This document shows positions 1 through 61,328 of a stretch of 61,328 bases of DNA, in pieces. The translations under genes were made by a program, and so were the position numbers. Under the pieces are notes generated by a model. It had not been told where the DNA came from. It made no database searches and saw only the letters and a program-made list of their open reading frames with translations. Numbering within the stretch: the stretch's first letter is position 1; every line of letters starts with the position of its first letter. This DNA is from a virus. The stretch is taken from IMG/VR virus record IMGVR_UViG_3300002161_000007, positions 1 through 61,328 of that record; one strand, written 5' to 3'.

Positions 1-37
1 TGTTATGGGGCCTGTTGACGCAGGAACGGTTACCTGA
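1..37 (+). CDS. C-terminal end of an upstream gene (partial)
   Basis: One frame is open from the window edge to a TGA at 35-37 and ends in the peptide GPVDAGTVT. That stop overlaps the next start codon as TGATG, the coupling style used throughout the window. It is probably the tail end of another fibre or baseplate gene. The fragment is too short to assign, and other frames are also briefly open here. Confidence 0.45.
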   Translation, partial: VMGPVDAGTVT

Positions 38-267
38 TGTATTACCAAATTCAAATTCGTAGAGGTACTGCTTCTGAGTGGACTGCAACTAACCCTATTC
101 TTGCGGCTGGTGAATTAGCCGTTGAATCTGACACAAATAAAATGAAAGTTGGAAATGGTTCTACGGCATGGGCTTCTTTGGCTTATGCCACTGCAACCCC
201 TACTGAAGTAAACAGTAAAGCATCTACAGGTAAAGCCATTGCTATGGCTATAGTTTTTGGAGGATAG
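37..267 (+). CDS. Small tail-fibre protein with Mtd N-terminal-like domain (cassette A)
   Basis: This 76-residue protein has the pattern QIRRGTASEWTATNP, then LAAGELAVESDTNKMKVG, then TAWASLAY. That pattern is the short trimerising domain seen at the N-terminus of the major tropism determinant and in many phage fibres. Here it stands almost alone as a separate polypeptide. It probably caps or attaches a receptor-binding fibre. It starts on an ATG coupled to the preceding stop. A paralogue lies at 3164-3421, also first in its cassette. Family match is good; the exact position in the virion is inferred. Confidence 0.75.
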   Translation: MYYQIQIRRGTASEWTATNPILAAGELAVESDTNKMKVGNGSTAWASLAYATATPTEVNSKASTGKAIAMAIVFGG

Positions 268-270
268 TTT

Positions 271-624
271 ATGGCGGCACCTAATATTGTTAACGTAACA
301 ACCATCATTGGTAAGACCGCAGTACAACAGGTGACTACCTCTGCTACCGCTATTGTGACTAATTCTGCCGCTTCGGGCAAAGTGTTTAAAGTCAATGCTT
401 TGTATATAGCCAACGTTGATGGTGCGGCGGCGGCTGAAATTTCTGTTGCCCTTCATCGTTCTTCTGTTTCCTATGAGATTGCCCACACTGTCTCAGTCCC
501 AGCAGATGCAACACTTGATGTTATTAGTAAATCTATTTATTTAGAAGAAGGCGATGAACTGCGCCTTACCGCAAGTGCTAACTCTGACCTTGAAGCAGTA
601 TGTAGTTACGAGGAAATTAGTTAA
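271..624 (+). CDS. Beta-rich virion protein, fibre-associated (cassette A)
   Basis: This 117-residue protein is rich in Ala, Val and Thr with alternating hydrophobic residues, suggesting a beta-sandwich. No catalytic motif is visible. It sits between the Mtd-like protein and a glycine-rich adhesin, and its stop overlaps the next ATG as TAATG. The similarly sized 3430-3801 protein holds the same place in cassette B with a comparable hydrophobic pattern (TAI near residue 30, a LY-xx-N segment, Val/Ile-rich C-terminus). A small fibre or collar subunit is the likely role. Confidence 0.55.
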   Translation: MAAPNIVNVTTIIGKTAVQQVTTSATAIVTNSAASGKVFKVNALYIANVDGAAAAEISVALHRSSVSYEIAHTVSVPADATLDVISKSIYLEEGDELRLTASANSDLEAVCSYEEIS

Positions 625-1553
625 TGCGCTCTAATGGAAGCATTATTGGTCCAAAAGGAACAGTAAATCCCTCCTCTGCATCTGGTATTTGGGCTATCCG
701 TGATGCTCAACGTGAACGTGGGGCTATTAATTGGCCTAGTTTAACTACACCCACTGTTGAATATCTTGTTATTGCTGGTGGTGGTGGAGGAGCAGGAGCC
801 GAAGGTAATGGTGGAGCCGCAGGTGGCGGTGGTGGAGCGGGTGGATATAGAACTGCGTCTGGTTTTGCTGTTTCTGCTGGTGTCCCAATAACCGTTACTG
901 TTGGTGGTGGAGGTTCTGTTACTTCAAAAGGTAATGGTGGTGCTGGAGGAAACTCTGCTTTCAGCACCATAACAAGTACTGGTGGAGGAGGCGGTGCTTA
1001 CGGAAACAATAATACTGGTCAGGGTGGTTCAGGTGGCGGTGGCGGTGGTGGCGGTGCTTCTGTTGCTGGTACTGGAACGGCTGGTCAAGGAAATAACGGT
1101 GGTAGCGGTCAATACTACGCAATTGGACAAGGCAGATGGATTGGCGCAGGTGGCGGTGGCGCAGGTGCTGTAGGAGGTAATTCATCAAGTGGTGGAGCAG
1201 GTAGTGGCGGTGCAGGTGTTGCATCATCAATTACTGGAACTTCTGTAACTCGTGCTGGTGGTGGAGGAGGAAACGGAATTGAACCATTGGTTCAATGGTT
1301 TGGTTCTGGTGGAGGTTCTGGTGGAGGTGGAGCAGGTGGTGTTTCTGGCTCTGCTGGAACTGCTAATACTGGTGGTGGTGGAGGTGCATCTCAACCTGCT
1401 GGTGCTGCTGGCGGTTCAGGAGTAGTGATTATTGCTTACCCATCAACATTTTCAACCGCAACTGCTACAACAGGTTCACCAACATACAGTTCGGTGTCTC
1501 GTTCAGGCTATCATGTATACACGTTTACTGCGTCTGGCAGTATTACTTTCTAG
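624..1553 (+). CDS. Glycine-rich tail adhesin 1 (cassette A)
   Basis: A 309-residue protein with about 40 N-terminal residues, then VEYLVIAGGGGG and a long domain of GGxGG tracts from roughly residue 50 to 270, and a C-terminal SRSGYHVYTFTASGSITF motif. Such domains form polyglycine-II sandwiches in phage adhesins such as S16 gp38, where exposed loops bind the receptor. It is the same length as the 3811-4740 protein and shares FAVSAGV, TVTVGGGG, the ATTGSPT segment and the C-terminal motif. It probably sets host specificity. The GGTGGC-rich DNA is prone to recombination. Confidence 0.8.
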   Translation: MRSNGSIIGPKGTVNPSSASGIWAIRDAQRERGAINWPSLTTPTVEYLVIAGGGGGAGAEGNGGAAGGGGGAGGYRTASGFAVSAGVPITVTVGGGGSVTSKGNGGAGGNSAFSTITSTGGGGGAYGNNNTGQGGSGGGGGGGGASVAGTGTAGQGNNGGSGQYYAIGQGRWIGAGGGGAGAVGGNSSSGGAGSGGAGVASSITGTSVTRAGGGGGNGIEPLVQWFGSGGGSGGGGAGGVSGSAGTANTGGGGGASQPAGAAGGSGVVIIAYPSTFSTATATTGSPTYSSVSRSGYHVYTFTASGSITF

Positions 1554-1564
1554 GAGAAACTTAA

Positions 1565-1930
1565 ATGGCACATTTTGCAGAACTTGGTGAAGACAACATC
1601 GTATTGCGAGTAATCGTAGTATCTAACGATGATTGTAAGGACTCAGAGGGCAACGAATCAGAAGCCGTAGGCGCTGAATTCTGTCGCAACCTTCTTGGTG
1701 GAACATGGAAGCAGACCTCATACAACGGCAACATGCGTGCTCGTTACGCAGGTATTGGTTACACCTACCGATCAGATTTGGATGCTTACATCGCCCCAAA
1801 GCCTTACCCATCATGGTCACTTAACGAAGAAACCACTGAATGGGAAGCACCAGTTGCTCGCCCAACAGAAGGTTTCTACACCTGGGATGAAGCAAACCAA
1901 GAATGGGATGAAGTAACACTTCCTGCGTAA
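1565..1930 (+). CDS. Fibre-associated conserved phage protein (MAHFAEL family)
   Basis: A 121-residue protein beginning MAHFAEL with a conserved block ending IGYTYRSDLDAYIAPKPYP, rich in Trp and Tyr. This family is common beside tail fibres in marine and freshwater phages and is generally treated as a virion structural protein. An AGGAG-like site (taggagaaacttaa) precedes the ATG. Its stop overlaps the next ATG. The first 15 bases are identical to those of the oxygenase gene at 4740, the equivalent position in cassette B. No enzyme motif is visible. Confidence 0.7.
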   Translation: MAHFAELGEDNIVLRVIVVSNDDCKDSEGNESEAVGAEFCRNLLGGTWKQTSYNGNMRARYAGIGYTYRSDLDAYIAPKPYPSWSLNEETTEWEAPVARPTEGFYTWDEANQEWDEVTLPA

Positions 1931-3141
1931 TGGACCCACTTGATTTTGAACTTCAATTCGCAGAAAACAAAACCAAGTACAACCTTGGTGCTGTAACTGA
2001 CGGTTCAATTACCACGGCAAAACTAGCCGATGGTGCGGTAACGTCTGCAAAGATTGCGGCTGGTGCTGGTGGTATTACTGTTTGCACTAGTACTACTCGC
2101 CCTGCAACCCCTAATACAGGGCAAAGTATTTACGAAACAGATACTAACCTACTGAGAATATACACGGGTACAAACTGGTCAAATGGCGTTATTTTTAATA
2201 ATTCTATTACTACTGAGTACTTCATTGCTGCTGGTGGCGGTGGTGCTGGAACGTCACTAACTGGTGGCGCTGGTGGCGGTGGTGCTATGTACGTAAGTTC
2301 TAGTTCACTAGTTTACGGAAACACTTACACAGTTACAGTTGGTGCTGGTGGTGCTGGAACAATAAGCAGTGGTCAAGGTACTGATACTGGTGGAAGTATT
2401 GGGGCTTCTTCTTCTTTTGCAGGTGCTACTTGTAAAGGTGGTGGAGCAGGTTGGAACAGAAGTGCATCATCTTATTTTAATAATGCTAATGCTACTGGTG
2501 GTGCTAACGGTGCAGGTGGTTCTTCAGACGGTGTAAGGACAGCAGGACAAACTGGAACGATAGACACAATCCCAGCAGGTGCCACAGGAACTGCCTACGG
2601 TGGAAGAACTGGTGGTAATGGTATTGGTGCCGATGGTCTTAACTATGCTGGTGGTGGAGGCGCTGGAGCAGGAGCAAACGGAGCCACAGTCGTGTCAGGG
2701 TCTACTCCAGGAAATGGTGGCGCTGGTGTTATTAACCCTATTGATGGTTTTTACTACGGTGGCGGTGGTGGTGGCTCTGGTTATACAGGAGCAATGCCTG
2801 GTGGTAACGGTGGTTTAGGCGGTGGCGGTGGCGGTGCAAAAGCAACTACAAGTCCTGGAGCAGGTGGTACTGGGGGACGTAACGTAGGTGCTGCTGGTAC
2901 TGGTGGTACAAACAGTGATACTAACTATCCTGGTGGCGCTGGTGGCGCAAACACTGGTGGAGGTGGTGGTGGTGGAGGCCACTCTACTGGTAACGGTGGA
3001 GCAGGTGGTTCAGGAGCAGTTGTGATTAGAACCTCATCAACATACCCAACTGCTTTAACTACAGGAAGTGGTGTAACAATGACTAACGCAAACGGTTATA
3101 AAACGTACGTCTTCTTGTCAACTGGTTCAATCACTTGGTAA
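1930..3141 (+). CDS. Glycine-rich tail adhesin 2
   Basis: A 403-residue fibre protein. Residues 1-45 carry a fibre-type repeat motif (ITTAKLADGAVTSAKI), followed by a short linker with IYETDTNLLRIYTGTNW, typical of phage fibre shafts. A large Gly-rich domain follows from about residue 100 to 370, ending VVIRTSSTYP and a C-terminal YKTYVFLSTGSITW. It lies between the two paralogous cassettes and is longer than the other two glycine-rich adhesins. A related KIADGAITVAKLATGA motif recurs in 17501-18673. Receptor binding is inferred from domain type and position. Confidence 0.8.
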   Translation: MDPLDFELQFAENKTKYNLGAVTDGSITTAKLADGAVTSAKIAAGAGGITVCTSTTRPATPNTGQSIYETDTNLLRIYTGTNWSNGVIFNNSITTEYFIAAGGGGAGTSLTGGAGGGGAMYVSSSSLVYGNTYTVTVGAGGAGTISSGQGTDTGGSIGASSSFAGATCKGGGAGWNRSASSYFNNANATGGANGAGGSSDGVRTAGQTGTIDTIPAGATGTAYGGRTGGNGIGADGLNYAGGGGAGAGANGATVVSGSTPGNGGAGVINPIDGFYYGGGGGGSGYTGAMPGGNGGLGGGGGGAKATTSPGAGGTGGRNVGAAGTGGTNSDTNYPGGAGGANTGGGGGGGGHSTGNGGAGGSGAVVIRTSSTYPTALTTGSGVTMTNANGYKTYVFLSTGSITW

Positions 3142-3149
3142 CTCTAAGG

Positions 3150-3155
3150 TAAACT
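3150..3155 (+). promoter_or_regulatory. Candidate -10 element (TAAACT) of a leaderless promoter
   Basis: TAAACT lies 8 nt before the ATG at 3164 and no Shine-Dalgarno sequence is present in the gap. The same hexamer lies 6 nt before the starts at 20328 (+) and 37309 (-). No convincing -35 box is visible. If real, it would start transcription almost at the start codon of cassette B. Confidence 0.35.
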
Positions 3156-3163
3156 AGTACCCT

Positions 3164-3421
3164 ATGGCTGTACAGATTCAATTTCGCCGTGGTACTGCAT
3201 CCGCATGGACTAGTGCCAACCCAACACTTGCTGAAGGTGAAATGGGTATTGAAACAGATACCGACCAGTTTAAGATCGGTGATGGTCTAACCGCATGGAC
3301 TAGTCTTGCTTATGGCGGTATTGCTGGGGCGGCTGGTGCTAACGGAACCAACGGTACTAACGGTACCAATGCGGTCTATGATACTGACCAAGCGGTCATC
3401 AGTTCTCAAGTTTTTAGTTAG
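3164..3421 (+). CDS. Small tail-fibre protein with Mtd N-terminal-like domain (cassette B)
   Basis: An 85-residue paralogue of the 37-267 product, with QFRRGTASAWTSANP, GEMGIETDTDQFKIGDG and TAWTSLAYGG. The C-terminus adds a collagen-like GANGTNGTNGTN stretch, which suggests a trimeric extension. It opens the second fibre cassette. The likely role is attachment or trimerisation of the glycine-rich adhesin encoded two genes downstream. The N-terminal domain match is strong; the virion position is inferred. Confidence 0.75.
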   Translation: MAVQIQFRRGTASAWTSANPTLAEGEMGIETDTDQFKIGDGLTAWTSLAYGGIAGAAGANGTNGTNGTNAVYDTDQAVISSQVFS

Positions 3422-3429
3422 GAGCAATA

Positions 3430-3801
3430 ATGGCAACATTTACTAAGTTAGCGCTACAACCAGCAGGTACAACGGGAACTGGTTTGGGCATCCTTGTAGC
3501 CGCAACCGCAACTGCTGGTACAGCAATACACACAGCGTCGTCAACTGCTACCACGATTGATGAGATCTGGTTGTACGCAGTTAATACTCACACATCGGAC
3601 ATTAAGTTGACGATTGAGTGGGGCGAAGCAACTGAACCAAACGGAAACATTGAATACACGGTTAAGGCTGAGAACGGTCTTTACCTAATTGTTCCAGGTC
3701 TTTTGTTGCAGGGTAACGCAACCGCTAAGGTCGTTCGTGCTTTTGCTGGAACAGCAAACGAAATTGTGATTCACGGGTACGTTAACCGCATCACAGCGTA
3801 A
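3430..3801 (+). CDS. Beta-rich virion protein, fibre-associated (cassette B)
   Basis: A 123-residue protein with alternating hydrophobic and small residues, predicted all-beta, and no catalytic motif. It has a recognisable ribosome site (tAGGAGcaata) before the ATG. It occupies the same cassette position as 271-624 and has a similar size and hydrophobic pattern, so it is probably a diverged paralogue. A small collar or fibre-base subunit is the best guess. Confidence 0.55.
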   Translation: MATFTKLALQPAGTTGTGLGILVAATATAGTAIHTASSTATTIDEIWLYAVNTHTSDIKLTIEWGEATEPNGNIEYTVKAENGLYLIVPGLLLQGNATAKVVRAFAGTANEIVIHGYVNRITA

Positions 3802-3810
3802 GGGGTCTTT

Positions 3811-4740
3811 GTGCCTTCTATTTTAAAAAGCACATCTGGTGGTAAAGCCATTAGTGGTGGGTCATTGGCTCCACGTAGTAGCCGTGGTAACACGGCTCAG
3901 GTTGCTGCTTACTGGTCTGGTGGTGGTCCAAATCCTCCATCTAGCGTTGAATACCTTGTTGTTGGCGGTGGCGGTGGAGGCGGCGGCACAGACGGTGGTG
4001 GTGGAGGTGGTGCGGGCGGTTATCGCACTTCAGCATCTTTTGCTGTTTCTGCTGGTGTTGCACTAACTGTCACTGTTGGCGGTGGCGGCGGTGGTTCTTC
4101 AGGCTCACTTGGAAACGGTGGAAGTGGAACTGCGTCTGTATTTTCATCTATTTCATCTGCTGGTGGCGGTGGCGGTGGAACTATTGCTGGTGGTTCAGGT
4201 GGAGGTGGTCATGGTAATGGTTCAAACGGTGGTGCAGGTAACACACCATCAGTAAGTCCGTCACAAGGTAACAATGGTGGTTCTGGAGCGGGTGTAATCA
4301 ATGGGCGTTCACGGGCTGGCGGTGGCGGTGGCGGTGCTGGAGCAGTTGGTCAAAACAACCAAGGTGAAAACGGTGGTGCTGGTGGTAATGGTAGTTCGTC
4401 ATCCATAGACGGAACCGCTACATTCCGAGGCGGCGGAGGCGGAGCAGGAAACTTCTTAGAGTTTGGTAGTGGCGGTGCTGGAGGCGCAGGTGGCGGTGGT
4501 TCAGGAGCATGGACACCAACAGCAGGTTCGTCAAACACGGGCGGTGGCGGTGGCGGTGGCTCCCGATATTTGCATTTGACAACAAATGGTCAATCGGGCG
4601 GAAGTGGTGTGGTCATTGTTGCCTATCCATTAGATTTTGATGCTGCTGTTGCAACTACTGGTTCTCCAACAATCAATACAACATCTCGTTCTGGATATCG
4701 TGTTTATACTTGGACTGGTTCGGGGAGTATTACTTTTTAA
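3811..4740 (+). CDS. Glycine-rich tail adhesin 3 (cassette B)
   Basis: This starts with GTG behind an AAGGGG site. The product is 309 residues, the same length as the 624-1553 adhesin, and shares VEYLVVGGGGGG, AGGYRT, FAVSAGV, TVTVGGGG, a GVVIVAYP segment, ATTGSPT and the C-terminal SRSGYRVYTWTGSGSITF. Between these anchors the Gly-rich loops differ, as expected for receptor-binding surfaces that diversify by recombination. The stop TAA overlaps the next ATG. It is probably an alternative or additional receptor-binding protein. Confidence 0.8.
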   Translation: MPSILKSTSGGKAISGGSLAPRSSRGNTAQVAAYWSGGGPNPPSSVEYLVVGGGGGGGGTDGGGGGGAGGYRTSASFAVSAGVALTVTVGGGGGGSSGSLGNGGSGTASVFSSISSAGGGGGGTIAGGSGGGGHGNGSNGGAGNTPSVSPSQGNNGGSGAGVINGRSRAGGGGGGAGAVGQNNQGENGGAGGNGSSSSIDGTATFRGGGGGAGNFLEFGSGGAGGAGGGGSGAWTPTAGSSNTGGGGGGGSRYLHLTTNGQSGGSGVVIVAYPLDFDAAVATTGSPTINTTSRSGYRVYTWTGSGSITF

Positions 4741-5309
4741 TGGCACATTTTGCACAAATTACTGATGGTGTTGTAACTAATAACCCACTATTCATAAACA
4801 ATTTACTCGGTGATACCCATTTCAAAGTTGTTAAAGACATTGTTCTAGGCAATAACTTTGATTGGTATTTTCATGATTCAGGTCATTTAGAAAATGAACC
4901 AAACAAAAAGTATCCAATAGAGTTACATGGTTTTACTCATATTGCCTATTCAATAGATAGTCAATCAAACTATTTATCTTTGTTTCAGCCAATTGTTTAT
5001 GGAATGGTTGACGCACTTGGTTTAACCAGTTATCAACTAATTAGATTAAAACTTAATTTAACTTTGAATGTAGGCAAACAGGTTGAACCGCAAATACATA
5101 CAGATATGAATAATGGTTTTACTGGTCTTTATTATTTTAACGACTCTGACGGTGATACATTATTCTACGAAAACAAAAACATCATCCATAGGCAAACACC
5201 AAAAGAAAACTGTTTAGTTGTTTTTAATTCGGATGTCCCCCATTCTGCCCAATTGCCTTTAATTTCTACAAAACGCTGTGTATTGAATATAAATATTACT
5301 GGCATATAA
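4740..5309 (+). CDS. 2-oxoglutarate/Fe(II)-dependent oxygenase, fibre-linked
   Basis: A 189-residue protein with the signature of the prolyl-hydroxylase-like oxygenase superfamily: an H-x-D pair at H120/D122 (IHTDM), a distal H168 (PHSA) and R179 eleven residues later for 2-oxoglutarate binding. The double-stranded beta-helix core would hydroxylate a protein or other substrate. The start is the ATG overlapping the previous stop; its first five codons match the gene at 1565. AT content is higher than in its neighbours. It closes cassette B. It might modify the adhesins or a host target, but the substrate is unknown. Confidence 0.75.
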   Translation: MAHFAQITDGVVTNNPLFINNLLGDTHFKVVKDIVLGNNFDWYFHDSGHLENEPNKKYPIELHGFTHIAYSIDSQSNYLSLFQPIVYGMVDALGLTSYQLIRLKLNLTLNVGKQVEPQIHTDMNNGFTGLYYFNDSDGDTLFYENKNIIHRQTPKENCLVVFNSDVPHSAQLPLISTKRCVLNINITGI

Positions 5310-5338
5310 AAGGCGTTACAGTCGCTGGGTAACCTTTG

Positions 5339-5358
5339 TGCCAGTAGCAATACTGGCA
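5339..5358 (+). terminator. 8-bp hairpin with GCAA tetraloop before the lysin gene
   Basis: TGCCAGTA (5339-5346) and TACTGGCA (5351-5358) form a perfect stem closed by a GNRA-type GCAA loop. No long T-tract follows, so termination is uncertain. A TAAAAT at 5367-5372 could be a -10 element for the downstream endolysin gene. The rest of the 96-base gap holds nothing else I can recognise. Confidence 0.4.
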
Positions 5359-5405
5359 TTATGGTGTAAAATGGTGCCAAGACAACGCTGTATTTAACAG
5401 GAAAG

Positions 5406-6188
5406 ATGGTGGAAATCATGGGCAAACTTGCATGGGATTACATTGTTCCAGTAGTTCTTCCAAAAGACCTTAAAGGTATTGAGCCAGGAAAACTCCCTGC
5501 CAACCTTCTCAAAGCAGTTCCTGGTGGCGGAAAGATGCATTGGATCGCCGCATGCGCATGGACAGCAATGGTTGAAAAAGCCAAGGCTGAAGGCGTTGAA
5601 TTAAAACCGACTTCCAGCGGCGACACATACAGAGATTACGAAAGCCAAAAAAAGGGATTTCTTACTCGCTACACACTTGACAAAGTGGATGGAACCAGCA
5701 CCAAAACCTTTGAAGGTAAGACTTGGTATCTCAAGAAGGGTATGGCGATGTTGGCTACACCTGGTAAATCACAGCATAACCTCGGCTTGGCGGTTGACGT
5801 TCATTCAGCATCAGAGCCAAAGCGTCTCAACTGGCTTATTGCAAACGTTAAAGAGTTTGGTTTTTCATGGGAAGTTGTTCCAAGCGAACCATGGCACTTG
5901 CGTTATGTCTGCGGAGACAATATCCCTGCATCGGTTAAAGCATGGATGGACGCTAACGGCGTAGTTGCCCCAGTAGGTAATGCCCCAGCCGCCGCTCCTG
6001 CCGCAGGCGGAGACGACATCAAGAAACTACAAGAAGCGCTCAAGGCAAAAGGTTTCTACAATGGTGAAATTAACGGTCAAAAAGACTCAGCAACCGACGA
6101 GGCAATCAAGGCTTTTAAAATTGCCAATGGTCTAAAGCCTGACTTCTTCCCTGGTCCAAAAGTAAAAGAACTTTTAGGACTAAAATAA
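5406..6188 (+). CDS. Endolysin: M15 peptidase (VanY-like) with peptidoglycan-binding domain
   Basis: A 260-residue protein. The N-terminal two thirds is a zinc D-Ala-D-Ala carboxypeptidase/endopeptidase of the M15 family, with ligands H124 and D131 in SQHNLGLAVDV and E161/H164 in SEPWHLRY. An Ala/Pro linker near residues 188-200 leads to a PG_binding_1-type domain (IKKLQEALKAKGFYNGEING, then TDEAIKAFKIANGL). It cuts peptide bonds of the host wall at lysis. An ATG at 5418 is an equally possible start. No signal peptide is seen, so a holin is needed for export. Three small membrane proteins in the window are candidates. Confidence 0.85.
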   Translation: MVEIMGKLAWDYIVPVVLPKDLKGIEPGKLPANLLKAVPGGGKMHWIAACAWTAMVEKAKAEGVELKPTSSGDTYRDYESQKKGFLTRYTLDKVDGTSTKTFEGKTWYLKKGMAMLATPGKSQHNLGLAVDVHSASEPKRLNWLIANVKEFGFSWEVVPSEPWHLRYVCGDNIPASVKAWMDANGVVAPVGNAPAAAPAAGGDDIKKLQEALKAKGFYNGEINGQKDSATDEAIKAFKIANGLKPDFFPGPKVKELLGLK

Positions 6189-6192
6189 ATAA

Positions 6193-6690
6193 ATGGCACC
6201 ACGCCCCAGAGGTTTAAGCGGATCAGGTAGGCAGCGAATTAACGCTGCACTGACTCTGTACTCAGGTACTGCCAACATTGAAAACGAACGCAAGCGCATG
6301 CGTGAGGACAACTTGGCTCGCTCTGAAGCCAATCAGATGGTGGAGATTCCATGGGTTCCTGGAAACAACCACGCCACTAACGAAAGCAGTCGTGTTAGCG
6401 GATACAAGTTTGTAACCTACAACACAGAAGATCTGTCAGACGAAGATCGCAGAACCACAGGTGCTGGATCCATTATGGCTGGTCAGCGTTACGGTACCTT
6501 ATTTGTACGCTTCTGGAAGTACAAAGACAGTGGTGGAACACCATGGAAGTACATGAACGTTCCACAGCAGGTTTATGAATCATTTGCGGCGTCTCCATCA
6601 AAAGGGCAGTATATTAATTCCGTTCTCAACAAGTTTCCATACAGCAGGGCTACAAGTGATGAAATTTCCACGTATTTTACGGATATTTAG
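6193..6690 (+). CDS. KTSC-domain-like protein
   Basis: A 165-residue protein. The last 65 residues resemble the KTSC domain: LFVRFWKYKDSG, then WKYMNVPQQVYESFAASPS, then GQYINSVLNKFPY. KTSC domains are small single-strand-nucleic-acid-binding-like modules often found at the C-terminus of phage proteins. The basic N-terminal 60 residues are unrecognised and probably helical. It lies between the lysin and the terminase block. Function in the phage is unknown. Confidence 0.6.
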   Translation: MAPRPRGLSGSGRQRINAALTLYSGTANIENERKRMREDNLARSEANQMVEIPWVPGNNHATNESSRVSGYKFVTYNTEDLSDEDRRTTGAGSIMAGQRYGTLFVRFWKYKDSGGTPWKYMNVPQQVYESFAASPSKGQYINSVLNKFPYSRATSDEISTYFTDI

Positions 6691-6778
6691 TTTAAACAAA
6701 GTCCACAGTTTCTTCTCTATTTACTGGATCACTAGAGACTTTGTAGATTCAAGAACCCCTCGTATTTGCACAGGGTTT

Positions 6779-6958
6779 ATGCATGAGACTGACCCTCCTT
6801 GGCGACACGGTAAAGGGATACAGATCCGTACTAAAAAACACACTGTACAAATAGGACGTTGTAAAAAGGTCAAGGTTTCTGATGAAACTGCGGGTATCTT
6901 AAAAGCAGTTGGTGGACGTGAGATGAATACCCCTGCTAGTGAGATTGGATTGTGGTGA
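6779..6958 (+). CDS. Small basic hypothetical protein
   Basis: A 59-residue product, if translation begins at the ATG at 6779 (weak agggtt upstream). The frame is open further upstream to 6575, but that part overlaps the previous gene and reads as non-coding. The stop TGA overlaps the next ATG as TGATG, which supports translation. The residues IQIRTKKHTVQIGRCKKVKV look like a beta-strand-rich basic segment. No family recognised. Confidence 0.4.
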   Translation: MHETDPPWRHGKGIQIRTKKHTVQIGRCKKVKVSDETAGILKAVGGREMNTPASEIGLW

Positions 6959-7191
6959 TGGCATTCTTTAAGAAAGAAGAAAAGAAAGAAGAAACAATCA
7001 TTCCAAAACGGATCAAGAATCTTGACCGTTCTTCTTTACTTCAATGGTTTGATACCAGCATCATGAACCTTGGCGCATCATTTGATCGTTGGCGCTTTCA
7101 TGGCGGACCAGAAGCAGAAGTGACTGAGGCAATAGAAGCACTTTCTGCAATTTGGGCAGAGTTACAACAAAGGGTTGACGATCAGCGTTAG
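6958..7191 (+). CDS. Small hypothetical protein, possibly terminase-associated
   Basis: A 77-residue product with a lysine/glutamate-rich start (FFKKEEKKEE) and a helical C-terminal part with aromatic residues and the segment EVTEAIEALSAIWAELQQRV. GTG codons three and six bases upstream are in frame, but the ATG coupled to the previous stop is preferred. It lies three genes before the large terminase. A small-terminase role cannot be shown from sequence. Confidence 0.55.
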   Translation: MAFFKKEEKKEETIIPKRIKNLDRSSLLQWFDTSIMNLGASFDRWRFHGGPEAEVTEAIEALSAIWAELQQRVDDQR

Positions 7192-7210
7192 TACTGATAC
7201 CATCGGATTT

Positions 7211-7501
7211 ATGTCAAACAACACAACAACCAAAGCACTAATCACCAACCTTGAAAACAGCGATAAGCGTCGCCTAACTAACGCCGTCCACGACCTGTTT
7301 CTTGTAACCGAGGGGTACTCCCCTAAGGTCTTTATCCCTTCTCCAAATGTGGACGTAGAAGAAGGAACCCTTGTGGACATCAAAACCCTCATCATGATTA
7401 TTGAAGATGCCGCCGCATTGATCTCAGAACTGCGCCCATCACGTGCATTTGCCCACAACGACAACCAACTTCAACTGAAGTTTGACAACACCGACTACTA
7501 A
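7211..7501 (+). CDS. Hypothetical protein upstream of the large terminase
   Basis: A 96-residue product from the ATG at 7211. An upstream in-frame TTG at 7177 region would overlap the previous gene and has poor spacing. The sequence is helical at both ends (NSDKRRLTNAVHDLF and DIKTLIMIIEDAAALISEL) with a central beta segment. Unrecognised. Position directly before the large terminase would suit a small-terminase or packaging accessory protein, but no HTH is obvious. Confidence 0.5.
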   Translation: MSNNTTTKALITNLENSDKRRLTNAVHDLFLVTEGYSPKVFIPSPNVDVEEGTLVDIKTLIMIIEDAAALISELRPSRAFAHNDNQLQLKFDNTDY

Positions 7502-7519
7502 TTAGTCTATGATTGGTCT

Positions 7520-9082
7520 GTGCTCACAGACGACGAACTAGACGAAAACCTCTTAGCGGAGGACATAGCCGAGGAACTGGACGAAACGTCCGCCGAATTC
7601 ATAGACGAATTGGTTAAACGCATTATTGTGTTTACCGAGGAGTTCTGTAATGTGGAATTGTTCCCGTATCAGATTCCTATTGCCTATCGCTTAATTGAAT
7701 CTGTCATCCTTGGTGACGGTGAAGAAATGACGGTAGTTGCCACACGCCAGTCAGGTAAATCGGAAGTGTTGTCTAACGTCATGGCATCACTTATGGTTAT
7801 CTTGCCTAAATTGGCAAGGGTATATCCAACATGGCTAGAAAAGTTTGAAAAGGGATTCTGGTGTGGTGTGTTCGCCCCAGTTGAAGACCAAGCAGATACT
7901 GTATTCAGTCGTATCGTTAGCAAACTAACAAGTGACCACGCAATTGAATTCCTCCTTGATCCAGAGATTGGTGACAAAGCAACATCAGGTGGTTCTCGTG
8001 GTAAGGGTCGCATTATCACCTTGAAGCATTCTGGTTCACTTTGCCGTATGCAGACCTGTAACCCAAAAGCAAAGATTGAATCAAAGACTTATCACTTCGT
8101 GCTCATTGACGAGGCTCAGGAAGCCGACGAGTACATGATTGCCAAATCAATTAAGCCGATGTTGGCGTTTAACAACGGAAGCATTTGCCTAACAGGAACG
8201 GCTACCCGTAACAAGTCTTATTTCTACAAGATGATCCAATACAACAAGCGACGCACCGTCAATGGTGGTCGTAAGTTCCGCCCATGTCACTTTGAGTATG
8301 ACTGGCGAGTCGCCGCCAAGTACAACCCTAACTATGCCAAGTTCATCGCTAAAGAGAAACTGCGTATTGGTGAAGATTCTGACGAGTTCAGAATGTCATA
8401 TGAAAACCACTGGGTGCTGGACAAAGGTATGTTTGTCACCGAAGAGCGCTTAGAGAGGCTCTACGACCCCTCTATGGCCCTTGTAAAGCAATGGTGGAGA
8501 ACACCCGTTGTGGTCGGTATTGACGTTGCCCGCTCTAATGACTCCACCGTAGTGACTGTTTGTTGGGTGGACTGGGATCACCCAGATCCATTCGGCTTCC
8601 ATGAGCACCGTGTCCTCAACTGGTTGGAAATCAACAACGAGGAATGGGAACAGCAGTACTTCCAGATTATTGACTTCTTGCGTAACTATGACCCTCTGAG
8701 AATTGGTATTGACTCTCAGGGTGTTGGTGGCGCTGTAGCCGAGCGTATGCAAATCCTTTTGCCCGATATTGAAGTTATTGCCGTGTCCTCAGACTCTAAG
8801 ACCCAACACGAAAGATGGGTACATCTTACCGAGTTGATTCAGAGAGAACAATTAATAATTCCAGGGCACTCAAAGGCTCGCCGTACTCGTGGATGGAAAC
8901 GCTTTAATCAGCAGATGAATGACCTTGAAAAGATCTACCGTGGTCCATATATGCTGGCGGCTGCTCCTGAGGAAAAAGGCGCTTTTGATGACTATCCAGA
9001 CTCTCTGGCTATTGCTTGCTCTATGACACTACACGATACTTTGCCTCAAATACAGGTGGCAGAAAATCCATTCTTTAAATGA
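7520..9082 (+). CDS. terL: Terminase large subunit
   Basis: A 520-residue DNA-packaging motor. The ATPase half has Walker A at residues 75-81 (TRQSGKS) and Walker B with D197/E198 (VLIDEAQ), followed by a TGTATR coupling motif. The nuclease half has RNase-H-like acidic residues D335 (VGIDVARSND), D398 (IGIDSQGVGG) and D490-494 (FDDYPDS). It docks on the portal, cuts concatemers and pumps DNA into proheads. The start is GTG; the nearby ATG at 7509 is out of frame. A TAGTCT at 7503-7508 could be a -10 box. The first 40 residues are very acidic. Confidence 0.93.
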   Translation: MLTDDELDENLLAEDIAEELDETSAEFIDELVKRIIVFTEEFCNVELFPYQIPIAYRLIESVILGDGEEMTVVATRQSGKSEVLSNVMASLMVILPKLARVYPTWLEKFEKGFWCGVFAPVEDQADTVFSRIVSKLTSDHAIEFLLDPEIGDKATSGGSRGKGRIITLKHSGSLCRMQTCNPKAKIESKTYHFVLIDEAQEADEYMIAKSIKPMLAFNNGSICLTGTATRNKSYFYKMIQYNKRRTVNGGRKFRPCHFEYDWRVAAKYNPNYAKFIAKEKLRIGEDSDEFRMSYENHWVLDKGMFVTEERLERLYDPSMALVKQWWRTPVVVGIDVARSNDSTVVTVCWVDWDHPDPFGFHEHRVLNWLEINNEEWEQQYFQIIDFLRNYDPLRIGIDSQGVGGAVAERMQILLPDIEVIAVSSDSKTQHERWVHLTELIQREQLIIPGHSKARRTRGWKRFNQQMNDLEKIYRGPYMLAAAPEEKGAFDDYPDSLAIACSMTLHDTLPQIQVAENPFFK

Positions 9083-9127
9083 TGCTAATCTAGTAACAAG
9101 AATAAAACCCCTATTACGGAGGCTTAC

Positions 9128-9529
9128 GTGAACGTAGCACCAGCACCACAATTCCCAGAGCGCTCACCGAACGTTTTTGAGCGTTCAATGGCGCCAAGCA
9201 TTCCAGGTAACCGTGGACCGCTTCGCTTTGAAGAAGGTGTCGCTACTGACACCGACGTGCCAAACGACTTTGCTCGTGGCGCATACTTTGATCCGACATC
9301 GGCTCCAGGTCGTCAGAACCACAACAACCCTGAAATGTTTTACAAGTACCCAGAAGAGACAATGCGTGAGCGTGCTCACGTAGGTTCGGCTTCATGGATT
9401 GAAGCCCCAACGGTTTTGAGCGAATTCGTTCAAGGCTCAATGGCTGGCGATGGAATGCCATCGTTTGAATACGAGTACAACAGCGGCGGTCATATGAACC
9501 GCATGAACCCAACAGTCGTTAACGACTAG
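9128..9529 (+). CDS. Pro/Asn-rich hypothetical protein
   Basis: A 133-residue protein from GTG behind a good ribosome site (ACGGAGG, 9118-9124). The sequence is low in hydrophobic residues and probably disordered, with many Pro, Asn and Met residues, ending GGHMNRMNP. Its style resembles the unknown proteins at 51950-56313. The 45 bases before it include TAATCT, a possible -10 box. Late-gene position suggests a virion or assembly role. No family recognised. Confidence 0.6.
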   Translation: MNVAPAPQFPERSPNVFERSMAPSIPGNRGPLRFEEGVATDTDVPNDFARGAYFDPTSAPGRQNHNNPEMFYKYPEETMRERAHVGSASWIEAPTVLSEFVQGSMAGDGMPSFEYEYNSGGHMNRMNPTVVND

Positions 9530-9531
9530 TT

Positions 9532-9990
9532 ATGGAAGGCGGCGCCGATGCAGGCGCCAGCACAACTGACAATGCTGTTGATGGTGGGGGGAGTCTAGGG
9601 ACTCCCCCTACTAATACCAGTTCAGGGATCGGCATTGGACAGGTTTATGCTGGTGCTGGATTCTTTACGGGAGCAATGAAATCCCGTAAGCAACACTTCC
9701 ACGAATCACAGCAACAGTACCGTCGTCCTGATTACGGGACGGGCGACCGAAACCCAATGGTTGGTCCTACACCTGGTCCTAAGGGTGGGATTGATATGCG
9801 TCGCAATATGTCAGGTCTTGGCGTAGGTTACGCCGATGCACTTGACTTGTTTAAGCCAATGCGATCTAACTTAAACAAAACTTCTACAGGTGTTCGTATG
9901 AACCACCGCCCACAAGACCCTATGCGTCGTCGTGCCCAAGGAACCCGTGCTTACGTAGAGTCCAATCCACAGAATGAGGATGGTATCTAA
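9532..9990 (+). CDS. Gly/Arg-rich hypothetical protein
   Basis: A 152-residue, Gly-, Asn- and Arg-rich product with little predicted fold. It includes SSGIGIGQVYAGAGFFTGAM near residues 31-50 and basic C-terminal segments (PMRRRAQGTRAY). It is coupled to the next gene by TAATG. It forms a set with 9128-9529 and resembles the 51950-56313 proteins in composition. Possible internal virion protein. Not recognised. Confidence 0.55.
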   Translation: MEGGADAGASTTDNAVDGGGSLGTPPTNTSSGIGIGQVYAGAGFFTGAMKSRKQHFHESQQQYRRPDYGTGDRNPMVGPTPGPKGGIDMRRNMSGLGVGYADALDLFKPMRSNLNKTSTGVRMNHRPQDPMRRRAQGTRAYVESNPQNEDGI

Positions 9991-10748
9991 TGGCTAAAGA
10001 TGGCGGAGAACTATACGTACCAGAAAACGCTGGTGAATTAACTCTTCCAACTGGTCGTGCTTTTGACCCTGTTGCCCATGGCTATAAGCGAGTACTTCCA
10101 AAAAAAGGAAGTAAAAACATTGGGGCTTGGGATCCAAATAATGACTTGGGTTCCCGTATGGATAAATTACACCCAAATCAATTTAGTCGCATGGTTCACA
10201 ACGTTACACATGCAGTAAAAACCGCTAGTCCAGAAGACGTTAAGTCTGGTATGGATTGGTACAAGCGTGCTCACGACTTTGCAACTGAAATTGGCAATGG
10301 CGATGTGCGCCGTGGGGCTGGCGCTATTGCAATATTGAGTGCACAAGTTGGTTGGAATGACAACCAACGGATGGCACGTCAATTAAGGGATACAGGAACT
10401 GCTAGTGGTGGTTTTGTAACGGGAAGACAGGTACGTCAGGCTCGTGAGGTTCTTGAAGGTTCTGTAGACCCAGAACAACACTTACCAATGGATAGAAAAA
10501 CTGGTAATTTCTTTAGAAACATTGTTAACCCAGATGACGCTAGAGGCGTAACAATTGATCGCCACGCCCATGACATCACGGTAGGTCGTGTGCTCGGTAG
10601 TGAAGATCGTGGTTTACAAACACCTACTAGATACAACACATTTGTTCAAGCACACCTTAATGCCGCTGGTCACCTTGGCATACTCCCGCATCAAGCACAA
10701 GCCATCGGCTGGGTAAACTGGCGCCGCCAGAGAGGAATCGTTGATTAA
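9990..10748 (+). CDS. Helix-rich phage protein, possibly DNA-glycosylase-like fold
   Basis: A 252-residue protein. The centre (DWYKRAHDFATEIG, AGAIAILSAQVGWNDNQRMA, then KTGNFFRNIVNPDD and VTIDRHAHDI) matches a pattern I know from uncharacterised actinophage proteins: a helical module followed by a helix-turn-Gly-lysine segment and an acidic residue before a helix. This layout recalls endonuclease III/HhH-GPD glycosylases. The glycosylase relation is inference only. It lies between virion-like genes and the head module. Confidence 0.5.
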   Translation: MAKDGGELYVPENAGELTLPTGRAFDPVAHGYKRVLPKKGSKNIGAWDPNNDLGSRMDKLHPNQFSRMVHNVTHAVKTASPEDVKSGMDWYKRAHDFATEIGNGDVRRGAGAIAILSAQVGWNDNQRMARQLRDTGTASGGFVTGRQVRQAREVLEGSVDPEQHLPMDRKTGNFFRNIVNPDDARGVTIDRHAHDITVGRVLGSEDRGLQTPTRYNTFVQAHLNAAGHLGILPHQAQAIGWVNWRRQRGIVD

Positions 10749-10750
10749 TC

Positions 10751-10987
10751 ATGACAGATGCATGGGCACTCATCATTGCCACTCTCATTACCACCCTTGC
10801 TGGAGCCATTGGAGCAGGGATTAAACAACTAAAAGAACTTCGTAAAGAAAACCGCAATGACCACGGAATGGTCATGCTTCATTTAAAAACTGTAAGACGT
10901 AGTGTTGAGAACGTGGGCGACAAAGTCCAATCTGTTTCTGAGCGTCTTGACAATCACATTGATTGGCACCTAGACGCCAAGAAGTGA
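10751..10987 (+). CDS. Small membrane protein with coiled-coil tail (holin candidate)
   Basis: A 78-residue product. Residues 5-25 (WALIIATLITTLAGAIGAGI) form one transmembrane segment. The rest is charged and heptad-patterned (VRRSVENVGDKVQSVSERLD), giving a coiled coil. This is the form of DUF2746-like mycobacteriophage proteins and some class III holins. It is far from the endolysin gene (about 4.5 kb). Holin function is possible but unproven. Confidence 0.6.
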   Translation: MTDAWALIIATLITTLAGAIGAGIKQLKELRKENRNDHGMVMLHLKTVRRSVENVGDKVQSVSERLDNHIDWHLDAKK

Positions 10988-10990
10988 TGC

Positions 10991-11020
10991 TAGGCACACC
11001 CGTGAATAGGGTGATAGGAT
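10991..11020 (+). promoter_or_regulatory. Candidate promoter for the HTH/phosphoesterase genes
   Basis: TAGGCA (10991-10996, four matches to TTGACA) and TAGGAT (11015-11020) are separated by 18 bases. The decamer GTGATAGGAT recurs at 55817-55826 just before another gene. The gap between 10987 and 11062 is one of the few without coding sequence in this region. Confidence 0.35.
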
Positions 11021-11061
11021 GTTCCTGACCGTAATCCTGAATTATAAAAGGTTAGGAACTT

Positions 11062-11361
11062 GTGAAACAAGAAGACCAGAAATCAAGTTTACTGGCGGAC
11101 CTACTCAGCCCGAGGGATAACACTTCGTCTGATACATGTAAGTTCACCCGTACTAAAATGAAAATGACTCCTGAAGAACAGGACGCCATAGACCAAGCCA
11201 TTGGACTCATTCGTGAGGATAACGGTTTAGGAAAAAGCAAAACCTACAGTGCATCATGGCTTACTAAGGTCATGCGTCAACATGGTTACAACGTGAGTAT
11301 TAGTACAATCCAGCGCCACGTCAACAAAGAGTGTTGCTGTTACCAAGGAGGCGCACAATGA
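11062..11361 (+). CDS. Helix-turn-helix protein
   Basis: A 99-residue protein from GTG behind AGGTTAGGA. The C-terminal part (YSASWLTKVMRQHGYNVSISTIQRHVN) reads as a helix-turn-helix with a recognition helix near residues 78-88. The extreme C-terminus has three consecutive cysteines (ECCCY). Its end overlaps the metallophosphoesterase start by four bases. HTH plus phosphoesterase is a recurring pair in actinophages. It may be a small-terminase-like or regulatory DNA-binding protein. Confidence 0.6.
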   Translation: MKQEDQKSSLLADLLSPRDNTSSDTCKFTRTKMKMTPEEQDAIDQAIGLIREDNGLGKSKTYSASWLTKVMRQHGYNVSISTIQRHVNKECCCYQGGAQ

Positions 11362-12512
11362 GTGAATTAGCAAAAGCATTAACAACAACACCACAAGATA
11401 AGACTAAGTTGCTTGGCAAGTTAGTTGAAATGCTTGAGAGCAAGAACATTGACATCAACGAAATTGGTGACATCAAACGTGTCAAGTTGTACCAAGCAAT
11501 GTCAAAAGACTCAGACGGTGAAGCACATATTCATGATCTCGCCGCAATTCAGTTTTCACCTAAGTGGGAAACTGGTCCAGAGTGGCCTGTTGTACAACAA
11601 GGTCCTGCAATTAAAATGCCAGTACCTAAAGCAAAAGTAAAAAAAGCATCTGAGTTTAAAATATGTGTTGTTGTTCCTGACATTCAGATTGGTTACTACC
11701 GTGGTCGTGATGGCACATTAGAACCAACTCATGATGAGAAGGCACTTGATGTTGCACTCAAGATCATTGAAGAGATGAACCCTGACACAGTCATTTGTGT
11801 TGGTGACAACCTTGACTTCCCTGAGATGGGTAAGTACTTGACATACCCTGCGTATGCACAGACAACGCAAGCATCAATTGATCGTGCAACAGTGTTCTGT
11901 GCACAAATGCGTGCGGCGGCTCCTGATGCAGAAATCGTATGGCTTGCTGGTAACCACGAAGAGCGTATGCCTAAATATCTTTTAGTTAACGCATCAGCCG
12001 CTTATGGTTTGCGTAAGGGAAACACCCCAGAATCATGGCCTGTTTTGAGTGTTCCATACCTCTGTCGTATGGATGACTTCAATGTAATTTACAAGCCAGG
12101 TTATCCAGCATCAGATTATTGGGTCAATGAGAAACTGCGAATCATCCACGGCGATCGTGTTAAGTCCTCAGGATCAACGGCGCACATCTATCTCAACAAT
12201 GAAAAGACAAGCGTTATCTATGGGCATATTCATCGCATTGAAACAGCATTTAAAACACGTGAAGACTTTGATGGTCCACGCACCATCATGGCTGCTTCAC
12301 CTGGTTGTCTTGCTCGGATTGACGGCGCCATACCCAGCACAAAAGGTGGGGTAGATCTTGACGGACGTCCGCTTACTCGCCATGAAAATTGGCAACAAGG
12401 CTTGGGTATTGTTCGTTATGAAGACGATAATCAGCATCGTTTCTCTTACGATGTAATTCCAATTTACAACGGTTGGGGCATGTACCAAGGTAAAGAATAC
12501 CAAGCAGACTAA
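11358..12512 (+). CDS. Calcineurin-like metallophosphoesterase
   Basis: A 384-residue protein starting at ATG 11358 behind AAGGAGG; an upstream in-frame ATG at 11331 is inside the HTH gene. Metal-binding motifs are in order: PDIQIG (D108; Gln110 replaces the usual His), GDNLD (D150), GNHEE (N199, H200), HGD (H264) and GHIH (H290, H292). The family includes Mre11-type nucleases and protein or nucleotide phosphatases. About 100 N-terminal residues are helical and unassigned. The D-x-Q variant is a notable departure. It sits in a packaging/head region, not with replication genes. Confidence 0.85.
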   Translation: MSELAKALTTTPQDKTKLLGKLVEMLESKNIDINEIGDIKRVKLYQAMSKDSDGEAHIHDLAAIQFSPKWETGPEWPVVQQGPAIKMPVPKAKVKKASEFKICVVVPDIQIGYYRGRDGTLEPTHDEKALDVALKIIEEMNPDTVICVGDNLDFPEMGKYLTYPAYAQTTQASIDRATVFCAQMRAAAPDAEIVWLAGNHEERMPKYLLVNASAAYGLRKGNTPESWPVLSVPYLCRMDDFNVIYKPGYPASDYWVNEKLRIIHGDRVKSSGSTAHIYLNNEKTSVIYGHIHRIETAFKTREDFDGPRTIMAASPGCLARIDGAIPSTKGGVDLDGRPLTRHENWQQGLGIVRYEDDNQHRFSYDVIPIYNGWGMYQGKEYQAD

Positions 12513-13144
12513 TGACAACGATTGTTGGAATTCAAGGTGACGGCTTTGCTGTGGTATGTGTTGACTCACGTATCTCCACCGTGTTCTCCGATGGTCTTGC
12601 TCAAACTGGAACACTTCGTGAAGGCTCCAGCAAAGTTGCCACTAACGGAAAGTACTTGTTAGGTGCGGCTGGGGATGTGCGTGCAATCAATATCTTGCAT
12701 CATGTCTTTCAGCCCCCAGCAGTTCCACCAAACTTAAAAGGTAAAAAACTAGATCAGTTCTTTACTGCCAAGTTCATTCCTGCGTTACGTGAATGTTTTG
12801 ACGCTCAGGGTTACTCAATACCTGACCTCAACGAAAACAAAGAGCATATTGCCGAGCAGGGATCCAACATTCTTGTTGTGGTCAATGGTGTTATCTATAT
12901 GGTTGATGGAGACTATGCGTGGTCATCTGAAGCCAGTGGTATCTACGCTATTGGATCTGGTGCCCACTATGCCCTAGGTGCTTTACAAGTCATGATGAAT
13001 AAAAAGAAATGGACAGCCCAGCAGGCTAAGACCAGCGCCCTCAAGGCTCTCAATATTGCGGCTCGGTTTGACCCCTACACGGGTCCCCCATACCAAACCT
13101 ACGTACAAGGTCAAGAAAGCATTAGAACCCGTAAAACGGTATAA
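12512..13144 (+). CDS. Proteasome-beta/HslV-like Ntn-hydrolase, possible prohead protease
   Basis: A 210-residue protein beginning Met-Thr-Thr-Ile-Val. Removal of Met would expose Thr as the nucleophile, as in proteasome beta and HslV. The mature-numbered D17 (VDSR) and K40 (SSKVA) match the catalytic Asp and Lys region, followed by LLGAAGDVRA like the family's GxAG segment. The IYAIGSGAHYALGAL segment matches the second conserved Gly-rich region. It lies just before portal, scaffold and capsid genes, where a maturation protease is expected, and no classical prohead protease is visible. Proteolytic function is well supported; the capsid role is inferred. Confidence 0.8.
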   Translation: MTTIVGIQGDGFAVVCVDSRISTVFSDGLAQTGTLREGSSKVATNGKYLLGAAGDVRAINILHHVFQPPAVPPNLKGKKLDQFFTAKFIPALRECFDAQGYSIPDLNENKEHIAEQGSNILVVVNGVIYMVDGDYAWSSEASGIYAIGSGAHYALGALQVMMNKKKWTAQQAKTSALKALNIAARFDPYTGPPYQTYVQGQESIRTRKTV

Positions 13145-13145
13145 T
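13140..13145 (+). promoter_or_regulatory. TATAAT -10-like hexamer
   Basis: A perfect TATAAT overlaps the stop codon of the protease gene and lies 26 bases before the small membrane protein gene. No matching -35 box is evident. It could drive the membrane protein, portal, scaffold and capsid genes. Confidence 0.35.
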
Positions 13146-13171
13146 CTCTTTGAACCTAATCAAGGAGACTT

Positions 13172-13453
13172 ATGAGTCAATTAAAGACCGCCCATGCAGA
13201 TGCCGCTATTAAAGGTGCCGCCCTCGGTATCCTAACGTTTGCCGCCGCAAAGTACAGCATCTCAACTGAATTGGTTGCATTGCTGTTGCCTTTTGTTGCT
13301 ACTGGTATTTCGCTGGTATCAACCAAAATTGGTCCTGCAAACACCACATTGCTTCTCAAGGTTGCTGAACAAGCAATTGCCGCCGCCCCTGCTAAAGCAG
13401 AACCAGCACCTGTTAAATCCGCAGCAAAGAAAGCCGCTCCAAAAAAGAAGTAA
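13172..13453 (+). CDS. Small membrane protein with Lys/Ala/Pro tail (holin candidate)
   Basis: A 93-residue protein behind AAGGAGA. Residues 10-27 and 31-52 (LVALLLPFVATGISLV) are hydrophobic, giving one or two membrane helices. The C-terminus is a positively charged low-complexity tail (KSAAKKAAPKKK). Small size, membrane helices and a basic tail match many holins. It lies between the protease and portal genes, away from the lysin. Confidence 0.55.
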   Translation: MSQLKTAHADAAIKGAALGILTFAAAKYSISTELVALLLPFVATGISLVSTKIGPANTTLLLKVAEQAIAAAPAKAEPAPVKSAAKKAAPKKK

Positions 13454-13492
13454 GATATTCATATCCTCCTTTTTTGTGGAAAGATATAACTA

Positions 13493-15190
13493 ATGGCTAT
13501 TGATTTTTGGTCACCCTCGTATCGTGCATCTTCAAGTGACCTCACAGTTGCTATCTCTCCGCTTGGATTGGTTGAACTTGCAGACGAAGAGTTTGAAGTT
13601 CATGGACCACGTCTAAACCGTTATTCTGCGGCTTGGGCGTGGTACCTAGGTCACCACTGGTCATACCGCCGTGAGATGGGCGAGTCACAGTTCTACATGA
13701 ACTATGTCCGTACCATGTCGGACTACATCACCAACTTCTGTTTTGGTAAGGGCGTTCAGTTTAAAGTACCTGAGCAAAACGGTGCTATCACCCCACACTT
13801 GCTCCATAAAGTTTGGGATCAAGATAACAACAAACATTATGTGCTTTGGGAAATGGGTCAACTTGCTTCGGTAACTGGTGATGTGTTCGTTAAAGTTGCT
13901 TACGAAGAACCATTTGTTGACAGCGTAGGTATTCCACATGAAGGTCGTGTGCGTGTTATTCCTTTAAACCCAGCACACTGTTTCCCTGAGTACCACCCGC
14001 ATGACCGTGACCGTTTGATTCGTTTTAAACTTAAGTATCGCTTCTGGGGGACATCACCAGAAGGAACTCGTCAAGTTTATACATTTACTGAGATCCTTAC
14101 TGACGACACTGTCCAGCAATTTATTAACGACGAATTAGTTGACCAATACGAAAACGTTCTTGGAACTATCCCTGTTGTACATATTCCAAACACATCAATC
14201 TCTTCGTCACCTTGGGGTCAGTCGGACATTTGGGACATCATCCCTCTCAACCGTGAACTCAACGAGAAGATGGTTGAAGTCTCAGACATCATTAACTATC
14301 ACGCCGCTCCTGTAACCATTATTACTGGCGCTAAGGCTTCACAACTAGAGCGTGGTCCTAAAAAGGTTTGGGCTGGTCTTCCTAAGGACGCAAACGTGTT
14401 CAACCTTGAATCACGTGGTGAGATGGCTGGCGCTTTGGAATACATCACTTTCTTGAAGCGCACCATGCACGAAATCACTGGTGTGCCTGAGACTGCTCTT
14501 GGTCAATTCCAGCCAGTATCTAACACTTCAGGTGTTGCTTTGGCTATCCAATATCAGCCAATGATGAACCGTTTTATGATGAAAAAGATTCACTTTACAA
14601 AGGGTCTTGAGCGTATTAACGAAATCATCATTCGCACGGTTGCTATTTTCCAGCCTGAGTATTTGTCGTATAACCCATTGCTTGCGGCTGAACCAGAGCC
14701 AGATCAACTCCCACAGTTGGATCCTGCTGACCCTGTCACTTACAAAACAACGGTGCACTGGCCTGAACCACTGCCTGTTGACCAACTCATCAAACTCAAT
14801 GAAGTTCAAGCCAAGATGGCTTTGGGTCTTGAGTCCAAGCGTGGCGCCCTTGCCTTGTTGGGCGAAGAGTTCCCGAACGAAAAGATGCTTGAAATCTTTG
14901 AAGAGTTGCAAAATGACGCCTTGGACCAAGGTGCTCTTGACATGATGAACGCACAGATTCAGCAAGCCATCATGCTTGCTACAGGAATGATTGCAGGACC
15001 AGAGGGTGCGTCTCCCGCACCTGCTCCTTCTGGAAGTGGTAATGTAACATCATCTAGTGATGGTAACTCTCCATTACCAGGTGTTGGTGGAGGTATTCCA
15101 CCAATTGAAGAAGAGATAGTAAACAAATTAGTTTCACGGGCATACGGAGCAAGGTTCGCCCAGCGCCGTAACCCAGACGAAGACAATTAA
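13493..15190 (+). CDS. Portal protein
   Basis: A 565-residue protein with the features of SPP1 gp6-like portals: an N-terminal alpha/beta wing, a central region with VVHIPNTSIS and WGQSDIWDIIPLNRELNEKM, and LTKRTMHEITGVPETALGQF-type residues before the helical clip and stem. The C-terminal 60 residues are Gly/Ser/Pro-rich. The dodecamer forms the DNA entry channel and binds the terminase. It is followed directly by scaffold and capsid genes, the usual order. The 39-base gap upstream includes a T6 run. Confidence 0.85.
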   Translation: MAIDFWSPSYRASSSDLTVAISPLGLVELADEEFEVHGPRLNRYSAAWAWYLGHHWSYRREMGESQFYMNYVRTMSDYITNFCFGKGVQFKVPEQNGAITPHLLHKVWDQDNNKHYVLWEMGQLASVTGDVFVKVAYEEPFVDSVGIPHEGRVRVIPLNPAHCFPEYHPHDRDRLIRFKLKYRFWGTSPEGTRQVYTFTEILTDDTVQQFINDELVDQYENVLGTIPVVHIPNTSISSSPWGQSDIWDIIPLNRELNEKMVEVSDIINYHAAPVTIITGAKASQLERGPKKVWAGLPKDANVFNLESRGEMAGALEYITFLKRTMHEITGVPETALGQFQPVSNTSGVALAIQYQPMMNRFMMKKIHFTKGLERINEIIIRTVAIFQPEYLSYNPLLAAEPEPDQLPQLDPADPVTYKTTVHWPEPLPVDQLIKLNEVQAKMALGLESKRGALALLGEEFPNEKMLEIFEELQNDALDQGALDMMNAQIQQAIMLATGMIAGPEGASPAPAPSGSGNVTSSSDGNSPLPGVGGGIPPIEEEIVNKLVSRAYGARFAQRRNPDEDN

Positions 15191-15241
15191 GGTTTAGAAA
15201 AACAGTTATTAACCGCCAAACAACCTATAAGGATAAGACAT

Positions 15242-16039
15242 ATGGCAAAGAACGTAGGTCCCGAAGGGGACATCATTACCGTTCCTGTAGACGCTCCAGC
15301 AGTGGAGAAGTTTGTAGAGAACGCTACTAAGAACAGCAAGATCTTCACGGAAGATGACGTGGAACAGATCCGCAAGCAGGAGAAAGACAAACTCTACAAG
15401 CGGATTGAAGAAGCCGACACCCGTGTAAGGACTATGGAAGAGCAGATGAGCCAGATCGCCGCAGAGCGTGAAGCCGCCCGCAAAGAAGCAGAGGAGCGTG
15501 CTAGTAAAGAAGCCGACATCCTGCGTCAACGGGAGATTGAAGAACTCAGCGCCAAGGACCTCCTTGCCAAGCGTGAAGAGGAATTCAACCAGAAACTGCA
15601 AGAGATTGACGGAGACTACAAGCGCCGCTTTGACGAGATTGAAGCACAGCGTCAAGCACAAGAGGCGATCATTGAAAAAGAGCGCCGTCTTCAAGAACTT
15701 GGGTCCTACCGCAACCGTAGGTTGGCAGAGGAACAAGAAGCGATCATTCCAGAATTAATAGACCTAGTGTCTGGTAATTCGGAAGACGAGATTGAAACAT
15801 CCATTAGTGTACTTCGTGACCGAAGTGCTGCTATTATTGAATCAATCCAACAAGCGACGGCGCAACAGCAAAGTCGTTTGAGAGGGGTGCCAGTAACGGC
15901 TCCCTCTGTAGGGCCAATGGAAACTCAGACGGAATACCAACAGTTGAATGCGGATGACATCCGTAACATGACAATGGATCAGTATGCGAAAATGCGTGAT
16001 CGGCTACTTAATGCCCGCCCCAATAGGGGTAGGTTCTAA
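15242..16039 (+). CDS. Scaffolding protein
   Basis: A 265-residue, highly charged protein. Residues 40-170 form a continuous coiled coil rich in Glu, Lys, Arg and Gln (for example EREAARKEAEERASKEADIL). The C-terminal 40 residues (DIRNMTMDQYAKMRDRLL) look like a capsid-binding helix. It lies between portal and major capsid genes, where scaffold genes are found. It would guide prohead assembly and then leave or be degraded, perhaps by the protease at 12512. No sequence-specific family motif is visible. Confidence 0.75.
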   Translation: MAKNVGPEGDIITVPVDAPAVEKFVENATKNSKIFTEDDVEQIRKQEKDKLYKRIEEADTRVRTMEEQMSQIAAEREAARKEAEERASKEADILRQREIEELSAKDLLAKREEEFNQKLQEIDGDYKRRFDEIEAQRQAQEAIIEKERRLQELGSYRNRRLAEEQEAIIPELIDLVSGNSEDEIETSISVLRDRSAAIIESIQQATAQQQSRLRGVPVTAPSVGPMETQTEYQQLNADDIRNMTMDQYAKMRDRLLNARPNRGRF

Positions 16040-16055
16040 AACCTATAACAACCAT

Positions 16056-16073
16056 TAATCCTTAGGAGGATTA
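16056..16073 (+). promoter_or_regulatory. Hairpin enclosing the capsid-gene Shine-Dalgarno
   Basis: TAATCCT (16056-16062) pairs with AGGATTA (16067-16073) around a TAGG loop. The ribosome site AGGAGG (16064-16069) is half in the loop and half in the 3' stem. The capsid ATG is at 16078. Folding could modulate initiation of the most abundant virion protein. Confidence 0.45.
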
Positions 16074-16077
16074 GAAC

Positions 16078-17166
16078 ATGGCTTTTCCAGCCCCAACAGG
16101 TGGTGCGGTTACAGGAGCAAACCTAGGGTCAATTACGACCACTGGTTACTCAAGTGACTCAACACTTTCACCCGCAATTCAGCAAATCTGGTCCAAGGAA
16201 ATCTTGTTCCAAGCAATGCCAGTACTCCGTTTTGAACAGTTCGCAGTGAAGAAGACCGAACTCGGCGTGATGCCAGGTCTCACTGTTAACTTCATGCGTT
16301 ACAACAACCTTTCGGTTGATGCTAACGGTTCAGAATTGGTTGAAGGCGTCCGCATGGAACCATCGGCTCTCTCGGCTTCCCAGATCCAAATCACCGTTAA
16401 AGAACAAGGTAAGTCGGTTGCAGTAACCGAACTTCTCTTGAACGCTTCGTTTGATGACGTTATGGCATCGTCCAGCCGCTTGCTCGGTCGTCACATGGCA
16501 CAGTCCATGGACGTTCAGGCACGCAACACGCTGTACAGCACTGGCGTTCCATTCGGTGGCGGTGCCGCAGTTGCTCCAAACGTAGTCTTTGGTCGCAAGA
16601 CCAACGGTTCAACCCGTGGATCAATTGCTCCTTACGAGTACTCGGCAGCAGGTTCGGCTTCGGCTCCTGGCTACCTCTCACCAGCAACCATTAAGGACGC
16701 TGTTGAAGTACTTGCAGGTCAAAACATCCCACGTCTTGGCGACACTTATGTTTGCTTCGTACACCCAGCACAGGCACGTTCACTCCGTGACTGGCCTGAG
16801 TTCATTGAAGTAACGAAGTATGCCGCTCCAGGAAACTTCATGCTCGGTGAAATCGGTCGTATTTACGACGTAGTGTTCATTGAAACCACCCAAGTACTCA
16901 AGGGCGGTACGGACATTGTTGACTTGGCTCCAGGAACCGCTGGTTACCAGGATCCAACTGAAACTTCGTACAGCGCAATGATGATCGGTGACAACGCATT
17001 CGGTCAGGCAATTGCCCTGCCAGTTGAACTCCGTGACGGTGGCGTAATTGACTTCGGTCGTGAGCATGGTCTCGCTTGGTACGCAATCTGGGGCTTCGGT
17101 GTTCTTACACACGAATCCCGAGTATTGATCAACACCAAGGGTGGAGCAATCAACGACTCCTTCTAA
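16078..17166 (+). CDS. Major capsid protein (HK97 fold, N4-gp56-like)
   Basis: A 362-residue protein. Residues 35-65 (IWSKEILFQAMPVLRFEQFA), the TVNFMRYNNL segment, the SELVEGVRMEP segment, and the following QIQITVKEQGKSVAVTELLL segment match the order of the N4-gp56 family of major capsid proteins. Codons are well adapted and the gene has the best ribosome site in the area (AGGAGG). It is followed by the strongest terminator in the window, consistent with very high expression. No N-terminal delta domain is evident, which fits a separate scaffold protein. Confidence 0.87.
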   Translation: MAFPAPTGGAVTGANLGSITTTGYSSDSTLSPAIQQIWSKEILFQAMPVLRFEQFAVKKTELGVMPGLTVNFMRYNNLSVDANGSELVEGVRMEPSALSASQIQITVKEQGKSVAVTELLLNASFDDVMASSSRLLGRHMAQSMDVQARNTLYSTGVPFGGGAAVAPNVVFGRKTNGSTRGSIAPYEYSAAGSASAPGYLSPATIKDAVEVLAGQNIPRLGDTYVCFVHPAQARSLRDWPEFIEVTKYAAPGNFMLGEIGRIYDVVFIETTQVLKGGTDIVDLAPGTAGYQDPTETSYSAMMIGDNAFGQAIALPVELRDGGVIDFGREHGLAWYAIWGFGVLTHESRVLINTKGGAINDSF

Positions 17167-17195
17167 TTTCTTAGAAGAAAAATGAAGTAGAGTGT

Positions 17196-17226
17196 AAGGG
17201 CGGGGGAAACCCCGCCCTTTATCTCA
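17196..17226 (+). terminator. Rho-independent-type terminator after the capsid gene
   Basis: AAGGGCGGGG (17196-17205) and CCCCGCCCTT (17210-17219) form a 10-bp stem around a GAAA tetraloop, followed by TATCTCATAATT. The stem is very stable; the U-tract is short. It probably limits read-through from the capsid gene. Confidence 0.8.
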
Positions 17227-17255
17227 TAATTAACTCAAACAACTAGGAGAATGTA

Positions 17256-17492
17256 ATGGCAATAAAAAAAGCCAATATCTTTGCTGAACCTGTGGAAGCA
17301 GACGAAGCACCTGCTGTAGAAGTACAGCCAACTGTTGTTAACAGTGACACGATCAGTGCCCGTGTGAAGGGTACATGGACGATGTTCTGGGGACAGCATT
17401 CATTTAATTTTGAGGATGGTTCACGCTACACACTTCCACGTGACCTCTACAATTATTTGCGCAAAAGCGGAAATATCTACGACACTCTCTGA
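17256..17492 (+). CDS. Small conserved protein after the capsid gene
   Basis: A 78-residue protein behind CTAGGAGAA. The N-terminal 30 residues are acidic and low in complexity. The C-terminal part (WTMFWGQHSFNFEDGSRY, then LPRDLYNYLRKSGNIYDTL) looks like a compact conserved domain. Proteins of this size after the capsid gene in actinophages are often head-tail connector or decoration accessories. No assignment is possible from motifs. Confidence 0.6.
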   Translation: MAIKKANIFAEPVEADEAPAVEVQPTVVNSDTISARVKGTWTMFWGQHSFNFEDGSRYTLPRDLYNYLRKSGNIYDTL

Positions 17493-17500
17493 GGTAAATA

Positions 17501-18673
17501 ATGGCTGGTTTTACAGTCCCCAATGCAACCGACTATGCAGTTGGTGGGATCATTGCATCGCTGGATCAAGCAGAACCAGACTCACTTGACTTCTCGTCAT
17601 TATCTGACCGCCGTGATGCGGTACTTAGTGGTGGTGGCTATACCTCTGTTACAACGGCGTCAGGTAACCCTACGCCCGCTTATCTCAACGTAGTACTTGC
17701 TGCTTCAGAGGTTCGCATTGATGGAGTGTATAGCACTATCGCTAGTGGCACAGTTATCGTCCCCCTTGCTGAGGTTAACAGCGATGCTCGCTTTGATTTA
17801 ATTGTTGCTTATAACAACGGTGGTACCTTTCAATACGCCGTAGTATCAGGTACTGCAAGTAGTACAAACCCAGTATTCCCAACGCTTCCAGACACTCAAA
17901 TCCCGCTGTATGCGGTGTATGTAAAGAACACTTTTAACACCACCTACACCACTGAACTCCTTGTAGATAAGCGCATTTTTGATCTTACTTCTCTAACCCG
18001 TTCTGCAAGCGGTGCACCAGCAGGCAGTCTTGGAAATGTTGGAGATGTTTATTTAAACACGACTAGCCCGTCAAATAATGGTCAATCACAGATCTACGTA
18101 AAGACTGGTGCTTCATCATGGGTAAACCTCGCTACATACGTAGCAATGGCTTCAGCCAATACGGCTAATGCTTTAGTACAACGTGATGGTAGCGGTAACT
18201 TTACAGCAGGAACTATTACGGCAACTACCTTCTCAGGATCAGGCGCATCTCTTACAAACATCCCAGGGTCTGCATTAGACAACACATCTGTGGCGACTGG
18301 AAAGATTGCTGATGGTGCCATCACTGTTGCCAAACTTGCTACTGGAGCGCCACGTGCAGGTTTTAACTCTACTCGTTCAACAACTACTGGAAACTACACA
18401 GTGTCTACTTCTGATGTAGGTAAGTTGGTGGAGTTAAGTGCAACTAGTGCAGACATTACCGTAACCGTTCCAGGAACTGGTTTTGCTGACGGTGATCATA
18501 TTGACCTTCTTCAAACCTCCTCTAACACCTACCGTGTCACTATTCAAGGTGACACAGGTGTTACTGTGAGTGCAGAAGGTAACAAAAGAACACTAAAAGC
18601 GCAATGGGCTGGGGCCACTTTGATTAATCGTGGTACCAACACGTGGGTTCTTATCGGCAACTTGACTGCGTAG
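17501..18673 (+). CDS. Fibre-like structural protein
   Basis: A 390-residue, Thr/Ser/Val-rich, beta-type protein. Residues 1-160 look like a virion-anchoring domain; NVGDVYLNTTSPSNNGQSQI followed by SSWVNLATY is a fibre motif; then GNFTAGTITATTFSGSGASL and KIADGAITVAKLATGA, both common in phage tail fibres. The C-terminal 90 residues form another beta domain. It lies between the capsid and neck genes, an unusual place for a tail fibre, so a head fibre or decoration is possible. Confidence 0.65.
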   Translation: MAGFTVPNATDYAVGGIIASLDQAEPDSLDFSSLSDRRDAVLSGGGYTSVTTASGNPTPAYLNVVLAASEVRIDGVYSTIASGTVIVPLAEVNSDARFDLIVAYNNGGTFQYAVVSGTASSTNPVFPTLPDTQIPLYAVYVKNTFNTTYTTELLVDKRIFDLTSLTRSASGAPAGSLGNVGDVYLNTTSPSNNGQSQIYVKTGASSWVNLATYVAMASANTANALVQRDGSGNFTAGTITATTFSGSGASLTNIPGSALDNTSVATGKIADGAITVAKLATGAPRAGFNSTRSTTTGNYTVSTSDVGKLVELSATSADITVTVPGTGFADGDHIDLLQTSSNTYRVTIQGDTGVTVSAEGNKRTLKAQWAGATLINRGTNTWVLIGNLTA

Positions 18674-18679
18674 CCTCTG

Positions 18680-19693
18680 ATGATTCCAGGAATCGTTGAA
18701 TCGTCTAGGTCAGTAAACCCTTTCTTAGAAACATTTAACCGTGCTAACACGTCTAGCCTTAGCACTACAGATGTTGAATGGACTGAGATTACGGGTGATT
18801 GGGTAATTGATACCAACACTGCCTACACCGCTACCTCTGCTTCTTTATACCCAATAGCAACTTTTGACTCTCAAAAATACAATGTGTCTTTACGGGCAAC
18901 TAACGGAGATAACAAGGCTGGGTTTGGTGTTGCCTTCTGGGTGCAAGACACCAATAACTGGTGGGCATTAGTTAGTGACAGCACTACGACTACTGGTTCT
19001 TATTCTTACTACACATGCCCTCAAGGTGGTTACCTTTCAGGAACTACCTGCTACAACACAGTAACTGAACAATACATTCGTTTTTACACAAACGGAGATG
19101 GTTGTGTAAACAACCATGCCTATGACTACACCATTGACGCCGCTAGTGGTGACTGTACCTGTAACGACAACTGCCAGCCATGTGATGGTTACCTTGCGTC
19201 TGATGGGAATTGTTATCTAGACGTAGTTCCTGGTGTTGGTAACTGTCTTGGTTCAGGGGGGTCTTATAAAGACGGAGACCTTTGTTATTATTATCCAGTG
19301 TTTTGGTGCCCTCCGTACACGTACCAAGCCCCAGGTTGCGGTCCTGTTTATGGAACCCTTACAACTGATTACACGTACGCTGCAACTCTTGCTACTGCCA
19401 ACACCACTACGTATACGTACACAATGAAATTGATCAAAAAGGTTGCGGGAACCGTGTCTGTTGTTGCTACACAAGAGCATGGTACTGACTTAACTGACGG
19501 TACTTACATTAATACTTTGTCTGTTGTAACTAACGAAAACCAGTTGACACTTAGTGGTGTTCGTAACGGTTTAAATGTTTCGTTTAGCCACACAGCGGTT
19601 AGCCCACTTGTAGCGGATAACCACGGTATTATATTGGCACCTGCTTCACGTAATCAGGGTTCACGAATTGATGACTTCTACTACTTTGGATAA
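18680..19693 (+). CDS. Jelly-roll virion protein with a cysteine-rich insert
   Basis: A 337-residue protein. Residues 14-110 and 225-337 form a concanavalin/LamG-like beta-sandwich pattern (FNRANTSSL, GFGVAFWVQDTNNWWALV, RIDDFYYFG at the end). Between them, residues 113-220 contain twelve cysteines (113, 124, 142, 159, 161, 165, 168, 178, 189, 202, 210, 220) with many Gly, Tyr and Asp. Such density suggests disulphides or metal binding, unusual in a protein assembled in the cytoplasm. It probably binds a surface glycan. The insert is unassigned. Confidence 0.6.
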   Translation: MIPGIVESSRSVNPFLETFNRANTSSLSTTDVEWTEITGDWVIDTNTAYTATSASLYPIATFDSQKYNVSLRATNGDNKAGFGVAFWVQDTNNWWALVSDSTTTTGSYSYYTCPQGGYLSGTTCYNTVTEQYIRFYTNGDGCVNNHAYDYTIDAASGDCTCNDNCQPCDGYLASDGNCYLDVVPGVGNCLGSGGSYKDGDLCYYYPVFWCPPYTYQAPGCGPVYGTLTTDYTYAATLATANTTTYTYTMKLIKKVAGTVSVVATQEHGTDLTDGTYINTLSVVTNENQLTLSGVRNGLNVSFSHTAVSPLVADNHGIILAPASRNQGSRIDDFYYFG

Positions 19694-19695
19694 AA

Positions 19696-19848
19696 ATGGA
19701 AACACAACTAACAGCAGAAGAACGTTTGGACATCTGTAAAGAATGCCCAAGGTTATTCAAACCCACCTTTACTTGTAAAGAATGTGGTTGCTTCATGAAA
19801 GTAAAAGCACAACTCAAAGGGTCAAAGTGCCCAATAGGAAAATGGTAA
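19696..19848 (+). CDS. Small zinc-ribbon protein (CxxC...CxxCGC...CPxGKW)
   Basis: A 50-residue product with ICKECP, then TCKECGCFMKVK, ending KCPIGKW. The pattern of two CxxC pairs, the CGCFM segment and the terminal CP-x-GKW is a conserved small phage protein that I know from cyanophages and other environmental phages. It probably binds zinc. It is often found beside structural or fibre genes, as here. Function is unknown. Confidence 0.75.
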   Translation: METQLTAEERLDICKECPRLFKPTFTCKECGCFMKVKAQLKGSKCPIGKW

Positions 19849-19850
19849 AT

Positions 19851-20156
19851 ATGGATTACGAGATTATTGAAACAACGGTTGGTCCAATTACTAAGTGGAA
19901 AGACCAGTTAGTAACCCTTCAGGATATTCCTGTGCTTTTAGATATTGCCTACGCTAATCCTAACTTTTTAAATGATTTATATAAGGCTATTCAACAAGGG
20001 ATGGCGTCTGCTTTTAAAGATCAACTTGATGCCTTTGAGATGAAAATGAACTTTCATTCTCCAAAAATCAATGCCTACATATCTTCAGCAACCCAATACA
20101 TTTCTTTTATATCTGGTCCTTGGCCCCAATACAGACAGGTGATGGAGAATAAATGA
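19851..20156 (+). CDS. Hypothetical helical protein
   Basis: A 101-residue product. The ATG at 19851 has AGGA 11 bases upstream; an ATG at 19842 is too close to that site. The sequence is mixed, with ITKWKDQLVTLQDIPVLLDI and a helical middle. Its TGA overlaps the next ATG. No family recognised. It belongs to the small-gene set after the fibre-like proteins. Confidence 0.55.
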   Translation: MDYEIIETTVGPITKWKDQLVTLQDIPVLLDIAYANPNFLNDLYKAIQQGMASAFKDQLDAFEMKMNFHSPKINAYISSATQYISFISGPWPQYRQVMENK

Positions 20157-20308
20157 CAACTGAACGTCCTATCCCTAAACCAACGGGCACCGTTGCCGAC
20201 ATCACCAGAGTGTTGGGCGTTATGTCCCATCGCCACAGAGAACAACAACCAGAGGTAAATCAGCCCTACAGAGACACTGTCCCTGGCGCAGGCTCAGGCG
20301 ATCAGTAA
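20153..20308 (+). CDS. Small hypothetical protein
   Basis: A 51-residue product that starts at an ATGA overlap and ends at TAA 20306-20308. It has a short helical centre (TVADITRVLGVMSHRHREQQ) flanked by Pro-rich ends. The coding evidence is the overlap and the absence of any other gene in the 170-base interval. No function can be assigned. Confidence 0.5.
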   Translation: MTTERPIPKPTGTVADITRVLGVMSHRHREQQPEVNQPYRDTVPGAGSGDQ

Positions 20309-20315
20309 TTTGAAG

Positions 20316-20321
20316 TAAACT
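20316..20321 (+). promoter_or_regulatory. Candidate -10 element (TAAACT) of a leaderless promoter
   Basis: TAAACT lies 6 nt before the ATG at 20328. No Shine-Dalgarno sequence precedes this start. The same spacing occurs before the leftward gene starting at 37309. It would begin transcription of the neck and tail genes. A -35 box is not evident. Confidence 0.4.
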
Positions 20322-20327
20322 GTAAGC

Positions 20328-21140
20328 ATGGCTATCTACTCACAGCAGATCATGGATGAGGTTACCACGGTAGCCAGAAACTACTTGCGGGACTTTCCAA
20401 AGTTCTTTCAGGTCTCTTTTGACGCTGTTGGGCGTACCTACGAGTTAGGTCAGCCTAACATTGACACCAGCACCATGTGGATTGCCACAAACGTTGGTGC
20501 TTCTGTAACTGAACTAACATCGTCTCAGTATTCACTAGACAGCCGTAACGGCATTCTCCGCCTTGCTTCTACCCCTGCATCAGGAGCAAAGATTATGGTT
20601 GAGGGGTACCACTACGAATGGGTGTCCCCACAAGACCTTGAGTTCTATGCCAAGCAGGCTATTTCTCAGCACACTTTCAGTCTTGAAATACCTCTTGAGA
20701 ACATGTCTGCGCTTATCATTGAAACGATTGGTATTGGCACCATCGTAGAAGCCCTAGGTGCTTTGATGTCTGAGTTCAGCCGTGACATTGACGTTATGAC
20801 CTCTGAGTCCATTCATATCCCAGCCAGCCAGCGTTTCCGCATGGTACAAAGCCTCCTTGCCTATTGGACTGGTCAGTATCAGTCACAGGCTCGTGCGCTT
20901 AACATTGGTGTTGACAGAATTGAAATATTTAATCTACGCCGTGTATCCCGCACAACTAACCGTTATGTACCAATCTTTAAGGCTAAAGAACTTGGTGAGT
21001 ACGGTCCAATTGAGCGCATCTTCCCAAATCAAGACAAAGAAGTTATTCAACTTGAGGAAGACCCACTGGATAAGTTGCGTGAAGATGTATACATTGACAT
21101 GGATCCCCCAACGGGCTACACGAATAACACATACATCTAA
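20328..21140 (+). CDS. Head-tail connector/neck protein
   Basis: A 270-residue protein with no sharp motifs. It begins MAIYSQQIMDEV and contains beta segments (MWIATNVGASVTELTSSQYS) and a helical C-terminal part. The following gene overlaps its stop. It is first in the neck block before the sheath, a place usually held by a connector or adaptor. The role is inferred from gene order. Confidence 0.5.
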   Translation: MAIYSQQIMDEVTTVARNYLRDFPKFFQVSFDAVGRTYELGQPNIDTSTMWIATNVGASVTELTSSQYSLDSRNGILRLASTPASGAKIMVEGYHYEWVSPQDLEFYAKQAISQHTFSLEIPLENMSALIIETIGIGTIVEALGALMSEFSRDIDVMTSESIHIPASQRFRMVQSLLAYWTGQYQSQARALNIGVDRIEIFNLRRVSRTTNRYVPIFKAKELGEYGPIERIFPNQDKEVIQLEEDPLDKLREDVYIDMDPPTGYTNNTYI

Positions 21141-21676
21141 TGGATCTTCGGCGTGAACTAAATAGTATTCGCCGCCATTACCGTGAATACACCAGAAACT
21201 ATGGTGAGACGGTGGTCTGGTTTGAATACCTAACAGCCACTACTCCAGCCAGCGCTGGGTCACTATACGATGACGTATACGACGAAGGCATAGCAGGACC
21301 TAACGGACGCAAGTACAAGTCGGGTGTGACTATTCCCGTATTGATGATTACGGAAACTGAAGACCAGAAACGAGCCATTCCTGAAGGTCGTCAGCCTGTG
21401 GAACTCACTAACTTTGTGGCATCCATTGAGGACTTTAGAACCGCTGGGGTGACCGATCCTTTTGAATACCAGAAGCATCTAAACGATATGTTCTTGTATG
21501 ACGGTCGTTATTTTAGTCTTGCTACATACCGTGTTCGTGGACGCTTACGTGATGACGTCCTTGTAGTCGTTGAAGGTATTGAGGTTTACATCAACCAAGA
21601 AATGCCTTTTGACCCAGGTCCAACCGCAATGGGTGTGCAAAACCTTCCTTGGCCTACAGCGTTGCCTAGTATTTGA
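21140..21676 (+). CDS. Head-closure-like neck protein
   Basis: A 178-residue protein. An N-terminal basic helix (LRRELNSIRRHYREYTRNYG) leads to a beta-rich domain with DGRYFSLATYRVRGRLRDDV, typical of head-closure or stopper proteins that include a small beta barrel. The context between a connector and a gp10-like gene supports this. No decisive motif is visible. A weak 6-bp hairpin (21691-21708) lies in the 63-base gap that follows. Confidence 0.5.
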   Translation: MDLRRELNSIRRHYREYTRNYGETVVWFEYLTATTPASAGSLYDDVYDEGIAGPNGRKYKSGVTIPVLMITETEDQKRAIPEGRQPVELTNFVASIEDFRTAGVTDPFEYQKHLNDMFLYDGRYFSLATYRVRGRLRDDVLVVVEGIEVYINQEMPFDPGPTAMGVQNLPWPTALPSI

Positions 21677-21739
21677 TAAACTTAAAGCAATCTTGGTGAG
21701 CGCCAAGAGGTCCAACGCCTAGAACTTAAGGAGAAGCCA

Positions 21740-22120
21740 ATGCCTGGCTTTGATGCCCCTATACCCTCAAGTTCTAGTGACTTTATATCTGGAGAACCTT
21801 GGGTTCTTAAGAACATGATGTCTACTACGCTCAACTTTCCCAAACTCGTAGCATCGGCTTTATATGCCGCCGCTCAAGAAGAGGAAGACAGGTTACGACG
21901 TACCTATGCAGATCAAGGTATTTCTGCTGATGTGTCAGTCACGTACAACGTTAACAATAATAGGTTTGAAGTTACGGCATCAGGGGCTGAGGTCGTTGAA
22001 GCAGAGTACGGCGGACCTACCTCTACAGCACGGGCACTCTTGCGCAAATCTGTGGTTCGTGACGCTGACGCTATGACAAAGACCATTGAAAAGGTAATCA
22101 GTAAAGGCTTAAAAGTATGA
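21740..22120 (+). CDS. HK97 gp10-like tail-completion/neck protein
   Basis: A 126-residue protein behind AAGGAGA. It has a helical segment (PKLVASALYAAAQEEEDRLR) and a C-terminal beta-and-helix part (ALLRKSVVRDADAMTKTIEKV), with EYGGPTSTARALLR resembling the C-terminal E-x-G-x-x... segment of gp10-type proteins. It overlaps the next gene by ATGA. Function as a neck protein is inferred from order. Confidence 0.5.
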   Translation: MPGFDAPIPSSSSDFISGEPWVLKNMMSTTLNFPKLVASALYAAAQEEEDRLRRTYADQGISADVSVTYNVNNNRFEVTASGAEVVEAEYGGPTSTARALLRKSVVRDADAMTKTIEKVISKGLKV

Positions 22121-22752
22121 AGACTGGGTTCCTCTTTGCCGAAGACGAGGCAATCAAAAAGTTGTTTACAGGTCTTACCGTCAGTGACGACCGTGATGCC
22201 TCACGCCCAGTTCAAGTGTTCTTCCGATACCCAGAAGGTGAAACAGAACGCTACTACCCTTTCATCACAATTGAACTAATTGACATTGTGCATGCAAAGA
22301 ACCGTCAGCATTCTGAGAACTTCTTAGATACTCACCGTACGGGGCATCCCAACAATATTGACTATTGGCCTAGCACCTCTTCCGCTAGTTCCCCAAATAT
22401 TGAAGGATTTGACTCATACAAAACTACTGAGTTTACCCCAATAGATCTTTTATATCAAGTTTCTACGTTTACAAGAAGCGCCATACATGACCGACAAATA
22501 GCCACCCAGATGTTAACTACAGTTATCCCCTTTAGGTACAGTTCAATCAACATTGAGGCAGACGGAACCTCTCGTCGTTTGGACCTACTAGATTGGTCTA
22601 CAGCAGACCTTCTTGACCCTGAAGCGGGCTACAGAAAGCGTATCTTCCGTAAGGTATACACACTACAAATGACGTCGGAACTACCAACGTCTGCACTAAT
22701 CGGCCTCAAGAAAGTAACGTCTGTATCAACTACACTTGAACAGACGAATTAA
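22117..22752 (+). CDS. Tail terminator-like protein
   Basis: A 211-residue protein directly before the sheath gene. It has an alpha/beta layout with IAIRYP-like beta strands (FFRYPEGETERYYPFITIEL), a loop of Ser/Pro/Asn, and a C-terminal beta strand segment (IFRKVYTLQMTSELP). Myovirus tail terminators and gp15-like proteins occupy this place. There is no single diagnostic motif, so the role is inferred from order. Confidence 0.5.
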   Translation: MKTGFLFAEDEAIKKLFTGLTVSDDRDASRPVQVFFRYPEGETERYYPFITIELIDIVHAKNRQHSENFLDTHRTGHPNNIDYWPSTSSASSPNIEGFDSYKTTEFTPIDLLYQVSTFTRSAIHDRQIATQMLTTVIPFRYSSINIEADGTSRRLDLLDWSTADLLDPEAGYRKRIFRKVYTLQMTSELPTSALIGLKKVTSVSTTLEQTN

Positions 22753-22789
22753 TTATTGAAACCCTGTCACCTTTGATTTAGGAGTAAAA

Positions 22790-24367
22790 ATGGCATACGA
22801 ACGCCCAGGAGTCTACGTACGTGAGACTCCATTTACAAGCAACATCAGCCCACGCACCGCTACAACGGCTGCCGCATTTGTCGGTACCGCAGAGCGTGGT
22901 CCTGCTGTTCCAACCCTCATTACCTCGTGGAATGACTACAAGGCAAAGTTTGGTGAATTGGCACAAGGTTACGACCTTGGTTATGCTGTTTACCATTACT
23001 TTGCAAACGGTGGTCGTGACGCTTATGTTTCACGTGTAATTGACACCACCGCCGTTGCATCTACAGTTGCGTACACAGGTACAGTAACTGGTGCTTCTGG
23101 ATCATCAACTTTGTTTACTTTGCAAGCATCTTCAAAAGGTGCTTGGGGTGACGACGTTTCAGTTACTTTGAGTTTTGATACAAACACTTTGGTTGATGCA
23201 TCAAGCGCACCAAAAGTACAGGCATCAACGTTGTTCTCAATGATTGTTTCGCAAGAACGAAACGGTTCTACAATTGAAGTAGAGCGTTGGCAAGAACTTT
23301 CGTTTGATCCTTCAGCAAGCCGTTATTTCAAGCAAGTTCTTGAACTTTATTCGTCGTACGTAAATGTACAGGGAACCCCAGCAACAATTGGTACAAACAC
23401 CACTATTGCTGTTTCTGGTATTACCGCAGGTACATACTCAACAACACTTACATTGGCTAATGGTTCAGACGCTACTAACGCTTCGTCAGTAAGTGCTGAC
23501 ACTGAATGGGCTACCTCAGTATCAAATCTTGATGCAGTAAGTGGTCCTTTGTTGATTAACCTTGTTGGTCAGACATCAAGCACCCGTGTTAACCAAGCGT
23601 TGTCATATGCAGCAAACCGTGCTGACGCTTTTGTCATCATTGATTGCCCAATTGACGCTGCAACTAAGGCTGACGTGCAGACCGCAATCTCGTCATACAG
23701 CACCAGCAATGGTGGCTTTGGCGCTGTGTACTTCCCAGCATTGAAGATGTATGACCCATCAAAGAGTGGTCCAACCGCTATCCGCAACACCTACCCAGGT
23801 GGAGCAATTGCTGGAGCGTACGTACGTTCGGAGAACCTCCGTGGTGTTGCTAAAGCACCTGCTGGTTACTTCTTGGACTTGCAGAACGTATTCGGCTTGG
23901 TAGCAACTGTGTCAGATGCTGATCAAGGTACTTTGTATAACACTAACCATGTTAACTGCATCCGCACGATTGCTGGTGGTGGAACAATCATCAACGGTGC
24001 TCGCACCTTGGCTAAGAACCGTCCAGACAAGTACATCACGATCCGCCGTACCCTTTCGTACCTACGCACGGTTCTTGATGCACAAACTCAGTTTGCTGTT
24101 TTTGAACCTAACGACGAACGTTTGTGGGATCGCATCAAAGTCTCATTGTCCAGCACTCTTACTGATTTCTGGGCTAAGGGGAACTTGAAGGGTGCTAACT
24201 CAACAAGTGCTTTCTACATCATCTGTGACTCAACAAACAACACTCAGGCAAGTATTGAAGATGGATACGTAAATATTGAGGTTGGTGTCGCATTGCAGTA
24301 CCCAGCCGAGTTTGTCGTAATTAACCTCACACAGTGGGCTGGCAACGGCTCTGCTGGAAACCTCTAA
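22790..24367 (+). CDS. Contractile tail sheath protein
   Basis: A 525-residue protein beginning MAYERPGVYVRETPF, the hallmark N-terminus of phage tail sheaths. The segment AAFVGTAERGPAVPTLITSW and the Gly-rich beta segments fit domain I. The C-terminal part (VFEPNDERLWDRIKVSLSSTL, then GYVNIEVGVALQYPAEFVVI) is the conserved sheath domain that contacts the tube. This defines the phage as a contractile-tailed myovirus. A clear site (TTAGGAG) precedes the start. It pairs with the tube gene that follows. Confidence 0.95.
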   Translation: MAYERPGVYVRETPFTSNISPRTATTAAAFVGTAERGPAVPTLITSWNDYKAKFGELAQGYDLGYAVYHYFANGGRDAYVSRVIDTTAVASTVAYTGTVTGASGSSTLFTLQASSKGAWGDDVSVTLSFDTNTLVDASSAPKVQASTLFSMIVSQERNGSTIEVERWQELSFDPSASRYFKQVLELYSSYVNVQGTPATIGTNTTIAVSGITAGTYSTTLTLANGSDATNASSVSADTEWATSVSNLDAVSGPLLINLVGQTSSTRVNQALSYAANRADAFVIIDCPIDAATKADVQTAISSYSTSNGGFGAVYFPALKMYDPSKSGPTAIRNTYPGGAIAGAYVRSENLRGVAKAPAGYFLDLQNVFGLVATVSDADQGTLYNTNHVNCIRTIAGGGTIINGARTLAKNRPDKYITIRRTLSYLRTVLDAQTQFAVFEPNDERLWDRIKVSLSSTLTDFWAKGNLKGANSTSAFYIICDSTNNTQASIEDGYVNIEVGVALQYPAEFVVINLTQWAGNGSAGNL

Positions 24368-24387
24368 TCCAAGGAGTTATTTAAAAA

Positions 24388-25041
24388 ATGGTAACAGCAA
24401 AAACAATGCGAACTGATCCGCTACGTAACTTTAAGTTCCGTGTGCAGATTATTCCTAAGTCATCCTCAGGTCCTATTGCTCAAAAGTTAAGCCAAGTTAG
24501 TGAACTTGGTTTTGCTCAGGTAAGCGGTATCTCCGTAACCAACGAAATCATCACCTATCGTGAAGGTGGAATGAACACCCACCCACACAAGATGGTGGCA
24601 CAGTCAGACTTTGCCCCTGTCTCATTTGCTCGTGGTGCCTTCAGTGGTCAAGATCAGTTGTTCCAGTGGCAGAAGTTCCTCCATGCTTGGTTGGGACAAG
24701 GCGTTGGTGGAGAACCTGGATTGTCAAATGGCGACTCAGAATACCGTTGCGACATTCTCGTAAAAGTATACGACCACCCACACACCGCAAGTGAAGTAGA
24801 TGCTCAGAGTGGAAACTCTTTGTTCTACCAGTATGACGGTGGACAACAGGGAACTTCTAACAAGCCAGTTGTACCTGGAAACGTTAAGTTTCAATTTAAA
24901 CTGTTTAATGCATGGCCTGGCGCTTATGCTTTGACCGACCTTAATGCTGGAGACAACGGTATCTTGATTCAATCAATGACCGTTCACCACGAAGGTTTCT
25001 ACATTGACTGGAACGGTACTCAAGACCTCGCAACCATGTAG
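24388..25041 (+). CDS. Tail tube protein (T4 gp19-like)
   Basis: A 217-residue protein with NFKFRVQII near the N-terminus, VSGISVTNEIITYREGGM, and PVSFARGAFSGQDQLFQWQK, which match the T4 gp19 family tube fold. The C-terminus (FKLFNAWPGAYALTDLNAGD, followed by SMTVHHEGFYID) matches the conserved end. It forms the rigid inner tube inside the sheath. It lies between sheath and tail-assembly chaperone. Confidence 0.93.
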   Translation: MVTAKTMRTDPLRNFKFRVQIIPKSSSGPIAQKLSQVSELGFAQVSGISVTNEIITYREGGMNTHPHKMVAQSDFAPVSFARGAFSGQDQLFQWQKFLHAWLGQGVGGEPGLSNGDSEYRCDILVKVYDHPHTASEVDAQSGNSLFYQYDGGQQGTSNKPVVPGNVKFQFKLFNAWPGAYALTDLNAGDNGILIQSMTVHHEGFYIDWNGTQDLATM

Positions 25042-25076
25042 TATAACCAGTACCACTATTTAAGGAGTATAAGAAG

Positions 25077-25859
25077 ATGGATGATAAACAACAAGCCGAT
25101 GCGCTTAATGCCGCCCTTGCAGAAGAGATTCCTGAAGTTAAAGCACCACCCTCAACCTCTATAGAGTTGTTGCGTGGTGTCTTTAACTCGGAAACTAACT
25201 CATGGGAAAACACCGCATACGTTCGGGAATTAAACGGTTTTGACGAAGAAGCACTGGCTGCTTTAGATAATCAAAACATAGTTTATTCTGAGTACATGTC
25301 CGTACTGTTAAAGCGGGCTGTAGTTTCAGTCGGGTCCTTCTCTGTTAAAGATAACCCAACTGTCATTGATAATTTAATTATTGGTGATCGTGATTTGTTG
25401 TTTCTGAAGATCGTTGAAGCAACCTACGGTGTAAACCGTGAGTACCAAGTGACCTGTGGTTCATGCAAGGCTATGAACGACATTGTTGTTCCAATGAATG
25501 AGTTTGAGAACCGCAAGGTAGACCATGACCCTCAAACACCTTTAGAAGCAACCTTATCTGACGGCACTAAGATTCGGATGCGTCTTCCTAACGGTATGGA
25601 CAGCCAGATCGTTGCTAAAAAAGCAAAGTCAACCGCAGAACAAAATACGTTAATGCTGGCTCGTTGTGTTGAATCCCCAGCCATGTCTAACCCACAGCAA
25701 TGGGCTAAAGGACTTGGTATGAAGGACCGCAATGAGTTGGTTCGGGTACTAATGGACAGCCAACCTGGCCCTGAAGTAGGGGAGGTGAATGCCCAATGCG
25801 CTACGTGTGGCTCAGATCTGAACATCGTGCTTGATTGGGCATCCCTTTTATTCGGTTAA
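25077..25859 (+). CDS. Tail-assembly chaperone / T4 gp26-like protein, zero-frame part
   Basis: A 260-residue protein with two CxxC pairs, C127/C130 (CGSC) and C241/C244 (CATC), forming a likely zinc knuckle. Such Cys-pair proteins between tube and tape measure in contractile phages resemble T4 gp26-type or chaperone proteins. Residues 24-60 resemble the ELNGFDEEALA pattern. It ends DWASLLFG, abruptly, near a likely slippery CTTT. A downstream frame in +1 (25849-25998) carries the expected helical C-terminus. It would guide tape-measure and tube assembly. A short and an extended form are expected. Confidence 0.75.
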   Translation: MDDKQQADALNAALAEEIPEVKAPPSTSIELLRGVFNSETNSWENTAYVRELNGFDEEALAALDNQNIVYSEYMSVLLKRAVVSVGSFSVKDNPTVIDNLIIGDRDLLFLKIVEATYGVNREYQVTCGSCKAMNDIVVPMNEFENRKVDHDPQTPLEATLSDGTKIRMRLPNGMDSQIVAKKAKSTAEQNTLMLARCVESPAMSNPQQWAKGLGMKDRNELVRVLMDSQPGPEVGEVNAQCATCGSDLNIVLDWASLLFG

Positions 25860-25998
25860 TCTAACTCATATATACTGGGAATACGATTTGATAGCCACGG
25901 TTTACAAGGGCTTTACGCTCAACGACATACAAAATATGGCAGTACGCCAACGGGAGTACTGGTCCGCAATGGGTAAATGGCGTAACTCTGGAGACTGA
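25822..25998 (+). CDS. +1-frame extension of the tail-assembly chaperone
   Basis: The +1 frame is open from just after TGA 25819-25821 to TGA 25996-25998 and reads IYWEYDLIATVYKGFTLNDI then QNMAVRQREYWSAMGKWR. This is the form of the second half of tail-assembly chaperones (a helix followed by an M-x-x-RQREYW motif). No good start exists; TTG 25888 has only a weak site. Slippage at CTT-T (25845-25848), like the prfB CUU-U site, would join the frames as WASL-YSVNL. The listed span is the open region; the shift point itself is near 25845-25849. The frame could instead reflect a sequencing error. Confidence 0.6.
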   Translation, partial: TSCLIGHPFYSVNLTHIYWEYDLIATVYKGFTLNDIQNMAVRQREYWSAMGKWRNSGD

Positions 25999-26004
25999 TG
26001 AAAC

Positions 26005-28713
26005 ATGCCTGAAGAACGTGGCGTAGGTGATGGTGCTTTTGGCGGTAGTCCACGCACTGGAAACAATGTTTCCAATGTAAACGCTAACGTTGGCATGCGC
26101 CTTGATAGGTCTATTGCCCGTTTATGGATGACAACGTACGATGATCTTACTAGAAGAGTAAGAACGTTACGTAATGAAATTAGGCAACTAAACACCGAAG
26201 CAAGCCGTACCACTGGGGCAATCACTGGTTCAGGTGGCGGTGCGCCATCTTCAGCATCAACTACTACAGCCGCCGCAACTTCTAATGCTACTGCTACAAC
26301 TGCACGCCTAGTAGCAGGTACAGGTGGTGGTAGCGGTGGTGGGCTTGGTGGCGGACTCGGAAACCTTGGAGGAGGTGGAGGCGGTGGTGGTCTTAGTGGC
26401 GCCGCTATGGCTAGTGGGAACCCTTATGCAATGGCGGCGTCATTAGCGGCTAAATCAATCACTAAGAATTTGGACAAAGTCCAAGAACAACTGCAAAAGT
26501 TAGATGCCCGCATTGATCGTGGTTATGGTCCATCTTTAGAAGCAGACCGTCAGAGCGTGATGTTCCAACAAATGTATGGAATATCTCAACAACAGAATTA
26601 CAACCAATTTAGAAAGCCAATTAACAATTACCGACTTGGTCCTGGTGGTATTAACCAGATGCTTAGTCTTCAAGCAACTACTGGTCTTAACGCTCAAATA
26701 ATGGCTCCAGGTGTGGAAGCAATCCGCACCATGACTGGTTTTGGTTTAAGCACTGGCGATGTAAGCAACATGCTTTCTACGTTGGCTTCTCCAGAAGTAA
26801 ACAATCGTTTAACAATGACGTTGGGTACGGGTCTGTATGGACCTGGTGGTAAGCAACGCTCTCCAGTAGAAGTCATTCAGGCAATTGTTCGTGGTGCTGG
26901 TTTGACTAATGAAAACGTAGTTCGTGGTGCGCTACAACCTGGATCTATGACCCGTGCTCGTTTGAGCGCTATGGGTGTACCTCCAGAAATGCAAGATGTT
27001 GTTATTCAATACGCAATGCAAAACATTCAATACCAGAAAAAGACTGGCGGAAAGAAGGGGATGTACAACCCTGCTGACCGTAAGCAGTTGGGTGTCATGG
27101 GTATTGATAAGAACTTTGCTACTGAACGAGAAGTAACAGATGTTCGTAGAACACAACGTGATGAGTCGTTCTATAACAAACAAAAAGACAACTACGCATC
27201 TTTAGAGCGCAATACCCAGAAGATGGAAGACCTCACACGTAAGGTTGAGGAGTTAACTGCCGCCATTATTGGTGCTCGTATTAGTACCCGAAATAACCCG
27301 TTAACCAATGCTCTTGGTAAAGGTTTTGGTGCGGCTTTTGGTCCAATTAAAGATGCGTTAGGTTTAATTGGTGGAGATGCTTTAGAAGATGGAACAGGAT
27401 CTAAAGCAACTAATGGTGCTAGGGGTGGCAGAGGATCGGTAAATGTACCAAGTAGTTTAAATAAAACGTTTGGTGATCGTTTGCGTCAAATGATGTCAGA
27501 GCGCCCAAGCATCACAATTGGAACTGGTTTCCGTTCCTCAGCGGATCAGCGAACAATGTTCTTGTCCCGCTATTCAAAGACCTCTGAAAAGACAGGTGTG
27601 TACTGGGACGGTTCATACTGGAAGAAGCATGCTGGTGTTCCAGATGCGGCTCCCCCAGGAATGTCAATGCACGAACTTGGTTTGGCAGTTGACCTTAACT
27701 ATCCAACAAAGGCTGACGAAGAATGGTTCATGCGAAACGCTTCACGCTTTGGTTTGAAGACTATCTCAAGCATTGCTGAACCTTGGCACGTACAACCAGC
27801 AGAACTTGCAAATAGCAGAAGGCAATATGAAAAAGATGGAGCGCCGTGGGGACGTGGTCCTGCGGGAACTATTGCTTACCCATTTGACGCTACCTTTGAA
27901 GGAACTCCAGAAGATTCATATGGCGCTAGTGGTGGTATCACTGTTAATTCTCAAATGAGTATTGCTGATTCCATTACTTATTCTCGTGCTAGTAATGTGC
28001 TGAAAATTGGAGGAGGTGGCATTGGTGGTCGTGTAGTTACATTACGTACAGGAGCGCCAAAAACTGGGGAAAATAAAGGTAAAGGTTCTGCACCAGGGTT
28101 TAAACCAGGAACCATCCCTGCGGGATTCATGTACCGAACAACTCCAAACTACCAAGGTTGGGGTTATTTTGTTCCACAATCATTTACCGACGCTGATCTA
28201 GAAGCCTTACACCTACACGAGCAAAAGGATTGGACTAGAACTGTAAAGAATCGTGACGGCACGCTTATGGGCGGATTTGCCATGAATCAATATAACTGGA
28301 ACCGAGGTGGTGGTTTAAAGTATGCAAAGAATCCTGCACTAGCAACTCCTGAAGATCAAAAGAAAGTAGCCAAAGTTCTATTAGAACAACTTTGGGCGCA
28401 CGATGGCTTTGAATCTATTGTACGAGGCAACATAACATGGCCTGGTGCAGGAAAACTTAAATCAATTGATCTTCCTCCTGGAACCCCTATTAGTACTACA
28501 AAGGGTTCTTCAGGTGACCCTATTAGCGCACCTTCTCGTGGTGGCGGTGGTAACACTGTGATCGTAGAGGGCAATGGAGGTGGTATTACAATTGCTCCAA
28601 ACATTTACATTCAATCAGCAGGTAACAATGTGGCAGACGCAAACCGTGCCGCTCAAGAGATTGCAGATATCATTTCTCGTAAAGTTAAAACAACTGCTCT
28701 AAGGGGTATGTAA
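26005..28713 (+). CDS. Tape-measure protein with M15 peptidase and Rpf-like muralytic domains
   Basis: A 902-residue protein. It has an N-terminal coiled coil (residues 36-70), a Gly/Ala/Thr-rich stretch (about 75-150), and a long helical part to about 450. Residues 505-605 are an M15 zinc peptidase: H556 and D563 in MHELGLAVD, E592 and H595 in AEPWH. Residues 725-800 resemble resuscitation-promoting factors: possible catalytic E739 (LHEQKDW), MGGFAMNQYNWNRGGG, YAKNPALATPEDQKKVA. It sets tail length and helps the tube cross the wall during infection. Rpf domains suit an actinobacterial host. Confidence 0.8.
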   Translation: MPEERGVGDGAFGGSPRTGNNVSNVNANVGMRLDRSIARLWMTTYDDLTRRVRTLRNEIRQLNTEASRTTGAITGSGGGAPSSASTTTAAATSNATATTARLVAGTGGGSGGGLGGGLGNLGGGGGGGGLSGAAMASGNPYAMAASLAAKSITKNLDKVQEQLQKLDARIDRGYGPSLEADRQSVMFQQMYGISQQQNYNQFRKPINNYRLGPGGINQMLSLQATTGLNAQIMAPGVEAIRTMTGFGLSTGDVSNMLSTLASPEVNNRLTMTLGTGLYGPGGKQRSPVEVIQAIVRGAGLTNENVVRGALQPGSMTRARLSAMGVPPEMQDVVIQYAMQNIQYQKKTGGKKGMYNPADRKQLGVMGIDKNFATEREVTDVRRTQRDESFYNKQKDNYASLERNTQKMEDLTRKVEELTAAIIGARISTRNNPLTNALGKGFGAAFGPIKDALGLIGGDALEDGTGSKATNGARGGRGSVNVPSSLNKTFGDRLRQMMSERPSITIGTGFRSSADQRTMFLSRYSKTSEKTGVYWDGSYWKKHAGVPDAAPPGMSMHELGLAVDLNYPTKADEEWFMRNASRFGLKTISSIAEPWHVQPAELANSRRQYEKDGAPWGRGPAGTIAYPFDATFEGTPEDSYGASGGITVNSQMSIADSITYSRASNVLKIGGGGIGGRVVTLRTGAPKTGENKGKGSAPGFKPGTIPAGFMYRTTPNYQGWGYFVPQSFTDADLEALHLHEQKDWTRTVKNRDGTLMGGFAMNQYNWNRGGGLKYAKNPALATPEDQKKVAKVLLEQLWAHDGFESIVRGNITWPGAGKLKSIDLPPGTPISTTKGSSGDPISAPSRGGGGNTVIVEGNGGGITIAPNIYIQSAGNNVADANRAAQEIADIISRKVKTTALRGM

Positions 28714-30365
28714 TGGCTAATAAATTCCCAGCACGTTATCAAAATGACCAGTTTTATAACTTTACTAAATATGAAGGTGGCATCAAACCAGGTAGCGAAA
28801 AGGCTATTGGAGATAAAGACAACCCTGGTTTTTTATGGCCTGCCAGTAATTATAAGAATGCTGTTACAGGAACAAACATCAAACTACAGCGTGGGTATAT
28901 GCGTATGATTGCGGAAGCATATGGGACAGATGCAGCAAGTCAAAACTTGTCTAAACGACGTTTTAACTTTCAATTTAACCCTGACGTTCTTGTACGTTCC
29001 GTAACTGCTCGTAATGATGTTCAGTTTTGGATGAACCAAGACCCTAGTCAGTTTGTTAATCCAATCCCAGGACAATCTAACTTTGCTTTTAGTTTCATAT
29101 TAAACCGTGAGGCAGAGGTAGCGTCAGGAACTTACCGTAATAATTCAAACGTTATTACTACTAATAATCGTCCTACAACAATACCTGGAGAAGTACGAGA
29201 TGTTTATGCGGCTTCACCTGGCGGTGGGGGTGGCAAAGTTGGCACTACTGTTGGTGAATATAACCCATCGTCAGTAACTGATATCGGTGTTCTAGCAGAC
29301 CTTATGGTATTTGACCAAGTTATTGGTCAGGGATTAAATCAAGATTTAGCAAACAAACTGTTAGGAAAGATTACTGACTACACAAAAGAATACAACATTA
29401 ATAACCCTACAAATGCATCCGCAGGAACAGCAGATGCTCAAGACCAACAACCACTTGTAATGCCATCAGACTTAGGCGAGTATCTGTCTGGGAATATTGG
29501 TAACTCTGCGTTTCTCATCGCTCAACCAGTACGAATAGTGTTTTCTTCTTTGTACATGGTTGAAGGGTTTATAAGCAGTTCAACTGTTACGTTTAACAAA
29601 TTTAACCTAGCCATGGTGCCAACACAATGCACTGTAGAAATTCAAATGGAAGCAATGTACATTGGATTTGCAACTAGGGATACGTTTCTTACACGTAGTC
29701 TTAAAGTTGCGCTAGAAGACACTCAACCAGGTCAGGGCAGTAGTGATGTAGAGCAAGAAGCCATAAAGTTACAGCCGCTTGCTGATGACCTTGTTAATAG
29801 AGTTGTGCGCTCTAAGAGTTCTATACCATCAAAAATAAACCCATTTAGTAATGACAGCAACAGAAAAGAACTTAAAATATCAGACATTTTAAGTAAGGGT
29901 GACAGTACGTTTTTTGAAGTATCTATGGTCCCTACTAATACTTACGATGTTAATAAAGATTTTATTGCTAAAACAGATGCCACTATGACTATTAGAATAA
30001 CGTACAAAGGTCGTCAAGGTGTTCCTCAAGACCCTGACTTTACAGGTAGTATTGGTAAAATTATCTACGAAACGTCTGCTCAATCAGAAGTTACTTGGGA
30101 CTCTGCTATTCCATTAGTTAACGCAAGGCCAACTACTTTTGAAATAACAAAATTAAACCCAAGTATTGCAAATAAATATGACACGTCATCGGCTGCTAAA
30201 TACCTTATTGAAGTCAATATTGGTTATGTTGTTTCTGGTACTCAAGGTGGTCAAGCAACTTCAAAACAATACGCTCAAGCACTTACAGAAGTGTTATATG
30301 ATAATTGGATAGACGGTGATTCATTCAATGTTAAAACTATACAGTCTTCAACAAAGTTAAATTAA
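28713..30365 (+). CDS. Tube-proximal baseplate protein (CIS-tube/gp53-like)
   Basis: A 550-residue protein. RRFNFQFNPDVLVRS at residues 86-100 and the segment QPVRIVFSSLYMVEGFISSS followed by FNKFNLAMVPTQCTVEIQME match the N-terminal domain of CIS tube-initiator/LysM-type baseplate proteins. The rest is beta-rich with no LysM motif at the usual C-terminal place; a small LysM-like protein is encoded next. It likely connects tube and hub. The start ATG overlaps the preceding TAA as TAATG. Confidence 0.65.
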   Translation: MANKFPARYQNDQFYNFTKYEGGIKPGSEKAIGDKDNPGFLWPASNYKNAVTGTNIKLQRGYMRMIAEAYGTDAASQNLSKRRFNFQFNPDVLVRSVTARNDVQFWMNQDPSQFVNPIPGQSNFAFSFILNREAEVASGTYRNNSNVITTNNRPTTIPGEVRDVYAASPGGGGGKVGTTVGEYNPSSVTDIGVLADLMVFDQVIGQGLNQDLANKLLGKITDYTKEYNINNPTNASAGTADAQDQQPLVMPSDLGEYLSGNIGNSAFLIAQPVRIVFSSLYMVEGFISSSTVTFNKFNLAMVPTQCTVEIQMEAMYIGFATRDTFLTRSLKVALEDTQPGQGSSDVEQEAIKLQPLADDLVNRVVRSKSSIPSKINPFSNDSNRKELKISDILSKGDSTFFEVSMVPTNTYDVNKDFIAKTDATMTIRITYKGRQGVPQDPDFTGSIGKIIYETSAQSEVTWDSAIPLVNARPTTFEITKLNPSIANKYDTSSAAKYLIEVNIGYVVSGTQGGQATSKQYAQALTEVLYDNWIDGDSFNVKTIQSSTKLN

Positions 30366-30367
30366 TT

Positions 30368-30619
30368 ATGGCTATTAATACATCCTCACGGTACACAACA
30401 GTCATTGATACTTCCTCTACTAATATTATTGCTGTTCGTAGAGACACTACTTCAGTACGTTACACAAACTATGTAACACGTTCAGAAGAATCATTTGAAA
30501 GTCTTGCTAATCGTATATTTCGTGATGGTACTCAATATTGGCGAATTGCTGATATGAACCCACATGTTAAATTCCCCGATGTAATACCTACAGGAACGAT
30601 CATTCGGCTGCCTGCATGA
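30368..30619 (+). CDS. Small LysM-like tail protein (gpX-like)
   Basis: An 83-residue product with YVTRSEESFESLANRIFRDG followed by YWRIADMNPHV and PDVIPTGTIIRLP, the pattern of the LysM-type gpX/gp53 proteins that bind between the tube and hub. It is coupled to both neighbours (three-base gap before, ATGA overlap after). It is a baseplate assembly protein. Family match is good though the protein is small. Confidence 0.75.
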   Translation: MAINTSSRYTTVIDTSSTNIIAVRRDTTSVRYTNYVTRSEESFESLANRIFRDGTQYWRIADMNPHVKFPDVIPTGTIIRLPA

Positions 30620-31785
30620 TTTTTAAAAGTAATCATCCTAACTCTCCTGATGTATCAGTTATCTTAAGTGATGTTTCAGTAGATTACGCAACAATACAAT
30701 CTGTAAGTATTGACGTGCATGAAAACATGCATGATATGGCAACTATTACTTTTAGCGGTTTTCTGACTAAAGGTATTACTGATTATGTGGGTGTTCCTGT
30801 TTATATTTCTATTGGGGTTAATGAAAGCCGAGTAATTGAGTTTTACGGTTATGTCTCGTTTGTTGAACCTGTTATGGAAACAAGAAAGGGTTTAATAAAC
30901 AACAGCCCTGTTCAAACTGCTGTGCTGACCTGTATGGGTGCATCCTATGATATGAGCAACAATAAGTACAGAGTGTGGGAAAACGTTACCCTTGCAAATA
31001 TTGTTGAAAAGATAGCAACTACTTATGGGTATTCGCTTGCAGTTCCAGATGATCGTTTTGTATGGAAACGACTATTACAAAACCAAAAGTCTGATTGGCA
31101 GTTTTTAAAAGACGCTTGTAATTCAATTGGGTATTACATGACTACGTCAGGAACCCACATACACATCTATGACCCGTACAAAGCAATTGCACGGCAACTT
31201 CCTTATGTAGAGTTACTCACTGTGCGTGGGGCATTTGGAGACTTAGAATATGCGCCTGGTCGGATTATGGAGTTTAGAGGATTATTTGGAGATATTACTT
31301 TAGACGGGGCTGTTTCTAAATATAACTATGTTGGTATTGATTCATCTGGCACTGTTGTACAAGCCTCTACTTCTGATGATGACTTTACCAAACTTGGTGA
31401 ACTTGTTGAACGGCGATATACCAACGAAGTAGCCACAAACGTTACGTCTGTTGAAATGTTAAATAAACTTGCTAAAGCGTCTACTAAACAAAATTACCCG
31501 TACAACGCCACCGCATTGGTTACTGGAGTTCCAGATCCTGTCCCAGGGTCTGTAGTTAAAATTGATAACTACGACTCCTACTTTGATGGATATTGGATTG
31601 TTAGGGGTGCCAAACATATGGTAACAAGGTCAAACTATCTAACAGAATTGACGCTATCTACTGACTCTACCAATGGTGTAATTCCAGTTAATCAACCAGG
31701 GGCTGCTTTTCAAGCGCCTCCACTACCTATTTTAGTTGACGGCAAATGGTCTGCTTCTTTAGAATTTAGTGATGTATATGTTTAG
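30616..31785 (+). CDS. Baseplate hub protein (gpD/gp27-like)
   Basis: A 389-residue protein. The beta-rich N-terminal part (DVSVDYATIQSVSIDVHENM) and the helical segment ENVTLANIVEKIATTYGYSL with SDWQFLKDACNSIGYYM match late-control protein D/hub proteins, which form a trimer below the tube. The C-terminal part (VPDPVPGSVVKID, DGYWIVRGAKHMV) is the usual hub-domain end. It binds the spike encoded next. The order hub, spike, wedge is the standard contractile baseplate order. Confidence 0.8.
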   Translation: MIFKSNHPNSPDVSVILSDVSVDYATIQSVSIDVHENMHDMATITFSGFLTKGITDYVGVPVYISIGVNESRVIEFYGYVSFVEPVMETRKGLINNSPVQTAVLTCMGASYDMSNNKYRVWENVTLANIVEKIATTYGYSLAVPDDRFVWKRLLQNQKSDWQFLKDACNSIGYYMTTSGTHIHIYDPYKAIARQLPYVELLTVRGAFGDLEYAPGRIMEFRGLFGDITLDGAVSKYNYVGIDSSGTVVQASTSDDDFTKLGELVERRYTNEVATNVTSVEMLNKLAKASTKQNYPYNATALVTGVPDPVPGSVVKIDNYDSYFDGYWIVRGAKHMVTRSNYLTELTLSTDSTNGVIPVNQPGAAFQAPPLPILVDGKWSASLEFSDVYV

Positions 31786-32140
31786 TAGCCCTGTATACAG
31801 AGCCATTGTCACCTACTCAAATAGCGTTAATGGGGAGATAAAAGTCCGAATCCCTGCACTATCTGGGGTACTGGACGTTGTAGCGCTATCTACGGTGGGC
31901 AGATCAGCGTACAATGGTAGTTGGGTAGTACCAGCAATCGGGGAACAAATAGTCGTCACGGCTGATGACGTTAACCTTACCAACCTATTTTGGGTTCAAA
32001 CAAACCCAGTAACCCCTGTGTCTACTGCCTCTATTGAAGCAGACGTAGTAGGGCTTACTACGGATGTAAATGGGTTAACCACCCGTATTAATGAACTAGA
32101 ATCGTATAGGGACGCATTTCTATTAGGAGTCTTTAATTAA
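31778..32140 (+). CDS. Baseplate spike protein with OB fold (gpV-like)
   Basis: A 121-residue protein. It starts MFSSPVYRAIVTYSNSVNG and has an OB-fold-like stretch: KVRIPALSGVLDVVAL, SWVVPAIGEQIVVTADDVNL, NLFWVQ. The C-terminal residues (TTDVNGLTTRINELESY) form a short trimeric coiled coil in place of a beta-helix. Starts at GTG 31769 and ATG 31772 are alternatives. The small spike carries no lysozyme domain, which fits the wall-degrading domains being on the tape measure. Confidence 0.7.
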   Translation: MFSSPVYRAIVTYSNSVNGEIKVRIPALSGVLDVVALSTVGRSAYNGSWVVPAIGEQIVVTADDVNLTNLFWVQTNPVTPVSTASIEADVVGLTTDVNGLTTRINELESYRDAFLLGVFN

Positions 32141-32142
32141 CC

Positions 32143-32556
32143 ATGGCAACGATCAAAACCCCATTTGCTATTGCACCATCAGGGCGAGTTGAGCGTGTCA
32201 TGGACCAGAACGCTATAGCCCGTCAACAGATCATTGATGTTCTTACAACATCTAAGTTTGAGCGAACCATGCGCCCTGGGTATGGTGCGGGCGCTAATGA
32301 TTTGCTTTACGAGCCAGTAGATGATCTTATCTATGGTGAATTTAAAGCCGACGCTCTATTAGAACTTAACAAAAGAATAAACATTGCAAGTATTATTGAC
32401 GTCCGTGTAGGTGCTTCTAGTACCCCTTACTTTGCAGATGATCTTAGTAATACAATTGAGATTTCGGTTTACTACCGAACTGCTTCTCCAGGCGTTCAAT
32501 CTTTTTCATTTAACATCGCCACCCCTGGCGCTCTCACTGAGGAATCGGTAATATGA
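32143..32556 (+). CDS. Baseplate wedge protein (gp25/gpW-like)
   Basis: A 137-residue protein. Residues 20-110 (NAIARQQIIDVLTTSKFERT, MRPGYGAGANDLLYEP, INIASIIDVRV) match the gp25-like family, which forms the sheath-initiating wedge subunit. The C-terminal 30 residues form an Ala/Ser/Thr-rich extension. It overlaps the gpJ-like gene by ATGA. The R-PGYG-x-x segment corresponds to the family's conserved EPR-like core. Confidence 0.85.
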   Translation: MATIKTPFAIAPSGRVERVMDQNAIARQQIIDVLTTSKFERTMRPGYGAGANDLLYEPVDDLIYGEFKADALLELNKRINIASIIDVRVGASSTPYFADDLSNTIEISVYYRTASPGVQSFSFNIATPGALTEESVI

Positions 32557-34124
32557 CAACCTTTGACTATACCAGCAGGGACTATACGTCCATTCAAAAC
32601 GACTTATTTGCTCGTGCGCAGACGCAAATTCCTGAATGGACATCTCGTGATAGTGGTGACTTTGGAGTGCTCATGGTTGACCTGTGGGCGTATATGGGAG
32701 ACATCCTTCATTACTATGTGGACCGTGCCGCTGGCGAATCTTTCCTTAATACTGCAACACAACGTGAAAGTGTTCTTGCAATTGCAAACCTATTGGATTA
32801 CTTGCCGTCTGGTCGTAGGTCAGCAAAAGTAAACATTCAACTGGACGCCAATCTTACAACGGCTACTGATACAAACCCTGTATTCATCCCTAAGTACACC
32901 CGATTTAAAGCAACTCCATTAGTGGACACTGCTTCCCCTGTTATATTCCTGTTAGACACTCCAATTGCTTTTGTAGGAACAAGTAACGGTGCCAGTACAA
33001 GCGTGGTTTCTGACGGTGTTACGTATGCAACCTATCCAAAAACACAAGTAATTTCAGTGGCTCTTACCGAAGGAGAACGCTTTACTGAAACGTATACCTC
33101 TACTGGTTTGGTTGGGCAACGAATTACCTTGCGACAAACAGGCGTTGTTACGGACAGTATTACGGTTACAACAAACGAGGGTGGCGCTGGGTCCACAGTG
33201 ACCTACGCATATGTTGAACGAATCATCAATGGAACAAACAATGACAAAATCTATGCCGTAGATATCACGGCAGATAACTATAGTGTTATTGCATTTGGAA
33301 ACAACGTTAACGGATCTGTACCAGCCGTTAACTCCGCTATTACCATTACTTACCGTAAAAGTCGTGGTAGTGCAGGTAACGTTGTTATAGGCGCTGTCAA
33401 AGAAATAGAAAGCACTACAGTACCTAACAAGCCATCATTAGATGGTTTAGTAGTTGTTCCAAACTCCTTGAAAGCCTCAGGTGGTGTTGACATTGAATCA
33501 ATGGCTTCACTTAAACAGAACATCCCAGCATCTTTTAGGTCTCAAGACCGTGCTGTGTCTTTGCAAGACTATCGTGACCTTGTACTGCGTGTTCCAGGGA
33601 TCGTACGAGCAACGTCGTATGTTAGTGGTAGTACCGTATACATTAAAGCAACCACTCAGCCCTCTGACTATGGATCATCAAACACATTGGTATTAACTAG
33701 TGAAAAAGTTACAGATATTGTTAATTACTTAGCGCCACGTGAAATTGCTTTTGTTACATCTTCAGTAGGAGCATCTGTAAGTTTAACGCCTGTCAACTTT
33801 GCAGGAACTGTTCAAATTAAAGATGGCTATATTCAAGAAGTTGTGTACAACAAAGTTGTAGATGCTATCTATTCATTGTTTGACTTTGATAACTTAGATT
33901 TTGGTACAACTGTATCGCTTGGTAGTGTTTATCGGGCTATTCTTGACGTAGATGGTGTTGATTACACCAACATTACTAAATTTACAATTACTGGGTCAAA
34001 CGTTATTGACAGCAGTGGTTCCTTTATAGGTGTTACTCCTAACGCACAATCATTGTTAGTACTTGGCTCTACATCATCCTTTACACTTACACCTAGCGGT
34101 GGCATTACCGCATCTGGCGGGTAA
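32553..34124 (+). CDS. Baseplate wedge protein J-like
   Basis: A 523-residue protein of the baseplate J family. The N-terminus (FDYTSRDYTSIQNDLFARAQ) and SGDFGVLMVDLWAYMGDIL match wedge proteins gp6/gpJ. The segment SQDRAVSLQDYRDLVLRVPG followed by IVRATSYV is the diagnostic J motif around residues 325-350. The protein dimerises to form the baseplate ring and triggers sheath contraction. It lies between the gp25-like and gpI-like genes as usual. Confidence 0.9.
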   Translation: MTTFDYTSRDYTSIQNDLFARAQTQIPEWTSRDSGDFGVLMVDLWAYMGDILHYYVDRAAGESFLNTATQRESVLAIANLLDYLPSGRRSAKVNIQLDANLTTATDTNPVFIPKYTRFKATPLVDTASPVIFLLDTPIAFVGTSNGASTSVVSDGVTYATYPKTQVISVALTEGERFTETYTSTGLVGQRITLRQTGVVTDSITVTTNEGGAGSTVTYAYVERIINGTNNDKIYAVDITADNYSVIAFGNNVNGSVPAVNSAITITYRKSRGSAGNVVIGAVKEIESTTVPNKPSLDGLVVVPNSLKASGGVDIESMASLKQNIPASFRSQDRAVSLQDYRDLVLRVPGIVRATSYVSGSTVYIKATTQPSDYGSSNTLVLTSEKVTDIVNYLAPREIAFVTSSVGASVSLTPVNFAGTVQIKDGYIQEVVYNKVVDAIYSLFDFDNLDFGTTVSLGSVYRAILDVDGVDYTNITKFTITGSNVIDSSGSFIGVTPNAQSLLVLGSTSSFTLTPSGGITASGG

Positions 34125-34126
34125 TC

Positions 34127-35776
34127 ATGGCAAGAAAGTCTTTTAGGCTTAGGCGTGTTTCTGGAGTCGGTGACGCCGTAGGGGTCGGTTCATTTGTACG
34201 AGGTCTTCCTAGTACACAGCGCCTTCTTGGTGTATCAGCCGCTGATCAAGACGCCGCACTTCGTTCAACTGGCATTATTACAATATCTGAAACCGCAGAT
34301 GCTTCTGTATTTTCAGCAATACCAATTGAATACAACGCTGTAGAACTAGCATGGCTTCTCACAAGCCCATTTGTAGCGGTAGAAGATATTACAGAAGGTG
34401 ATTCTGGGCTAATAGGGGTTGCCATTGTATATTCAACCACTGGTTATCCAGAAACAGTGGCTGACGGTAAGTTATTGGTTAACAGTGACGTTCTTAGTTA
34501 TATACACCAAGAGCAAATTCCCATCATTACAGATACAGGTACCGTAATTAAGTCAGAACCAGAACCTGGTAAATGGGCTTATTACACACTGTTTGGTTAT
34601 TACAACACCGATGGTGTTGACGGTTCTTATTTCTATGAGCGTCTTGCTTCTTTAGAGGTACTGCTTCCCTTTGATTATGGTTCACGTAGTGCTTTGTGGA
34701 AACGAGTACCGCAGTACTACCGAGAGATGGACTCTGTTAATGCATCGTTAGACCCTAATCAACTTAATCGTGGTCAACTTGAACGTTTTATTGACGTGTT
34801 TGGTTTTGAGATAGATAGAACAAGAACTCTGATTGATTCATTGATGGTTCAATACGACCCACTACTTGCTGAGGCAGATGCTGTAGAAGAATTAGCAAAC
34901 ATGCTTGGTCTTGAACTAAATGTGACTGACATTGGTGTATCACGTACTCGTGCGCTACTCCATGACATCGGATATATCCGACGACAAAAAGGTACAGAAA
35001 ACGCCACAGTGGCATACCTAACAGCCGTAAGTGGTGGAGACGTATCTGTTTTTACTGGAGCAAGCGCTCCGTACTATACGTTTGCGGTTCATTCTCAAAA
35101 AGCAAACTTAGTTGCTAATCCACAATTTGTAGGGTCTTCTTCATGGTCGGTTGCTTCAGAGTATTCAGTAACAACTACCAGTGCGTCTAGCGGAATCACA
35201 ATTACTGCTGGCGCTACAGCAACAAAGGTAGCCGTACGTTCAACTGTGGCTGTACCAGTTTCTTCAGAACATACATATTATATGTCTGGTGAATTCAGTG
35301 GTGCGTCTGCTCCCGTTGTTTATGGCAGTCTGTGGCACACCGCTAATAACTGGTCTGCATGGGGTTCAACAACCACTCAAGTTGATGAGATCCCTGCTGG
35401 TATTACTGGTAGGCGTATCTACGAAATGGATACCGCAGGGTCCAGTGCTTCCTTATATCCAGTATTAGTTTTGTATCTAGGGGCTAACCAATCCATTACT
35501 CTTAAAAAATGGATGGTAGAACCCAATAGTTATGGAGACTTCTTTGATGGAGACTCAGTGTTTGGTGGTTACCTATACCAAGGTTTCTCGCCCGACTTTA
35601 GATGGACAGGGACGGCCTACGCCTCGTATTCCATCTATACGGCTAACAGAAAAAAGACCCAAGACTCTATTGAGCGCTTGCTTCCAAAGATCCTTCCAGT
35701 TACACTTCTAGGTACCGACAGTGGGCAACCTAAGTATGAAGTGTTGTTTGATTGGATTCCTGGAAGAACATTATGA
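34127..35776 (+). CDS. Baseplate/tail protein I-like with C-terminal carbohydrate-binding-type domain
   Basis: A 549-residue protein. Residues 190-300 (LWKRVPQYYREMD, LERFIDVFGFEIDRTRTLID, DAVEELANMLGLELN, RTRALLHDIGYIRRQKGT) match phage tail protein I, which joins wedge to fibre. The C-terminal 230 residues include a beta-sandwich (NPQFVGSSSWSVASEYSVTT) like carbohydrate-binding domains. About 190 N-terminal residues are unassigned. Its length is more than twice the usual gpI. Probably a baseplate-fibre connector. Confidence 0.75.
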   Translation: MARKSFRLRRVSGVGDAVGVGSFVRGLPSTQRLLGVSAADQDAALRSTGIITISETADASVFSAIPIEYNAVELAWLLTSPFVAVEDITEGDSGLIGVAIVYSTTGYPETVADGKLLVNSDVLSYIHQEQIPIITDTGTVIKSEPEPGKWAYYTLFGYYNTDGVDGSYFYERLASLEVLLPFDYGSRSALWKRVPQYYREMDSVNASLDPNQLNRGQLERFIDVFGFEIDRTRTLIDSLMVQYDPLLAEADAVEELANMLGLELNVTDIGVSRTRALLHDIGYIRRQKGTENATVAYLTAVSGGDVSVFTGASAPYYTFAVHSQKANLVANPQFVGSSSWSVASEYSVTTTSASSGITITAGATATKVAVRSTVAVPVSSEHTYYMSGEFSGASAPVVYGSLWHTANNWSAWGSTTTQVDEIPAGITGRRIYEMDTAGSSASLYPVLVLYLGANQSITLKKWMVEPNSYGDFFDGDSVFGGYLYQGFSPDFRWTGTAYASYSIYTANRKKTQDSIERLLPKILPVTLLGTDSGQPKYEVLFDWIPGRTL

Positions 35777-36039
35777 CCTATATCATTGCAGGTTTAGCCG
35801 TATATAAAATAATCCAATTGGCTGATGCCCTTTCACCAAGAGAAGCCATGCCATGGGTCAAGATCCTACTGACCGTATTGGTATCTGTGGGTGCTGCTTT
35901 TGTTATAGACCTAGATGGAAATCCCGCAGAACAAGTTGTGGCAGGTCTTGGCATCGCTACACTGGCGGGAGCCACCCACTCCTTGCTACGGTTGCTGACC
36001 TTAACAGGGGACATGGCGCACAAAAAATCACTTAAATAA
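35773..36039 (+). CDS. Small membrane protein (holin candidate)
   Basis: An 88-residue product. Residues 1-20, 31-50 (WVKILLTVLVSVGAAFVIDL) and 59-82 (VVAGLGIATLAGATHSLLRL) are hydrophobic, giving two or three membrane helices with a short basic tail (HKKSLK). The start is the ATG that overlaps the previous TGA. It lies at the end of the tail module, a common place for actinophage holins. Of three candidates in the window this best fits holin topology. Confidence 0.6.
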   Translation: MTYIIAGLAVYKIIQLADALSPREAMPWVKILLTVLVSVGAAFVIDLDGNPAEQVVAGLGIATLAGATHSLLRLLTLTGDMAHKKSLK

Positions 36040-36053
36040 AAGGATCAAAAACG

Positions 36054-36875
36054 ATGCTCAAGAAGTATGGAATTCTCGGTAGTGGCATAACAAGCAAGAA
36101 TGTAATTGAAGATGCCCTCAATGAACTAGGTGTGGACAATGACTTCATTGTTACCTGTGGTGCCAAGCCATCTGAATCCGAGGCACGAGTAATCAACTGG
36201 TTGATTGACATGGAAGTCAATTACGAAATCATTCATGCAGGTAAGGCTCCAACAAAGTTTATTGAGAGTGCCTCGGTTGAACAATTAGAGGTAAACCCAG
36301 CACGGGAAATGATTCGCCAACTTGCTAAGAAAAAAGGAACTCTTTTACTTCTTTGGGATGACACAGTAGTACCTGAGATGGAAGAAATCTGTTTTGATGC
36401 GGCTGATGCTGGTGTCACTATCCTTGATTTGACTAATGGTCTTGTACCAATTGTTGTGGACATTACTACTGAAGAAAAGACAGCACCAGTTCAAACTGAA
36501 GAAGTTGAGATTGAAGCCTTTACTCGTGATGAGATGCTGTCAATGTCCATTGGTGTTCTTCGCCGTACAGCAAAGTCCCAAGGGATCCAGGTAGGTACAT
36601 CTATGTCTAAGGAACAGATCGTGGATGCAATCCTTAATGACGTACCAATGCCAGACCCAATCATTGAAGATACCGAGGTAGAGGAAGTGGACATCCTTCC
36701 ACCAATTGATCTAGGTACTTTTCATGTTGTAAGTAGCGCTCAGAACGACCGAGCAATCACTAGTTCTTACAACACCTGCATGCTTACGGCAACATTCCCT
36801 AGTGGAGTGATTATGAGCCGTCCTGCAAATGTGGAAGAAGTCAAACAGTTGTTTGGCTTTGGTTCAACTGTTTAG
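36054..36875 (+). CDS. Conserved phage protein with Rossmann-like and HeH/SAP-like regions
   Basis: A 273-residue protein. Residues 1-140 are alpha/beta with YGILGSGITSKNVIEDALNE and TLLLLWDDTVVPEMEEICFD, giving a Rossmann-like pattern. Residues 160-195 (TRDEMLSMSIGVLRRTAKSQ, MSKEQIVDAILND) resemble HeH/SAP DNA-binding helices. The C-terminal part is unassigned. The stop codon abuts the stop of the leftward gene with no gap. It ends the rightward structural block. Function unknown, possibly nucleic-acid related. Confidence 0.5.
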   Translation: MLKKYGILGSGITSKNVIEDALNELGVDNDFIVTCGAKPSESEARVINWLIDMEVNYEIIHAGKAPTKFIESASVEQLEVNPAREMIRQLAKKKGTLLLLWDDTVVPEMEEICFDAADAGVTILDLTNGLVPIVVDITTEEKTAPVQTEEVEIEAFTRDEMLSMSIGVLRRTAKSQGIQVGTSMSKEQIVDAILNDVPMPDPIIEDTEVEEVDILPPIDLGTFHVVSSAQNDRAITSSYNTCMLTATFPSGVIMSRPANVEEVKQLFGFGSTV

Positions 36876-37145
36876 TTACCACTTAACCTTGTCAGCCCAA
36901 TAAGCGGCAGACATCTTGCCTTTAGAGATGTTCTTAGCGTGACGTGCTTTAAATGAAGCGTTACGTGCAGAACCATCAGGTGAACCTTTAACGCCCTGTT
37001 GACCAAAGCGAATCGTCTTAACTTGATCGCCTTCTTTAGCAACAACAACATGTGACTTGGTTGGGTGATCAGGTGTTGCTTTTGGTTTATTAAAACCAGA
37101 TACACCTGCACGTGTAAGTCGTGGGTCTTTCTTACTCTCAGCCAT
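36876..37145 (-). CDS. Basic conserved phage protein (DUF6321-like), leftward
   Basis: An 89-residue product on the minus strand. It has KKDPRLTRAGVSGFNKPK, then VKTIRFGQQGVKGS, then FKARHAKNISKGKMSAAYWA and ends DKVKW. This pattern is a small basic family common in marine and freshwater phages and matches DUF6321-type proteins. Its start overlaps the stop of the gene upstream (TAATG). It is one of only two leftward genes and converges stop-to-stop with 36054-36875. It probably binds nucleic acid; function is unknown. Confidence 0.8.
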   Translation of the reverse strand: MAESKKDPRLTRAGVSGFNKPKATPDHPTKSHVVVAKEGDQVKTIRFGQQGVKGSPDGSARNASFKARHAKNISKGKMSAAYWADKVKW

Positions 37146-37309
37146 TACTTCTTACCTTTCTTGGAGACAGCCATGTTGTCAACAAGGTTTGGATACGGAC
37201 GACCAGCGGCTTTAGCACGAGCCTTTGCTTCTGACTTCTGGTCAGGTGTCAACTTAGTTGACTTCTTCTTTGGATTGGGTTTGTCCCATACTTCTTTTTT
37301 AGATGCCAT
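37145..37309 (-). CDS. Small basic conserved phage protein, leftward
   Basis: A 54-residue product on the minus strand, from ATG at 37309-37307 to TAA at 37147-37145. It reads MASKKEVWDKPNPKKKSTKL, then TPDQKSEAKARAKAAGRPYP and ends VSKKGKK, a lysine-rich sequence often seen beside DUF6321-like genes. Its stop overlaps the start of the next leftward gene. The candidate promoter TAAACT lies 6 bases before its start. Probably expressed with its partner. Confidence 0.75.
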   Translation of the reverse strand: MASKKEVWDKPNPKKKSTKLTPDQKSEAKARAKAAGRPYPNLVDNMAVSKKGKK

Positions 37310-37315
37310 GGGAAT

Positions 37316-37321
37316 AGTTTA
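37316..37321 (-). promoter_or_regulatory. Candidate leftward leaderless promoter (-10 TAAACT)
   Basis: On the minus strand TAAACT ends at 37316, with six bases before the ATG at 37309. The spacing predicts a start point at the first base of the start codon. The motif and spacing equal those before 20328. No -35 box is clear. Confidence 0.4.
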
Positions 37322-37324
37322 GCG

Positions 37325-37413
37325 GTTGGGAGGAGAGCCATTTAACACGGGCAGGGGAGAAAGGAGGTAAAGCCCCTGCTCTGTCGTCCTGAGGAGGTCG
37401 CTCTCCTCCCAAC
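37325..37413 (+). ncRNA. Candidate structured element: three-way junction
   Basis: Three nested stems fold from this interval. P1 is a perfect 13-bp stem, 37325-37337 with 37401-37413 (GTTGGGAGGAGAG / CTCTCCTCCCAAC). P2 is a 9-bp stem, 37349-37357 with 37373-37381, with one G-T pair and a 15-base loop holding AAAGGAGGT. P3 is 37385-37390 with 37395-37400, with one T-T mismatch and a GAGG loop. It lies between leftward and rightward genes and contains no credible coding sequence. It could be a leader RNA, small RNA, or a DNA structure for replication. Fold is seen; function is inferred. Confidence 0.55.
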
Positions 37414-37467
37414 ACTCTTATTACTTTAACACCCGATCAGGAAGTGTTAAAGCAACGCCGAGAGTGT
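37412..37467 (+). promoter_or_regulatory. Second compound hairpin in the divergent intergenic region
   Basis: Outer arms ACACTCT (37412-37418) and AGAGTGT (37461-37467) enclose inner arms CTTTAACAC (37424-37432) and GTGTTAAAG (37444-37452) with an 11-base loop. An 8-base palindrome GGGCGCCC follows at 37472-37479. The first two bases are shared with P1 of the preceding element. Together these structures fill nearly the whole 200-base gap 37310-37510, which has no gene. A ribosome site (TGAGGAG) lies just before 37511. Confidence 0.5.
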
Positions 37468-37510
37468 AACATGGGCGCCCCGAGAAATGACAACCTGAGG
37501 AGCACAAGAA

Positions 37511-37996
37511 ATGGCAAAGAACAACCGACTGAGTGGCCCCTTTTTACCAGTCCCAAGATGGGTGTTGCCATACATTGCAACTGACTATGTATCCCATGCA
37601 GTACTGAACCACTTCCTTCAGTACCTCCACCCTGATACCCAGGAACTGACGACGTCCTACCAGCACATTGCTGACCAAATGGGTTGTGATCGCCGTACGG
37701 TTATGCGCTCAATAAAACGACTTGAGGAAATTGGTTTGATCGTCAAACAGCACCGTGTCACTAGGTCAAATAAGAACCTGACGAATAGTTACTATGTCAA
37801 TTTTAACAATCCACTAGTGTCACACGAGTCACCCCTAGTGGTGACACTGGAGACACTAGGTAGTGTCACCACAGACACCACTAGTAGTGTCTCCCGTGAC
37901 ACCCAATCAAGAGTATCTATCAAGAGTAAGAAAATCAAGAAGAGGGAAATTTTAACAAAAGTGGATCAGAGGTTGGTGGATGAAGAAACAATTTGA
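37511..37996 (+). CDS. Winged-helix replication initiator-like protein
   Basis: A 161-residue protein. Residues 20-85 form a winged helix-turn-helix (TSYQHIADQMGCDRRTVMRS, IKRLEEIGLIVKQHRVT), the layout of phage initiator proteins and RepA/DnaD-like N-terminal domains. Residues 103-131 are a Ser/Thr/Val low-complexity stretch and 132-150 are Lys-rich. DNA encoding 103-150 holds repeats listed separately. It is first in the replication operon, upstream of helicase loader, helicase and primase. The lambda O protein has the same organisation. Initiator function is inferred from domain and context. Confidence 0.7.
   Translation: MAKNNRLSGPFLPVPRWVLPYIATDYVSHAVLNHFLQYLHPDTQELTTSYQHIADQMGCDRRTVMRSIKRLEEIGLIVKQHRVTRSNKNLTNSYYVNFNNPLVSHESPLVVTLETLGSVTTDTTSSVSRDTQSRVSIKSKKIKKREILTKVDQRLVDEETI
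37755..37940 (+). repeat. Iteron-like repeats and AT-rich direct repeats inside the initiator gene (putative origin)
   Basis: The heptamer GTGTCAC or its complement occurs at 37755-37761, 37817-37823, 37841-37847 (complement), 37863-37869 and 37896-37902 (complement). Shorter GTGTC/GACAC copies lie at 37852-37856, 37874-37878 and 37887-37891. Palindromes include GACACTA-GG-TAGTGTC (37852-37867) and an 18-base imperfect one at 37874-37891. Directly after, ATCAAGAGTA occurs at 37906-37915 and 37919-37928 and ATCAAGA at 37934-37940, in an AT-rich purine-biased run. Protein-binding iterons followed by unwinding repeats is the lambda-type origin layout. Confidence 0.65.
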
Positions 37997-38381
37997 CGAC
38001 TGGGGAACTGGTTTAGGCGAAGACCCCGATAGAAAAGAACCAGCCCCAAAACAGATGCGCCAAGATTCCCGAGGCTCTCTAGTTCATTTCTTTCGTGACA
38101 GTTTGCCAACCGAGAACCTGATGAGAATCACCGCCCCTGTAAATGGTCCCGCCATGATGAAAGGGTTTAAGAAACTTACAGACAAAGGCTTTACAAACGA
38201 ACAGATTCGTGAGATGATCTTGGACTTCGTTAAGGAGATCACACGCCGACCATTGCCAATAGAAGTGGCACCATGGAGAGCGTTCCTTGCGAATTTAGAT
38301 AAATACGCAAAACAGCAAAGGATGACTAACGATGTTGAACCAACAACAACCTCCATTGACCCCCGTCTCATCGGAGAATAA
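37980..38381 (+). CDS. Hypothetical replication-block protein
   Basis: A 133-residue product overlapping the initiator gene by 17 bases. The first 35 residues are polar and Pro-rich; residues 38-120 are helical (VHFFRDSLPTENLMRITAPV, GFKKLTDKGFTNEQIREMIL, FVKEITRRPLPIEVAPWRAF). Its place between initiator and helicase loader suggests a primosome accessory role. No motif is diagnostic. Confidence 0.6.
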   Translation: MKKQFDDWGTGLGEDPDRKEPAPKQMRQDSRGSLVHFFRDSLPTENLMRITAPVNGPAMMKGFKKLTDKGFTNEQIREMILDFVKEITRRPLPIEVAPWRAFLANLDKYAKQQRMTNDVEPTTTSIDPRLIGE

Positions 38382-38505
38382 AAAACTATTAGCAGTTCGT
38401 TGCCTTGGTTGTGGGGTTCTTTTTATGCGACCAGAAGATTATGCGATGCATTTCTCAAGCATTGGCTGTAACATGCAAACCCCCGTGTATAAGAAACGAG
38501 CATAA
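38332..38505 (+). CDS. Small C2HC zinc-finger-like protein
   Basis: A 57-residue product that overlaps the previous gene by 50 bases, with an AAGGA ribosome site nine bases before its ATG. It contains CLGCGVLFMRPEDYAMHFSS and then IGC, giving ligands C24, C27, H40 and C46 for a single zinc finger. It fills the space before the DnaC-like gene. Related small zinc fingers occur near phage replication genes. Coding is likely but not certain. Confidence 0.55.
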   Translation: MLNQQQPPLTPVSSENKKLLAVRCLGCGVLFMRPEDYAMHFSSIGCNMQTPVYKKRA

Positions 38506-38512
38506 GTACACC

Positions 38513-39145
38513 ATGACTGACTGGAAGAGTAATAAGTACTGGCGCAACCGTCCAGTAGAAGAGCGAGTGCGCAACCTACGTGTTCCACCTCGCTATAAGA
38601 CTTGCACGTTTGAGAACTATGACGAAGAGGAAGGTTCTCCAGCATTCAAAAGTGCTGTAGAGAAATGGTCTACAAGCATTGACAAGCGCATGGAAGATGG
38701 AATGGGTTTGTACATTTACGGTAAGACTGGTCTTGGTAAAACTCACATGGCAGTTTCTGCACTTAACCAGATCATCTCAACAAAGCAATTAAGTGGACTG
38801 TTCTTGTCTTATGACATATTCACTGAGATGGTTCATGACTCTCGCAACAATGACGGTGAACTGCCAGAGATGTACGGCGATCCAAATCTACTTAAGTACA
38901 TGCGACGTGTTTATGACATCGTTGTAATTGACAACTTGAACGCCGACCGCTTAACTGAGTACATGGCAAAGACGGTGTCAAACATGATTGAGTCTCGCTA
39001 CGAGATGCAATTGCCAACAATCTTTACAACTGAGATTATTCCTGACAAACTTCCAGCGATCTACAGTCCACGAGTTCACTCCATCATTAAGCAGTCATGC
39101 TTCATGGTTGGTGTAACTGGTGAAGACTACAGAACGAGGGATTAA
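38513..39145 (+). CDS. DnaC-like AAA+ helicase loader
   Basis: A 210-residue protein from ATG 38513; the frame is open upstream to 38405, but that overlaps the zinc-finger gene. Walker A is GKTGLGKT (residues 70-77) and Walker B is DIVVIDNLN with Asn after the first Asp. LPTIFTTEI and SIIKQSCFMVGV fit sensor regions of DnaC/IstB-type ATPases. It would load the DnaB-like helicase encoded two genes later onto the origin. An arginine finger lies near YSPRVHSI. Family assignment is solid. Confidence 0.85.
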   Translation: MTDWKSNKYWRNRPVEERVRNLRVPPRYKTCTFENYDEEEGSPAFKSAVEKWSTSIDKRMEDGMGLYIYGKTGLGKTHMAVSALNQIISTKQLSGLFLSYDIFTEMVHDSRNNDGELPEMYGDPNLLKYMRRVYDIVVIDNLNADRLTEYMAKTVSNMIESRYEMQLPTIFTTEIIPDKLPAIYSPRVHSIIKQSCFMVGVTGEDYRTRD

Positions 39146-39585
39146 TGCTCGGTAACGATATTCAGTCTTACGACTACATCGGATTCGGAGTGGTGTTTGA
39201 AGACCTTCTTGCTACACCACCTGTAAAATTAAAAGCACTAGGTGCATCGTTGTATCAGGCACGCAACAATTGGAACCGTGTCATTGAACAATGGAAGCCA
39301 AACGACATGCCATTGAAAGCGCTGTACGACACAACCAATCGGTTGGGCATAGGAGCAGAAGTATTTACTTTCTTACATCCTGATGCTGTGCCTGCAATTG
39401 AACAATTCTTATTTCGCAAAGATATTTCTGTTCCCGTTCTTTACTACAAAGCGGTAGAAGATTTGGAATATGACTTGCGTTTCAAGCGAGCAATTCGTAC
39501 AATCTTCGTTCCGCACAAAGAACAAGCCTCAGTGCTTGGGATGCGTGCAACAGTCACACCTCCTACTAGCGCTTGGGTTCTCTAA
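39145..39585 (+). CDS. Hypothetical protein between helicase loader and helicase
   Basis: A 146-residue product coupled on both sides. The C-terminal half has DLRFKRAIRTIFVPHKEQAS and the N-terminal half is alpha/beta (YIGFGVVFEDLLATPPVKLK). The layout faintly resembles a degenerate HAD-like fold (as does 56825-57307), but the usual catalytic residues are not clear. It appears to be a replication-block accessory. Not recognised. Confidence 0.6.
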   Translation: MLGNDIQSYDYIGFGVVFEDLLATPPVKLKALGASLYQARNNWNRVIEQWKPNDMPLKALYDTTNRLGIGAEVFTFLHPDAVPAIEQFLFRKDISVPVLYYKAVEDLEYDLRFKRAIRTIFVPHKEQASVLGMRATVTPPTSAWVL

Positions 39586-40841
39586 TGGCATCAACTGAAC
39601 ATCTCTTAATCAGTAAGGTAATCCAAACCTCAGACCTCAGCGAAGTCATTGATGCAGGTATTCGCCCCGAGCACTTCAGCGGTGAGTGGTCTGACATCTG
39701 GCTATGGGTTCTTAACTACTGGCGTGAATACAGCACTATTCCAACGGCTCGTGCGTTTAAACAAGAGTACGCAGATGTTCGTTTGCTCAACGCAGAGAAT
39801 GAACCATTCCAGGCGCTCATTGATGAGATCTACATTGCCTACAAACAACAGCACTTGGTGCAAGCAATTACATCTGCACTACCAGCACTGAACAACAACG
39901 AGACAGAAGAAGCATTCAACAAACTGTCAGAAGGTTTACAAAAAGCATCAGTAGAGGTTGCACGACTACGAGACGTTGACCTCACGCAATCGTGGGAAGG
40001 ACGGTTAGCAAAATATGAAGAAATGCGTAACACCCCGAACGGTCTACGTGGCATTCCGACAGGCTTCTTGGGTCTTGATCGGATCACTGCTGGTCTTCGG
40101 CCTCAGCAGTTGGTTACGTTCGTTGGTGAAGCAAAAAAAGGTAAATCATTAATGACCTTGATCATGGCTGATGCGGCTCACAACCACGGCATCACGCCAA
40201 TGTATGTTTCATTTGAAATGAGTATTGAAGAACAAGCGGCTCGTTATGACGCCATCATCTCAGGTATTCCTCATACACGGATCATCCGAGGTGATTTGAC
40301 TGCAAGTGACATGGAGAAATTAAGCAAGGCACTTAGTATCCGTAAGAACATGCAACCATTCATCATGACAGAAGATGCGCACTCATTAACTACAGTAAGC
40401 GCACTTGCTGGAAAAGTACAACAGCACCGACCACGCTTGCTCATCGTTGACGGTGTGTATTTGATGGACGATGAAAACGGAGAACCAAAAGGTTCACCTC
40501 AAGCACTGACAAATATCACACGAGCATTAAAGAGGTTGGCACAGCGCTTTGATATCCCTATCATCGGAACTACGCAGGTGCTGTCGTGGAAACTTGGTAA
40601 CAAGAAGTCACGTCAAATTACTGCGGAAGCAATCGGATATACCTCATCATTTGCACAAGACTCAGACCTTGTGTTGGGCGTTGAGTCAGACCCCGATGTA
40701 GACAACCAAGCAATCATCAGAGTAATTTTGTCCCGCTCATCCCCAAAGGGAGAAGTAAGAATCAAATGGGATTGGGACACAATGAATTTCACGGAGGTAG
40801 ACGAAAATGACACAGGCGATCATGACAACTGGTACTACTGA
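39585..40841 (+). CDS. DnaB-like replicative helicase
   Basis: A 418-residue protein starting at the ATG overlapping the previous stop; in-frame ATG 39573 is inside the upstream gene. The N-terminal part (LLISKVIQTSDLSEVIDAGI, then RPEHFSGEWSDIWLWV) resembles the DnaB N-terminal domain. RecA-like ATPase motifs are GEAKKGKS (181-188), PMYVSFEMSIEEQAARYDAI, LLIVDGVYLM and IIGTTQ. The C-terminus ends LSRSSPKGEVRIKWDWDTMN. It unwinds DNA at the fork with the loader at 38513 and the primase that overlaps its 3' end. Confidence 0.9.
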   Translation: MASTEHLLISKVIQTSDLSEVIDAGIRPEHFSGEWSDIWLWVLNYWREYSTIPTARAFKQEYADVRLLNAENEPFQALIDEIYIAYKQQHLVQAITSALPALNNNETEEAFNKLSEGLQKASVEVARLRDVDLTQSWEGRLAKYEEMRNTPNGLRGIPTGFLGLDRITAGLRPQQLVTFVGEAKKGKSLMTLIMADAAHNHGITPMYVSFEMSIEEQAARYDAIISGIPHTRIIRGDLTASDMEKLSKALSIRKNMQPFIMTEDAHSLTTVSALAGKVQQHRPRLLIVDGVYLMDDENGEPKGSPQALTNITRALKRLAQRFDIPIIGTTQVLSWKLGNKKSRQITAEAIGYTSSFAQDSDLVLGVESDPDVDNQAIIRVILSRSSPKGEVRIKWDWDTMNFTEVDENDTGDHDNWYY

Positions 40842-41730
40842 TCTCTACAGCGTTCTTTTAGAACTTGGCGTAGATGTACGCCGAACAAATGGACGAGAGA
40901 TTTCAGGATGCTGTCCAGTACACGAGAAGCGCACGGGTCGTGCAGATGGTTCTCCATCATGGTCAATGAACTCAGAAACAGGTCTATGGATCTGTCATTC
41001 ATGCGGTGGTAAAGGAACCCTTGCCTCGCTCGTATCTGAACTCACAGGTAACCCTGACAGCGTCTCTGCTGTTAATCAGTTGCTGATTGAGACAGGCATC
41101 AACCGTCTCACCGCCCCAGAACGTGTTGAGTACAAGCCAGAGGTTGACTGGGTGTCATACAGTCGCTATGAGAACCCACCATTACATGAGATCGTTAAGC
41201 GCAACCTAGATCCTGATGTCGCACTAGCGCACGGAGTTAAGTGGAACGTGCGTAAACATGCATGGGTCATTCCTATTGTTTCCCCACTCGGAGAACTTAT
41301 GGGCTGGCAGGAAAAAGGTCCTGATTATTTCAACAATGAACCTGCGGGTGTTAAGAAGAGCAACACTCTTTTTGGCATTGAGCGTTTTCAGTCACGCACT
41401 GCTGTCCTTGTTGAATCACCGCTGGACGTGGTGAGGTTTGCATCTGCATTCGGGGGCATGCAAGCACTCGCCACGTTTGGCGCTCATGTAAGCAAAGAAC
41501 AAATCAACATATTGGTGAGTGTTGCAGATCGTGTGATAATCGCAATGGATCACGATAAAGCAGGAACTGAATCAGCAAAGACTTTGTTCAAGACACTCCC
41601 ACGCTTCCGCAGTGGTATCTTTTGGTTAGATTATTCACGGACAGATGCAAAAGATATTGGCGATATGACAGACGATGAAGTAAGTTATGCAATAGGTAAT
41701 GCGTCTGTGTTGCCATGGTGGATGACGTGA
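40807..41730 (+). CDS. DnaG-like primase
   Basis: A 307-residue protein. Zinc-binding residues are C36, H39, C63 and C66 (GCCPVHEK, WICHSCGG). The TOPRIM catalytic residues are E203 (LVESPLD) and D248/D250 (AMDHDKAG). It makes RNA primers for replication. It overlaps the helicase gene by 35 bases; an ATG at 40822 is a plausible alternative start. It is shorter than bacterial DnaG because it lacks the helicase-interaction domain. Confidence 0.88.
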   Translation: MTQAIMTTGTTDLYSVLLELGVDVRRTNGREISGCCPVHEKRTGRADGSPSWSMNSETGLWICHSCGGKGTLASLVSELTGNPDSVSAVNQLLIETGINRLTAPERVEYKPEVDWVSYSRYENPPLHEIVKRNLDPDVALAHGVKWNVRKHAWVIPIVSPLGELMGWQEKGPDYFNNEPAGVKKSNTLFGIERFQSRTAVLVESPLDVVRFASAFGGMQALATFGAHVSKEQINILVSVADRVIIAMDHDKAGTESAKTLFKTLPRFRSGIFWLDYSRTDAKDIGDMTDDEVSYAIGNASVLPWWMT

Positions 41731-43274
41731 CCTTTAAGGGCGAACTGTACCCGTTCCAACAAGAAGCCATGGAGCGCATGAGCGACCGTGGTCAGATGTT
41801 GCTTGCCATGGTGATGGGTGCTGGAAAGACACCAACCACTCTTTCAACGCTAGAGCACTTGTTTGATAACAAAGAGATTGATCGTGTTGCCATTGTCGTA
41901 CCATCATCATTGAAGTTCCAGTGGCTTCGTGAAATCAAGAAGTTCACAGACTCTAAAGCAATTGTTATTGATGGCTCTAAAGCGGCTCGTGCAAACCTTT
42001 GGCGCATGGCACGTATGTGCAAGTACGTCATTGTCAACCCTGAGATGTTGGTTAATGATGAGAAAGAGTTCTTGGCGCTGAAGTGCAACGCCATGGTGAT
42101 TGACGAAGCAACCATCATTAAGTCACCAAAAGCAAAACGTTCCAAGTTACTTAAGCGCCTTGGTTCCAAGTGCCACTATCGCTTTGCATTAACAGGTCAG
42201 CCAATTGAAAACAAGCCAGAAGAACTGTTTTCTATTATGGAGTTTGTTGACAAGACAGTGCTTGGTCGCTTTGACATCTTTGACCGCACCTTCATCCAGC
42301 GTGACCACTTTGGTAAGCCAGTTCGCTATCGCAACCTAAAGAGCCTGCAAGAAAGCCTGACCGAGGTAATGGTACGCAAGACCCGTGCCGACATCGCTGA
42401 CCAACTTCCTAAAGTTGTGCACCAACTCATCCCAGTTGTATTTGATACTGCTGGTGCTAATGCATACCGTGCAATTACTAAAGACCTTGTAAAGGAGATA
42501 CAAAACGCCATTAGTCAACACGGACGTGGTTTTGATCTGTGGTCTCATTACAACGGGGGAGACAAGGGTGGTGAGGCACAAGGGCAGATTATGTCCCGCC
42601 TCACCATTCTTCGTATGCTCTGTGACAACCCAGCGCTTGTGTATGAATCTGCCCAAAACTACCGAACCACTGGTGGCTCCACAGGAAGTCTCTATGCAGA
42701 CAACATCATCAAACTAGGTTGGTTGAGTGAGACAGCAAAGTCACCAAAGTTAGAGTCGGTTATGGAATACATCAAGAACATCCTTGACAGTGATACGACC
42801 AGCAAGGTTGTTCTCTTTTCATTCTTTAAACGAAACCTTAAACTCATACAAGAGGCTATGGCGTCAACCACCAACAGCGTGCTGTTCATGGGCGGTATGA
42901 CCGCCGAAGAGCGAGACGCCGCCAAACAACAGTTTGCTACTGACCCGCATACCCGCCTGTTCCTATCGTCAGACGCTGGTGGCTACGGCGTGGACTTGCC
43001 CAACGCCAACTACCTCATCTCTTATGACCTGCCATGGAGCGCTGGAAAACTGGATCAGCGGGAAGCCCGAATCATTAGGTTGTCTTCAGTACACCCCCAT
43101 GTTACAGTTGCATCCTTCGTTATGAAGGGATCAATTGAGGAACGTCAATACGAAATGCTTCAACAGAAGCGGGGTATTAACGAAGCCTTTATTGATGGCA
43201 ACTACGACAGTCAGGGAAAGTACGAATTAACGATTGGTACCTTGTCTGACTTTTTATCAAACTCGGAGGTATAA
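41715..43274 (+). CDS. SNF2-type (SF2) DNA helicase/translocase
   Basis: A 519-residue protein with ordered SF2 motifs: LYPFQQEAMERM (motif Q-like), MGAGKTPT (residues 34-41), DEAT-type motif II at D130/E131 (VIDEAT), LTGQPIENK (motif III), and the C-terminal LFLSSDAGGYGVDLPNANYL and DQREARIIRL (motifs V and VI). These define the SNF2/RAD54-like class. It probably remodels or translocates on dsDNA during replication or recombination. It overlaps the primase gene by 16 bases. Confidence 0.87.
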   Translation: MVDDVTFKGELYPFQQEAMERMSDRGQMLLAMVMGAGKTPTTLSTLEHLFDNKEIDRVAIVVPSSLKFQWLREIKKFTDSKAIVIDGSKAARANLWRMARMCKYVIVNPEMLVNDEKEFLALKCNAMVIDEATIIKSPKAKRSKLLKRLGSKCHYRFALTGQPIENKPEELFSIMEFVDKTVLGRFDIFDRTFIQRDHFGKPVRYRNLKSLQESLTEVMVRKTRADIADQLPKVVHQLIPVVFDTAGANAYRAITKDLVKEIQNAISQHGRGFDLWSHYNGGDKGGEAQGQIMSRLTILRMLCDNPALVYESAQNYRTTGGSTGSLYADNIIKLGWLSETAKSPKLESVMEYIKNILDSDTTSKVVLFSFFKRNLKLIQEAMASTTNSVLFMGGMTAEERDAAKQQFATDPHTRLFLSSDAGGYGVDLPNANYLISYDLPWSAGKLDQREARIIRLSSVHPHVTVASFVMKGSIEERQYEMLQQKRGINEAFIDGNYDSQGKYELTIGTLSDFLSNSEV

Positions 43275-43276
43275 AT

Positions 43277-43708
43277 ATGGCAACAGTAAAGAGAGAGAAA
43301 CCGCAAGACTCCATCATTGAGAACTTTGATGAGATGCACCTAGAGCGCCTTGCAGAAGAATTCAAGAAGTCCAAAGAGACTATTGAAATTCTGGAGAAGC
43401 GCCACAACGAAATGAAAAAGCAACTTACCGAGGCTGTGACAACCTTTGGTTACAGTGACGACAAAGGACACCAGTGGCTCAAAGTTGGTTCTTACGAACT
43501 AAAGCGTGAGCGCCGTGTTGCTCGTTCATTTGATCTTGCATCTGCTGAAGCATGGGCTAAAGCAAATGGTTTGTGGGATGAAGTCAAAGAAGTTGTAGAG
43601 GTAACCAGTGAAGCCAACTTGCTTCGCCTCGCATGGGAGAACAAGGATTACATGGACACTGTAAGTGCCTTCTACACTGAGAAAGAGACTTGGGCATTCA
43701 AAGCATGA
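43277..43708 (+). CDS. Hypothetical coiled-coil protein of the replication block
   Basis: A 143-residue product. Residues 15-55 are a charged coiled coil (RLAEEFKKSKETIEILEKRH), and the remainder is alpha/beta (DKGHQWLKVGSYELKRERRV, SFDLASAEAWAKANG). No enzyme motif. It overlaps the next gene by ATGA and lies between a helicase and an SSB. Possibly a small DNA-binding accessory. Confidence 0.6.
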   Translation: MATVKREKPQDSIIENFDEMHLERLAEEFKKSKETIEILEKRHNEMKKQLTEAVTTFGYSDDKGHQWLKVGSYELKRERRVARSFDLASAEAWAKANGLWDEVKEVVEVTSEANLLRLAWENKDYMDTVSAFYTEKETWAFKA

Positions 43709-44142
43709 CCGATAAAGCCTTGGAGATGTTTGGTGACCTGCCTGACTTTCCAGGTAAGCGTGCGCCTAAAAACAGACCGACAACTAAGCGCACTAACGAT
43801 CTCGGTATCAACGACCGACTCAACGGTGCCAAAGGAAAGAGTTTTAAAGTCAATGGTGAAGACAAGTTGTTCTTTAGCATTGGTGAACTTGCTAAAGCGT
43901 TGGGACGCCGTCCTGTTACGCTTCGCATGTGGGAATCACGTGGTTGGATACCAAAAGCCACGTACCGTACGCCTAAACCAAAGGGTGTACAAATTCCTGA
44001 CAAAAGTGTCCAAGGACGTAGGTTATACAGCCTTGAACAGGTAGAGTTCCTGCTTGAAGCGTTGGAGCGATTTCGCCTCAACACGACAAGTCCTCAATGG
44101 GACTCATTTAGAAATCACGTAAGAAGCAATTATCCAAAATAA
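43705..44142 (+). CDS. MerR-like winged-helix DNA-binding protein
   Basis: A 145-residue product. The segment FFSIGELAKALGRRPVTLRM followed by WESRGWIPKATYRTP is a MerR-type helix-turn-helix and wing; GRRLYSLEQVEFLLEALERF continues the fold. The basic N-terminal 45 residues are unassigned. An in-frame ATG at 43690 is internal to the previous gene; the ATGA overlap at 43705 is preferred. Lying among replication genes, it may be a regulator or excision-type accessory. Confidence 0.7.
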   Translation: MTDKALEMFGDLPDFPGKRAPKNRPTTKRTNDLGINDRLNGAKGKSFKVNGEDKLFFSIGELAKALGRRPVTLRMWESRGWIPKATYRTPKPKGVQIPDKSVQGRRLYSLEQVEFLLEALERFRLNTTSPQWDSFRNHVRSNYPK

Positions 44143-44160
44143 ACACACGAAGGAAAAACG

Positions 44161-44889
44161 ATGCCATTCAATGAATTTGAAGATGACGAACAGGAATTCC
44201 AACCAGTCGTCCGCAAGAAGCCAGCACAAGCAACTGGCAATGTAGAAATCACACGCAATCCACGACCAGCGATCGTTCTTGAAGAAGACGGCGAAGCCTC
44301 ACCAAAAGCACGCCGTGTTGTTCGCAGTGGTTGGAGCGGTGTTGATTCCGTAAAGACTGGTAACAGTGACTACGCTGTCCGTCTTAAGTTGACCGAAGAC
44401 ACTCAGATCATTCGCTTTATCGGTGACGCCCCATACGCTTCGTATGGTCAGCACTGGCTTGAGCGTTCTGGTCAGAAGTCATTCGTTTGCATTGGTGAGG
44501 ACTGCCCACTTTGCAAAGCAGGCAACCGCCCATCCAAGCGCCACAACTTCAACGTTGCACTCCTTACCGAAGGTGAAGAGCCAGCGCTCCGTTCGTTGGA
44601 GATTGGTCCACGAGTGATTGATCAGTTGAAGAACTTTCACAACTCAGACCGCACTGGTCCGTTGGACAAGCACTACTGGGCAATCTCACGCACAGGTAAG
44701 GGCGCAACCTCGTCCACCTTGCTTCAGATGGTTAAGGCATCAGATCTTGAGGAGTGGGGCTTGTCCGCACTTACCGCAGATCAACTTGCAGAGTTCTCAG
44801 AAACTGCGTACACAGAAGACATCATTCAGGTGCCTTCAAAGCGTGACTTGATGCAGATCGCATCAGAAGAACTCGGCTTTAACAACTAA
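44161..44889 (+). CDS. Single-strand DNA-binding protein (gp32-like with zinc site)
   Basis: A 242-residue protein. The centre has a beta-barrel core (YAVRLKLTEDTQIIRFIGDA) and a zinc motif with C110, C115, C118 and H128 (FVCIGEDCPLCKAGNRPSKR), like T4 gp32-type SSBs. It ends with an acidic tail region (YTEDIIQVPSKRDLMQIASE). It protects single strands during replication and recombination and is located directly before the DNA polymerase gene. AAGGAAAA precedes the start. Confidence 0.8.
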   Translation: MPFNEFEDDEQEFQPVVRKKPAQATGNVEITRNPRPAIVLEEDGEASPKARRVVRSGWSGVDSVKTGNSDYAVRLKLTEDTQIIRFIGDAPYASYGQHWLERSGQKSFVCIGEDCPLCKAGNRPSKRHNFNVALLTEGEEPALRSLEIGPRVIDQLKNFHNSDRTGPLDKHYWAISRTGKGATSSTLLQMVKASDLEEWGLSALTADQLAEFSETAYTEDIIQVPSKRDLMQIASEELGFNN

Positions 44890-44892
44890 GCC

Positions 44893-46974
44893 GTGACAAC
44901 TATTAAAGATAATGACATGGGGCGCCTAGCGCCCCATGTTGTGTCTACCACCGAGGAACTACATGAAATCGTCTCCATTATCCAAGGCACTGGTGCTTTT
45001 GCATTTGACCTTGAAACCCGTGGAGTACTTGATCGCCATCCCGACCTTCTTGAGCACATTGAAGCGGAATGGAAAGCGCACGTCTCAAAACTAAAGAGCG
45101 CTTCACCAGACATTGCTCGTAAAGCACGAGAGAAGATAGAAGGTGACTATCGCAAGATGCTGGCGCTTGACCCATTGCGCAATGAGGTGTTTTGGATTGG
45201 TATCGCTACCAAAGGACAGTCGTGGGCAATCCCTATGGGTCACAGCCATGGCACTATCTTGGTGCCTGAAGAGATTGGTGATGGCAGTACCGTACCACCT
45301 GAGGGTTACCGTAAGGTTCTCAAGAACGGTCAAGAGTCCACTGCTAAAGCCAAGTACCACATCCCAGCGCAGTATTCACCAGTGCCCGAGCAGTTGTCTC
45401 GCTCAGTTGTGTTGGAAGCGCTTCGCCCCTTGTTTTTTAGTGACCTCATTAAAGTAGGGCACAACGTAAAGTTTGACGCTCGCTCACTAAGCAAGTACTA
45501 CGGCACCGTACCCGATGGTCCATACCGAGACACCATGCTTTTGCAACACGCTATTAATGAGAACATGATGTCATACTCGTTAGAGAGTCTCATTCAACAA
45601 AATTACGACAAGCACAACGCATACTCCCGTGAAGGTAAGTTGGGCAAGATCATTGACGAGGTGCCATTTGACGTGGCGGCTCGCTATGTACATCTTGATG
45701 CTCGTTGGACTTGGATGCTTTATGAGCGCCTATCTAGTTACTTAAAGCATCACGCTGATCTACAGCGTGTTGTTGTACAGGACTCTGAAGTGCTTCGTGT
45801 GCTCATGCTCATGGAAAACGAAGGCATCCCTGTTGATCAGTACCGCCTCAAAAGCCTAGGTAAAGAACTAGATGGCAAGATGCGAGACATCTTGTTGGAA
45901 TTGTCTAAGTACGCACCTGTGGGCTTTAACCCTGATTCCACCAAGCACAAGCAAGTCTTTTTGTTTAATAAAAAGCGTGAGGGTGGACTGGGACTAAAAC
46001 CATTTAAAGAAACAAAAGGTGGCGCCCCATCCGTTGACGAAGAGTCACTAAAGCGTCTTGAGTCAAAGCACCCAGCCATTACTTTGCTATTGCAGTGGTC
46101 AGAAACGCAGAAACTTAAATCAACATATGTTGACGGCTTATTGCCTAAATTGTCCAAAGGGCGCCTGCATCCTTCATTCAATTTGCACCGAACTGCAACA
46201 GGGCGTCTGTCATCGTCTAACCCAAATCTACAGAACATCCCACGAGAGTCCAGTATCCGTAGTTTATTTACAGCCCCTGAGGGATACACCATGCTGGTGG
46301 CTGACTACGACCAGATTGAACTCCGAGTTATGGCGATGTTCTCCAAGGATCCTGAGTTAATTTACATTTTTAATAACAACATTGACATTCATGCTGGTGC
46401 GGCGGCTTTATTGTTTGGCAAGGACGTTACCGAGGTAACTGATGACGAACGCCAGATTGGTAAAGGTGTGAACTTCTTGACCGCTTACGGCGGTGGTTAT
46501 ATGAAACTGGCTCGCACCACAGGGATTCCTGAAGAGCGTGCCAAGTACATGATCAACCGCTATTACGAGCAGTTTGCAGGATTGACCCAGTGGAAGCGCC
46601 ATGTGGTGTCCCAAGCCCGTGCTAAAGGCTATGTAACGACTTTAACGGGGCGTAGGCGCCATTTGCCCGATATTAAGTCCACAGACGATGAGAAGCGCTC
46701 CAGAGCAGAGAGACAGGCTGTTAACGCCGTAGTCCAAGGTAGTGCGGCTGACATCTGCAAGATTGCCATGATTGACATTGAAAAAGCCCTACGAGGAACT
46801 GATACTAGGATGTTGGTCCAGGTTCATGACGAAATCGTGACCGCAGTACCAGAAGACTCATGGGAGGCAATCATGCCACGATTTATGGAAGCAATGGGTG
46901 ACGGCGTCATCCTCAAAGGCGTACCGCTACGGGTGTCATGCAATGTCGCTCATAACTGGGCAGACGCTAAGTGA
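44893..46974 (+). CDS. Family A DNA polymerase with 3'-5' exonuclease
   Basis: A 693-residue protein. Exonuclease residues are D39/E41 (FAFDLETRG), the GHNVKFDARSL motif, and YVHLDARWTW. Polymerase motif A is VADYDQIELRV (D471), motif B is GKGVNFLTAYGGG, and motif C is VHDEI (D646/E647). Size and layout match T7-like or Pol I Klenow-type phage polymerases. The start is GTG, but ATG 44917 and GTG 44941 are also in frame; a strong hairpin covers 44915-44939. A ribosome site is not obvious for any of them. Confidence 0.92.
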   Translation: MTTIKDNDMGRLAPHVVSTTEELHEIVSIIQGTGAFAFDLETRGVLDRHPDLLEHIEAEWKAHVSKLKSASPDIARKAREKIEGDYRKMLALDPLRNEVFWIGIATKGQSWAIPMGHSHGTILVPEEIGDGSTVPPEGYRKVLKNGQESTAKAKYHIPAQYSPVPEQLSRSVVLEALRPLFFSDLIKVGHNVKFDARSLSKYYGTVPDGPYRDTMLLQHAINENMMSYSLESLIQQNYDKHNAYSREGKLGKIIDEVPFDVAARYVHLDARWTWMLYERLSSYLKHHADLQRVVVQDSEVLRVLMLMENEGIPVDQYRLKSLGKELDGKMRDILLELSKYAPVGFNPDSTKHKQVFLFNKKREGGLGLKPFKETKGGAPSVDEESLKRLESKHPAITLLLQWSETQKLKSTYVDGLLPKLSKGRLHPSFNLHRTATGRLSSSNPNLQNIPRESSIRSLFTAPEGYTMLVADYDQIELRVMAMFSKDPELIYIFNNNIDIHAGAAALLFGKDVTEVTDDERQIGKGVNFLTAYGGGYMKLARTTGIPEERAKYMINRYYEQFAGLTQWKRHVVSQARAKGYVTTLTGRRRHLPDIKSTDDEKRSRAERQAVNAVVQGSAADICKIAMIDIEKALRGTDTRMLVQVHDEIVTAVPEDSWEAIMPRFMEAMGDGVILKGVPLRVSCNVAHNWADAK
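44915..44939 (+). promoter_or_regulatory. 11-bp perfect hairpin at the 5' end of the polymerase gene
   Basis: ACATGGGGCGC (44915-44925) pairs with GCGCCCCATGT (44929-44939) around a CTA loop. It lies 26 bases after the SSB stop and inside the first codons of the polymerase if the GTG at 44893 is used. It could be a terminator, attenuator or translation control element between SSB and polymerase. Confidence 0.6.
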
Positions 46975-47327
46975 TGACCGACATAGATCGGCGTAACTTT
47001 TATTTAATGCTGTCAGTTCCTGATGGTCAGGGGTACGCCGAGACTATGGGGTTTTCACCACCATCTGAGGACGTGCGAGAAGTTGAATATGCAGACATCT
47101 TGTCACGTTGGGGAGTTTTCTTGGCAACCGAGATATACAACGAAATACTAGAAGGAGCAAATTGGTTTGCTGATTTCTTAGAAAAATCCGATAAACTAGT
47201 TTCCCCTAAAGATGAACTTACTGCGGTGCTGACTGTCTTTGGTATGGCTGTAGTAAATAAACTTGCTGAGGCTGAAAAAGTGTTAATTATGTTGGACGAT
47301 ATACTTTACGGAGAAGAGTATGAGTGA
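46974..47327 (+). CDS. Hypothetical helical protein after the polymerase
   Basis: A 117-residue product from the ATG overlapping the polymerase stop (TGATG). It is acidic and helical (SEDVREVEYADILSRWGVFL, AEAEKVLIMLDDILYGEEYE). It overlaps the next gene by eight bases. Unrecognised. Its place suggests a polymerase-linked accessory, without further evidence. Confidence 0.6.
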   Translation: MTDIDRRNFYLMLSVPDGQGYAETMGFSPPSEDVREVEYADILSRWGVFLATEIYNEILEGANWFADFLEKSDKLVSPKDELTAVLTVFGMAVVNKLAEAEKVLIMLDDILYGEEYE

Positions 47328-47721
47328 TTGGTGGAGCAAAAAGATCGCAGGAGAGAAGCCAGCGCCTACACGGACAACAGCAACCCCACCTACTACTCCT
47401 CCTTTGCGTTTCCCTGCGCCACAACAACAGACTGCTCCGCAGGTGCATCAAACAGCGCATAATCAAAATGTTTTAGATCCAAACCGTGCACCCACAGAAC
47501 AAATCTCCATGGGTGAAGCATTGCGTTTATGGAAAGGTGGTGAAGCCGCTCGTAAAGAAGGTGACGCCACTTGTCCAGAGTGCGGAAGTATTTATGTATT
47601 TAGTCGTGTTGGGCGTGGTTCCAACAGTATGATCAACGGAGCACAGCCAGCCCCACGATGTTATTCGTGTGGTTGGAACGGAAGATATTCACAAGCAGAC
47701 CAATCCAACTGGGGAGTATAA
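47320..47721 (+). CDS. Zinc-ribbon protein with Pro-rich N-terminus
   Basis: A 133-residue product. Residues 15-55 are Thr/Pro/Gln-rich and disordered. The C-terminal part carries CPECGSIYVF and CYSCGW, forming one four-cysteine zinc ribbon. It precedes the RecA-like gene with one base between stop and start. It probably binds nucleic acid or recruits a partner. No precise function. Confidence 0.65.
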   Translation: MSDWWSKKIAGEKPAPTRTTATPPTTPPLRFPAPQQQTAPQVHQTAHNQNVLDPNRAPTEQISMGEALRLWKGGEAARKEGDATCPECGSIYVFSRVGRGSNSMINGAQPAPRCYSCGWNGRYSQADQSNWGV

Positions 47722-48738
47722 ATGTCAGACTACGAGTCGCTTAATTCAATCATCAATGCGATGAACAAGAAGTACGGCGATGGAGCCATCGTCAAAGGCA
47801 GTGAAGTGCGTGAACTCATGCCACGTATCACGACAGGCGTTCTTGCGTATGACCTCATGCTTGGTGGAGGGTGGCCTGCTAATCAATGGAGTGAAATTAT
47901 TGGTGAAGAGTCATCGGGTAAAACTGCTCTTGCGTACAAAACAATTGCGGCTAATCAAGCACTTGACCCAGATTTCACAGCACTTTGGGTTGCGGCTGAA
48001 GAATACGTACCTGACTATGCCAAGAGCATTGGCGTAGACCTTGAACGACTGTGGGTTGTTGAGTCCAACATCATGGAACAGGTATATGACCTTGTCATCA
48101 AGACACTTGATAACCGTGCTGTTGACATGATTGTTATTGATTCGTTGCCTGCACTTGTACCAAGTGATGAATCAGAAAAGATGATGGAAGAGTTCACTGT
48201 AGGTCTTGGTGCTCGTCTCACAGGTAAGTTCTTCCGTAAGTCTTCTAAGTCACAGAAACGCTCATTGATCCATGACGAGCGCCAGTGCACAGGCATCATG
48301 ATTAACCAGTGGCGTGAGAAGATTGGTGTTATGTGGGGAGACAACCGCACGACCCCAGGTGGTAAGGCTAAGAACTTCCACTACTTCTGCCGTGTTGAAG
48401 TAAAGCGTGACGAATGGATTAAAGCCAAAGACGAGACTGTTGGTCAAACCATCAAGGCTCGCACCATGAAGAACAAAACCTACAGACCACAACAAGTTGC
48501 TGTAGTTGATTATTACTTTGCAGATACCACAGGATTTAATCGTGGTGACTTTGATACAACCAAGGATGTTGTCAACATTGCTATTGCATACGAGTTGATT
48601 ACTCGTGCTGGCGCTTACTACTCGTACGGCGATCAGAAGTGGCAAGGCAAGGACGGTGTGCTCCAAGCAGTTCGTGAAGACGCAGACCTCCGAGACAAGA
48701 TCACTAAAGAAGTCTTCACTAAGTTTGGTCTTGAATGA
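47722..48738 (+). CDS. RecA-like recombinase (UvsX/RecA family)
   Basis: A 338-residue protein. Walker A is GEESSGKT (61-68), Walker B ends in D140 (DMIVIDSL), and a motif resembling the RecA L1/L2 region is near ECTGIMINQWREKIG-like residues 190-215 with N-Q-W. The start MSDYESLNSIINAMNKKYGD matches RecA N-terminal helices. It promotes strand exchange for recombination-dependent replication and repair. It overlaps the next gene by four bases. Confidence 0.9.
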   Translation: MSDYESLNSIINAMNKKYGDGAIVKGSEVRELMPRITTGVLAYDLMLGGGWPANQWSEIIGEESSGKTALAYKTIAANQALDPDFTALWVAAEEYVPDYAKSIGVDLERLWVVESNIMEQVYDLVIKTLDNRAVDMIVIDSLPALVPSDESEKMMEEFTVGLGARLTGKFFRKSSKSQKRSLIHDERQCTGIMINQWREKIGVMWGDNRTTPGGKAKNFHYFCRVEVKRDEWIKAKDETVGQTIKARTMKNKTYRPQQVAVVDYYFADTTGFNRGDFDTTKDVVNIAIAYELITRAGAYYSYGDQKWQGKDGVLQAVREDADLRDKITKEVFTKFGLE

Positions 48739-49070
48739 TCCTTGGCGGAGATGACCGCAAAGCCATCAACAAGACTTCCAAGAAGCAGGAACAGCGAAGC
48801 GCTAAAACCTACAAAGGAAGTCGTAACGCTGGATCAGGCTCAGGTTGGCTACGGAAGAATGACGTCCGCACTAGCGAGATCTTGATTGAAAACAAGTTCA
48901 CCACAAATGCCAAGCAGATCACACTTAAGCACAAAGACTTGTCAGAACTGGTGGAGCGTGCCATATTAGAAGACCGCCTTCCAGTCTTACAATTTGATTT
49001 AAATAACAGACGGTATGTGGTTTTAACAGAAGACGATTTCATAGAGATGACAGGACTAAACGATGGCTGA
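48735..49070 (+). CDS. PD-(D/E)XK nuclease-like protein
   Basis: A 111-residue product with SGWLRKNDVRTSEILIENKF, where D44-x(8)-E-x-K fits the PD-(D/E)XK catalytic motif, and LPVLQFDLNNRRYVVLTEDD downstream. Such small phage proteins behave as Holliday-junction-resolvase-like nucleases. The N-terminal 30 residues are basic. It is coupled to RecA (ATGA) and to the Cas4-like gene. Enzyme class is inferred from the motif; substrate is not known. Confidence 0.65.
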   Translation: MILGGDDRKAINKTSKKQEQRSAKTYKGSRNAGSGSGWLRKNDVRTSEILIENKFTTNAKQITLKHKDLSELVERAILEDRLPVLQFDLNNRRYVVLTEDDFIEMTGLNDG

Positions 49071-50088
49071 AACACCATGGCACTTACAGGAATATAAAAA
49101 GGCACTCACCAGTAAAGGCAAGGTGCTTCCTATTGTGCAGGCTCAGTTAATTAAAGAGCGCTTGTCATCTACACGAGACACCGCTCACTTGCACCCGAGC
49201 GAGATCGCTAAGAAGGATTGGTGTCCTCGTTCATCTTGGTACACCATCAAGGGTTATGAGAAAGAGGACGAGAAGTTTGCGTTCCAACGTTTAAACGTCT
49301 TTGCAGAAGGACATGCAATCCACGCCAAGTGGCAAGGATGGCTTCGTGACGCTGGCGTACTACATGGCACATGGCAATGCAAGAATGATATTTGTAGTCA
49401 CAAATGGGTGGATTTGAGTCCACAAAAATGTCCATCATGTGGCACTCCTAATCCCATCTACCGTGAGGTACCTGTAACCAACGAGCAGTTCCACATCCTT
49501 GGACATGCTGACGGCATTGTAAACAACGGTAAGGACAAGCCATTTCTTATTGAGATTAAAAGTGTTGGCGCTGGCACTATTCGCTTTGAGAGTTACGACA
49601 TATTTAAAGATTCTGAAGGTAATCCCGATGAGATGTGGAAGCGCATCCGACAGCCGTTCCAGTCCCATGTGCGTCAAGCCATGTTGTACATGTACTGCAC
49701 AGGTATTGACACCATGGTCTTTATCTATGAGTGGAAAGCCACCCAAGAAGTTAAAGAGTTCGTAGTCCAGTTCCAGCAGGAATTAGTTGACCCAATCTTA
49801 AGCGCTTGCGAAACTGTAGTTCGGGCGCTAGATTCTTCAGTCCCACCCATGCGCCCAGCGTGGGTAACGGACTCAGAACATAAAACATGCAAACAATGCC
49901 CATACAAAAACACATGCTGGAAGGAAAACGATGAGAACAATACTGCGCCCAGAACCGATGACATTGACAAAGCCACAGAACGACTCGTCAGTGAGGGAGA
50001 AGTTCAATCAGAAGTTCACGATGCCCCCACGACCAGCGGGGGAAATGCCACAGGTACCCCAGTATCTGGACGAGTTATCAGACGCTGA
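49063..50088 (+). CDS. Cas4/RecB-like PD-(D/E)XK exonuclease with Fe-S-type cysteines
   Basis: A 341-residue protein. The nuclease core has HILGHADGIV, then FLIEIKS, then HVRQAMLYMY (motif QxxxY). Cysteines C54, C276, C279 and C285 (CKQCPYKNTC) match the Fe-S cluster pattern of Cas4/AddB-like nucleases. An additional zinc ribbon is inserted at C106, C111, C123 and C126. The Pro/Ser/Thr-rich C-terminal 50 residues overlap the next gene by 158 bases. Likely acts on DNA ends in recombination. Confidence 0.85.
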   Translation: MAETPWHLQEYKKALTSKGKVLPIVQAQLIKERLSSTRDTAHLHPSEIAKKDWCPRSSWYTIKGYEKEDEKFAFQRLNVFAEGHAIHAKWQGWLRDAGVLHGTWQCKNDICSHKWVDLSPQKCPSCGTPNPIYREVPVTNEQFHILGHADGIVNNGKDKPFLIEIKSVGAGTIRFESYDIFKDSEGNPDEMWKRIRQPFQSHVRQAMLYMYCTGIDTMVFIYEWKATQEVKEFVVQFQQELVDPILSACETVVRALDSSVPPMRPAWVTDSEHKTCKQCPYKNTCWKENDENNTAPRTDDIDKATERLVSEGEVQSEVHDAPTTSGGNATGTPVSGRVIRR

Positions 50089-50452
50089 GTTGATGTCTCT
50101 CTACGGAGAGTTCATGGCATGGGTTTCATACGCCAAAGCAGAATTGGTTGAAGCAGAAATCAACGAAGAGCGACAAGCAAACAACTGTCGGATCGTTGAA
50201 GCCAAGTGTTTAATCGGTCAGTGGAGTGACACCGCTAAAGGTGACACCGTAACGCTGGCTAAAGCCCGCCGAGACGTAGACCCTGAAGTAATTGAACAAC
50301 AAGAAGAGCACCTGAATTCTCGTGCTTATCGCAAGATGGTGGACGCTGTGTTTGAACGCTGTGAGCGTGGCGCACAAGTGTTGTCCCGAGAACTCAGTCG
50401 CCGTATCAGCATCGCTCCGCAGGAGCGCAGACAAGCACGATACAACCCATGA
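49931..50452 (+). CDS. Hypothetical helical protein with long 5' overlap
   Basis: A 173-residue product. The ATG at 49931 has a good ribosome site (GGAAGGA, seven bases away), giving a 158-base overlap with the nuclease gene; ATGs at 50021 and 50045 would reduce it. The rest is helical and acidic (YLDELSDAELMSLYGEFMAW, YAKAELVEAEINEERQANNC), with a basic C-terminus. It overlaps the next gene by ATGA. Unrecognised. Confidence 0.55.
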   Translation: MRTILRPEPMTLTKPQNDSSVREKFNQKFTMPPRPAGEMPQVPQYLDELSDAELMSLYGEFMAWVSYAKAELVEAEINEERQANNCRIVEAKCLIGQWSDTAKGDTVTLAKARRDVDPEVIEQQEEHLNSRAYRKMVDAVFERCERGAQVLSRELSRRISIAPQERRQARYNP

Positions 50453-51234
50453 CCATCTTCTTGTTTAAAGACCTGCCGATTGGTCCTATTCCAGCAACTC
50501 CCATTACGCCACACATTGATGAAAATACGTGTCACGTTGCTCGTCACACTATGTTTCATTACGCAAAGAACTTTGGCATTCCAGTTGGTTACAAGCAAGA
50601 ACAAAACGGCAGGTTGATTCAGAACATCGTGCCTAACCCAAAGACCGAGTACTCGCAGATCTCATCGTCATCTAAAGTCAACCTTGACCTACATACAGAG
50701 ACAGCCTTTCACCCTTACAAGCCTGACTACATTATGTTGTTGTGTCTACGAGGTGATCCGCAAGCCTTTACAACTTATGCGCAGTTGCATGACATCTTGC
50801 CTGAGTTAGACGATGTTTGTATTGCTCTTTTATCAATGCCCTTATTTGAAACATCTGTTGATGAGAGTTTTAGAACTAACGGAGAGTCTGACACCATTGT
50901 CACTACGTCCATACTTGGCGTTAAAGACGGGCGTAGCACCATGTGCTACGACAAGTCTGTTATGCATGGCACAACGGCGGCGGCTCAAGATGCTTTAGAA
51001 GAATTTGGGCGTGTTGTAGAAAAACACACTCAAGAGGTAGCGCTGGCTACTGGGGATCTTTTTATTATTGATAACTCCAATACTGTTCATGGTCGCAAAC
51101 CATTTCAAGCCCGCTATGACGGTACCGATCGTTGGGTACAGCGCTTGCTTGTCCGTAGTTACACCAGCCCAATATCACCAGATTTAGAGATGTGCCCAAC
51201 TACTGGATACCCTGTTATCACTAAGTACAAGTAA
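50449..51234 (+). CDS. TauD/clavaminate-synthase-like 2OG-Fe(II) dioxygenase
   Basis: A 261-residue protein. Iron ligands are H82 and E84 (LHTETAFHPYKPD), with H214 (NTVHGRKPF) and R232 (WVQRLLVRS) for iron and 2-oxoglutarate. The segment DYIMLLCLRGDPQAFTTY matches L-asparagine-oxygenase/CAS-like proteins. Such enzymes hydroxylate amino acids or small molecules. It follows recombination genes and is coupled to its upstream neighbour. Substrate in the phage is unknown. It is unrelated in sequence to the smaller oxygenase at 4740. Confidence 0.82.
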   Translation: MTIFLFKDLPIGPIPATPITPHIDENTCHVARHTMFHYAKNFGIPVGYKQEQNGRLIQNIVPNPKTEYSQISSSSKVNLDLHTETAFHPYKPDYIMLLCLRGDPQAFTTYAQLHDILPELDDVCIALLSMPLFETSVDESFRTNGESDTIVTTSILGVKDGRSTMCYDKSVMHGTTAAAQDALEEFGRVVEKHTQEVALATGDLFIIDNSNTVHGRKPFQARYDGTDRWVQRLLVRSYTSPISPDLEMCPTTGYPVITKYK

Positions 51235-51245
51235 AGGAGTACGCA

Positions 51246-51611
51246 GTGGGAAATAAACATAAAGCCAAAGGGACAGCCTTTGAGACTTTGGTCAAGGAGT
51301 ACTTGATCAGCGCAGGTTTCAAGAACGCTCGTAGAACAGCCCTTGCTGGAGCACAGGACACAGGTGACATCAATGGCATTGTGCGCCGTGTAACCGAACG
51401 TGAGGTTGCAATCCAGTGTAAGAACGATAAATCATTCAACATCAGTGGCTGGCTCAACGACACCGTAGAGCAGGCAGACCGTTTAGGTGACGGCGTTCCT
51501 GCGTTGGTTGTGAAGAGGAAAGGTAAAGGGGAAAAAGCGTTGGGTGACTCATACGCTGTGATGAGGCTAGATGACCTGATAGACCTCTTGAAAGAGGCAG
51601 AGTACTTCTAA
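51246..51611 (+). CDS. Hjc-like Holliday junction resolvase (PD-(D/E)XK)
   Basis: A 121-residue protein from GTG behind AAGGAG. It has KGTAFETLVKEYL (catalytic Glu), LAGAQDTGDINGIV (Asp) and VAIQCKND (Q-x-K), the motif order of archaeal Hjc and phage resolvases. It would cut branched DNA before packaging. It is a stand-alone gene between the oxygenase and SpoVS-like genes. Enzyme class is well supported. Confidence 0.8.
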   Translation: MGNKHKAKGTAFETLVKEYLISAGFKNARRTALAGAQDTGDINGIVRRVTEREVAIQCKNDKSFNISGWLNDTVEQADRLGDGVPALVVKRKGKGEKALGDSYAVMRLDDLIDLLKEAEYF

Positions 51612-51656
51612 ACTTTGGGAACAATTTAAACACTTTGTTCTATTAGGAGTACTACT

Positions 51657-51947
51657 ATGTCACAAGAACTTAATTCTGCAATTGAAGACGTCCTCAAAGT
51701 CTCAGGTTCCAGTAACCCTCAAAGCGTTGGATCTATTCTTGCTCGTGCAGTAAATGCAGGGCAAGCACCAAAGATGCGAGCCATTGGTGCAAGTGCAGTC
51801 AACCAAGCAGCAAAAGCCGCTGCAATTGCTAGAGGCTTTGTTGCCCCACGTGGTGTTGATCTTACTTACATTATTGGCTTTGATGATATTATTGGAGATA
51901 ACGGAGAAGCCATCTCGGCTATCTCATTTAAACCAGTAGTGAGGTAG
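51657..51947 (+). CDS. spoVS: SpoVS-like protein
   Basis: A 96-residue protein with LKVSGSSNPQSVGSILARAV, then KMRAIGASAVNQAAKAAAIA and RGFVAPRGVDLTYIIGFDDI, the full-length pattern of stage V sporulation protein S, a small Alba-related nucleic-acid-binding protein. It has a strong site (TTAGGAGTAC). SpoVS is best known in Firmicutes and thermophiles but also occurs elsewhere. In a phage it may bind DNA or RNA or alter host development. It begins the run of small unknown genes that follows. Confidence 0.88.
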   Translation: MSQELNSAIEDVLKVSGSSNPQSVGSILARAVNAGQAPKMRAIGASAVNQAAKAAAIARGFVAPRGVDLTYIIGFDDIIGDNGEAISAISFKPVVR

Positions 51948-51949
51948 TC

Positions 51950-52552
51950 ATGGGCATTTTTAATAAACTTCGTGGTGGTACAAGTTACGGACGTGGAGAC
52001 GATCCACATGGTGTAACTTCTACCTCTCAAACTCCTTTTGGACCAGTCACAACTCGCTCAACAGGTCCTAATACTCGTTACAACATGACAGAAGATCGTA
52101 ATGAAGTTGGTCTTCGCCGTGAAGGTCCATCAAGTTACAAGTCATCGGTAACCAATAAGGTTTATATCAATTCCATGGACTCCGTAGACGGTGGTAAAGT
52201 ATGGATTGGTGATGACACCCCAGCAGGAAAAGCCCAAGTCAAATCGGATAAGCGTACCGCAAAGGCTTTGAAGAGTATTAACAAGCCTAAGGCAATGGCA
52301 AAGTCAGCAAAAGCAGGTCAGGCATATGATGCCGCCAAAGCCGCTGACAACCGTTTGAATGAGAACTGGACTAAGCCAGATACTCGCTACATCGGTAGCG
52401 AACAAGAAACCGCTGACAACGAAACCGTTAGAACCATGAAGACTGGTGGCATTAAAGCCATGCAGAAGAAAGTAAAGAAGAACCCAGAGATGGCAGTTGA
52501 TGCACAAGAAGTGCGTACTAAGCGAATCATGGACGAAAACAAAAAGCGTTAA
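51950..52552 (+). CDS. Lys-rich disordered protein 1
   Basis: A 200-residue product. The N-terminal part is Gly/Thr/Ser-rich (FNKLRGGTSYGRGDDPHGVT); the C-terminal two thirds is Ala/Lys-rich (INKPKAMAKSAKAGQAYDAA). Predicted to be largely disordered and basic. It begins two bases after the SpoVS gene and is coupled by TAATG to the next. No family recognised; nucleic-acid binding is plausible from composition. Confidence 0.6.
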   Translation: MGIFNKLRGGTSYGRGDDPHGVTSTSQTPFGPVTTRSTGPNTRYNMTEDRNEVGLRREGPSSYKSSVTNKVYINSMDSVDGGKVWIGDDTPAGKAQVKSDKRTAKALKSINKPKAMAKSAKAGQAYDAAKAADNRLNENWTKPDTRYIGSEQETADNETVRTMKTGGIKAMQKKVKKNPEMAVDAQEVRTKRIMDENKKR

Positions 52553-53181
52553 TGGCTCGTAAAGACCACTTCGCATCTGGAGCGGGTTCAGAATCTCCAT
52601 TTAAGATTTGGGATCAACCTAACACCGCTAAATCTTCGGAAGAACCTCGTGAGATTGTTGTTCCTATGATCCACACGCCTGCTCGTGAAGCAGGCACACT
52701 GGGTCCAGATGATGCTGGGTTCCCAGTTAAATGGACTAACCGCATCAAAATTGAGCGTGGCACTACCACTAAGACAAGCAAGATTGGTGATGTAGGAAAC
52801 GTCCGCATTGCATTGCGTGATCCAAACACACGCACCGTTGAAAGCCTTGCAGGTCGTGGTATGACCACTACAGATCCAGAAGCACTAGAGCGTCAGCACC
52901 CACGCCAACTGGGTAAGGCGGTAGGTGCTCCTGCTACAGATGATGAGTACATGGCTGGCAGAGATAAGTACGTTGCAGACAAACTTGCATGGGCAGACCA
53001 ACAAAAAGCCGCCAAGAAAAAGCAAGGAAGCAAAGCAAAGCGTGAACGGCGTATGGCTTTGTTGCCTAATGAGAAGCCTAGGAAGCGCACTAAGCGCATT
53101 GAGGCACCTTCAGTAGCAACTAAAGATTACCCGCAAGCAACAATCCCAAACCCTAGGGCAAAAAAGCCTAACGAGATGTGA
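52552..53181 (+). CDS. Basic disordered protein 2
   Basis: A 209-residue product with few hydrophobic stretches. A central segment (WTNRIKIERGTTTKTSKIGD) may fold; the C-terminal 60 residues are Lys/Arg-rich (QQKAAKKKQGSKAKRERRMA, EKPRKRTKRIEAPS). It follows the previous gene by TAATG. DNA or RNA binding is suggested by composition only. Confidence 0.6.
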   Translation: MARKDHFASGAGSESPFKIWDQPNTAKSSEEPREIVVPMIHTPAREAGTLGPDDAGFPVKWTNRIKIERGTTTKTSKIGDVGNVRIALRDPNTRTVESLAGRGMTTTDPEALERQHPRQLGKAVGAPATDDEYMAGRDKYVADKLAWADQQKAAKKKQGSKAKRERRMALLPNEKPRKRTKRIEAPSVATKDYPQATIPNPRAKKPNEM

Positions 53182-53183
53182 TT

Positions 53184-53351
53184 GTGGCTTCCAAGAAGAA
53201 GCCCCGCAAGACAAGAGGAACTCGTGTGCCTCCATCGTTGTCTAAAGAGCGTAATGGTGCACGATACTCACCTCGCCCAATCTCACCCCTAGGTGGAGGT
53301 ACAATGGGAGGACTACTTACACCAAGTGGACAAGGTCAAACAAACATATGA
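53184..53351 (+). CDS. Small basic Gly/Pro-rich protein
   Basis: A 55-residue product from GTG. It reads MASKKKPRKTRGTRVPPSLS, then RYSPRPISPLGGGTMGGLL. Very basic at the N-terminus. Its TGA overlaps the next ATG as ATGA, which supports coding. There is no strong ribosome site. Unrecognised. Confidence 0.5.
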   Translation: MASKKKPRKTRGTRVPPSLSKERNGARYSPRPISPLGGGTMGGLLTPSGQGQTNI

Positions 53352-53839
53352 GTAAAAACACTTTTACGTCTTGGCAGACACCATCGGCACCCCCAGGTGG
53401 TAACTCGCAGGCTGACTTTGGTCCACAGCCAGTATTCCGTAACGCCAAAGATCTAGCGCTCTCTGGTTACCAGCGTGGCGCTGACACACAGTATCCAGAC
53501 GGATACCTAGGAACCATGTCGGCTAACCGCCGTCAAGACAAGATCCTTGGCTCACTTAGCCGAATGAATGCTCGCCAGTACTCACGTGGTGTGCACAAAG
53601 GTGAACGCATTAATGCGGGCGATTATCTATGGCCCGATGAGTTCAACCTTTATACTGCCCTTCAGTATCAAGCACAAGGTTTGAAGTTTGCGCCACAGGG
53701 CGCAGAGCCTGTGCGTCTTACTAATGATGGCAAGGTTGGTCCTCGTGGTATTTCACGAGATCAAAAGCGTGATGAGGCTATGGAAATGAGCCTTGAACGC
53801 AAATCAAAACTTAAAGCACTAGCCCCTAACTGGAGATAA
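53348..53839 (+). CDS. Hypothetical protein of the disordered cluster
   Basis: A 163-residue product. The N-terminal 40 residues are Pro/Ser-rich, then DLALSGYQRGADTQYPDGYL, MSANRRQDKILGSLSRMNAR and NAGDYLWPDEFNLYTALQYQ suggest a partly folded middle. The C-terminus is charged. Unrecognised. Translation is coupled to the gene before. Confidence 0.6.
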   Translation: MSKNTFTSWQTPSAPPGGNSQADFGPQPVFRNAKDLALSGYQRGADTQYPDGYLGTMSANRRQDKILGSLSRMNARQYSRGVHKGERINAGDYLWPDEFNLYTALQYQAQGLKFAPQGAEPVRLTNDGKVGPRGISRDQKRDEAMEMSLERKSKLKALAPNWR

Positions 53840-53841
53840 CA

Positions 53842-54048
53842 ATGGCACGTGGAGAAGACACAGGACGGCACCCTAACCGTCAAGTGGGTCGTTCATTTTC
53901 TAAATGGCATGTTTTGCATGATGGTGAAACGTTTGGAATCCATGAAACCAAGCAAGATGCTATGGATGAATACGAAGCGTCAAAAAGGCGAATGGGTCCA
54001 GAAGAATCTAAGTATTTGTCAATTGAAGAAAGACGAGAAGACTACTAA
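53842..54048 (+). CDS. Small hypothetical protein
   Basis: A 68-residue product with SFSKWHVLHDGETFGIHETK and a charged C-terminal helix (EESKYLSIEERRED). It has the look of a compact small domain. It is coupled by TAATG to the next gene. Unrecognised. Confidence 0.55.
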   Translation: MARGEDTGRHPNRQVGRSFSKWHVLHDGETFGIHETKQDAMDEYEASKRRMGPEESKYLSIEERREDY

Positions 54049-54263
54049 TGGCAAATGGTACTGACGAATCACGCAACGAGGCACGCATCGTTGACATGAA
54101 GACATGGAAGATGCGTAATCACCCTGCCTCTGGTGGTGCTGGTGGTAAGCCACCAAAGAAGCCATACACCCAAACAGGTGGTAGTGGTAAAGAGCCATAT
54201 GGTGACGACCATGCAAATCCTTATGGCATACCACGCCCAAACACAGACTGGTTTCAGGATTAA
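54048..54263 (+). CDS. Small Gly/Pro-rich protein
   Basis: A 71-residue product. A short helical start (EARIVDMKTWKMRNHP) is followed by a Gly/Pro/Lys-rich tail with GGAGGKPPKKPYTQTGGSG, ending TDWFQD. Predicted disordered. Unrecognised. Confidence 0.55.
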   Translation: MANGTDESRNEARIVDMKTWKMRNHPASGGAGGKPPKKPYTQTGGSGKEPYGDDHANPYGIPRPNTDWFQD

Positions 54264-54266
54264 ATA

Positions 54267-54581
54267 ATGGCTCAACAGATGCCTACCGCACGCCCATGGC
54301 AGTCTCATTCTGAGATGCTCGTTGACATGGCGTTGCAGACGGCTATCTCTGATCCTGACACGATCCGCCAAATCCGCCCAGTACATCCACAACAATTGTT
54401 TACTGTTCGTGAAGGTTATGCCAAGCAAACAATGGGTATAATGGACGTACTAAACATTGATCGTTACACCGCATCTAACCGTTCGTGGGTCTCAGGGGCA
54501 CCTGTGATGTTCCGTGATGGTTTCATGGAAGATAACTTCTCTAGTTCTAGTCGCTACTCAATGCAAAGTTTGTGGGGCTGA
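54267..54581 (+). CDS. Hypothetical protein of the disordered cluster
   Basis: A 104-residue product. It starts MAQQMPTARPWQSHSEMLVD and continues with QLFTVREGYAKQTMGIMDVL, a more structured stretch, then Ser-rich residues to the end. One base after its stop the next ATG region begins. Unrecognised; may be structural. Confidence 0.55.
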   Translation: MAQQMPTARPWQSHSEMLVDMALQTAISDPDTIRQIRPVHPQQLFTVREGYAKQTMGIMDVLNIDRYTASNRSWVSGAPVMFRDGFMEDNFSSSSRYSMQSLWG

Positions 54582-54582
54582 T

Positions 54583-55131
54583 ATGGCAGAAAACGATTAC
54601 ATCGGAGAGATCCAAAACCAACGCCTCAACCAGCAGTGGTCAAACTCCATGCAATGGTCTACGCCATCATGGATGCAGGCTGGCTTTAAACAAGGTCCAC
54701 GTGTCAGTCAGGCACCTAGGTTTAGACCACCTAGCATTGGCATGCGTTTAAATTGGGGAGCCAACGAGCACATCATGGATCGTGGTTTTAATAAAGGCGG
54801 CGAAAAGTGGAGCGATCGTTACAAAGATAAATCTACTCCTGATTCCTCAACCACAGGAACACCACTACCATCTCCAACTGCTGGTACTGCGGTAACTGGT
54901 CCAACTGCCCCAGCAACACCTACAACGCCAACAGCGTCTGGTACCGTGCCAGCACCATCTAGTTCTCCAATGACAATGGCGTCTTCTGGAGGCGCCCGTC
55001 CGTTGATTAGCATGGCACAAAATGCTGTTCAACAAACTCCGTTTGGTCAGACCATGGGACAAGTTAGAAACCGTATTGGCGCAATTAGGAACACCCGTGC
55101 AAACCGCAGGTCTTCAGGAACGGTGATCTGA
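54583..55131 (+). CDS. Pro/Thr-rich disordered protein
   Basis: A 182-residue product starting at ATG 54583; the frame is open upstream but only through the previous gene. The N-terminus is aromatic (NQQWSNSMQWSTPSWMQAGF). Residues 85-135 are Thr/Pro/Ala repeats. The C-terminus is basic (RNTRANRRSSGTV). Predicted disordered. Unrecognised. Confidence 0.6.
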   Translation: MAENDYIGEIQNQRLNQQWSNSMQWSTPSWMQAGFKQGPRVSQAPRFRPPSIGMRLNWGANEHIMDRGFNKGGEKWSDRYKDKSTPDSSTTGTPLPSPTAGTAVTGPTAPATPTTPTASGTVPAPSSSPMTMASSGGARPLISMAQNAVQQTPFGQTMGQVRNRIGAIRNTRANRRSSGTVI

Positions 55132-55133
55132 CC

Positions 55134-55820
55134 ATGGGTGGTATGAAAGACTTTGCAAAACTGGTTCTTCAGCAAACAGAGACAGCAAAAGCAATAAACG
55201 AAGTTAAAACAGGTATTGCTGACATTAAAAAAGCAAAAGAAGACGCTACAAAACCTGCTCCCCCACCACCACCTGTTGTTCCAGCACCAGTAGTTCCAGT
55301 GCTTCCTACATCTCCATTGGTTCCACCACCCCCTGGTGCTAGCCCAATGGGTAAGCCACGTCCAACTTTGCGCATATCCCCAACATTTACAAAGACACCA
55401 GTAGAGGACTTAACGCCACTACAACAACGGGCTGTTGCTGGCGTATCTGATCGCCCAATAATTGAAGTAACCCCTCCAGCGCCACGCCCAGCGCCAACAC
55501 CAATTGAACGTCCTCGGCTCAAAATCAACATGGAACGGGTTACTCCAGAACCACCTGCTCCTACCGTATTAACACCAATACAACAGCAGGCAGTTGCTGG
55601 GGTTTCTCAAAATAAAGCGGTACCTACGTCTACCACGCCTGCGGGTCAACCAGTTAACCCATTGCCCCCAATGCAACGCCCTCCAGCAGTAACGGCAACT
55701 AACAGACCACCTCGTGCCCCTTCTGCAACTGCTCCAGCCAAAACTCGTGCACAGCGCAGAGCAATGGGTGCTGACGCTATTGCTAGAATTCGTGAATCTT
55801 TAAATAATCAGAAACCGTGA
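55134..55820 (+). CDS. Proline-rich protein with an internal repeat
   Basis: A 228-residue product. An N-terminal helix (FAKLVLQQTETAKAINEVKT) precedes a Pro/Val-rich region (residues 40-75). Two copies of a repeat follow: LTPLQQRAVAGVSDRP and LTPIQQQAVAGVSQNK, separated by about 50 residues, each preceded by Pro-rich sequence. The end is basic (TRAQRRAMGADAIARIRESL). The repeat may be a short binding motif. Unrecognised. Confidence 0.6.
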   Translation: MGGMKDFAKLVLQQTETAKAINEVKTGIADIKKAKEDATKPAPPPPPVVPAPVVPVLPTSPLVPPPPGASPMGKPRPTLRISPTFTKTPVEDLTPLQQRAVAGVSDRPIIEVTPPAPRPAPTPIERPRLKINMERVTPEPPAPTVLTPIQQQAVAGVSQNKAVPTSTTPAGQPVNPLPPMQRPPAVTATNRPPRAPSATAPAKTRAQRRAMGADAIARIRESLNNQKP

Positions 55821-55826
55821 TAGGAT
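55821..55826 (+). promoter_or_regulatory. Candidate -10 element (TAGGAT), leaderless spacing
   Basis: TAGGAT lies seven bases before the ATG at 55834 and is part of the decamer GTGATAGGAT (55817-55826) also present at 11011-11020. No ribosome site lies between. Supports a leaderless promoter, but no -35 box is evident. Confidence 0.3.
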
Positions 55827-55833
55827 TAATACT

Positions 55834-56037
55834 ATGGCTGTAAACGAAACCCGCTCAATGAACAACGACCTTAGCCTTGGTGCCAAGGACGGCAAGTTCA
55901 AGTCACTCACACCAGATCGTGGTGGCAACGTTGACCCAACTGATGCCTCAGTCCGTGCTATGGAAGTACAGCCACAGTACGGTCTCGTAGAGCGAACCCC
56001 TTTGGCTAACGCCCCTGAAGCACATCTACACCGATAA
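55834..56037 (+). CDS. Small hypothetical protein
   Basis: A 67-residue polar product (SLGAKDGKFKSLTPDRGGNV, then AMEVQPQYGLVERTPL). Few hydrophobic residues. It lies behind the TAGGAT element and before a similar small gene. Unrecognised. Confidence 0.55.
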   Translation: MAVNETRSMNNDLSLGAKDGKFKSLTPDRGGNVDPTDASVRAMEVQPQYGLVERTPLANAPEAHLHR

Positions 56038-56046
56038 GGAATAACC

Positions 56047-56313
56047 ATGGCACACGACCATCGCATGAACCCAGTAGGTGAACCTCACCTCAACAAAGTA
56101 AACCGTATGAGAGCAGTAAATCTCTCTGACATCTACGGGTATGAAAATTATATCCGACCAGGTTATCCAGATTCACCTAACAACGAACAATCGTTTGCTA
56201 ATGACTCAACCCGTAAGCCTGTTAAAACGGTTATGCACGATGACGGTATCCACGGATACGAGGAATACGAAGACGGAAGCATCGTAGACCTTCCAAGAAG
56301 TATGCGTTCATAA
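56047..56313 (+). CDS. Small His/Asn-rich protein
   Basis: An 88-residue product behind AAGGAAT. It reads MAHDHRMNPVGEPHLNKVNR, then IYGYENYIRPGYP and a Tyr/Glu/Asp-rich end. The HRMNP residues echo the NRMNP end of the 9128-9529 protein. Predicted disordered. Unrecognised. It ends the run that began at 51950. Confidence 0.55.
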   Translation: MAHDHRMNPVGEPHLNKVNRMRAVNLSDIYGYENYIRPGYPDSPNNEQSFANDSTRKPVKTVMHDDGIHGYEEYEDGSIVDLPRSMRS

Positions 56314-56330
56314 GTAAAACTTGTAGTAGG

Positions 56331-56347
56331 CTTCGGCTAGACCGAAG
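56331..56347 (+). terminator. Short hairpin between genes
   Basis: CTTCGG (56331-56336) and CCGAAG (56342-56347) form a 6-bp stem with a CTAGA loop, in the 47-base gap before 56361. A T-tract is missing. It may be a weak terminator or a regulatory hairpin; the following TTAGGAG is the next gene's ribosome site. Confidence 0.4.
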
Positions 56348-56360
56348 TTAGGAGCACAAC

Positions 56361-56825
56361 ATGGCTAATGAACAAGCACACCGTCTTTTGGTATGCAAAA
56401 CGCACGGTGTTATGTGGAAGATGCGTCCATACGATGGACCACCAGAACACGACCAAGAGTTGCGTGAACTCTGTGACCGCCACAACGCACAGGTGCCAGA
56501 CCCACAGAATTGCAGTGCACTCATTTATCGCACAGATGAAGAGACCGCAAAGAAACTGGACTCAGAAACAGCAGTTAAAAGCGAACTAGCAAAGAACGAT
56601 GTCTACATCAAAGACACTCGTGACGAACTCAAAGTAGATGCACTTAAGTGCTTTAACCGCCACAATCGCCCTAAGCAAGGTTGTATTGACTGGTGCACAG
56701 ACGCTAAGACGATTGGTCGTAAAGTTGGTGTGCCACCAGAAAAGCGTCAGTATCTTTGCATGTACTGTCCAGCCGCCGAGTACTACACGCATCGTCAGCG
56801 TGTTGAAATGGGCATGTACGACTGA
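56361..56825 (+). CDS. Cysteine/histidine-rich protein
   Basis: A 154-residue product. It contains LVCKTHG, LRELCDRHN, NCSALIYR, KCFNRHNRPKQGCIDWC and LCMYCPAAEYYTHR. Several Cys/His pairs suggest one or two zinc or Fe-S sites. I know similar proteins in actinophages only as hypothetical. The TGA overlaps the next ATG. It may be a nucleic-acid or cofactor-binding protein. Confidence 0.65.
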   Translation: MANEQAHRLLVCKTHGVMWKMRPYDGPPEHDQELRELCDRHNAQVPDPQNCSALIYRTDEETAKKLDSETAVKSELAKNDVYIKDTRDELKVDALKCFNRHNRPKQGCIDWCTDAKTIGRKVGVPPEKRQYLCMYCPAAEYYTHRQRVEMGMYD

Positions 56826-57307
56826 TGATCCTGATATCGCTAGACGTTCTTTCTATACCAAGCAATGTCAGTGATGAAGTAGGAGCCAGACAACCAAGCC
56901 CAGAGGGACGTAGGTTGTGGAACACTTTCTTCCCTGCATTTAATGGTCGCATGGCAGTGTTTGCTTCAGGCGTTACCAATGAACAAGGCTGTCTTGAATG
57001 GTTAAAGCGAGAAGGCTTCAAAGCGTCAACAGTTGATTTTATTGCTGAAAGTACGGTTGAGGCTCGTGTAGAAAGAATTCAGAATTTGCATGCTGTTTAT
57101 GGACGCATCAACTGGTATATTGACATTGATCCTCGGGTAATAGCAAAGGTTTCTCACAATGGAATCCCTACACTGTTGATGACGGTGCCACACATCGTCA
57201 GACCTGAATGGTCAGAAGCACGCACTAAAAAAGCGTGGGACACAATCGTAGAAGAAGTAGATGCACAGGCTCTTGCGAGAGCAGAAAGGAATTGGGGCAA
57301 TGTCTGA
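56825..57307 (+). CDS. HAD-like protein, catalytic residues uncertain
   Basis: A 160-residue product. ILISLDVLS (beta strand with Asp), MAVFASG (Ser/Gly turn) and WYIDIDPRVIAKVSHNGIPT (a D-x-D segment) recall HAD motifs I, II and IV. The segment LLMTVPHIVRPEWSEARTKK follows a pattern of actinophage proteins. Motif I lacks the second Asp, so catalysis is doubtful. It overlaps the next gene slightly. Confidence 0.55.
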   Translation: MILISLDVLSIPSNVSDEVGARQPSPEGRRLWNTFFPAFNGRMAVFASGVTNEQGCLEWLKREGFKASTVDFIAESTVEARVERIQNLHAVYGRINWYIDIDPRVIAKVSHNGIPTLLMTVPHIVRPEWSEARTKKAWDTIVEEVDAQALARAERNWGNV

Positions 57308-57554
57308 AATGGATTTTGACTCGTGGCTTAAAATAGGTTTAGAGAATAAATGGGTTGGTCCCCCAGTGTGCTCAACACATGATGGGCTACCTTCAACCGA
57401 GGACGAAGACTCGGCATGGGACGAGGGCGAAGATCCTTGCATTCACATTTTGCGTCTTTATGTAGATGACCTTGAAGCACTGCTCGTAGAGCAGAACCAC
57501 AGCCCGTCAGTATGGCGTAAGGCTGGCTGGGAAGACTTACCAAAAGACGAATGA
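57300..57554 (+). CDS. Small acidic hypothetical protein
   Basis: An 84-residue product starting at ATG 57300. It contains WLKIGLENKWVGPPVCSTHD, a very acidic middle (STEDEDSAWDEGEDPC), and a short C-terminal helix. The pattern GPPVCSTHDGLP is common to small actinophage proteins. Overlaps the next gene by ATGA. Unknown function. Confidence 0.6.
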   Translation: MSEMDFDSWLKIGLENKWVGPPVCSTHDGLPSTEDEDSAWDEGEDPCIHILRLYVDDLEALLVEQNHSPSVWRKAGWEDLPKDE

Positions 57555-58987
57555 AAGTATTCTTTGGCGGAGCGGAAAAGGGGACGTATCGCAAGATGCT
57601 GTTGACGGCTGGCGTAACTCGCCATGCCCTCAACTTGACTCACTTCCCGATCCCTAAGAAGAAAGAACTAGACCTCAGTGCCTTGTTTAATGAGGGCGAG
57701 ATCATTGTGTACACATCAGAAAACGATGAGGACATAAACCGCTTTGACCAGTTCGTACGAGATCACGCAGATAATTTACACATTGTAATTGGTCGCCCTG
57801 ATTATGATGGCTCGTGGCTAGGTGAGAAGTACTACCCGCTGTGGAATGATGAGCAAGATCTGGAGCGCCTGACATGGTTGTGCCAGAAGTATGGTCGGGC
57901 GGCGGTCAGTGACAAGGCGGTCACAGGACGCAACATGGGGCGCATAGCGTCTATCGCACAGCGTTGGAACGCCAAATTGATTGGCATCACCTCAAAGCCT
58001 GACTTGATTGAGCGTGTGCCATGGGAAAGTGTCATCGTAGGCTCATGGACTAGCGCCATCCGCTACGGCGAGACACAAGTGTGGGACGGTCACGGGCTAC
58101 GCAGATACCCAGCACAGCAGAAAGAGTCCTCACGCAGGAAGCATCGTGCCGACATTGTTCGTCTCAATATTGATTTTGATGCTGTAATGGATGACAACGT
58201 ATCCGCAATCGGTAACCTTGCAATTGCTTCATGGCAACAATGGGAGACCCATACTTTTGGGGGCTATGACCCTATGAATGACGATGATGAGCAAGAGATC
58301 CTAACCCCAAATGATGGGCAGATAGTTGCTATACCCCCTGTAACGCATACCCCCACTTCTGTGGTTTCTGGGGGGTCAACTATTGCTATCAACACCCCAA
58401 CGAAGAGGCATGAGAGTGAGCGTGTATTGCTACCAGTAATGGGTGTAGAAACCATCACCTCCTTTGGCTCGCAAACCGTTGATACAGAAGGGGATTCTAT
58501 AGAAATTGATCCTGAAAAGATCAACGTAATTCGTTACAATGCGAACCCTTTACGCCAGTGCGATAGTTGCTATCTGAGCAATAGATGTCCTAGTTTCAAG
58601 GAACATTCAGAATGTGCATTTAAACTACCGATTGAGATCCGTACAAAGGATCAGTTACAGGCGGCGATGCGTGCACTTTTGGAGATGCAAGTAGGTCGTG
58701 TGATGTTCGCTCGCTTTGCAGAAGAACTGGAAGGTCAAGGTCTTGACCCAGCCTTGTCACATGAAATGGATCGCTTGTTTAACTTGATTGATCGCTTCAA
58801 GAACATCTCTGATACCCGTGACACCATCCGACTAGAGATGGAAGCCCGAGGATCTAGCGGTGTGCTATCTCGTTTGTTCGGTGCCAAGGCTGGGGAAACT
58901 AACCGCATGCTGGAAGGTGGCGGAATGGGACCAAATGCCACCAACGCTTTGTACTCAGATGTATTGGATCTCTCAGAAGATAATTGA
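57551..58987 (+). CDS. Large actinophage protein with a C-terminal cysteine cluster
   Basis: A 478-residue product. The N-terminal 230 residues (FFGGAEKGTYRKMLLTAGVT, LHIVIGRPDYDGSWLGEKYY, YGRAAVSDKAV, VGSWTSAIRYGETQVWDGHG) have alternating beta and alpha elements compatible with a TIM-barrel-type fold. A disordered linker spans about 235-320. The segment CDSCYLSNRCPSFKEHSEC carries four close cysteines, followed by a helical C-terminus. Resembles uncharacterised actinophage proteins. A relation to TGT/DpdA-like enzymes is a guess. Confidence 0.6.
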   Translation: MKVFFGGAEKGTYRKMLLTAGVTRHALNLTHFPIPKKKELDLSALFNEGEIIVYTSENDEDINRFDQFVRDHADNLHIVIGRPDYDGSWLGEKYYPLWNDEQDLERLTWLCQKYGRAAVSDKAVTGRNMGRIASIAQRWNAKLIGITSKPDLIERVPWESVIVGSWTSAIRYGETQVWDGHGLRRYPAQQKESSRRKHRADIVRLNIDFDAVMDDNVSAIGNLAIASWQQWETHTFGGYDPMNDDDEQEILTPNDGQIVAIPPVTHTPTSVVSGGSTIAINTPTKRHESERVLLPVMGVETITSFGSQTVDTEGDSIEIDPEKINVIRYNANPLRQCDSCYLSNRCPSFKEHSECAFKLPIEIRTKDQLQAAMRALLEMQVGRVMFARFAEELEGQGLDPALSHEMDRLFNLIDRFKNISDTRDTIRLEMEARGSSGVLSRLFGAKAGETNRMLEGGGMGPNATNALYSDVLDLSEDN

Positions 58988-59013
58988 CAAACACATAGTT
59001 CACCCTGTAATAT
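58984..59013 (+). promoter_or_regulatory. Candidate sigma-70-type promoter
   Basis: TTGACA (58984-58989) is a perfect -35 box overlapping the previous stop. TAATAT (59008-59013) follows after 18 bases and is preceded by TG. The next ATG is at 59042. This is the best -35/-10 pair seen in the window and would drive nucleotidase, DUF6378-like and WhiB genes. Confidence 0.55.
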
Positions 59014-59041
59014 TCGCTATCTTTATGTAGTACGGGGGCTT

Positions 59042-59635
59042 ATGAACCGAGTAACGGATGTTGTCATTGATCTTGACGGCGTTGTCTACCCCTTTGCTGA
59101 CGCTTTCAAACAGTACTGCGTCCGAGAACTGCACATGAACCCCAAGCAATTGCCGTACCCTACCCGCTGGGAGTTCTACGAGGACTGGGGGATGACCCGT
59201 GAAGAGTTTGACGCTCACCTACTTCAAGCAACCATTAAGCACGATCTGTACGCCACCATGCCTCCCGAGTACAACGCCGACTACGCATGGAGTGTCATCA
59301 GAGAACTCAAACTAACGATTCATGTCGTAACTTTTAGACCACAAGAAGCCCACGAACAAACACGTAAGTGGCTAGACGCTCACAACCTTGCCCCTGACTA
59401 CCTGTGGTTCCCATCAACCACTAAGGGACAAGTCATTAAAGAGATCGGTAGACCAACCATTGCAATTGACGACAACGTGGAGTACTACCTAGACATGGAT
59501 AATGCTGGAGCGATGTCCATACTTCGCACACAACCATGGAACACTTACCAAGTTGATGCTGTGCGTGTTCCCAACCTTCGCAGTTTTGCTCAGATCATTA
59601 ACCTTCTCAATCCAAACAACGAGGTATACCTATGA
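59042..59635 (+). CDS. 5'(3')-deoxyribonucleotidase-like HAD phosphatase
   Basis: A 197-residue protein. Catalytic D10 and D12 are in VVIDLDGVVYP, motif II is HVVTFRP, the lysine motif is near TTKGQVIKE, and AIDDNVEYY is motif IV. The cap region (LPYPTRWEFYEDWGMTREEF) fits NT5C-like nucleotidases. It would dephosphorylate dNMPs to adjust pools. It has the promoter described above. Function assignment is solid at family level. Confidence 0.85.
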   Translation: MNRVTDVVIDLDGVVYPFADAFKQYCVRELHMNPKQLPYPTRWEFYEDWGMTREEFDAHLLQATIKHDLYATMPPEYNADYAWSVIRELKLTIHVVTFRPQEAHEQTRKWLDAHNLAPDYLWFPSTTKGQVIKEIGRPTIAIDDNVEYYLDMDNAGAMSILRTQPWNTYQVDAVRVPNLRSFAQIINLLNPNNEVYL

Positions 59636-59958
59636 GACCACCAACATTCAATAATCGCACAGACATTCTGACGGAGGCAGAGTTGCTCGTCAACGGTGAT
59701 CGCAATGACACATACGGTGATCCAATTGATGACTTTGCCACTACGGCAGAAATGTGGTCAACATACCTTCGCCGTGTTGTAGATAAGCGAGAGTCAACAC
59801 AACTCAAGCCACATGATGTCGCTGTCATGATGACCCTTCTCAAGATCTCTCGCATCTCATGGTCACCTGAGAAGCGTGACCACTGGGCAGACAGCGCTGG
59901 CTATATTGCTTGTGGTTGGGACTGCGTAGTTCGTGAAGAGGGGTACCACAATGCCTAA
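59632..59958 (+). CDS. DUF6378-like phage protein
   Basis: A 108-residue product with ILTEAELLVNGDRNDTYGDP, then HDVAVMMTLLKISRISWSPE and HWADSAGYIACGWDC. This pattern (LV-x-G-x-R-x-x-x-YG-x-P, then a helical part with KI-x-R and D-x-AGY) matches DUF6378, an all-helical family related in style to NTP pyrophosphatases. It overlaps the nucleotidase gene by ATGA, fitting a nucleotide-pool role. Enzyme activity is inferred. Confidence 0.75.
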   Translation: MRPPTFNNRTDILTEAELLVNGDRNDTYGDPIDDFATTAEMWSTYLRRVVDKRESTQLKPHDVAVMMTLLKISRISWSPEKRDHWADSAGYIACGWDCVVREEGYHNA

Positions 59959-60382
59959 TGGTCACATGTACTTCAATGAGTGGAACGAACAAAACCCACA
60001 CAGTGAAAAGAAACCAAAGAAAGAACCAAACCACTGGACAATGGCACAAGAACTAGAGAACGAGCGTAGACGCTTGTCTAAAGCCCTTGGCATGATTCCA
60101 CAACTTGTTCAACAACAAACTGCGTCAACGCTGGCGGAGTTCTCGGCTCAAACGGAATTGTCTATGGCAGAGATCTTGCTAGACAATTGGGACATCATCC
60201 TTCAACTGGCTGTAGAGAACAAGCGTTTGTCAGGTGAAGTTGTGACCCTTCTCGGACAAATTGAAAAGATGAATGAGCAAGTAGAGCGCATGAGTACAGC
60301 GATCTACACGGCAATTGAAGCAACCATCAGACCGATTCGTGATAAACGCATTCACGATGAAATTCCAACGGAAGAGTTTTAG
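59951..60382 (+). CDS. Coiled-coil hypothetical protein
   Basis: A 143-residue product from ATG 59951 behind GAAGAGG; ATG 59933 is upstream in frame. The N-terminal 35 residues are polar and the remainder is helical with heptads (ELENERRRLSKALGMIPQLV, GEVVTLLGQIEKMNEQVERM). It stops directly before the WhiB start. Unrecognised. Confidence 0.6.
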   Translation: MPNGHMYFNEWNEQNPHSEKKPKKEPNHWTMAQELENERRRLSKALGMIPQLVQQQTASTLAEFSAQTELSMAEILLDNWDIILQLAVENKRLSGEVVTLLGQIEKMNEQVERMSTAIYTAIEATIRPIRDKRIHDEIPTEEF

Positions 60383-60799
60383 TTGCCTCAGTTCGCAGAG
60401 GATTGGCGTAAGCAAGCACTCTGTAAAGACCGACACATTGATCTTTGGTACCCACCATTAGACACAGACGTACCAGAGAATTACTACACGATCTCTAGAG
60501 CCGTATGCAGACAATGTCCTGTATGGAAAGACTGCTTAGATGATGGCGTAGAAGAGAAATGGGGGTTGTGGGGCGGACTCACACCGCAAGAGCGAACAGC
60601 GCTTACTGTTGAACATCCGAAAGCAAGTGTACTTCGTGCACATGGTACATGGATGCGTTACAGACAAGGCTGTAGATGCACAGAGTGTGCAGACGCTGAG
60701 TCAAAAGAGATTAATGAAATAAACATTCTAGAGATTCCTAAGATGGGTACGGAACTGAATAATTTAGAGATGCTTAAGTTTCGGTTGATTCAGCCTTAA
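60383..60799 (+). CDS. WhiB-family transcriptional regulator with Cys-rich C-terminal extension
   Basis: A 138-residue protein from TTG. It has C14, C42, C45 and C51 (ALC, AVCRQCPVWKDC) binding a [4Fe-4S] cluster, the WGLWGGLTPQER segment (residues 60-71) that defines the family, and a basic AT-hook-like region. A C-terminal extension has GTWMRYRQGCRCTECADAES with C97, C99 and C102. WhiB proteins bind sigma factors and are limited to actinobacteria and their phages. It may reprogramme host transcription. It is followed by a hairpin terminator. Confidence 0.9.
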   Translation: MPQFAEDWRKQALCKDRHIDLWYPPLDTDVPENYYTISRAVCRQCPVWKDCLDDGVEEKWGLWGGLTPQERTALTVEHPKASVLRAHGTWMRYRQGCRCTECADAESKEINEINILEIPKMGTELNNLEMLKFRLIQP

Positions 60800-60805
60800 T
60801 ACCTG

Positions 60806-60811
60806 TAAACT
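60806..60811 (+). promoter_or_regulatory. Candidate -10 element (TGTAAACT) after WhiB
   Basis: TAAACT directly preceded by TG lies seven bases after the WhiB stop, with TTGATT at 60785-60790 as a possible -35 at short spacing (15). Predicted start is near 60818, immediately before the hairpin at 60820. Confidence 0.35.
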
Positions 60812-60819
60812 AGAAGGGT

Positions 60820-60864
60820 AACGCCCATAGAGTTCTTCATAGAATCCTGTGGGCGTTTTGCTTT
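60820..60864 (+). terminator. Terminator/attenuator-type hairpin
   Basis: AACGCCCATAG (60820-60830) pairs with CTGTGGGCGTT (60847-60857) with one T-G pair. An inner stem TTCT/AGAA with a TCAT loop extends it. TTGCTTT follows. It lies between WhiB and the last gene and could terminate the WhiB operon or act as a leader for the promoter at 60806. Confidence 0.7.
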
Positions 60865-60888
60865 ATCCGCCTATCAAGGAGAAGAATA

Positions 60889-61328
60889 TTGTTAGATCGC
60901 TCGTTAGTTATCGTTGGACTCGTGTTCACATCAATCACATCGTTGTTGGTGGGGCTGGCTCCAAATAATCAACAGTCCGAAGTAGCAACAATTCAACTAA
61001 CACCACTAGTCCAATCGGTAGCACTAGAGGTAGTAAATGCAAAGGAATTGGCACCTGAACAAATGCCAACACCGAAAGGAATCCCGAAAGATAAGACAAA
61101 GCGTTGCCCACAATGGGAAGCCAAGTTCCGTGAATACGGCTTGCCTGTCGTTGCTTTTTCGTATATCAGTTGGCGTGAGTCCCGCTGTAATGAACTCGCA
61201 CACAACCGCACTTTAAACCGTGATAAATCACACGACCTCGGTCTGGTGCAGGTCAACTCCAGTTGGCGAACGGTCACGAGGAACATATGTGGCACCGACA
61301 TCACAGGATTATTCAATGTGGACTGCAA
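60889..61328 (+). CDS. Lytic-transglycosylase-like protein with signal anchor (partial)
   Basis: This starts with TTG seven bases after AAGGAG and runs out of the window (146 complete codons). An N-terminal hydrophobic segment (SLVIVGLVFTSITSLLVGLA) is a signal peptide or anchor. After a linker, CPQWEAKFREYGLPVVAFSY, SWRESRC (catalytic Glu) and SHDLGLVQVNSSW match the SLT/lysozyme-like fold. It would cut wall glycan chains. It is the third wall-degrading gene in the window. No ATG is present at the start. Confidence 0.75.
   Translation, partial: MLDRSLVIVGLVFTSITSLLVGLAPNNQQSEVATIQLTPLVQSVALEVVNAKELAPEQMPTPKGIPKDKTKRCPQWEAKFREYGLPVVAFSYISWRESRCNELAHNRTLNRDKSHDLGLVQVNSSWRTVTRNICGTDITGLFNVDC

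Follow-up and report, generated by a model that had tools for sequence, protein, structure and literature searches.

Comparative evidence for a +1 programmed frameshift, probably aided by an upstream Shine-Dalgarno-like motif and stem, in a gp26-like tail chaperone gene of a freshwater phage

The gp26-like gene of a freshwater phage very probably yields two proteins, a 260-residue chaperone and a 306-residue form that would be produced by a +1 slip at a CUU codon, with an upstream RNA element probably stimulating the shift. The DNA analyzed here (the window, 61,328 nucleotides) is part of a 75-kb virus record. An initial annotation of this DNA had proposed a programmed +1 frameshift at a CTT-T site (25845-25848), located where the chaperone-like gene, which stops at 25859, overlaps a +1 frame that is open only from 25822, and all of these coordinates hold. 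Comparison with relatives reveals two-frame coding, selection on the extension, an invariant slip codon, a Shine-Dalgarno (SD)-like motif and a stem. We infer that frameshifting occurs, that its direction is set by tRNA slippage, that the SD-like motif and stem have a stimulatory role, and in what ratio the products are made. The features are listed in Table 1.

Table 1. Coordinates of the gp26-like gene, its neighbors and the proposed frameshift elements
Feature	Position	Strand	Remarks
Tail sheath gene	22790-24367	+	Upstream of the tube gene
Tail tube protein (gp19-like), upstream neighbor	24388-25041	+	PF06841, E 1e-20
gp26-like tail/hub assembly chaperone, short form, 260 aa	25077-25859	+	PF12322, E 3.7e-12; phrog_150 baseplate hub, E 1.5e-14
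SD-like motif GGGGAGGTGA within coding sequence	25779-25788	+	GAG GTG codons invariant in 47/47; GGTG[AG]A core in 85/85
5' arm of stem, ATGCCCAAT	25789-25797	+	Conserved 7-bp core 25791-25797, covaries with 25834-25840
3' arm of stem, ATTGGGCAT	25834-25842	+	Core 25834-25840; same evidence as 5' arm
Slip site CTT_T for +1 shift	25845-25848	+	Proposed re-pairing of peptidyl-tRNA-Leu from CUU to UUU
+1-frame extension, 49 aa	25849-25998	+	Homologous to the C-terminal part of T4 gp51 and to gp51-like ORFs
0-frame stop TAA	25857-25859	+	Three codons beyond the slip codon
Tape-measure protein, downstream neighbor	26005-28713	+	phrog_16823 tape measure, E 8e-15

The plus-strand gene order is sheath, tube, gp26-like gene and tape measure, and the PF06841 and phrog_16823 matches of the neighbors bear out that the gene sits between those for tube and tape measure. 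With its ATG at 25077, the chaperone-like ORF spans 260 codons and ends at the TAA. Its product carries two CxxC pairs and matches the PF12322 profile (T4_baseplate; T4 gp26/gp51) at 46.8 bits versus a curated cut-off of 24.5. An AF2 model of the short form has a pLDDT of 88.7, and Foldseek matches it to phage 'baseplate hub/gp26' models, among them the SP-15 hub subunit (E 3.6e-12) and gp26 of Aeromonas phage 25 (E 2.8e-6), both of which are themselves models; the structure search with the AF2 model found no solved structure that matches this fold. Profile searches matched PF12322 and hub families only and detected no sequence relation to lambda G, which is not decisive because reviews note low similarity across the tail-chaperone group. 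We infer that the gp26-like product functions as a chaperone. The neighboring tape-measure protein exhibits weak matches to PF06737 (transglycosylase-like) and PF02557 (VanY-like) in its C-terminal half.

Relatives were collected by IMG/VR searches with the gene product and with alignments as queries, spanning identities from 100% to about 40%. The close-relative set comprises 85 distinct IMG/VR sequences from the clade of the window, with a smaller set of 47, and a BRock-like set holds 14 sequences. Cultured Streptomyces phages (BRock, GiJojo, LuckySocke, Alone3 and pSt2308) were found at about 31% identity. All 85 window-clade relatives and all 14 BRock-like sequences carry a +1-frame extension that overlaps the gene at its 3' end. 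In the window, the +1 frame opens after a stop at 25819-25821, encodes the segments VYKGFTLNDI and MAVRQREYW that had been described as a conserved-looking tail, and ends with TGA at 25996-25998. Over the 33 codons that follow the 0-frame stop, 85/85 relatives keep the +1 frame free of stops, versus 18/85 for frame 0 and 0/85 for the -1 frame, and the mean dN/dS of the extension is 0.146 over the 85 relatives (pairs are not independent). Therefore, the two-frame layout is not a chance arrangement, and the extension, with a dN/dS of about 0.15 in these alignments, is evidently under purifying selection. The same +1 layout occurs in Bacillus phage SP-15, Listeria phage LIS04, Streptococcus phage GXN1, Microcystis phage Mel-JY01 and Flavobacterium phage immuto, as well as in LR756508 and a series of marine sequences (L198-L206, L214 and L215), and the +1 relation is kept in relatives down to about 30% identity. 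Annotations of the cultured relatives inspected (BRock, SP-15, GiJojo and others) do not include the long form, and a tblastn search of cultured phages with 32 extension residues returned nothing meaningful.

The slip codon is conserved to an unusual degree. CTT is invariant in 85/85 relatives, and the base that follows is T in 61 and C in 24. Its synonymous entropy is 0, versus 2.2-2.5 bits at seven other conserved leucine codons of the gene, where five or six codons are in use. In many relatives, a +1-frame stop just upstream leaves only about nine codons in which a shift could take place. All 14 BRock-like sequences carry TTT_C, with unchanged spacing to the conserved extension motif and to the stop, and an invariant YTT_Y codon occupies the same alignment column across relatives. 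The corresponding sites are TTT_CGT in GXN1, TTT_TTT_CAC in SP-15, TTT_TTT_AGT in LIS04, TTT_TTT_TGG in Mel-JY01, CTT_TGG in immuto, TTT_CTA in LR756508 and TTT_TGG in the marine sequences, and re-pairing on UUY is possible at every one of them. Thus, the +1 reading is strongly supported by comparative data, and a +1 slip at CTT_T, kept to about 30% identity with YTT_Y in a single column, is the best-supported version of what the initial annotation put forward. Part of the CTT_Y conservation may derive from dual coding (Leu in frame 0 and a Phe codon in the +1 frame). Two features count against the site: the 0-frame A-site codon, UUA or CUA, is not strikingly rare (16 and 8 per thousand), and the 0-frame stop lies three codons beyond the slip codon rather than in the A site. 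We claim no downstream stimulator because the MFE fold of 25770-25920 is no better than those of shuffled sequences.

An element spanning 25779-25842, which is absent from the initial annotation, lies just upstream of the slip site. Among the 47 sequences, only three codon columns lack synonymous variation: the slip CTT itself and the neighboring GAG GTG about 20 codons upstream, which belong to an SD-like motif whose GGAGGTGA occurs a single time on the plus strand of the window. The motif is followed by a stem of 7-9 bp whose 3' arm ends 2-4 nt before the CTT, with the core 3' arm at -11 to -5 relative to the first base of the P-site CTT. The SD-to-slip distance is 57 nt in the linear sequence, and with the stem looped out it becomes 3 nt (full 9-bp stem) or 7 nt (conserved core). 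Across 41 distinct arm combinations, the 7-bp core shows 95.8% pairing. None of 500 column shuffles and none of 5000 synonymous-codon shuffles reached this level, and pairing fell to 9-51% when one arm was shifted by 1-3 columns. Three stem pairs have changed on both sides (31 cells), namely -66/-17 (G-C, A-U, G-U), -65/-18 (C-G, U-A) and -61/-22 (A-U, G-C), the last by way of third codon positions (CAA/CAG with GAT/GAC). A tree built from the upstream portion of the gene was used to count how often positions in the two arms changed on the same branch; -67/-16 (6) and -61/-22 (4) rank first, and both are predicted base pairs, although -67/-16 is paired in only 54% of sequences. A scan of YTT_Y sites on both strands of the window, requiring a hairpin score >=15 and an SD within 8 nt 5' of the hairpin, returned only 25845/25846 among 2,386 sites. 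RNAalifold also proposes pairing between the SD-like motif and the slip region, an arrangement that is neither supported nor excluded because these pairs hardly vary.

Related elements exist outside the clade of the window. LR756508 carries GAGGAGGTGATG, a perfect 7-bp hairpin, AAC and then TTT_C, and its marine relatives carry GGGGAGGT[AG]GA, a 5-bp hairpin, six bases and then TTT_T. BRock-like sequences have GAGGT, in most cases a 5-bp hairpin, seven bases and then TTT_C; their hairpin is weaker and is broken in two of them (L194 and L195). A clear SD plus hairpin is limited to the window clade, LR756508 and its marine relatives. No convincing upstream element was found in the +1 lineages Mel-JY01, immuto, L214 and L215, and the hairpins of SP-15, LIS04, GXN1, Mel-JY01 and immuto show no excess over a small null of 36 sites. 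Given that several +1 lineages do without a clear element, it could be argued that frameshifting is real but that the SD-like motif and stem serve other ends, such as RNA processing or pausing for folding of the zinc-ribbon end. We regard this as rather unlikely, since the window clade and the distant LR756508 group agree in the order of SD, hairpin and adjoining slip site and are similar in the spacing. Our preferred reading is that the conserved upstream SD and stem probably stimulate the +1 slip.

It is reasonable to envision the following course of events. Standard decoding would give the 260-residue gp26-like chaperone, and most ribosomes would stop at its end. Some ribosomes, with CUU (25845-25847) in the P site, would move one base forward, the Leu tRNA would re-pair with UUU (UUC in some relatives), and reading onward in the +1 frame would produce the 306-residue form with its gp51-type C-terminal extension. 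As the mRNA exits the ribosome, the stem formed by 25789-25797 and 25834-25842 might refold against the E site, and such refolding behind the ribosome could favor a forward slip, much as the SD:anti-SD duplex does in release factor 2 (RF2) or as the mRNA-pulling 5' stem does in T4 gene 60. The looped-out stem would also bring the SD-like GGAGGTGA near the slip site, where the motif could anchor the 16S tail. By analogy with lambda gpG/gpGT, the short form might then coat the tape-measure protein while the rarer long form recruits tube subunits. Counting against this scheme, the 3' arm is partly within the mRNA channel of the ribosome when CUU is in the P site, and perhaps the stem forms only in part at that moment. 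A stable upstream hairpin next to the E site has been found to give about 60% of the +1 stimulation of an SD on CUUUGA with 70S ribosomes (PMC6321510), and a similar upstream hairpin is functional in yeast (PMC3639245). A review (PMC5009743) places the RF2 SD 3 nt from its CUU and describes a 5' stem of T4 gene 60 that pairs just outside the exit channel and is thought to pull the mRNA.

Several relationships to T4 also emerge. T4 gp26 and gp51, both given as hub assembly chaperones in PMC3004832, each match PF12322 over its full length and are paralogues on that basis, with gp51 bearing about 48 further residues. In T4 itself (L090, 5803-7229), genes 26 and 51 lie on opposite strands, and the C-terminal extension of gp51 resembles the +1 extension. 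Profile comparisons with hhalign relate the window and BRock extensions to the other +1 extensions (E 5e-7) and directly to the gp51-like set (E 9e-5); the other +1 extensions in turn match gp51-like ORFs and the T4 gp51 C-terminus (E 3e-7). Furthermore, the annotation of KVP40.0327, a small ORF after gp26 of KVP40, notes similarity to the last 40 residues of gp51. Only one PF12322 gene is present in BRock and in each of six near-full-length relatives (94-97 kb); a separate gp51-like gene is therefore absent from them. The 3' end of T4 gene 26 (L090, about 5800-5840) holds the split ribosome-binding site of gene 25, at a position corresponding to that of the slip element.

Other phages appear to express the extension differently. 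In L011, L212 and L213 it is a separate -1-frame ORF that starts from its own ATG, located at the stop or shortly after it; compared with the +1 relatives, this is a switch of expression strategy within the family. In cyanophages (P-SSM2-like L218-L297, and L095, L096, L097, L099 and L100), T_TTT_TTC occurs near the end of gp26 in 57/57 distinct loci, the -1 frame at the gp26-gp51 junction is open into a gp51-like ORF, and 35/38 distinct upstream contexts place an SD-like GGAGG/GAGGG at 10-11 nt from the P-site codon. This junction looks like an unannotated -1 frameshift, and re-initiation at a nearby ATG is possible there as well. Versions with an own start or in the -1 frame, which would have spoken against the +1 proposal had they been typical, were encountered only in distant lineages (LR756511, L212/L213 and the cyanophages).

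The sister lineages with their own ATG (L011, L212 and L213), together with the SD-hairpin-AUG arrangement that T4 uses at its gene 26-25 junction (PMC3014915), lend some substance to the idea that the window encodes a separate small protein. Under that explanation, re-initiation or internal initiation would occur near the 25857 stop, with the SD and hairpin as a split ribosome-binding site comparable to those of T4 genes 25 and 38. We consider this improbable. As the initial annotation suspected, the extension lacks a good start: the window clade has no conserved ATG, GTG or TTG in the +1 frame after the hairpin, TTG appears at a few sites and in some sequences only, and the sole common ATG, replaced by TTG in L071, comes 29 codons into the extension, well beyond the conserved YWEYD segment. 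The internal ATG of the window at 25789 meets the +1 stop at 25819. A -2 slip in the overlap, which the initial annotation had left as an alternative, would reach the same frame as a +1 slip, yet it is very improbable: the invariant YTT_Y permits good +1 re-pairing on UUY in almost all lineages, a conserved site for -2 re-pairing was not found, and a close upstream SD or hairpin favors +1 (PMC6321510 and PMC5009743). Polymerase slippage or a sequencing or assembly indel, to which the run of four T at the site might point, is scarcely credible, since CTTC in 24/85 relatives leaves T runs no longer than two, which excludes polymerase slippage on a T run, and the layout is identical in 85/85 relatives from independent assemblies and in cultured phages.

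A slip of +1 at CTT_T shares much with established systems. As in lambda gpG/gpGT, the gene lies between the tube and tape-measure genes, the slip is near its 3' end, and a short protein is accompanied by a predicted rarer, C-terminally extended form; a conserved out-of-frame extension overlapping the 3' end without its own start likewise fits the G/GT type, a kind of tail assembly chaperone frameshifting reportedly described by Xu, Hendrix and Duda in 2004. Whereas lambda-type shifts are usually -1 on a heptamer, the shift proposed here is +1 at YTT_Y, in a PF12322 protein, with an SD and hairpin upstream. The protein shares PF12322 and the gp51-type C-terminus with T4 gp26/gp51, but T4 has two paralogous genes on opposite strands rather than one gene in two frames. 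RF2 (prfB) has in common the CUU_U slip codon (CUU_U in 61/85 and CUU_C in 24/85 here) and an SD-like stimulator. However, the RF2 SD is 3 nt upstream in the linear sequence rather than 57 nt with a stem-loop between SD and slip, and RF2 has UGA in the A site instead of UUA/CUA with a stop three codons on; the core 3' arm lies roughly at the place of the RF2 SD:anti-SD duplex. T4 genes 25 and 38 also combine an SD with a hairpin that shortens the spacing, but for initiation rather than a +1 shift (PMC3014915), and the upstream stem of T4 gene 60 forms behind the ribosome as proposed here, but serves bypassing. Upstream refolding hairpins adjoining the E site are expected to promote +1 shifts, as here (PMC3639245, PMC6321510), but those are engineered constructs studied in yeast and in vitro, in contrast to a natural, covarying stem with an SD.

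The initial annotation held that a +1 shift would be distinctive. This stands for the T4-gp26 family and for the SD-plus-hairpin element but is tempered for the direction itself, because +1 tail-chaperone sites are already annotated: 350 forward sites in SEA-PHAGES tail-chaperone data (PMC10274946) and a +1 site in HSTV-2 (PMC5009743). Those sites are not shown to belong to the gp26 family, and the text consulted reports no SD-hairpin element for them. The site would also be a case from nature, documented by evolutionary comparison, in which an upstream RNA stem acts together with an SD on a +1 slip. To our knowledge, an upstream stem as a +1 stimulator has so far been known from engineered constructs.

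The comparisons suggest four routes to the same two products, namely a +1 slip, a -1 shift on T_TTT_TTC in cyanophages and others, an ORF with its own start, and the T4 duplication. A review (PMC5009743) describes G-T frameshifting as a conserved trait of long-tailed phages 'except T4', and we found no published link between T4 gp26/gp51 and tail-chaperone frameshifting among the open-access texts searched. Because gp51 of T4 is both paralogous to gp26 and extended at its C-terminus, T4 may have swapped a frameshift for a gene duplication, which may explain its exceptional status. We are evenly divided on the broadest proposal, in which a natural composite stimulator of the +1 slip, an internal SD set apart from the slip codon by a stem-loop that refolds, drives production of both chaperones throughout the gp26 family, with T4 gp26/gp51 as the duplicated version. 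Overall, these findings suggest that T4-type phages take part in the common tail-chaperone scheme, and that they do so by different routes: a +1 shift, a -1 shift in cyanophages, a coupled separate ORF or a gene duplication.

Follow-up and report, generated by a model that had tools for sequence, protein, structure and literature searches.

A conserved minus-strand RNA beside a phage replication operon as a putative antisense repressor of small early genes and of the replication initiator

C-rich small RNAs of Gram-positive bacteria, of the S. aureus RNAIII and RsaE type, use CU-rich hairpin loops to bind the Shine-Dalgarno sequences of several mRNAs. Plasmid copy-number RNAs of the CopA/CopT type, which are cis-encoded and fully complementary to their target, exert control over a replication initiator by hairpin kissing. 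Among phage-encoded RNAs, c4 (P1/P7) and sar (P22) each prevent one phage gene from being translated and lambda PreS targets the host dnaN, according to extracts from a 2025 review (PMC12197685), which also credit stem-loop 13 of RNAIII with multiple mRNA targets. In these extracts of the review, no phage RNA acting on a set of the phage's own early genes is described (PMC12197685).

The element considered here lies in a 61,328-nt stretch of DNA, the window, which is part of the 75,020-base IMG/VR virus record G000. At 37325-37467 (143 nt) this DNA folds into three helices, P1, P2 and P3, and a second hairpin, a structure pointed out in an initial annotation and confirmed by folding statistics: the energy is -64.9 kcal/mol on the plus strand and -63.0 on the minus strand, the z values are -5.6 and -5.8, respectively, and 0 of 200 shuffled sequences were equally stable. 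The stability of the fold is far beyond chance on either strand. To its right lies the replication operon, whose first gene, the proposed target, encodes an O-like replication initiator (37511-37996, plus strand; phrog_270, phrog_391, HTH_36); the genes after it are one with no match to any family and those of a DnaC-like loader, a DnaB-like helicase and a primase. To its left are two small minus-strand genes (36876-37309). The nearer one (37145-37309; phrog_34011) encodes a small basic protein of 54 aa and is located downstream of the RNA, which does not need it. The other (36876-37145) encodes an 89-aa protein of phrog_7595 (function unknown). Viral contigs contain hundreds of relatives of this protein, which in addition matches part of the minor head / DNA pilot profile phrog_220, and its DNA shows similarity to Roseobacter-type podophages. 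No tRNA or tmRNA was detected in the window by ARAGORN. Searches of isolated phages and bacterial genomes returned no close homologue of the initiator or of the element, only distant O-like HTH matches.

A search with the initiator retrieved 27 related loci, 21 of which carry the same element, and 14 distinct homologues were aligned on the minus strand (alignment A1). Two-sided changes occur in 12 pairs of the structure, and none of 500 shuffles reaches the observed paired percentage or covariation score. P1 (14 bp; 5' arm 37400-37413, 3' arm 37325-37338, on the minus strand like all the RNA features that follow) is paired in 100% of the alignment cells, with two-sided changes in 6 pairs, and P2 (37345-37384; 11 pairs, 37351-37357 with 37373-37379 plus ACA/TGT) is likewise paired in 100% of cells, with such changes in 4. 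The P3 hairpin CCU-CCUC-AGG (37388-37397), which provides the seed discussed below, does not vary, its ACCUCCUCAGG being identical in 14/14 aligned sequences. The 5' hairpin H2 (CUUUAACAC...GUGUUAAAG; 37424-37452) is kept despite strong sequence change, with 88% of its cells paired. In the second, two-tier hairpin proposed initially, the inner hairpin is kept in homologues, but the outer tier is not conserved and overlaps a conserved promoter box; the GGGCGCCC palindrome proposed next to it is not conserved either.

The substitutions also indicate which strand folds. Among the 14 homologues, 33 wobble cells read as G-U on the minus strand versus 1 A-C, and the sole cell that is G-U on the plus strand belongs to hairpin 2, where the alignment is poor. 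A second lineage (L156, L262-L275, L295) builds different stems around the same loop, with 21 G-U versus 0 A-C, a count that includes one G-U from L152, a member of the first clade. A covariance model scores about 100 bits on the minus strand and at most 27 on the plus strand, and finds a single copy per genome. Since the variants read as G-U on the minus strand and as A-C on the plus strand, the folding molecule is the minus strand; judged by these substitutions, P1, P2 and P3 are real structure conserved on it, in the form of a three-way junction. A plus-strand reading, with a perfect Shine-Dalgarno in the loop, is excluded by the same G-U/A-C bias and by the covariance-model scores, so that the ribosome-binding-like loop AAAGGAGGT of the initial annotation turns out to be the complement of the functional strand, whose real loop is an anti-Shine-Dalgarno. 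A relaxed-pattern search yielded 50 new stretches, none of which matched the covariance model. Two irregular loci were encountered among the relatives. L004 (~2820-2903), nearly identical to L003, is without ~25 nt that include the 3' arm of P1, by either an assembly error or a natural deletion. In L256 a closely similar hairpin stands alone at 5959-6025 (minus), reading CGGGCGG-CGAAAGGAGGAAAA-CCGCCCG on the plus strand with TGCTACACT alongside; no initiator relative was matched on this contig.

Covariation and wobble bias point to a small RNA of ~130 nt at 37325-37457, with inferred ends, the 5' end near 37457 and the 3' end near 37325. Its candidate promoter is an extended -10 box, TGTTACACT, at 37463-37471 on the minus strand, the sole TGNTACACT in the window, and a TGNTANANT-like box is found at the same place in nearly all homologues. 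An overlapping -10 on the plus strand (37463-37480) is plausible in the window clade and is not conserved further out; as conservation does not extend to its last base, the minus box alone is accepted, and inspection of 37463-37480 did not locate the initiator's own plus-strand promoter. A search of the minus strand for terminator-like sites found none. Rfam 15 (4227 families) gave no match in the window at gathering scores, and only chance-level ones (E 4.9) in 37200-37600; this includes no match to the c4 antisense family, assuming that c4 is among the 4227 families scanned. The idea of a small RNA of no named class, put forward in the initial annotation, is supported: comparison with RNA family models found no family, and homologues do carry the compensatory changes whose absence would have spoken against it.

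What this RNA could recognize is suggested by P3, whose complement recurs in ribosome-binding sites. According to whole-record gene calls, mostly small minus-strand genes are clustered at 66-75 kb of the record, outside the window, and they are probably early genes, being small and clustered. Their leaders are of the type GACCTGAGGAGGTCAACC-ATG (GACCUGAGGAGGUCAACC-AUG in the mRNA), and they fold as CCU-GAGG-AGG hairpins whose loop contains the Shine-Dalgarno. P3 is exactly complementary to such hairpins, which present the Shine-Dalgarno of ~10 small genes; the record contains 12 copies of CTGAGGAGG, 11 of them on the minus strand in the cluster region and 1 in the element. At least 9 contiguous nt, and up to 12 bp, can be paired with P3 by 12 of the 117 leaders, compared with a mean of 0.72 for shuffled seeds, bearing in mind that CU-rich loops bind any Shine-Dalgarno to some extent. 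In the leader hairpins the outer pair is A-T, G-C or T-A in 37/37 distinct leaders, and the inner pairs include seven U-G and no A-C. The loops GAGG of the mRNA and CCUC of the RNA are complementary, which is a kissing geometry, and the gain from pairing, taken as duplex minus hairpin energies, is very roughly 12-18 kcal/mol. In having its own structure and a loop that complements a ribosome-binding site, the element resembles the antisense RNAs that act at such sites.

Four relatives with the RNA whose genomes were read (G001-G004) have one element each and the same leaders, in which CCTGAGGAGG is present 3-9 times outside the element, and the match of P3 to leaders is seen in them too; contiguous pairing with P3 is interrupted in five G001 leaders, which carry CCTAGAGGAGG. 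The more distant G007-G014 have neither the RNA nor the leaders, except for one stray copy in G011. G005 harbors 14 CCTGAGGAGG leaders without a matching P3 seed, and so the leaders can exist without this small RNA. Other structures were noticed in the cluster region, outside the window (L130, G000:61001-75020). A compact element is repeated upstream of several of the small genes, between neighbours (~7822-7894, 11699-11771, 12087-12152, 13201-13273 and 13629-13701 of L130); it combines a stem CCCCAG/CTGGGG, a short hairpin and a T-arm-like CCCG-TTCAATC-CGGG, resembling a mini-tRNA with no anticodon arm, has no Rfam family and is possibly an RNA-processing site. At 5801-5910 (minus) of L130, ahead of a small gene, lies a long hairpin that Rfam matches to the PyrR binding site below threshold (41.5 bits versus a gathering score of 54).

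P3 also matches the initiator mRNA. The Shine-Dalgarno region of the initiator, CCTGAGGAG (37494-37502, plus strand), is complementary to P3 over 9 bp, the longest complementary run between the RNA and this leader, and CCTGAGGAG, the complement of P3, occurs exactly twice in the window, at P3 and at the initiator leader. The initial annotation had considered a leader of the replication operon; the RNA instead runs away from the operon, to whose ribosome-binding site it is antisense. The counterparts of this RNA in more distant clades use different sequences, each antisense to the phage's own initiator leader: L024 has a 13-nt run inside a longer duplex, L156 pairs over 13 bp with one wobble, L270 and L302 over 11 bp each, and L313 over 11 bp plus 3, while L160 pairs through an apical loop with one mismatch (A-C). 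Changes in seed and target in L268, L270 and L271 are wobble-retaining and compensatory. Whole-leader duplex scores, which allow long internal loops, were statistically uninformative, and 22-nt windows were used instead. Pairing with the own leader was better than cross-family pairing (1 of 20,000 permutations, for families that are related and not fully independent). In L159, L262-265, L275 and L295 no clear seed or pairing with the initiator leader was found. Seed-target complementarity that is retained while the sequence changes is again characteristic of antisense RNAs; plasmid-type copy control in cis does not fit, as the inferred 5' end (~37457) lies outside the initiator leader and the longest run is 9 nt.

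We consider it probable, from sequence comparison, that this is a phage antisense RNA that represses a regulon of early genes, together with the initiator, by kissing their Shine-Dalgarno hairpins. The proposed model is that leftward transcription on the minus strand would start from the extended -10 at 37463-37471, divergent from the replication operon, so that the small RNA would be made once the replication region becomes active. Its CCUC loop would kiss the GAGG loop of the leaders, and this contact would extend into duplexes of 9-12 bp that block ribosome binding. The early small genes would in this way be shut off jointly, and synthesis of the initiator would be limited by negative feedback. 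A wider proposal can be offered only tentatively, namely that the RNA could be an RNA-only early-to-middle switch, which silences the regulon, throttles the initiator and, with a loop that copies the 16S tail, captures strong host Shine-Dalgarno sequences; if true, one RNA would re-programme both phage and host translation.

The loop involved in this wider proposal is that of P2 (37358-37368), an anti-Shine-Dalgarno ACCUCCUUUCU that reads CUUUACCUCCUUUCU on the minus strand and whose core, CCUCCUUUC, is invariant. ACCUCCUUUCU is the sequence at the 3' end of the 16S rRNA in many bacteria. Its full complement, AAAGGAGG, is present in 0-2 phage leaders per record of 83-144 gene calls, and since it is so rare there, the loop may have a host target or mimic the 16S tail. 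The candidate role of a loop aimed at the phage's own genes was dropped, as no leader is specially complementary. The P2 loop may be a second, general loop that binds the Shine-Dalgarno of mRNAs from host or phage, or it may imitate the 16S tail. It could even be argued that the minus-strand RNA acts mainly through P2 as a mimic of the 16S 3' tail, which would capture strong host Shine-Dalgarno sequences (shutting down host translation) or titrate a factor that binds the 16S tail, and that the pairing of P3 and of the initiator is secondary. The retention of the core in two lineages with differing stems, the confinement of P3 to one clade and the rarity of AAAGGAGG in phage leaders agree with such a role. 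However, AAAGGAGG leaders are few in records with a loop-less RNA too, which gives no sign of avoidance, and at least 10 exact matches of P3 to leaders would have no explanation; we regard this reading as unlikely.

It is improbable that the element acts as DNA, as a set of phage-repressor operators or part of the replication origin, in which the CCTGAGGAG sequences would be protein sites and the hairpins would be extruded in single-stranded DNA. The element does adjoin the operon of the O-like initiator and the helicase loader, and the CCTGAGGAG direct repeat flanks the promoter. A hairpin in single-stranded DNA would show a G-T wobble bias too, and for this reason the promoter box is a separate support for an RNA: the extended -10 is conserved exactly at the 5' end. 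Moreover, the matching copies are located at ribosome-binding sites over ~9 kb, where changes keep RNA wobble pairs, and the copy differences of L156 and L313 are wobble-compatible, although that of L160 is an A-C mismatch. The DNA structure for replication or packaging envisaged in the initial annotation is unlikely as well, in view of the promoter box and of the complementarity to Shine-Dalgarno sequences.

A cis-acting leader (riboswitch-like or attenuator) of the two minus genes at 36876-37309 is very improbable and is refuted by relatives, because, even though the RNA points toward these genes with no terminator between, the second lineage, in which the left genes, the 54-aa phrog_34011 gene among them, are missing, keeps the element without minus genes downstream on its strand, between a codirectional upstream gene and the initiator, and because the first left gene has its own -10. 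This box, TAAACT (37316-37321, minus strand), is a separate promoter of leaderless type for the left genes, placed exactly 6 nt ahead of the ATG at 37309, a spacing that is constant among relatives keeping the left gene.

An antisense RNA that represses early genes and the initiator by kissing has partial counterparts in the systems described so far. With RNAIII and RsaE it would share CU-rich loops directed against several Shine-Dalgarno sequences, but those are chromosomal regulators with other folds, whereas this is a phage gene whose seed matches a phage-specific leader hairpin. With CopA/CopT it would share hairpin-to-hairpin kissing and control of an initiator; those RNAs are cis-encoded full complements, in contrast to an RNA that lies beside the initiator, with a 9-nt match to it and many further targets. 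As far as the review extracts go, c4 is also a phage-encoded antisense RNA, with complementary segments in loops, that blocks translation of a phage mRNA by binding around its ribosome-binding site (PMC12197685), although it has one target, ant, in a temperate phage, whereas the present RNA has many matched targets, is divergent from a replication operon and carries an anti-Shine-Dalgarno loop. The sar RNA of P22, an antisense RNA as well, stops translation initiation on a phage mRNA by pairing with it (PMC12197685), but on ant alone, and not through short seeds that match a set of unlinked leaders. PreS is a phage-encoded, trans-acting small RNA tied to replication (PMC12197685), and it is Hfq-dependent and acts on the host dnaN, while the matched targets here are phage genes. 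The RNA family is new, and its proposed multi-target use on early genes would be a new form of a known kind, the antisense small RNA at ribosome-binding sites. The phage antisense RNAs presented in the extracts have one phage gene or host mRNAs as target (PMC12197685); an RNA that matches shared start hairpins of many genes would, if true, mean that an uncultivated phage group shuts off its early genes post-transcriptionally, and the sequence rule that it suggests, a leader hairpin plus a complementary loop, could be used to search for such circuits in other phages.

Follow-up and report, generated by a model that had tools for sequence, protein, structure and literature searches.

The window analysed here is the first 61 kb (61,328 nucleotides) of a virus record of 75,020 bp, and it carries a block of replication genes in the order gene 1, gene 2, DnaC-like loader, 146-residue protein, DnaB, primase and SNF2 helicase (Table 1). 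The 146-residue protein is present in many of the loci that we read and has neither a Pfam nor a PHROG match. The virus also encodes a WhiB protein (PF02467, E 1e-13), an indicator gene for actinophages (PMC10202952), and a tail sheath (PF17482, E 6e-8). These two genes support its assignment, proposed in the preliminary description of this DNA, to the contractile actinophages, whose hosts here are presumably freshwater actinobacteria. When we scanned about 85,000 genomes of bacteria and archaea, no relative of the gene 1 initiator turned up, and the scan therefore gives no prophage or host link.

Upstream of the block, an 89-residue open reading frame belongs to a phage family of unknown function and also matched, weakly, a minor head or pilot protein. 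Roseobacter, Lentibacter and Celeribacter phages match it at 73 to 82% DNA identity over 97 to 137 bp, and the hosts presumed for those phages are unrelated to those presumed for this virus.

Table 1. Features of the putative replication locus (positions in the window)
Feature	Position	Strand	Basis or remark
89-aa open reading frame	36876-37145	-	PHROG_7595, E 2e-36
Gene 1, O-like initiator, 161 aa	37511-37996	+	ORF; PHROG, HTH_36, AF2, Foldseek
Predicted winged-helix DNA-binding domain, residues 27-96	37589-37798	+	AF2 secondary structure
Iteron 1, GTGTCACACGAGTCAC	37817-37832
Iteron 2, GTGACACTGGAGACAC	37841-37856
Iteron 3, GTGTCACCACAGACAC	37863-37878
Iteron 4, GTGTCTCCCGTGACAC	37887-37902		followed by CCAA nearly everywhere
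A-rich, purine-rich candidate unwinding element	37903-37965		stability; low pS at codons 131-140
C-terminal motif VDQRL of gene 1	37961-37975	+
Gene 2, 133 aa, helical	37980-38381	+	ORF; homologues; AF2
C-terminal motif IDPRL of gene 2	38355-38369	+
DnaC-like helicase loader	38513-39145	+	PHROG_50, E 2e-34
146-aa protein	39145-39585		between loader and DnaB
DnaB-like replicative helicase	39585-40841	+	PF03796, E 5e-30; PHROG_19, E 1e-61
DNA primase	40807-41730	+	PHROG_47, E 1e-38
SNF2-type helicase	41715-43274	+	PF00176, E 3e-34

The earlier reading of gene 1 as a winged-helix replication initiator is borne out by its matches and by the loader, helicase and primase genes that follow it. The phage families that it matches best comprise replication initiators (PHROG_270, E 7e-14; the O-like PHROG_391, E 7e-13), and all 15 of the aligned gene 1 relatives match the replication-initiation families PHROG 270, 391 or 8102. 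The N-terminal part matches HTH_36 (E 2e-8), a winged helix, in the position expected of a lambda O-type initiator. The AF2 model, of modest confidence (mean pLDDT 61), shows a helix-turn-helix with wing strands and places the recognition helix at residues 61 to 74. Foldseek matches among viral proteins are mostly helix-turn-helix proteins and replication initiators, and a search of solved structures by sequence gave weak top scores, to helix-turn-helix proteins or unrelated enzymes. Residues 104 to 152 have pLDDT values below 50, which is consistent with the iteron-coded part of the protein being a disordered, flexible linker.

A dyad array conserved at the DNA level

The sequence GTGTCAC occurs at 37755, 37817 and 37863 and GTGACAC at 37841 and 37896, together with the pentamers GACAC (37852 and 37874) and GTGTC (37887); all of these motifs, like the AT-rich direct repeats downstream, are where the preliminary description had placed them. 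Five copies of the heptamer in 155 bp is the highest count of any 7-mer in the window. When this protein was recoded synonymously 20,000 times, none of the sequences reached five heptamers (mean, 0.55) and one reached eight pentamers, so that the cluster cannot be ascribed to chance. Its composition needs amending in two respects. The copy at 37755 reads GTGTGAC, GTGTTAC or GTGTAAC in relatives, or is absent, and this comparison excludes it from the array. In addition, a half-site, GTCAC at 37828, had been overlooked. The GTGTC and GACAC elements are real, but they are better described as arms of dyads lying in two reading frames than as loose heptamers: the repeat unit is a 16-bp dyad, GTG[TA]C-N6-G[AT]CAC (GTGWC-N6-GWCAC), present in four copies within gene 1 at a spacing of 24/22/24 bp. 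The array lies 300 to 390 bp into the gene, which stops about 30 codons beyond it. Across seven virus records of 61 to 97 kb we found no other dyad cluster, only scattered single copies.

Directly after the fourth iteron begins a low-stability element that contains short direct repeats (ATCAAGAGTA at 37906 and 37919, ATCAAGA at 37934). The least stable 60-mer between 36 and 40 kb starts at 37904, which bears out the AT-rich stretch noted there before, and the 60-mer at 37906 is among the 0.7% least stable of the window. The purine fraction of this A-rich stretch lies at the 99.7th percentile.

Twenty-seven relatives were fetched first, and later sets came from profile and DNA-signature searches, which together yielded more than 60 distinct array-bearing genes (61 in the final set). 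Searching viral contigs with the DNA signature alone returned 90 stretches with at least three dyads, 59 of them distinct and almost all in O-like genes. The array keeps its place even in relatives whose proteins are only about 36% identical. All clade A relatives have four dyads at 24/22/24; more distant clades have four or five in the same position, even where the half-site has changed. Over the whole set, spacing falls into the classes 24/22/24, 22/24/24, 30/23/25 and a few others. Loss of the repeats under a conserved protein, which had been named in advance as evidence against an origin, was thus not seen.

Selection on the DNA rather than the peptide, suspected from the low-complexity translation, is supported by the silent sites. 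The iteron codons of 14 clade A genes have a synonymous difference, pS, of 0.107, as against 0.53 for both the remainder of gene 1 and gene 2, and 0.59 for the loader, so that silent-site conservation over the repeats is about 5-fold that elsewhere; in gene 2 and the loader, pS is at least 0.44 in every 29-codon window. Over codons 131 to 140, in the A-rich element, clade A pS drops to 0.022. Moreover, the 22-bp step puts iterons 1 and 2 in a different reading frame from iterons 3 and 4 in most clades, so that the peptide is not a repeat and the DNA, not the peptide, must be what is under selection. The variants VTLE, VSME and VTVE are amino acid changes that all preserve GTG.C......GACAC. A different reading, in which the repeats are a side effect of selection for a Ser/Thr-rich peptide, fits the low complexity and expected disorder of the stretch, but it is refuted by the silent-site suppression and the two reading frames, along with the recoding test and the dyads kept through amino acid changes, and we give it practically no weight.

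Some individual loci deserve mention. Comparison of L025 with L024, both of clade B, reveals the loss of one iteron, 18 nt in frame (five versus four copies). One contig (L008) is essentially identical to the L010 type up to a switch at positions 1338 to 1405 and to the L007 type beyond it. The switch falls within the iterons and the beginning of the A-rich element; either the origin recombined in nature or the contig is an artefact of chimeric assembly. Four unrelated initiators (L115, L123, L187 and L136), each encoded by a single gene to which the C-terminal part is fused, have the same iteron signature, which suggests convergence or transfer of the origin.

Half-site classes and the second gene

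In both arms of most dyads, GTGWC is replaced by GTAGY (GTAGC or GTAGT) in one group of relatives and by GTATC in one further gene, with the geometry unchanged. Residues 60 and 62, which lie within or next to the predicted recognition helix, separate the half-site classes. In the 61-gene set, GTGWC goes with R or S at residue 62, GTAGY with T and GTATC with I, an association confounded by kinship since all nine GTAGY sequences belong to a single group. Eight columns within residues 9 to 101 set the GTAGY group apart, and these two are the ones at the predicted recognition helix. We offer residues 60 and 62 as candidate specificity residues, a prediction from the alignment. One gene (L274, starting at 281) has three asymmetric iterons, GTAGC-N6-GACAC, whose left and right arms differ, and another (L243) has one; the iterons of L274 could represent an intermediate between two origin specificities.

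Gene 2 is read in the +1 frame relative to gene 1, with which it shares 17 nt, and a homologue lies downstream of gene 1, usually overlapping it, in 69 of 82 loci. Its AF2 model is helical (pLDDT 75). The two proteins share a C-terminal end, [IV]DxRL, found in no other open reading frame of the window; a looser form of it recurs across clades in 51 of 56 distinct gene 1 proteins and 37 of 46 gene 2 proteins, and it could be a shared docking peptide. With 161 and 133 residues, the pair approaches the 299 residues of lambda O. Searches with gene 2 gave no Pfam match, a best PHROG match to an unknown family (E 0.003), no confident structural match (best Foldseek PDB hit, E 1.2), and in VIA a Z of at most 6.7 for a common helical arrangement. 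Against a viral structure library its matches are weak (E 0.2 to 1) and include replisome organizers and helix-turn-helix initiators; a few of them also match gene 1, which is suggestive only. Aligned to lambda O with hhalign, neither gene gave a significant score. The separate gene and the shared C-terminal end suggest, and do not prove, a split O protein with gene 2 as candidate C-terminal half. We put forward tentatively, at somewhat less than even odds, a two-protein initiator in which gene 1 would bind DNA and gene 2 recruit the loader, the common end would dock a shared partner, and iterons and recognition helix would drift together. If this drift does pass through asymmetric intermediates, the switching of origin specificity would be visible in nature.

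Comparison with known origins and alternative explanations

In phage lambda, a dimer of O binds each iteron, a flexible linker joins the domains of the protein, and the resulting O-some puts strain on the AT-rich region next to it (PMC6022878; PMC7466680). The lambda record J02459 annotates four 18-bp iterons inside O at a spacing of 20/24/23, reminiscent of our four 16-bp dyads at about two helical turns, likewise in the middle of the gene of an initiator with an N-terminal DNA-binding domain. Further likenesses are the AT-rich, low-stability element directly downstream of iteron 4, the flexible linker (here predicted) encoded by the iterons, and in-frame variation in iteron number, with six in Stx phages (PMC7466680) and four or five here. 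The differences lie in the proteins and in the sequence of the sites. The initiator is only 161 residues long and its helical part is a separate gene in most relatives, whereas lambda O carries its loader-binding domain in the same polypeptide; the partners are a DnaC-like loader with phage DnaB and primase, where lambda uses P and the host DnaB; the iteron sequences are unrelated; and neither direct homology to lambda O (by hhalign) nor a P-type partner was found.

Other precedents exist. In SPP1, gene 38, which encodes the initiator gp38, contains the direct repeats and AT-rich element of oriL, and the phage supplies a loader and a DnaB-type helicase (PMC6316719). This Gram-positive system resembles ours in having the origin repeats and AT-rich element within the initiator gene and a phage-coded loader and helicase, but SPP1 has a second origin, oriR, and we see a single dyad cluster. 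The winged helix of gene 1 also matches, weakly, PHROG_186 (E 3e-6) of the DnaD-like initiators of Firmicutes phages. O-like genes of phages ZF40 (Pectobacterium), BUCT708 (Stenotrophomonas) and PseuP_222 (Pseudomonas) have clustered inverted motifs right after the winged helix; they differ in encoding single proteins of 257 to 328 residues with other repeats, and the similarity, 36 to 41%, is confined to that domain. For cluster A mycobacteriophages, whose RepA is also an actinophage initiator, the authors suggest a possible origin within repA, as in lambda, and found no repeats in the region adjoining it (PMC7157519). Since position, number, spacing, dyad symmetry and AT-rich side all match lambda, and SPP1 and the O-like genes provide precedents, the plan itself is already known.

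The proposal that the locus follows the lambda O/ori plan is therefore well supported, and we consider it very probably a phage replication origin. That the dyads are binding sites of the encoded gene 1 protein seems to us nearly certain, as a judgement and not a computed value. In the 75-kb record and three relatives of 95 to 97 kb, GC skew did not consistently turn at this locus, either at a minimum or at a maximum, which is weak evidence against an origin because the skew is small.

Alternatively, the dyads could be operators through which gene 1 autoregulates the replication operon, with replication starting elsewhere. Winged-helix proteins are often repressors, gene 1 has MarR- and GntR-like matches besides HTH_36, and dyads are a typical operator form. 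Nevertheless, the sites lie far inside the gene with no promoter-like site at the dyads, they come in four or five copies at a fixed step of about 23 bp with a conserved low-stability element adjoining, and every one of the 15 members tested belongs to replication-initiation families, all of which makes operators a very improbable explanation. Repeat arrays also occur at ParB and terminase sites, and the dyads might serve in partition or packaging and lie in the initiator gene by coincidence. We find this very improbable, since the array almost always sits in an O-like gene and changes of half-site track the predicted recognition helix; among the checked proteins of the replication block, ParA or ParB was not identified. 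In mRNA, each dyad could also fold into a small stem a little way ahead of gene 2, which overlaps gene 1, and such hairpins might control the translation of gene 2. This is hardly credible: the fourth arm position is A-A or T-T in 8 of 37 distinct iterons, an independent choice of A or T that would break an RNA stem and that fits a degenerate DNA half-site, some relatives retain the dyads with gene 2 as far as 561 nt downstream, and the initiators whose C-terminal part is fused within a single gene have the same signature.

For the origin, we infer the following sequence of events. Each 16-bp dyad is probably occupied by a dimer of the gene 1 winged-helix protein, with one recognition helix per GTGWC half-site; the coupled changes of half-site and helix support this indirectly. 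Four dimers at steps of about 23 bp would build an O-some-like complex that strains and opens the adjacent A-rich element. The phage DnaC-like loader and DnaB would then deliver the helicase, a step for which gene 2 is probably the half of the initiator that forms the bridge, before the phage primase starts synthesis.

A probable origin is thereby placed to the base in a widespread, uncultured and presumably freshwater group of actinobacterial phages, and its signature, the last dyad followed by CCAAnnAAGA, picks out the origin of dozens of further contigs. With over 60 distinct iteron and initiator pairs available from nature, origin recognition and its evolution become open to direct testing. 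In these phages the split initiator may separate DNA binding from helicase loading, two functions that lambda O combines in one chain.
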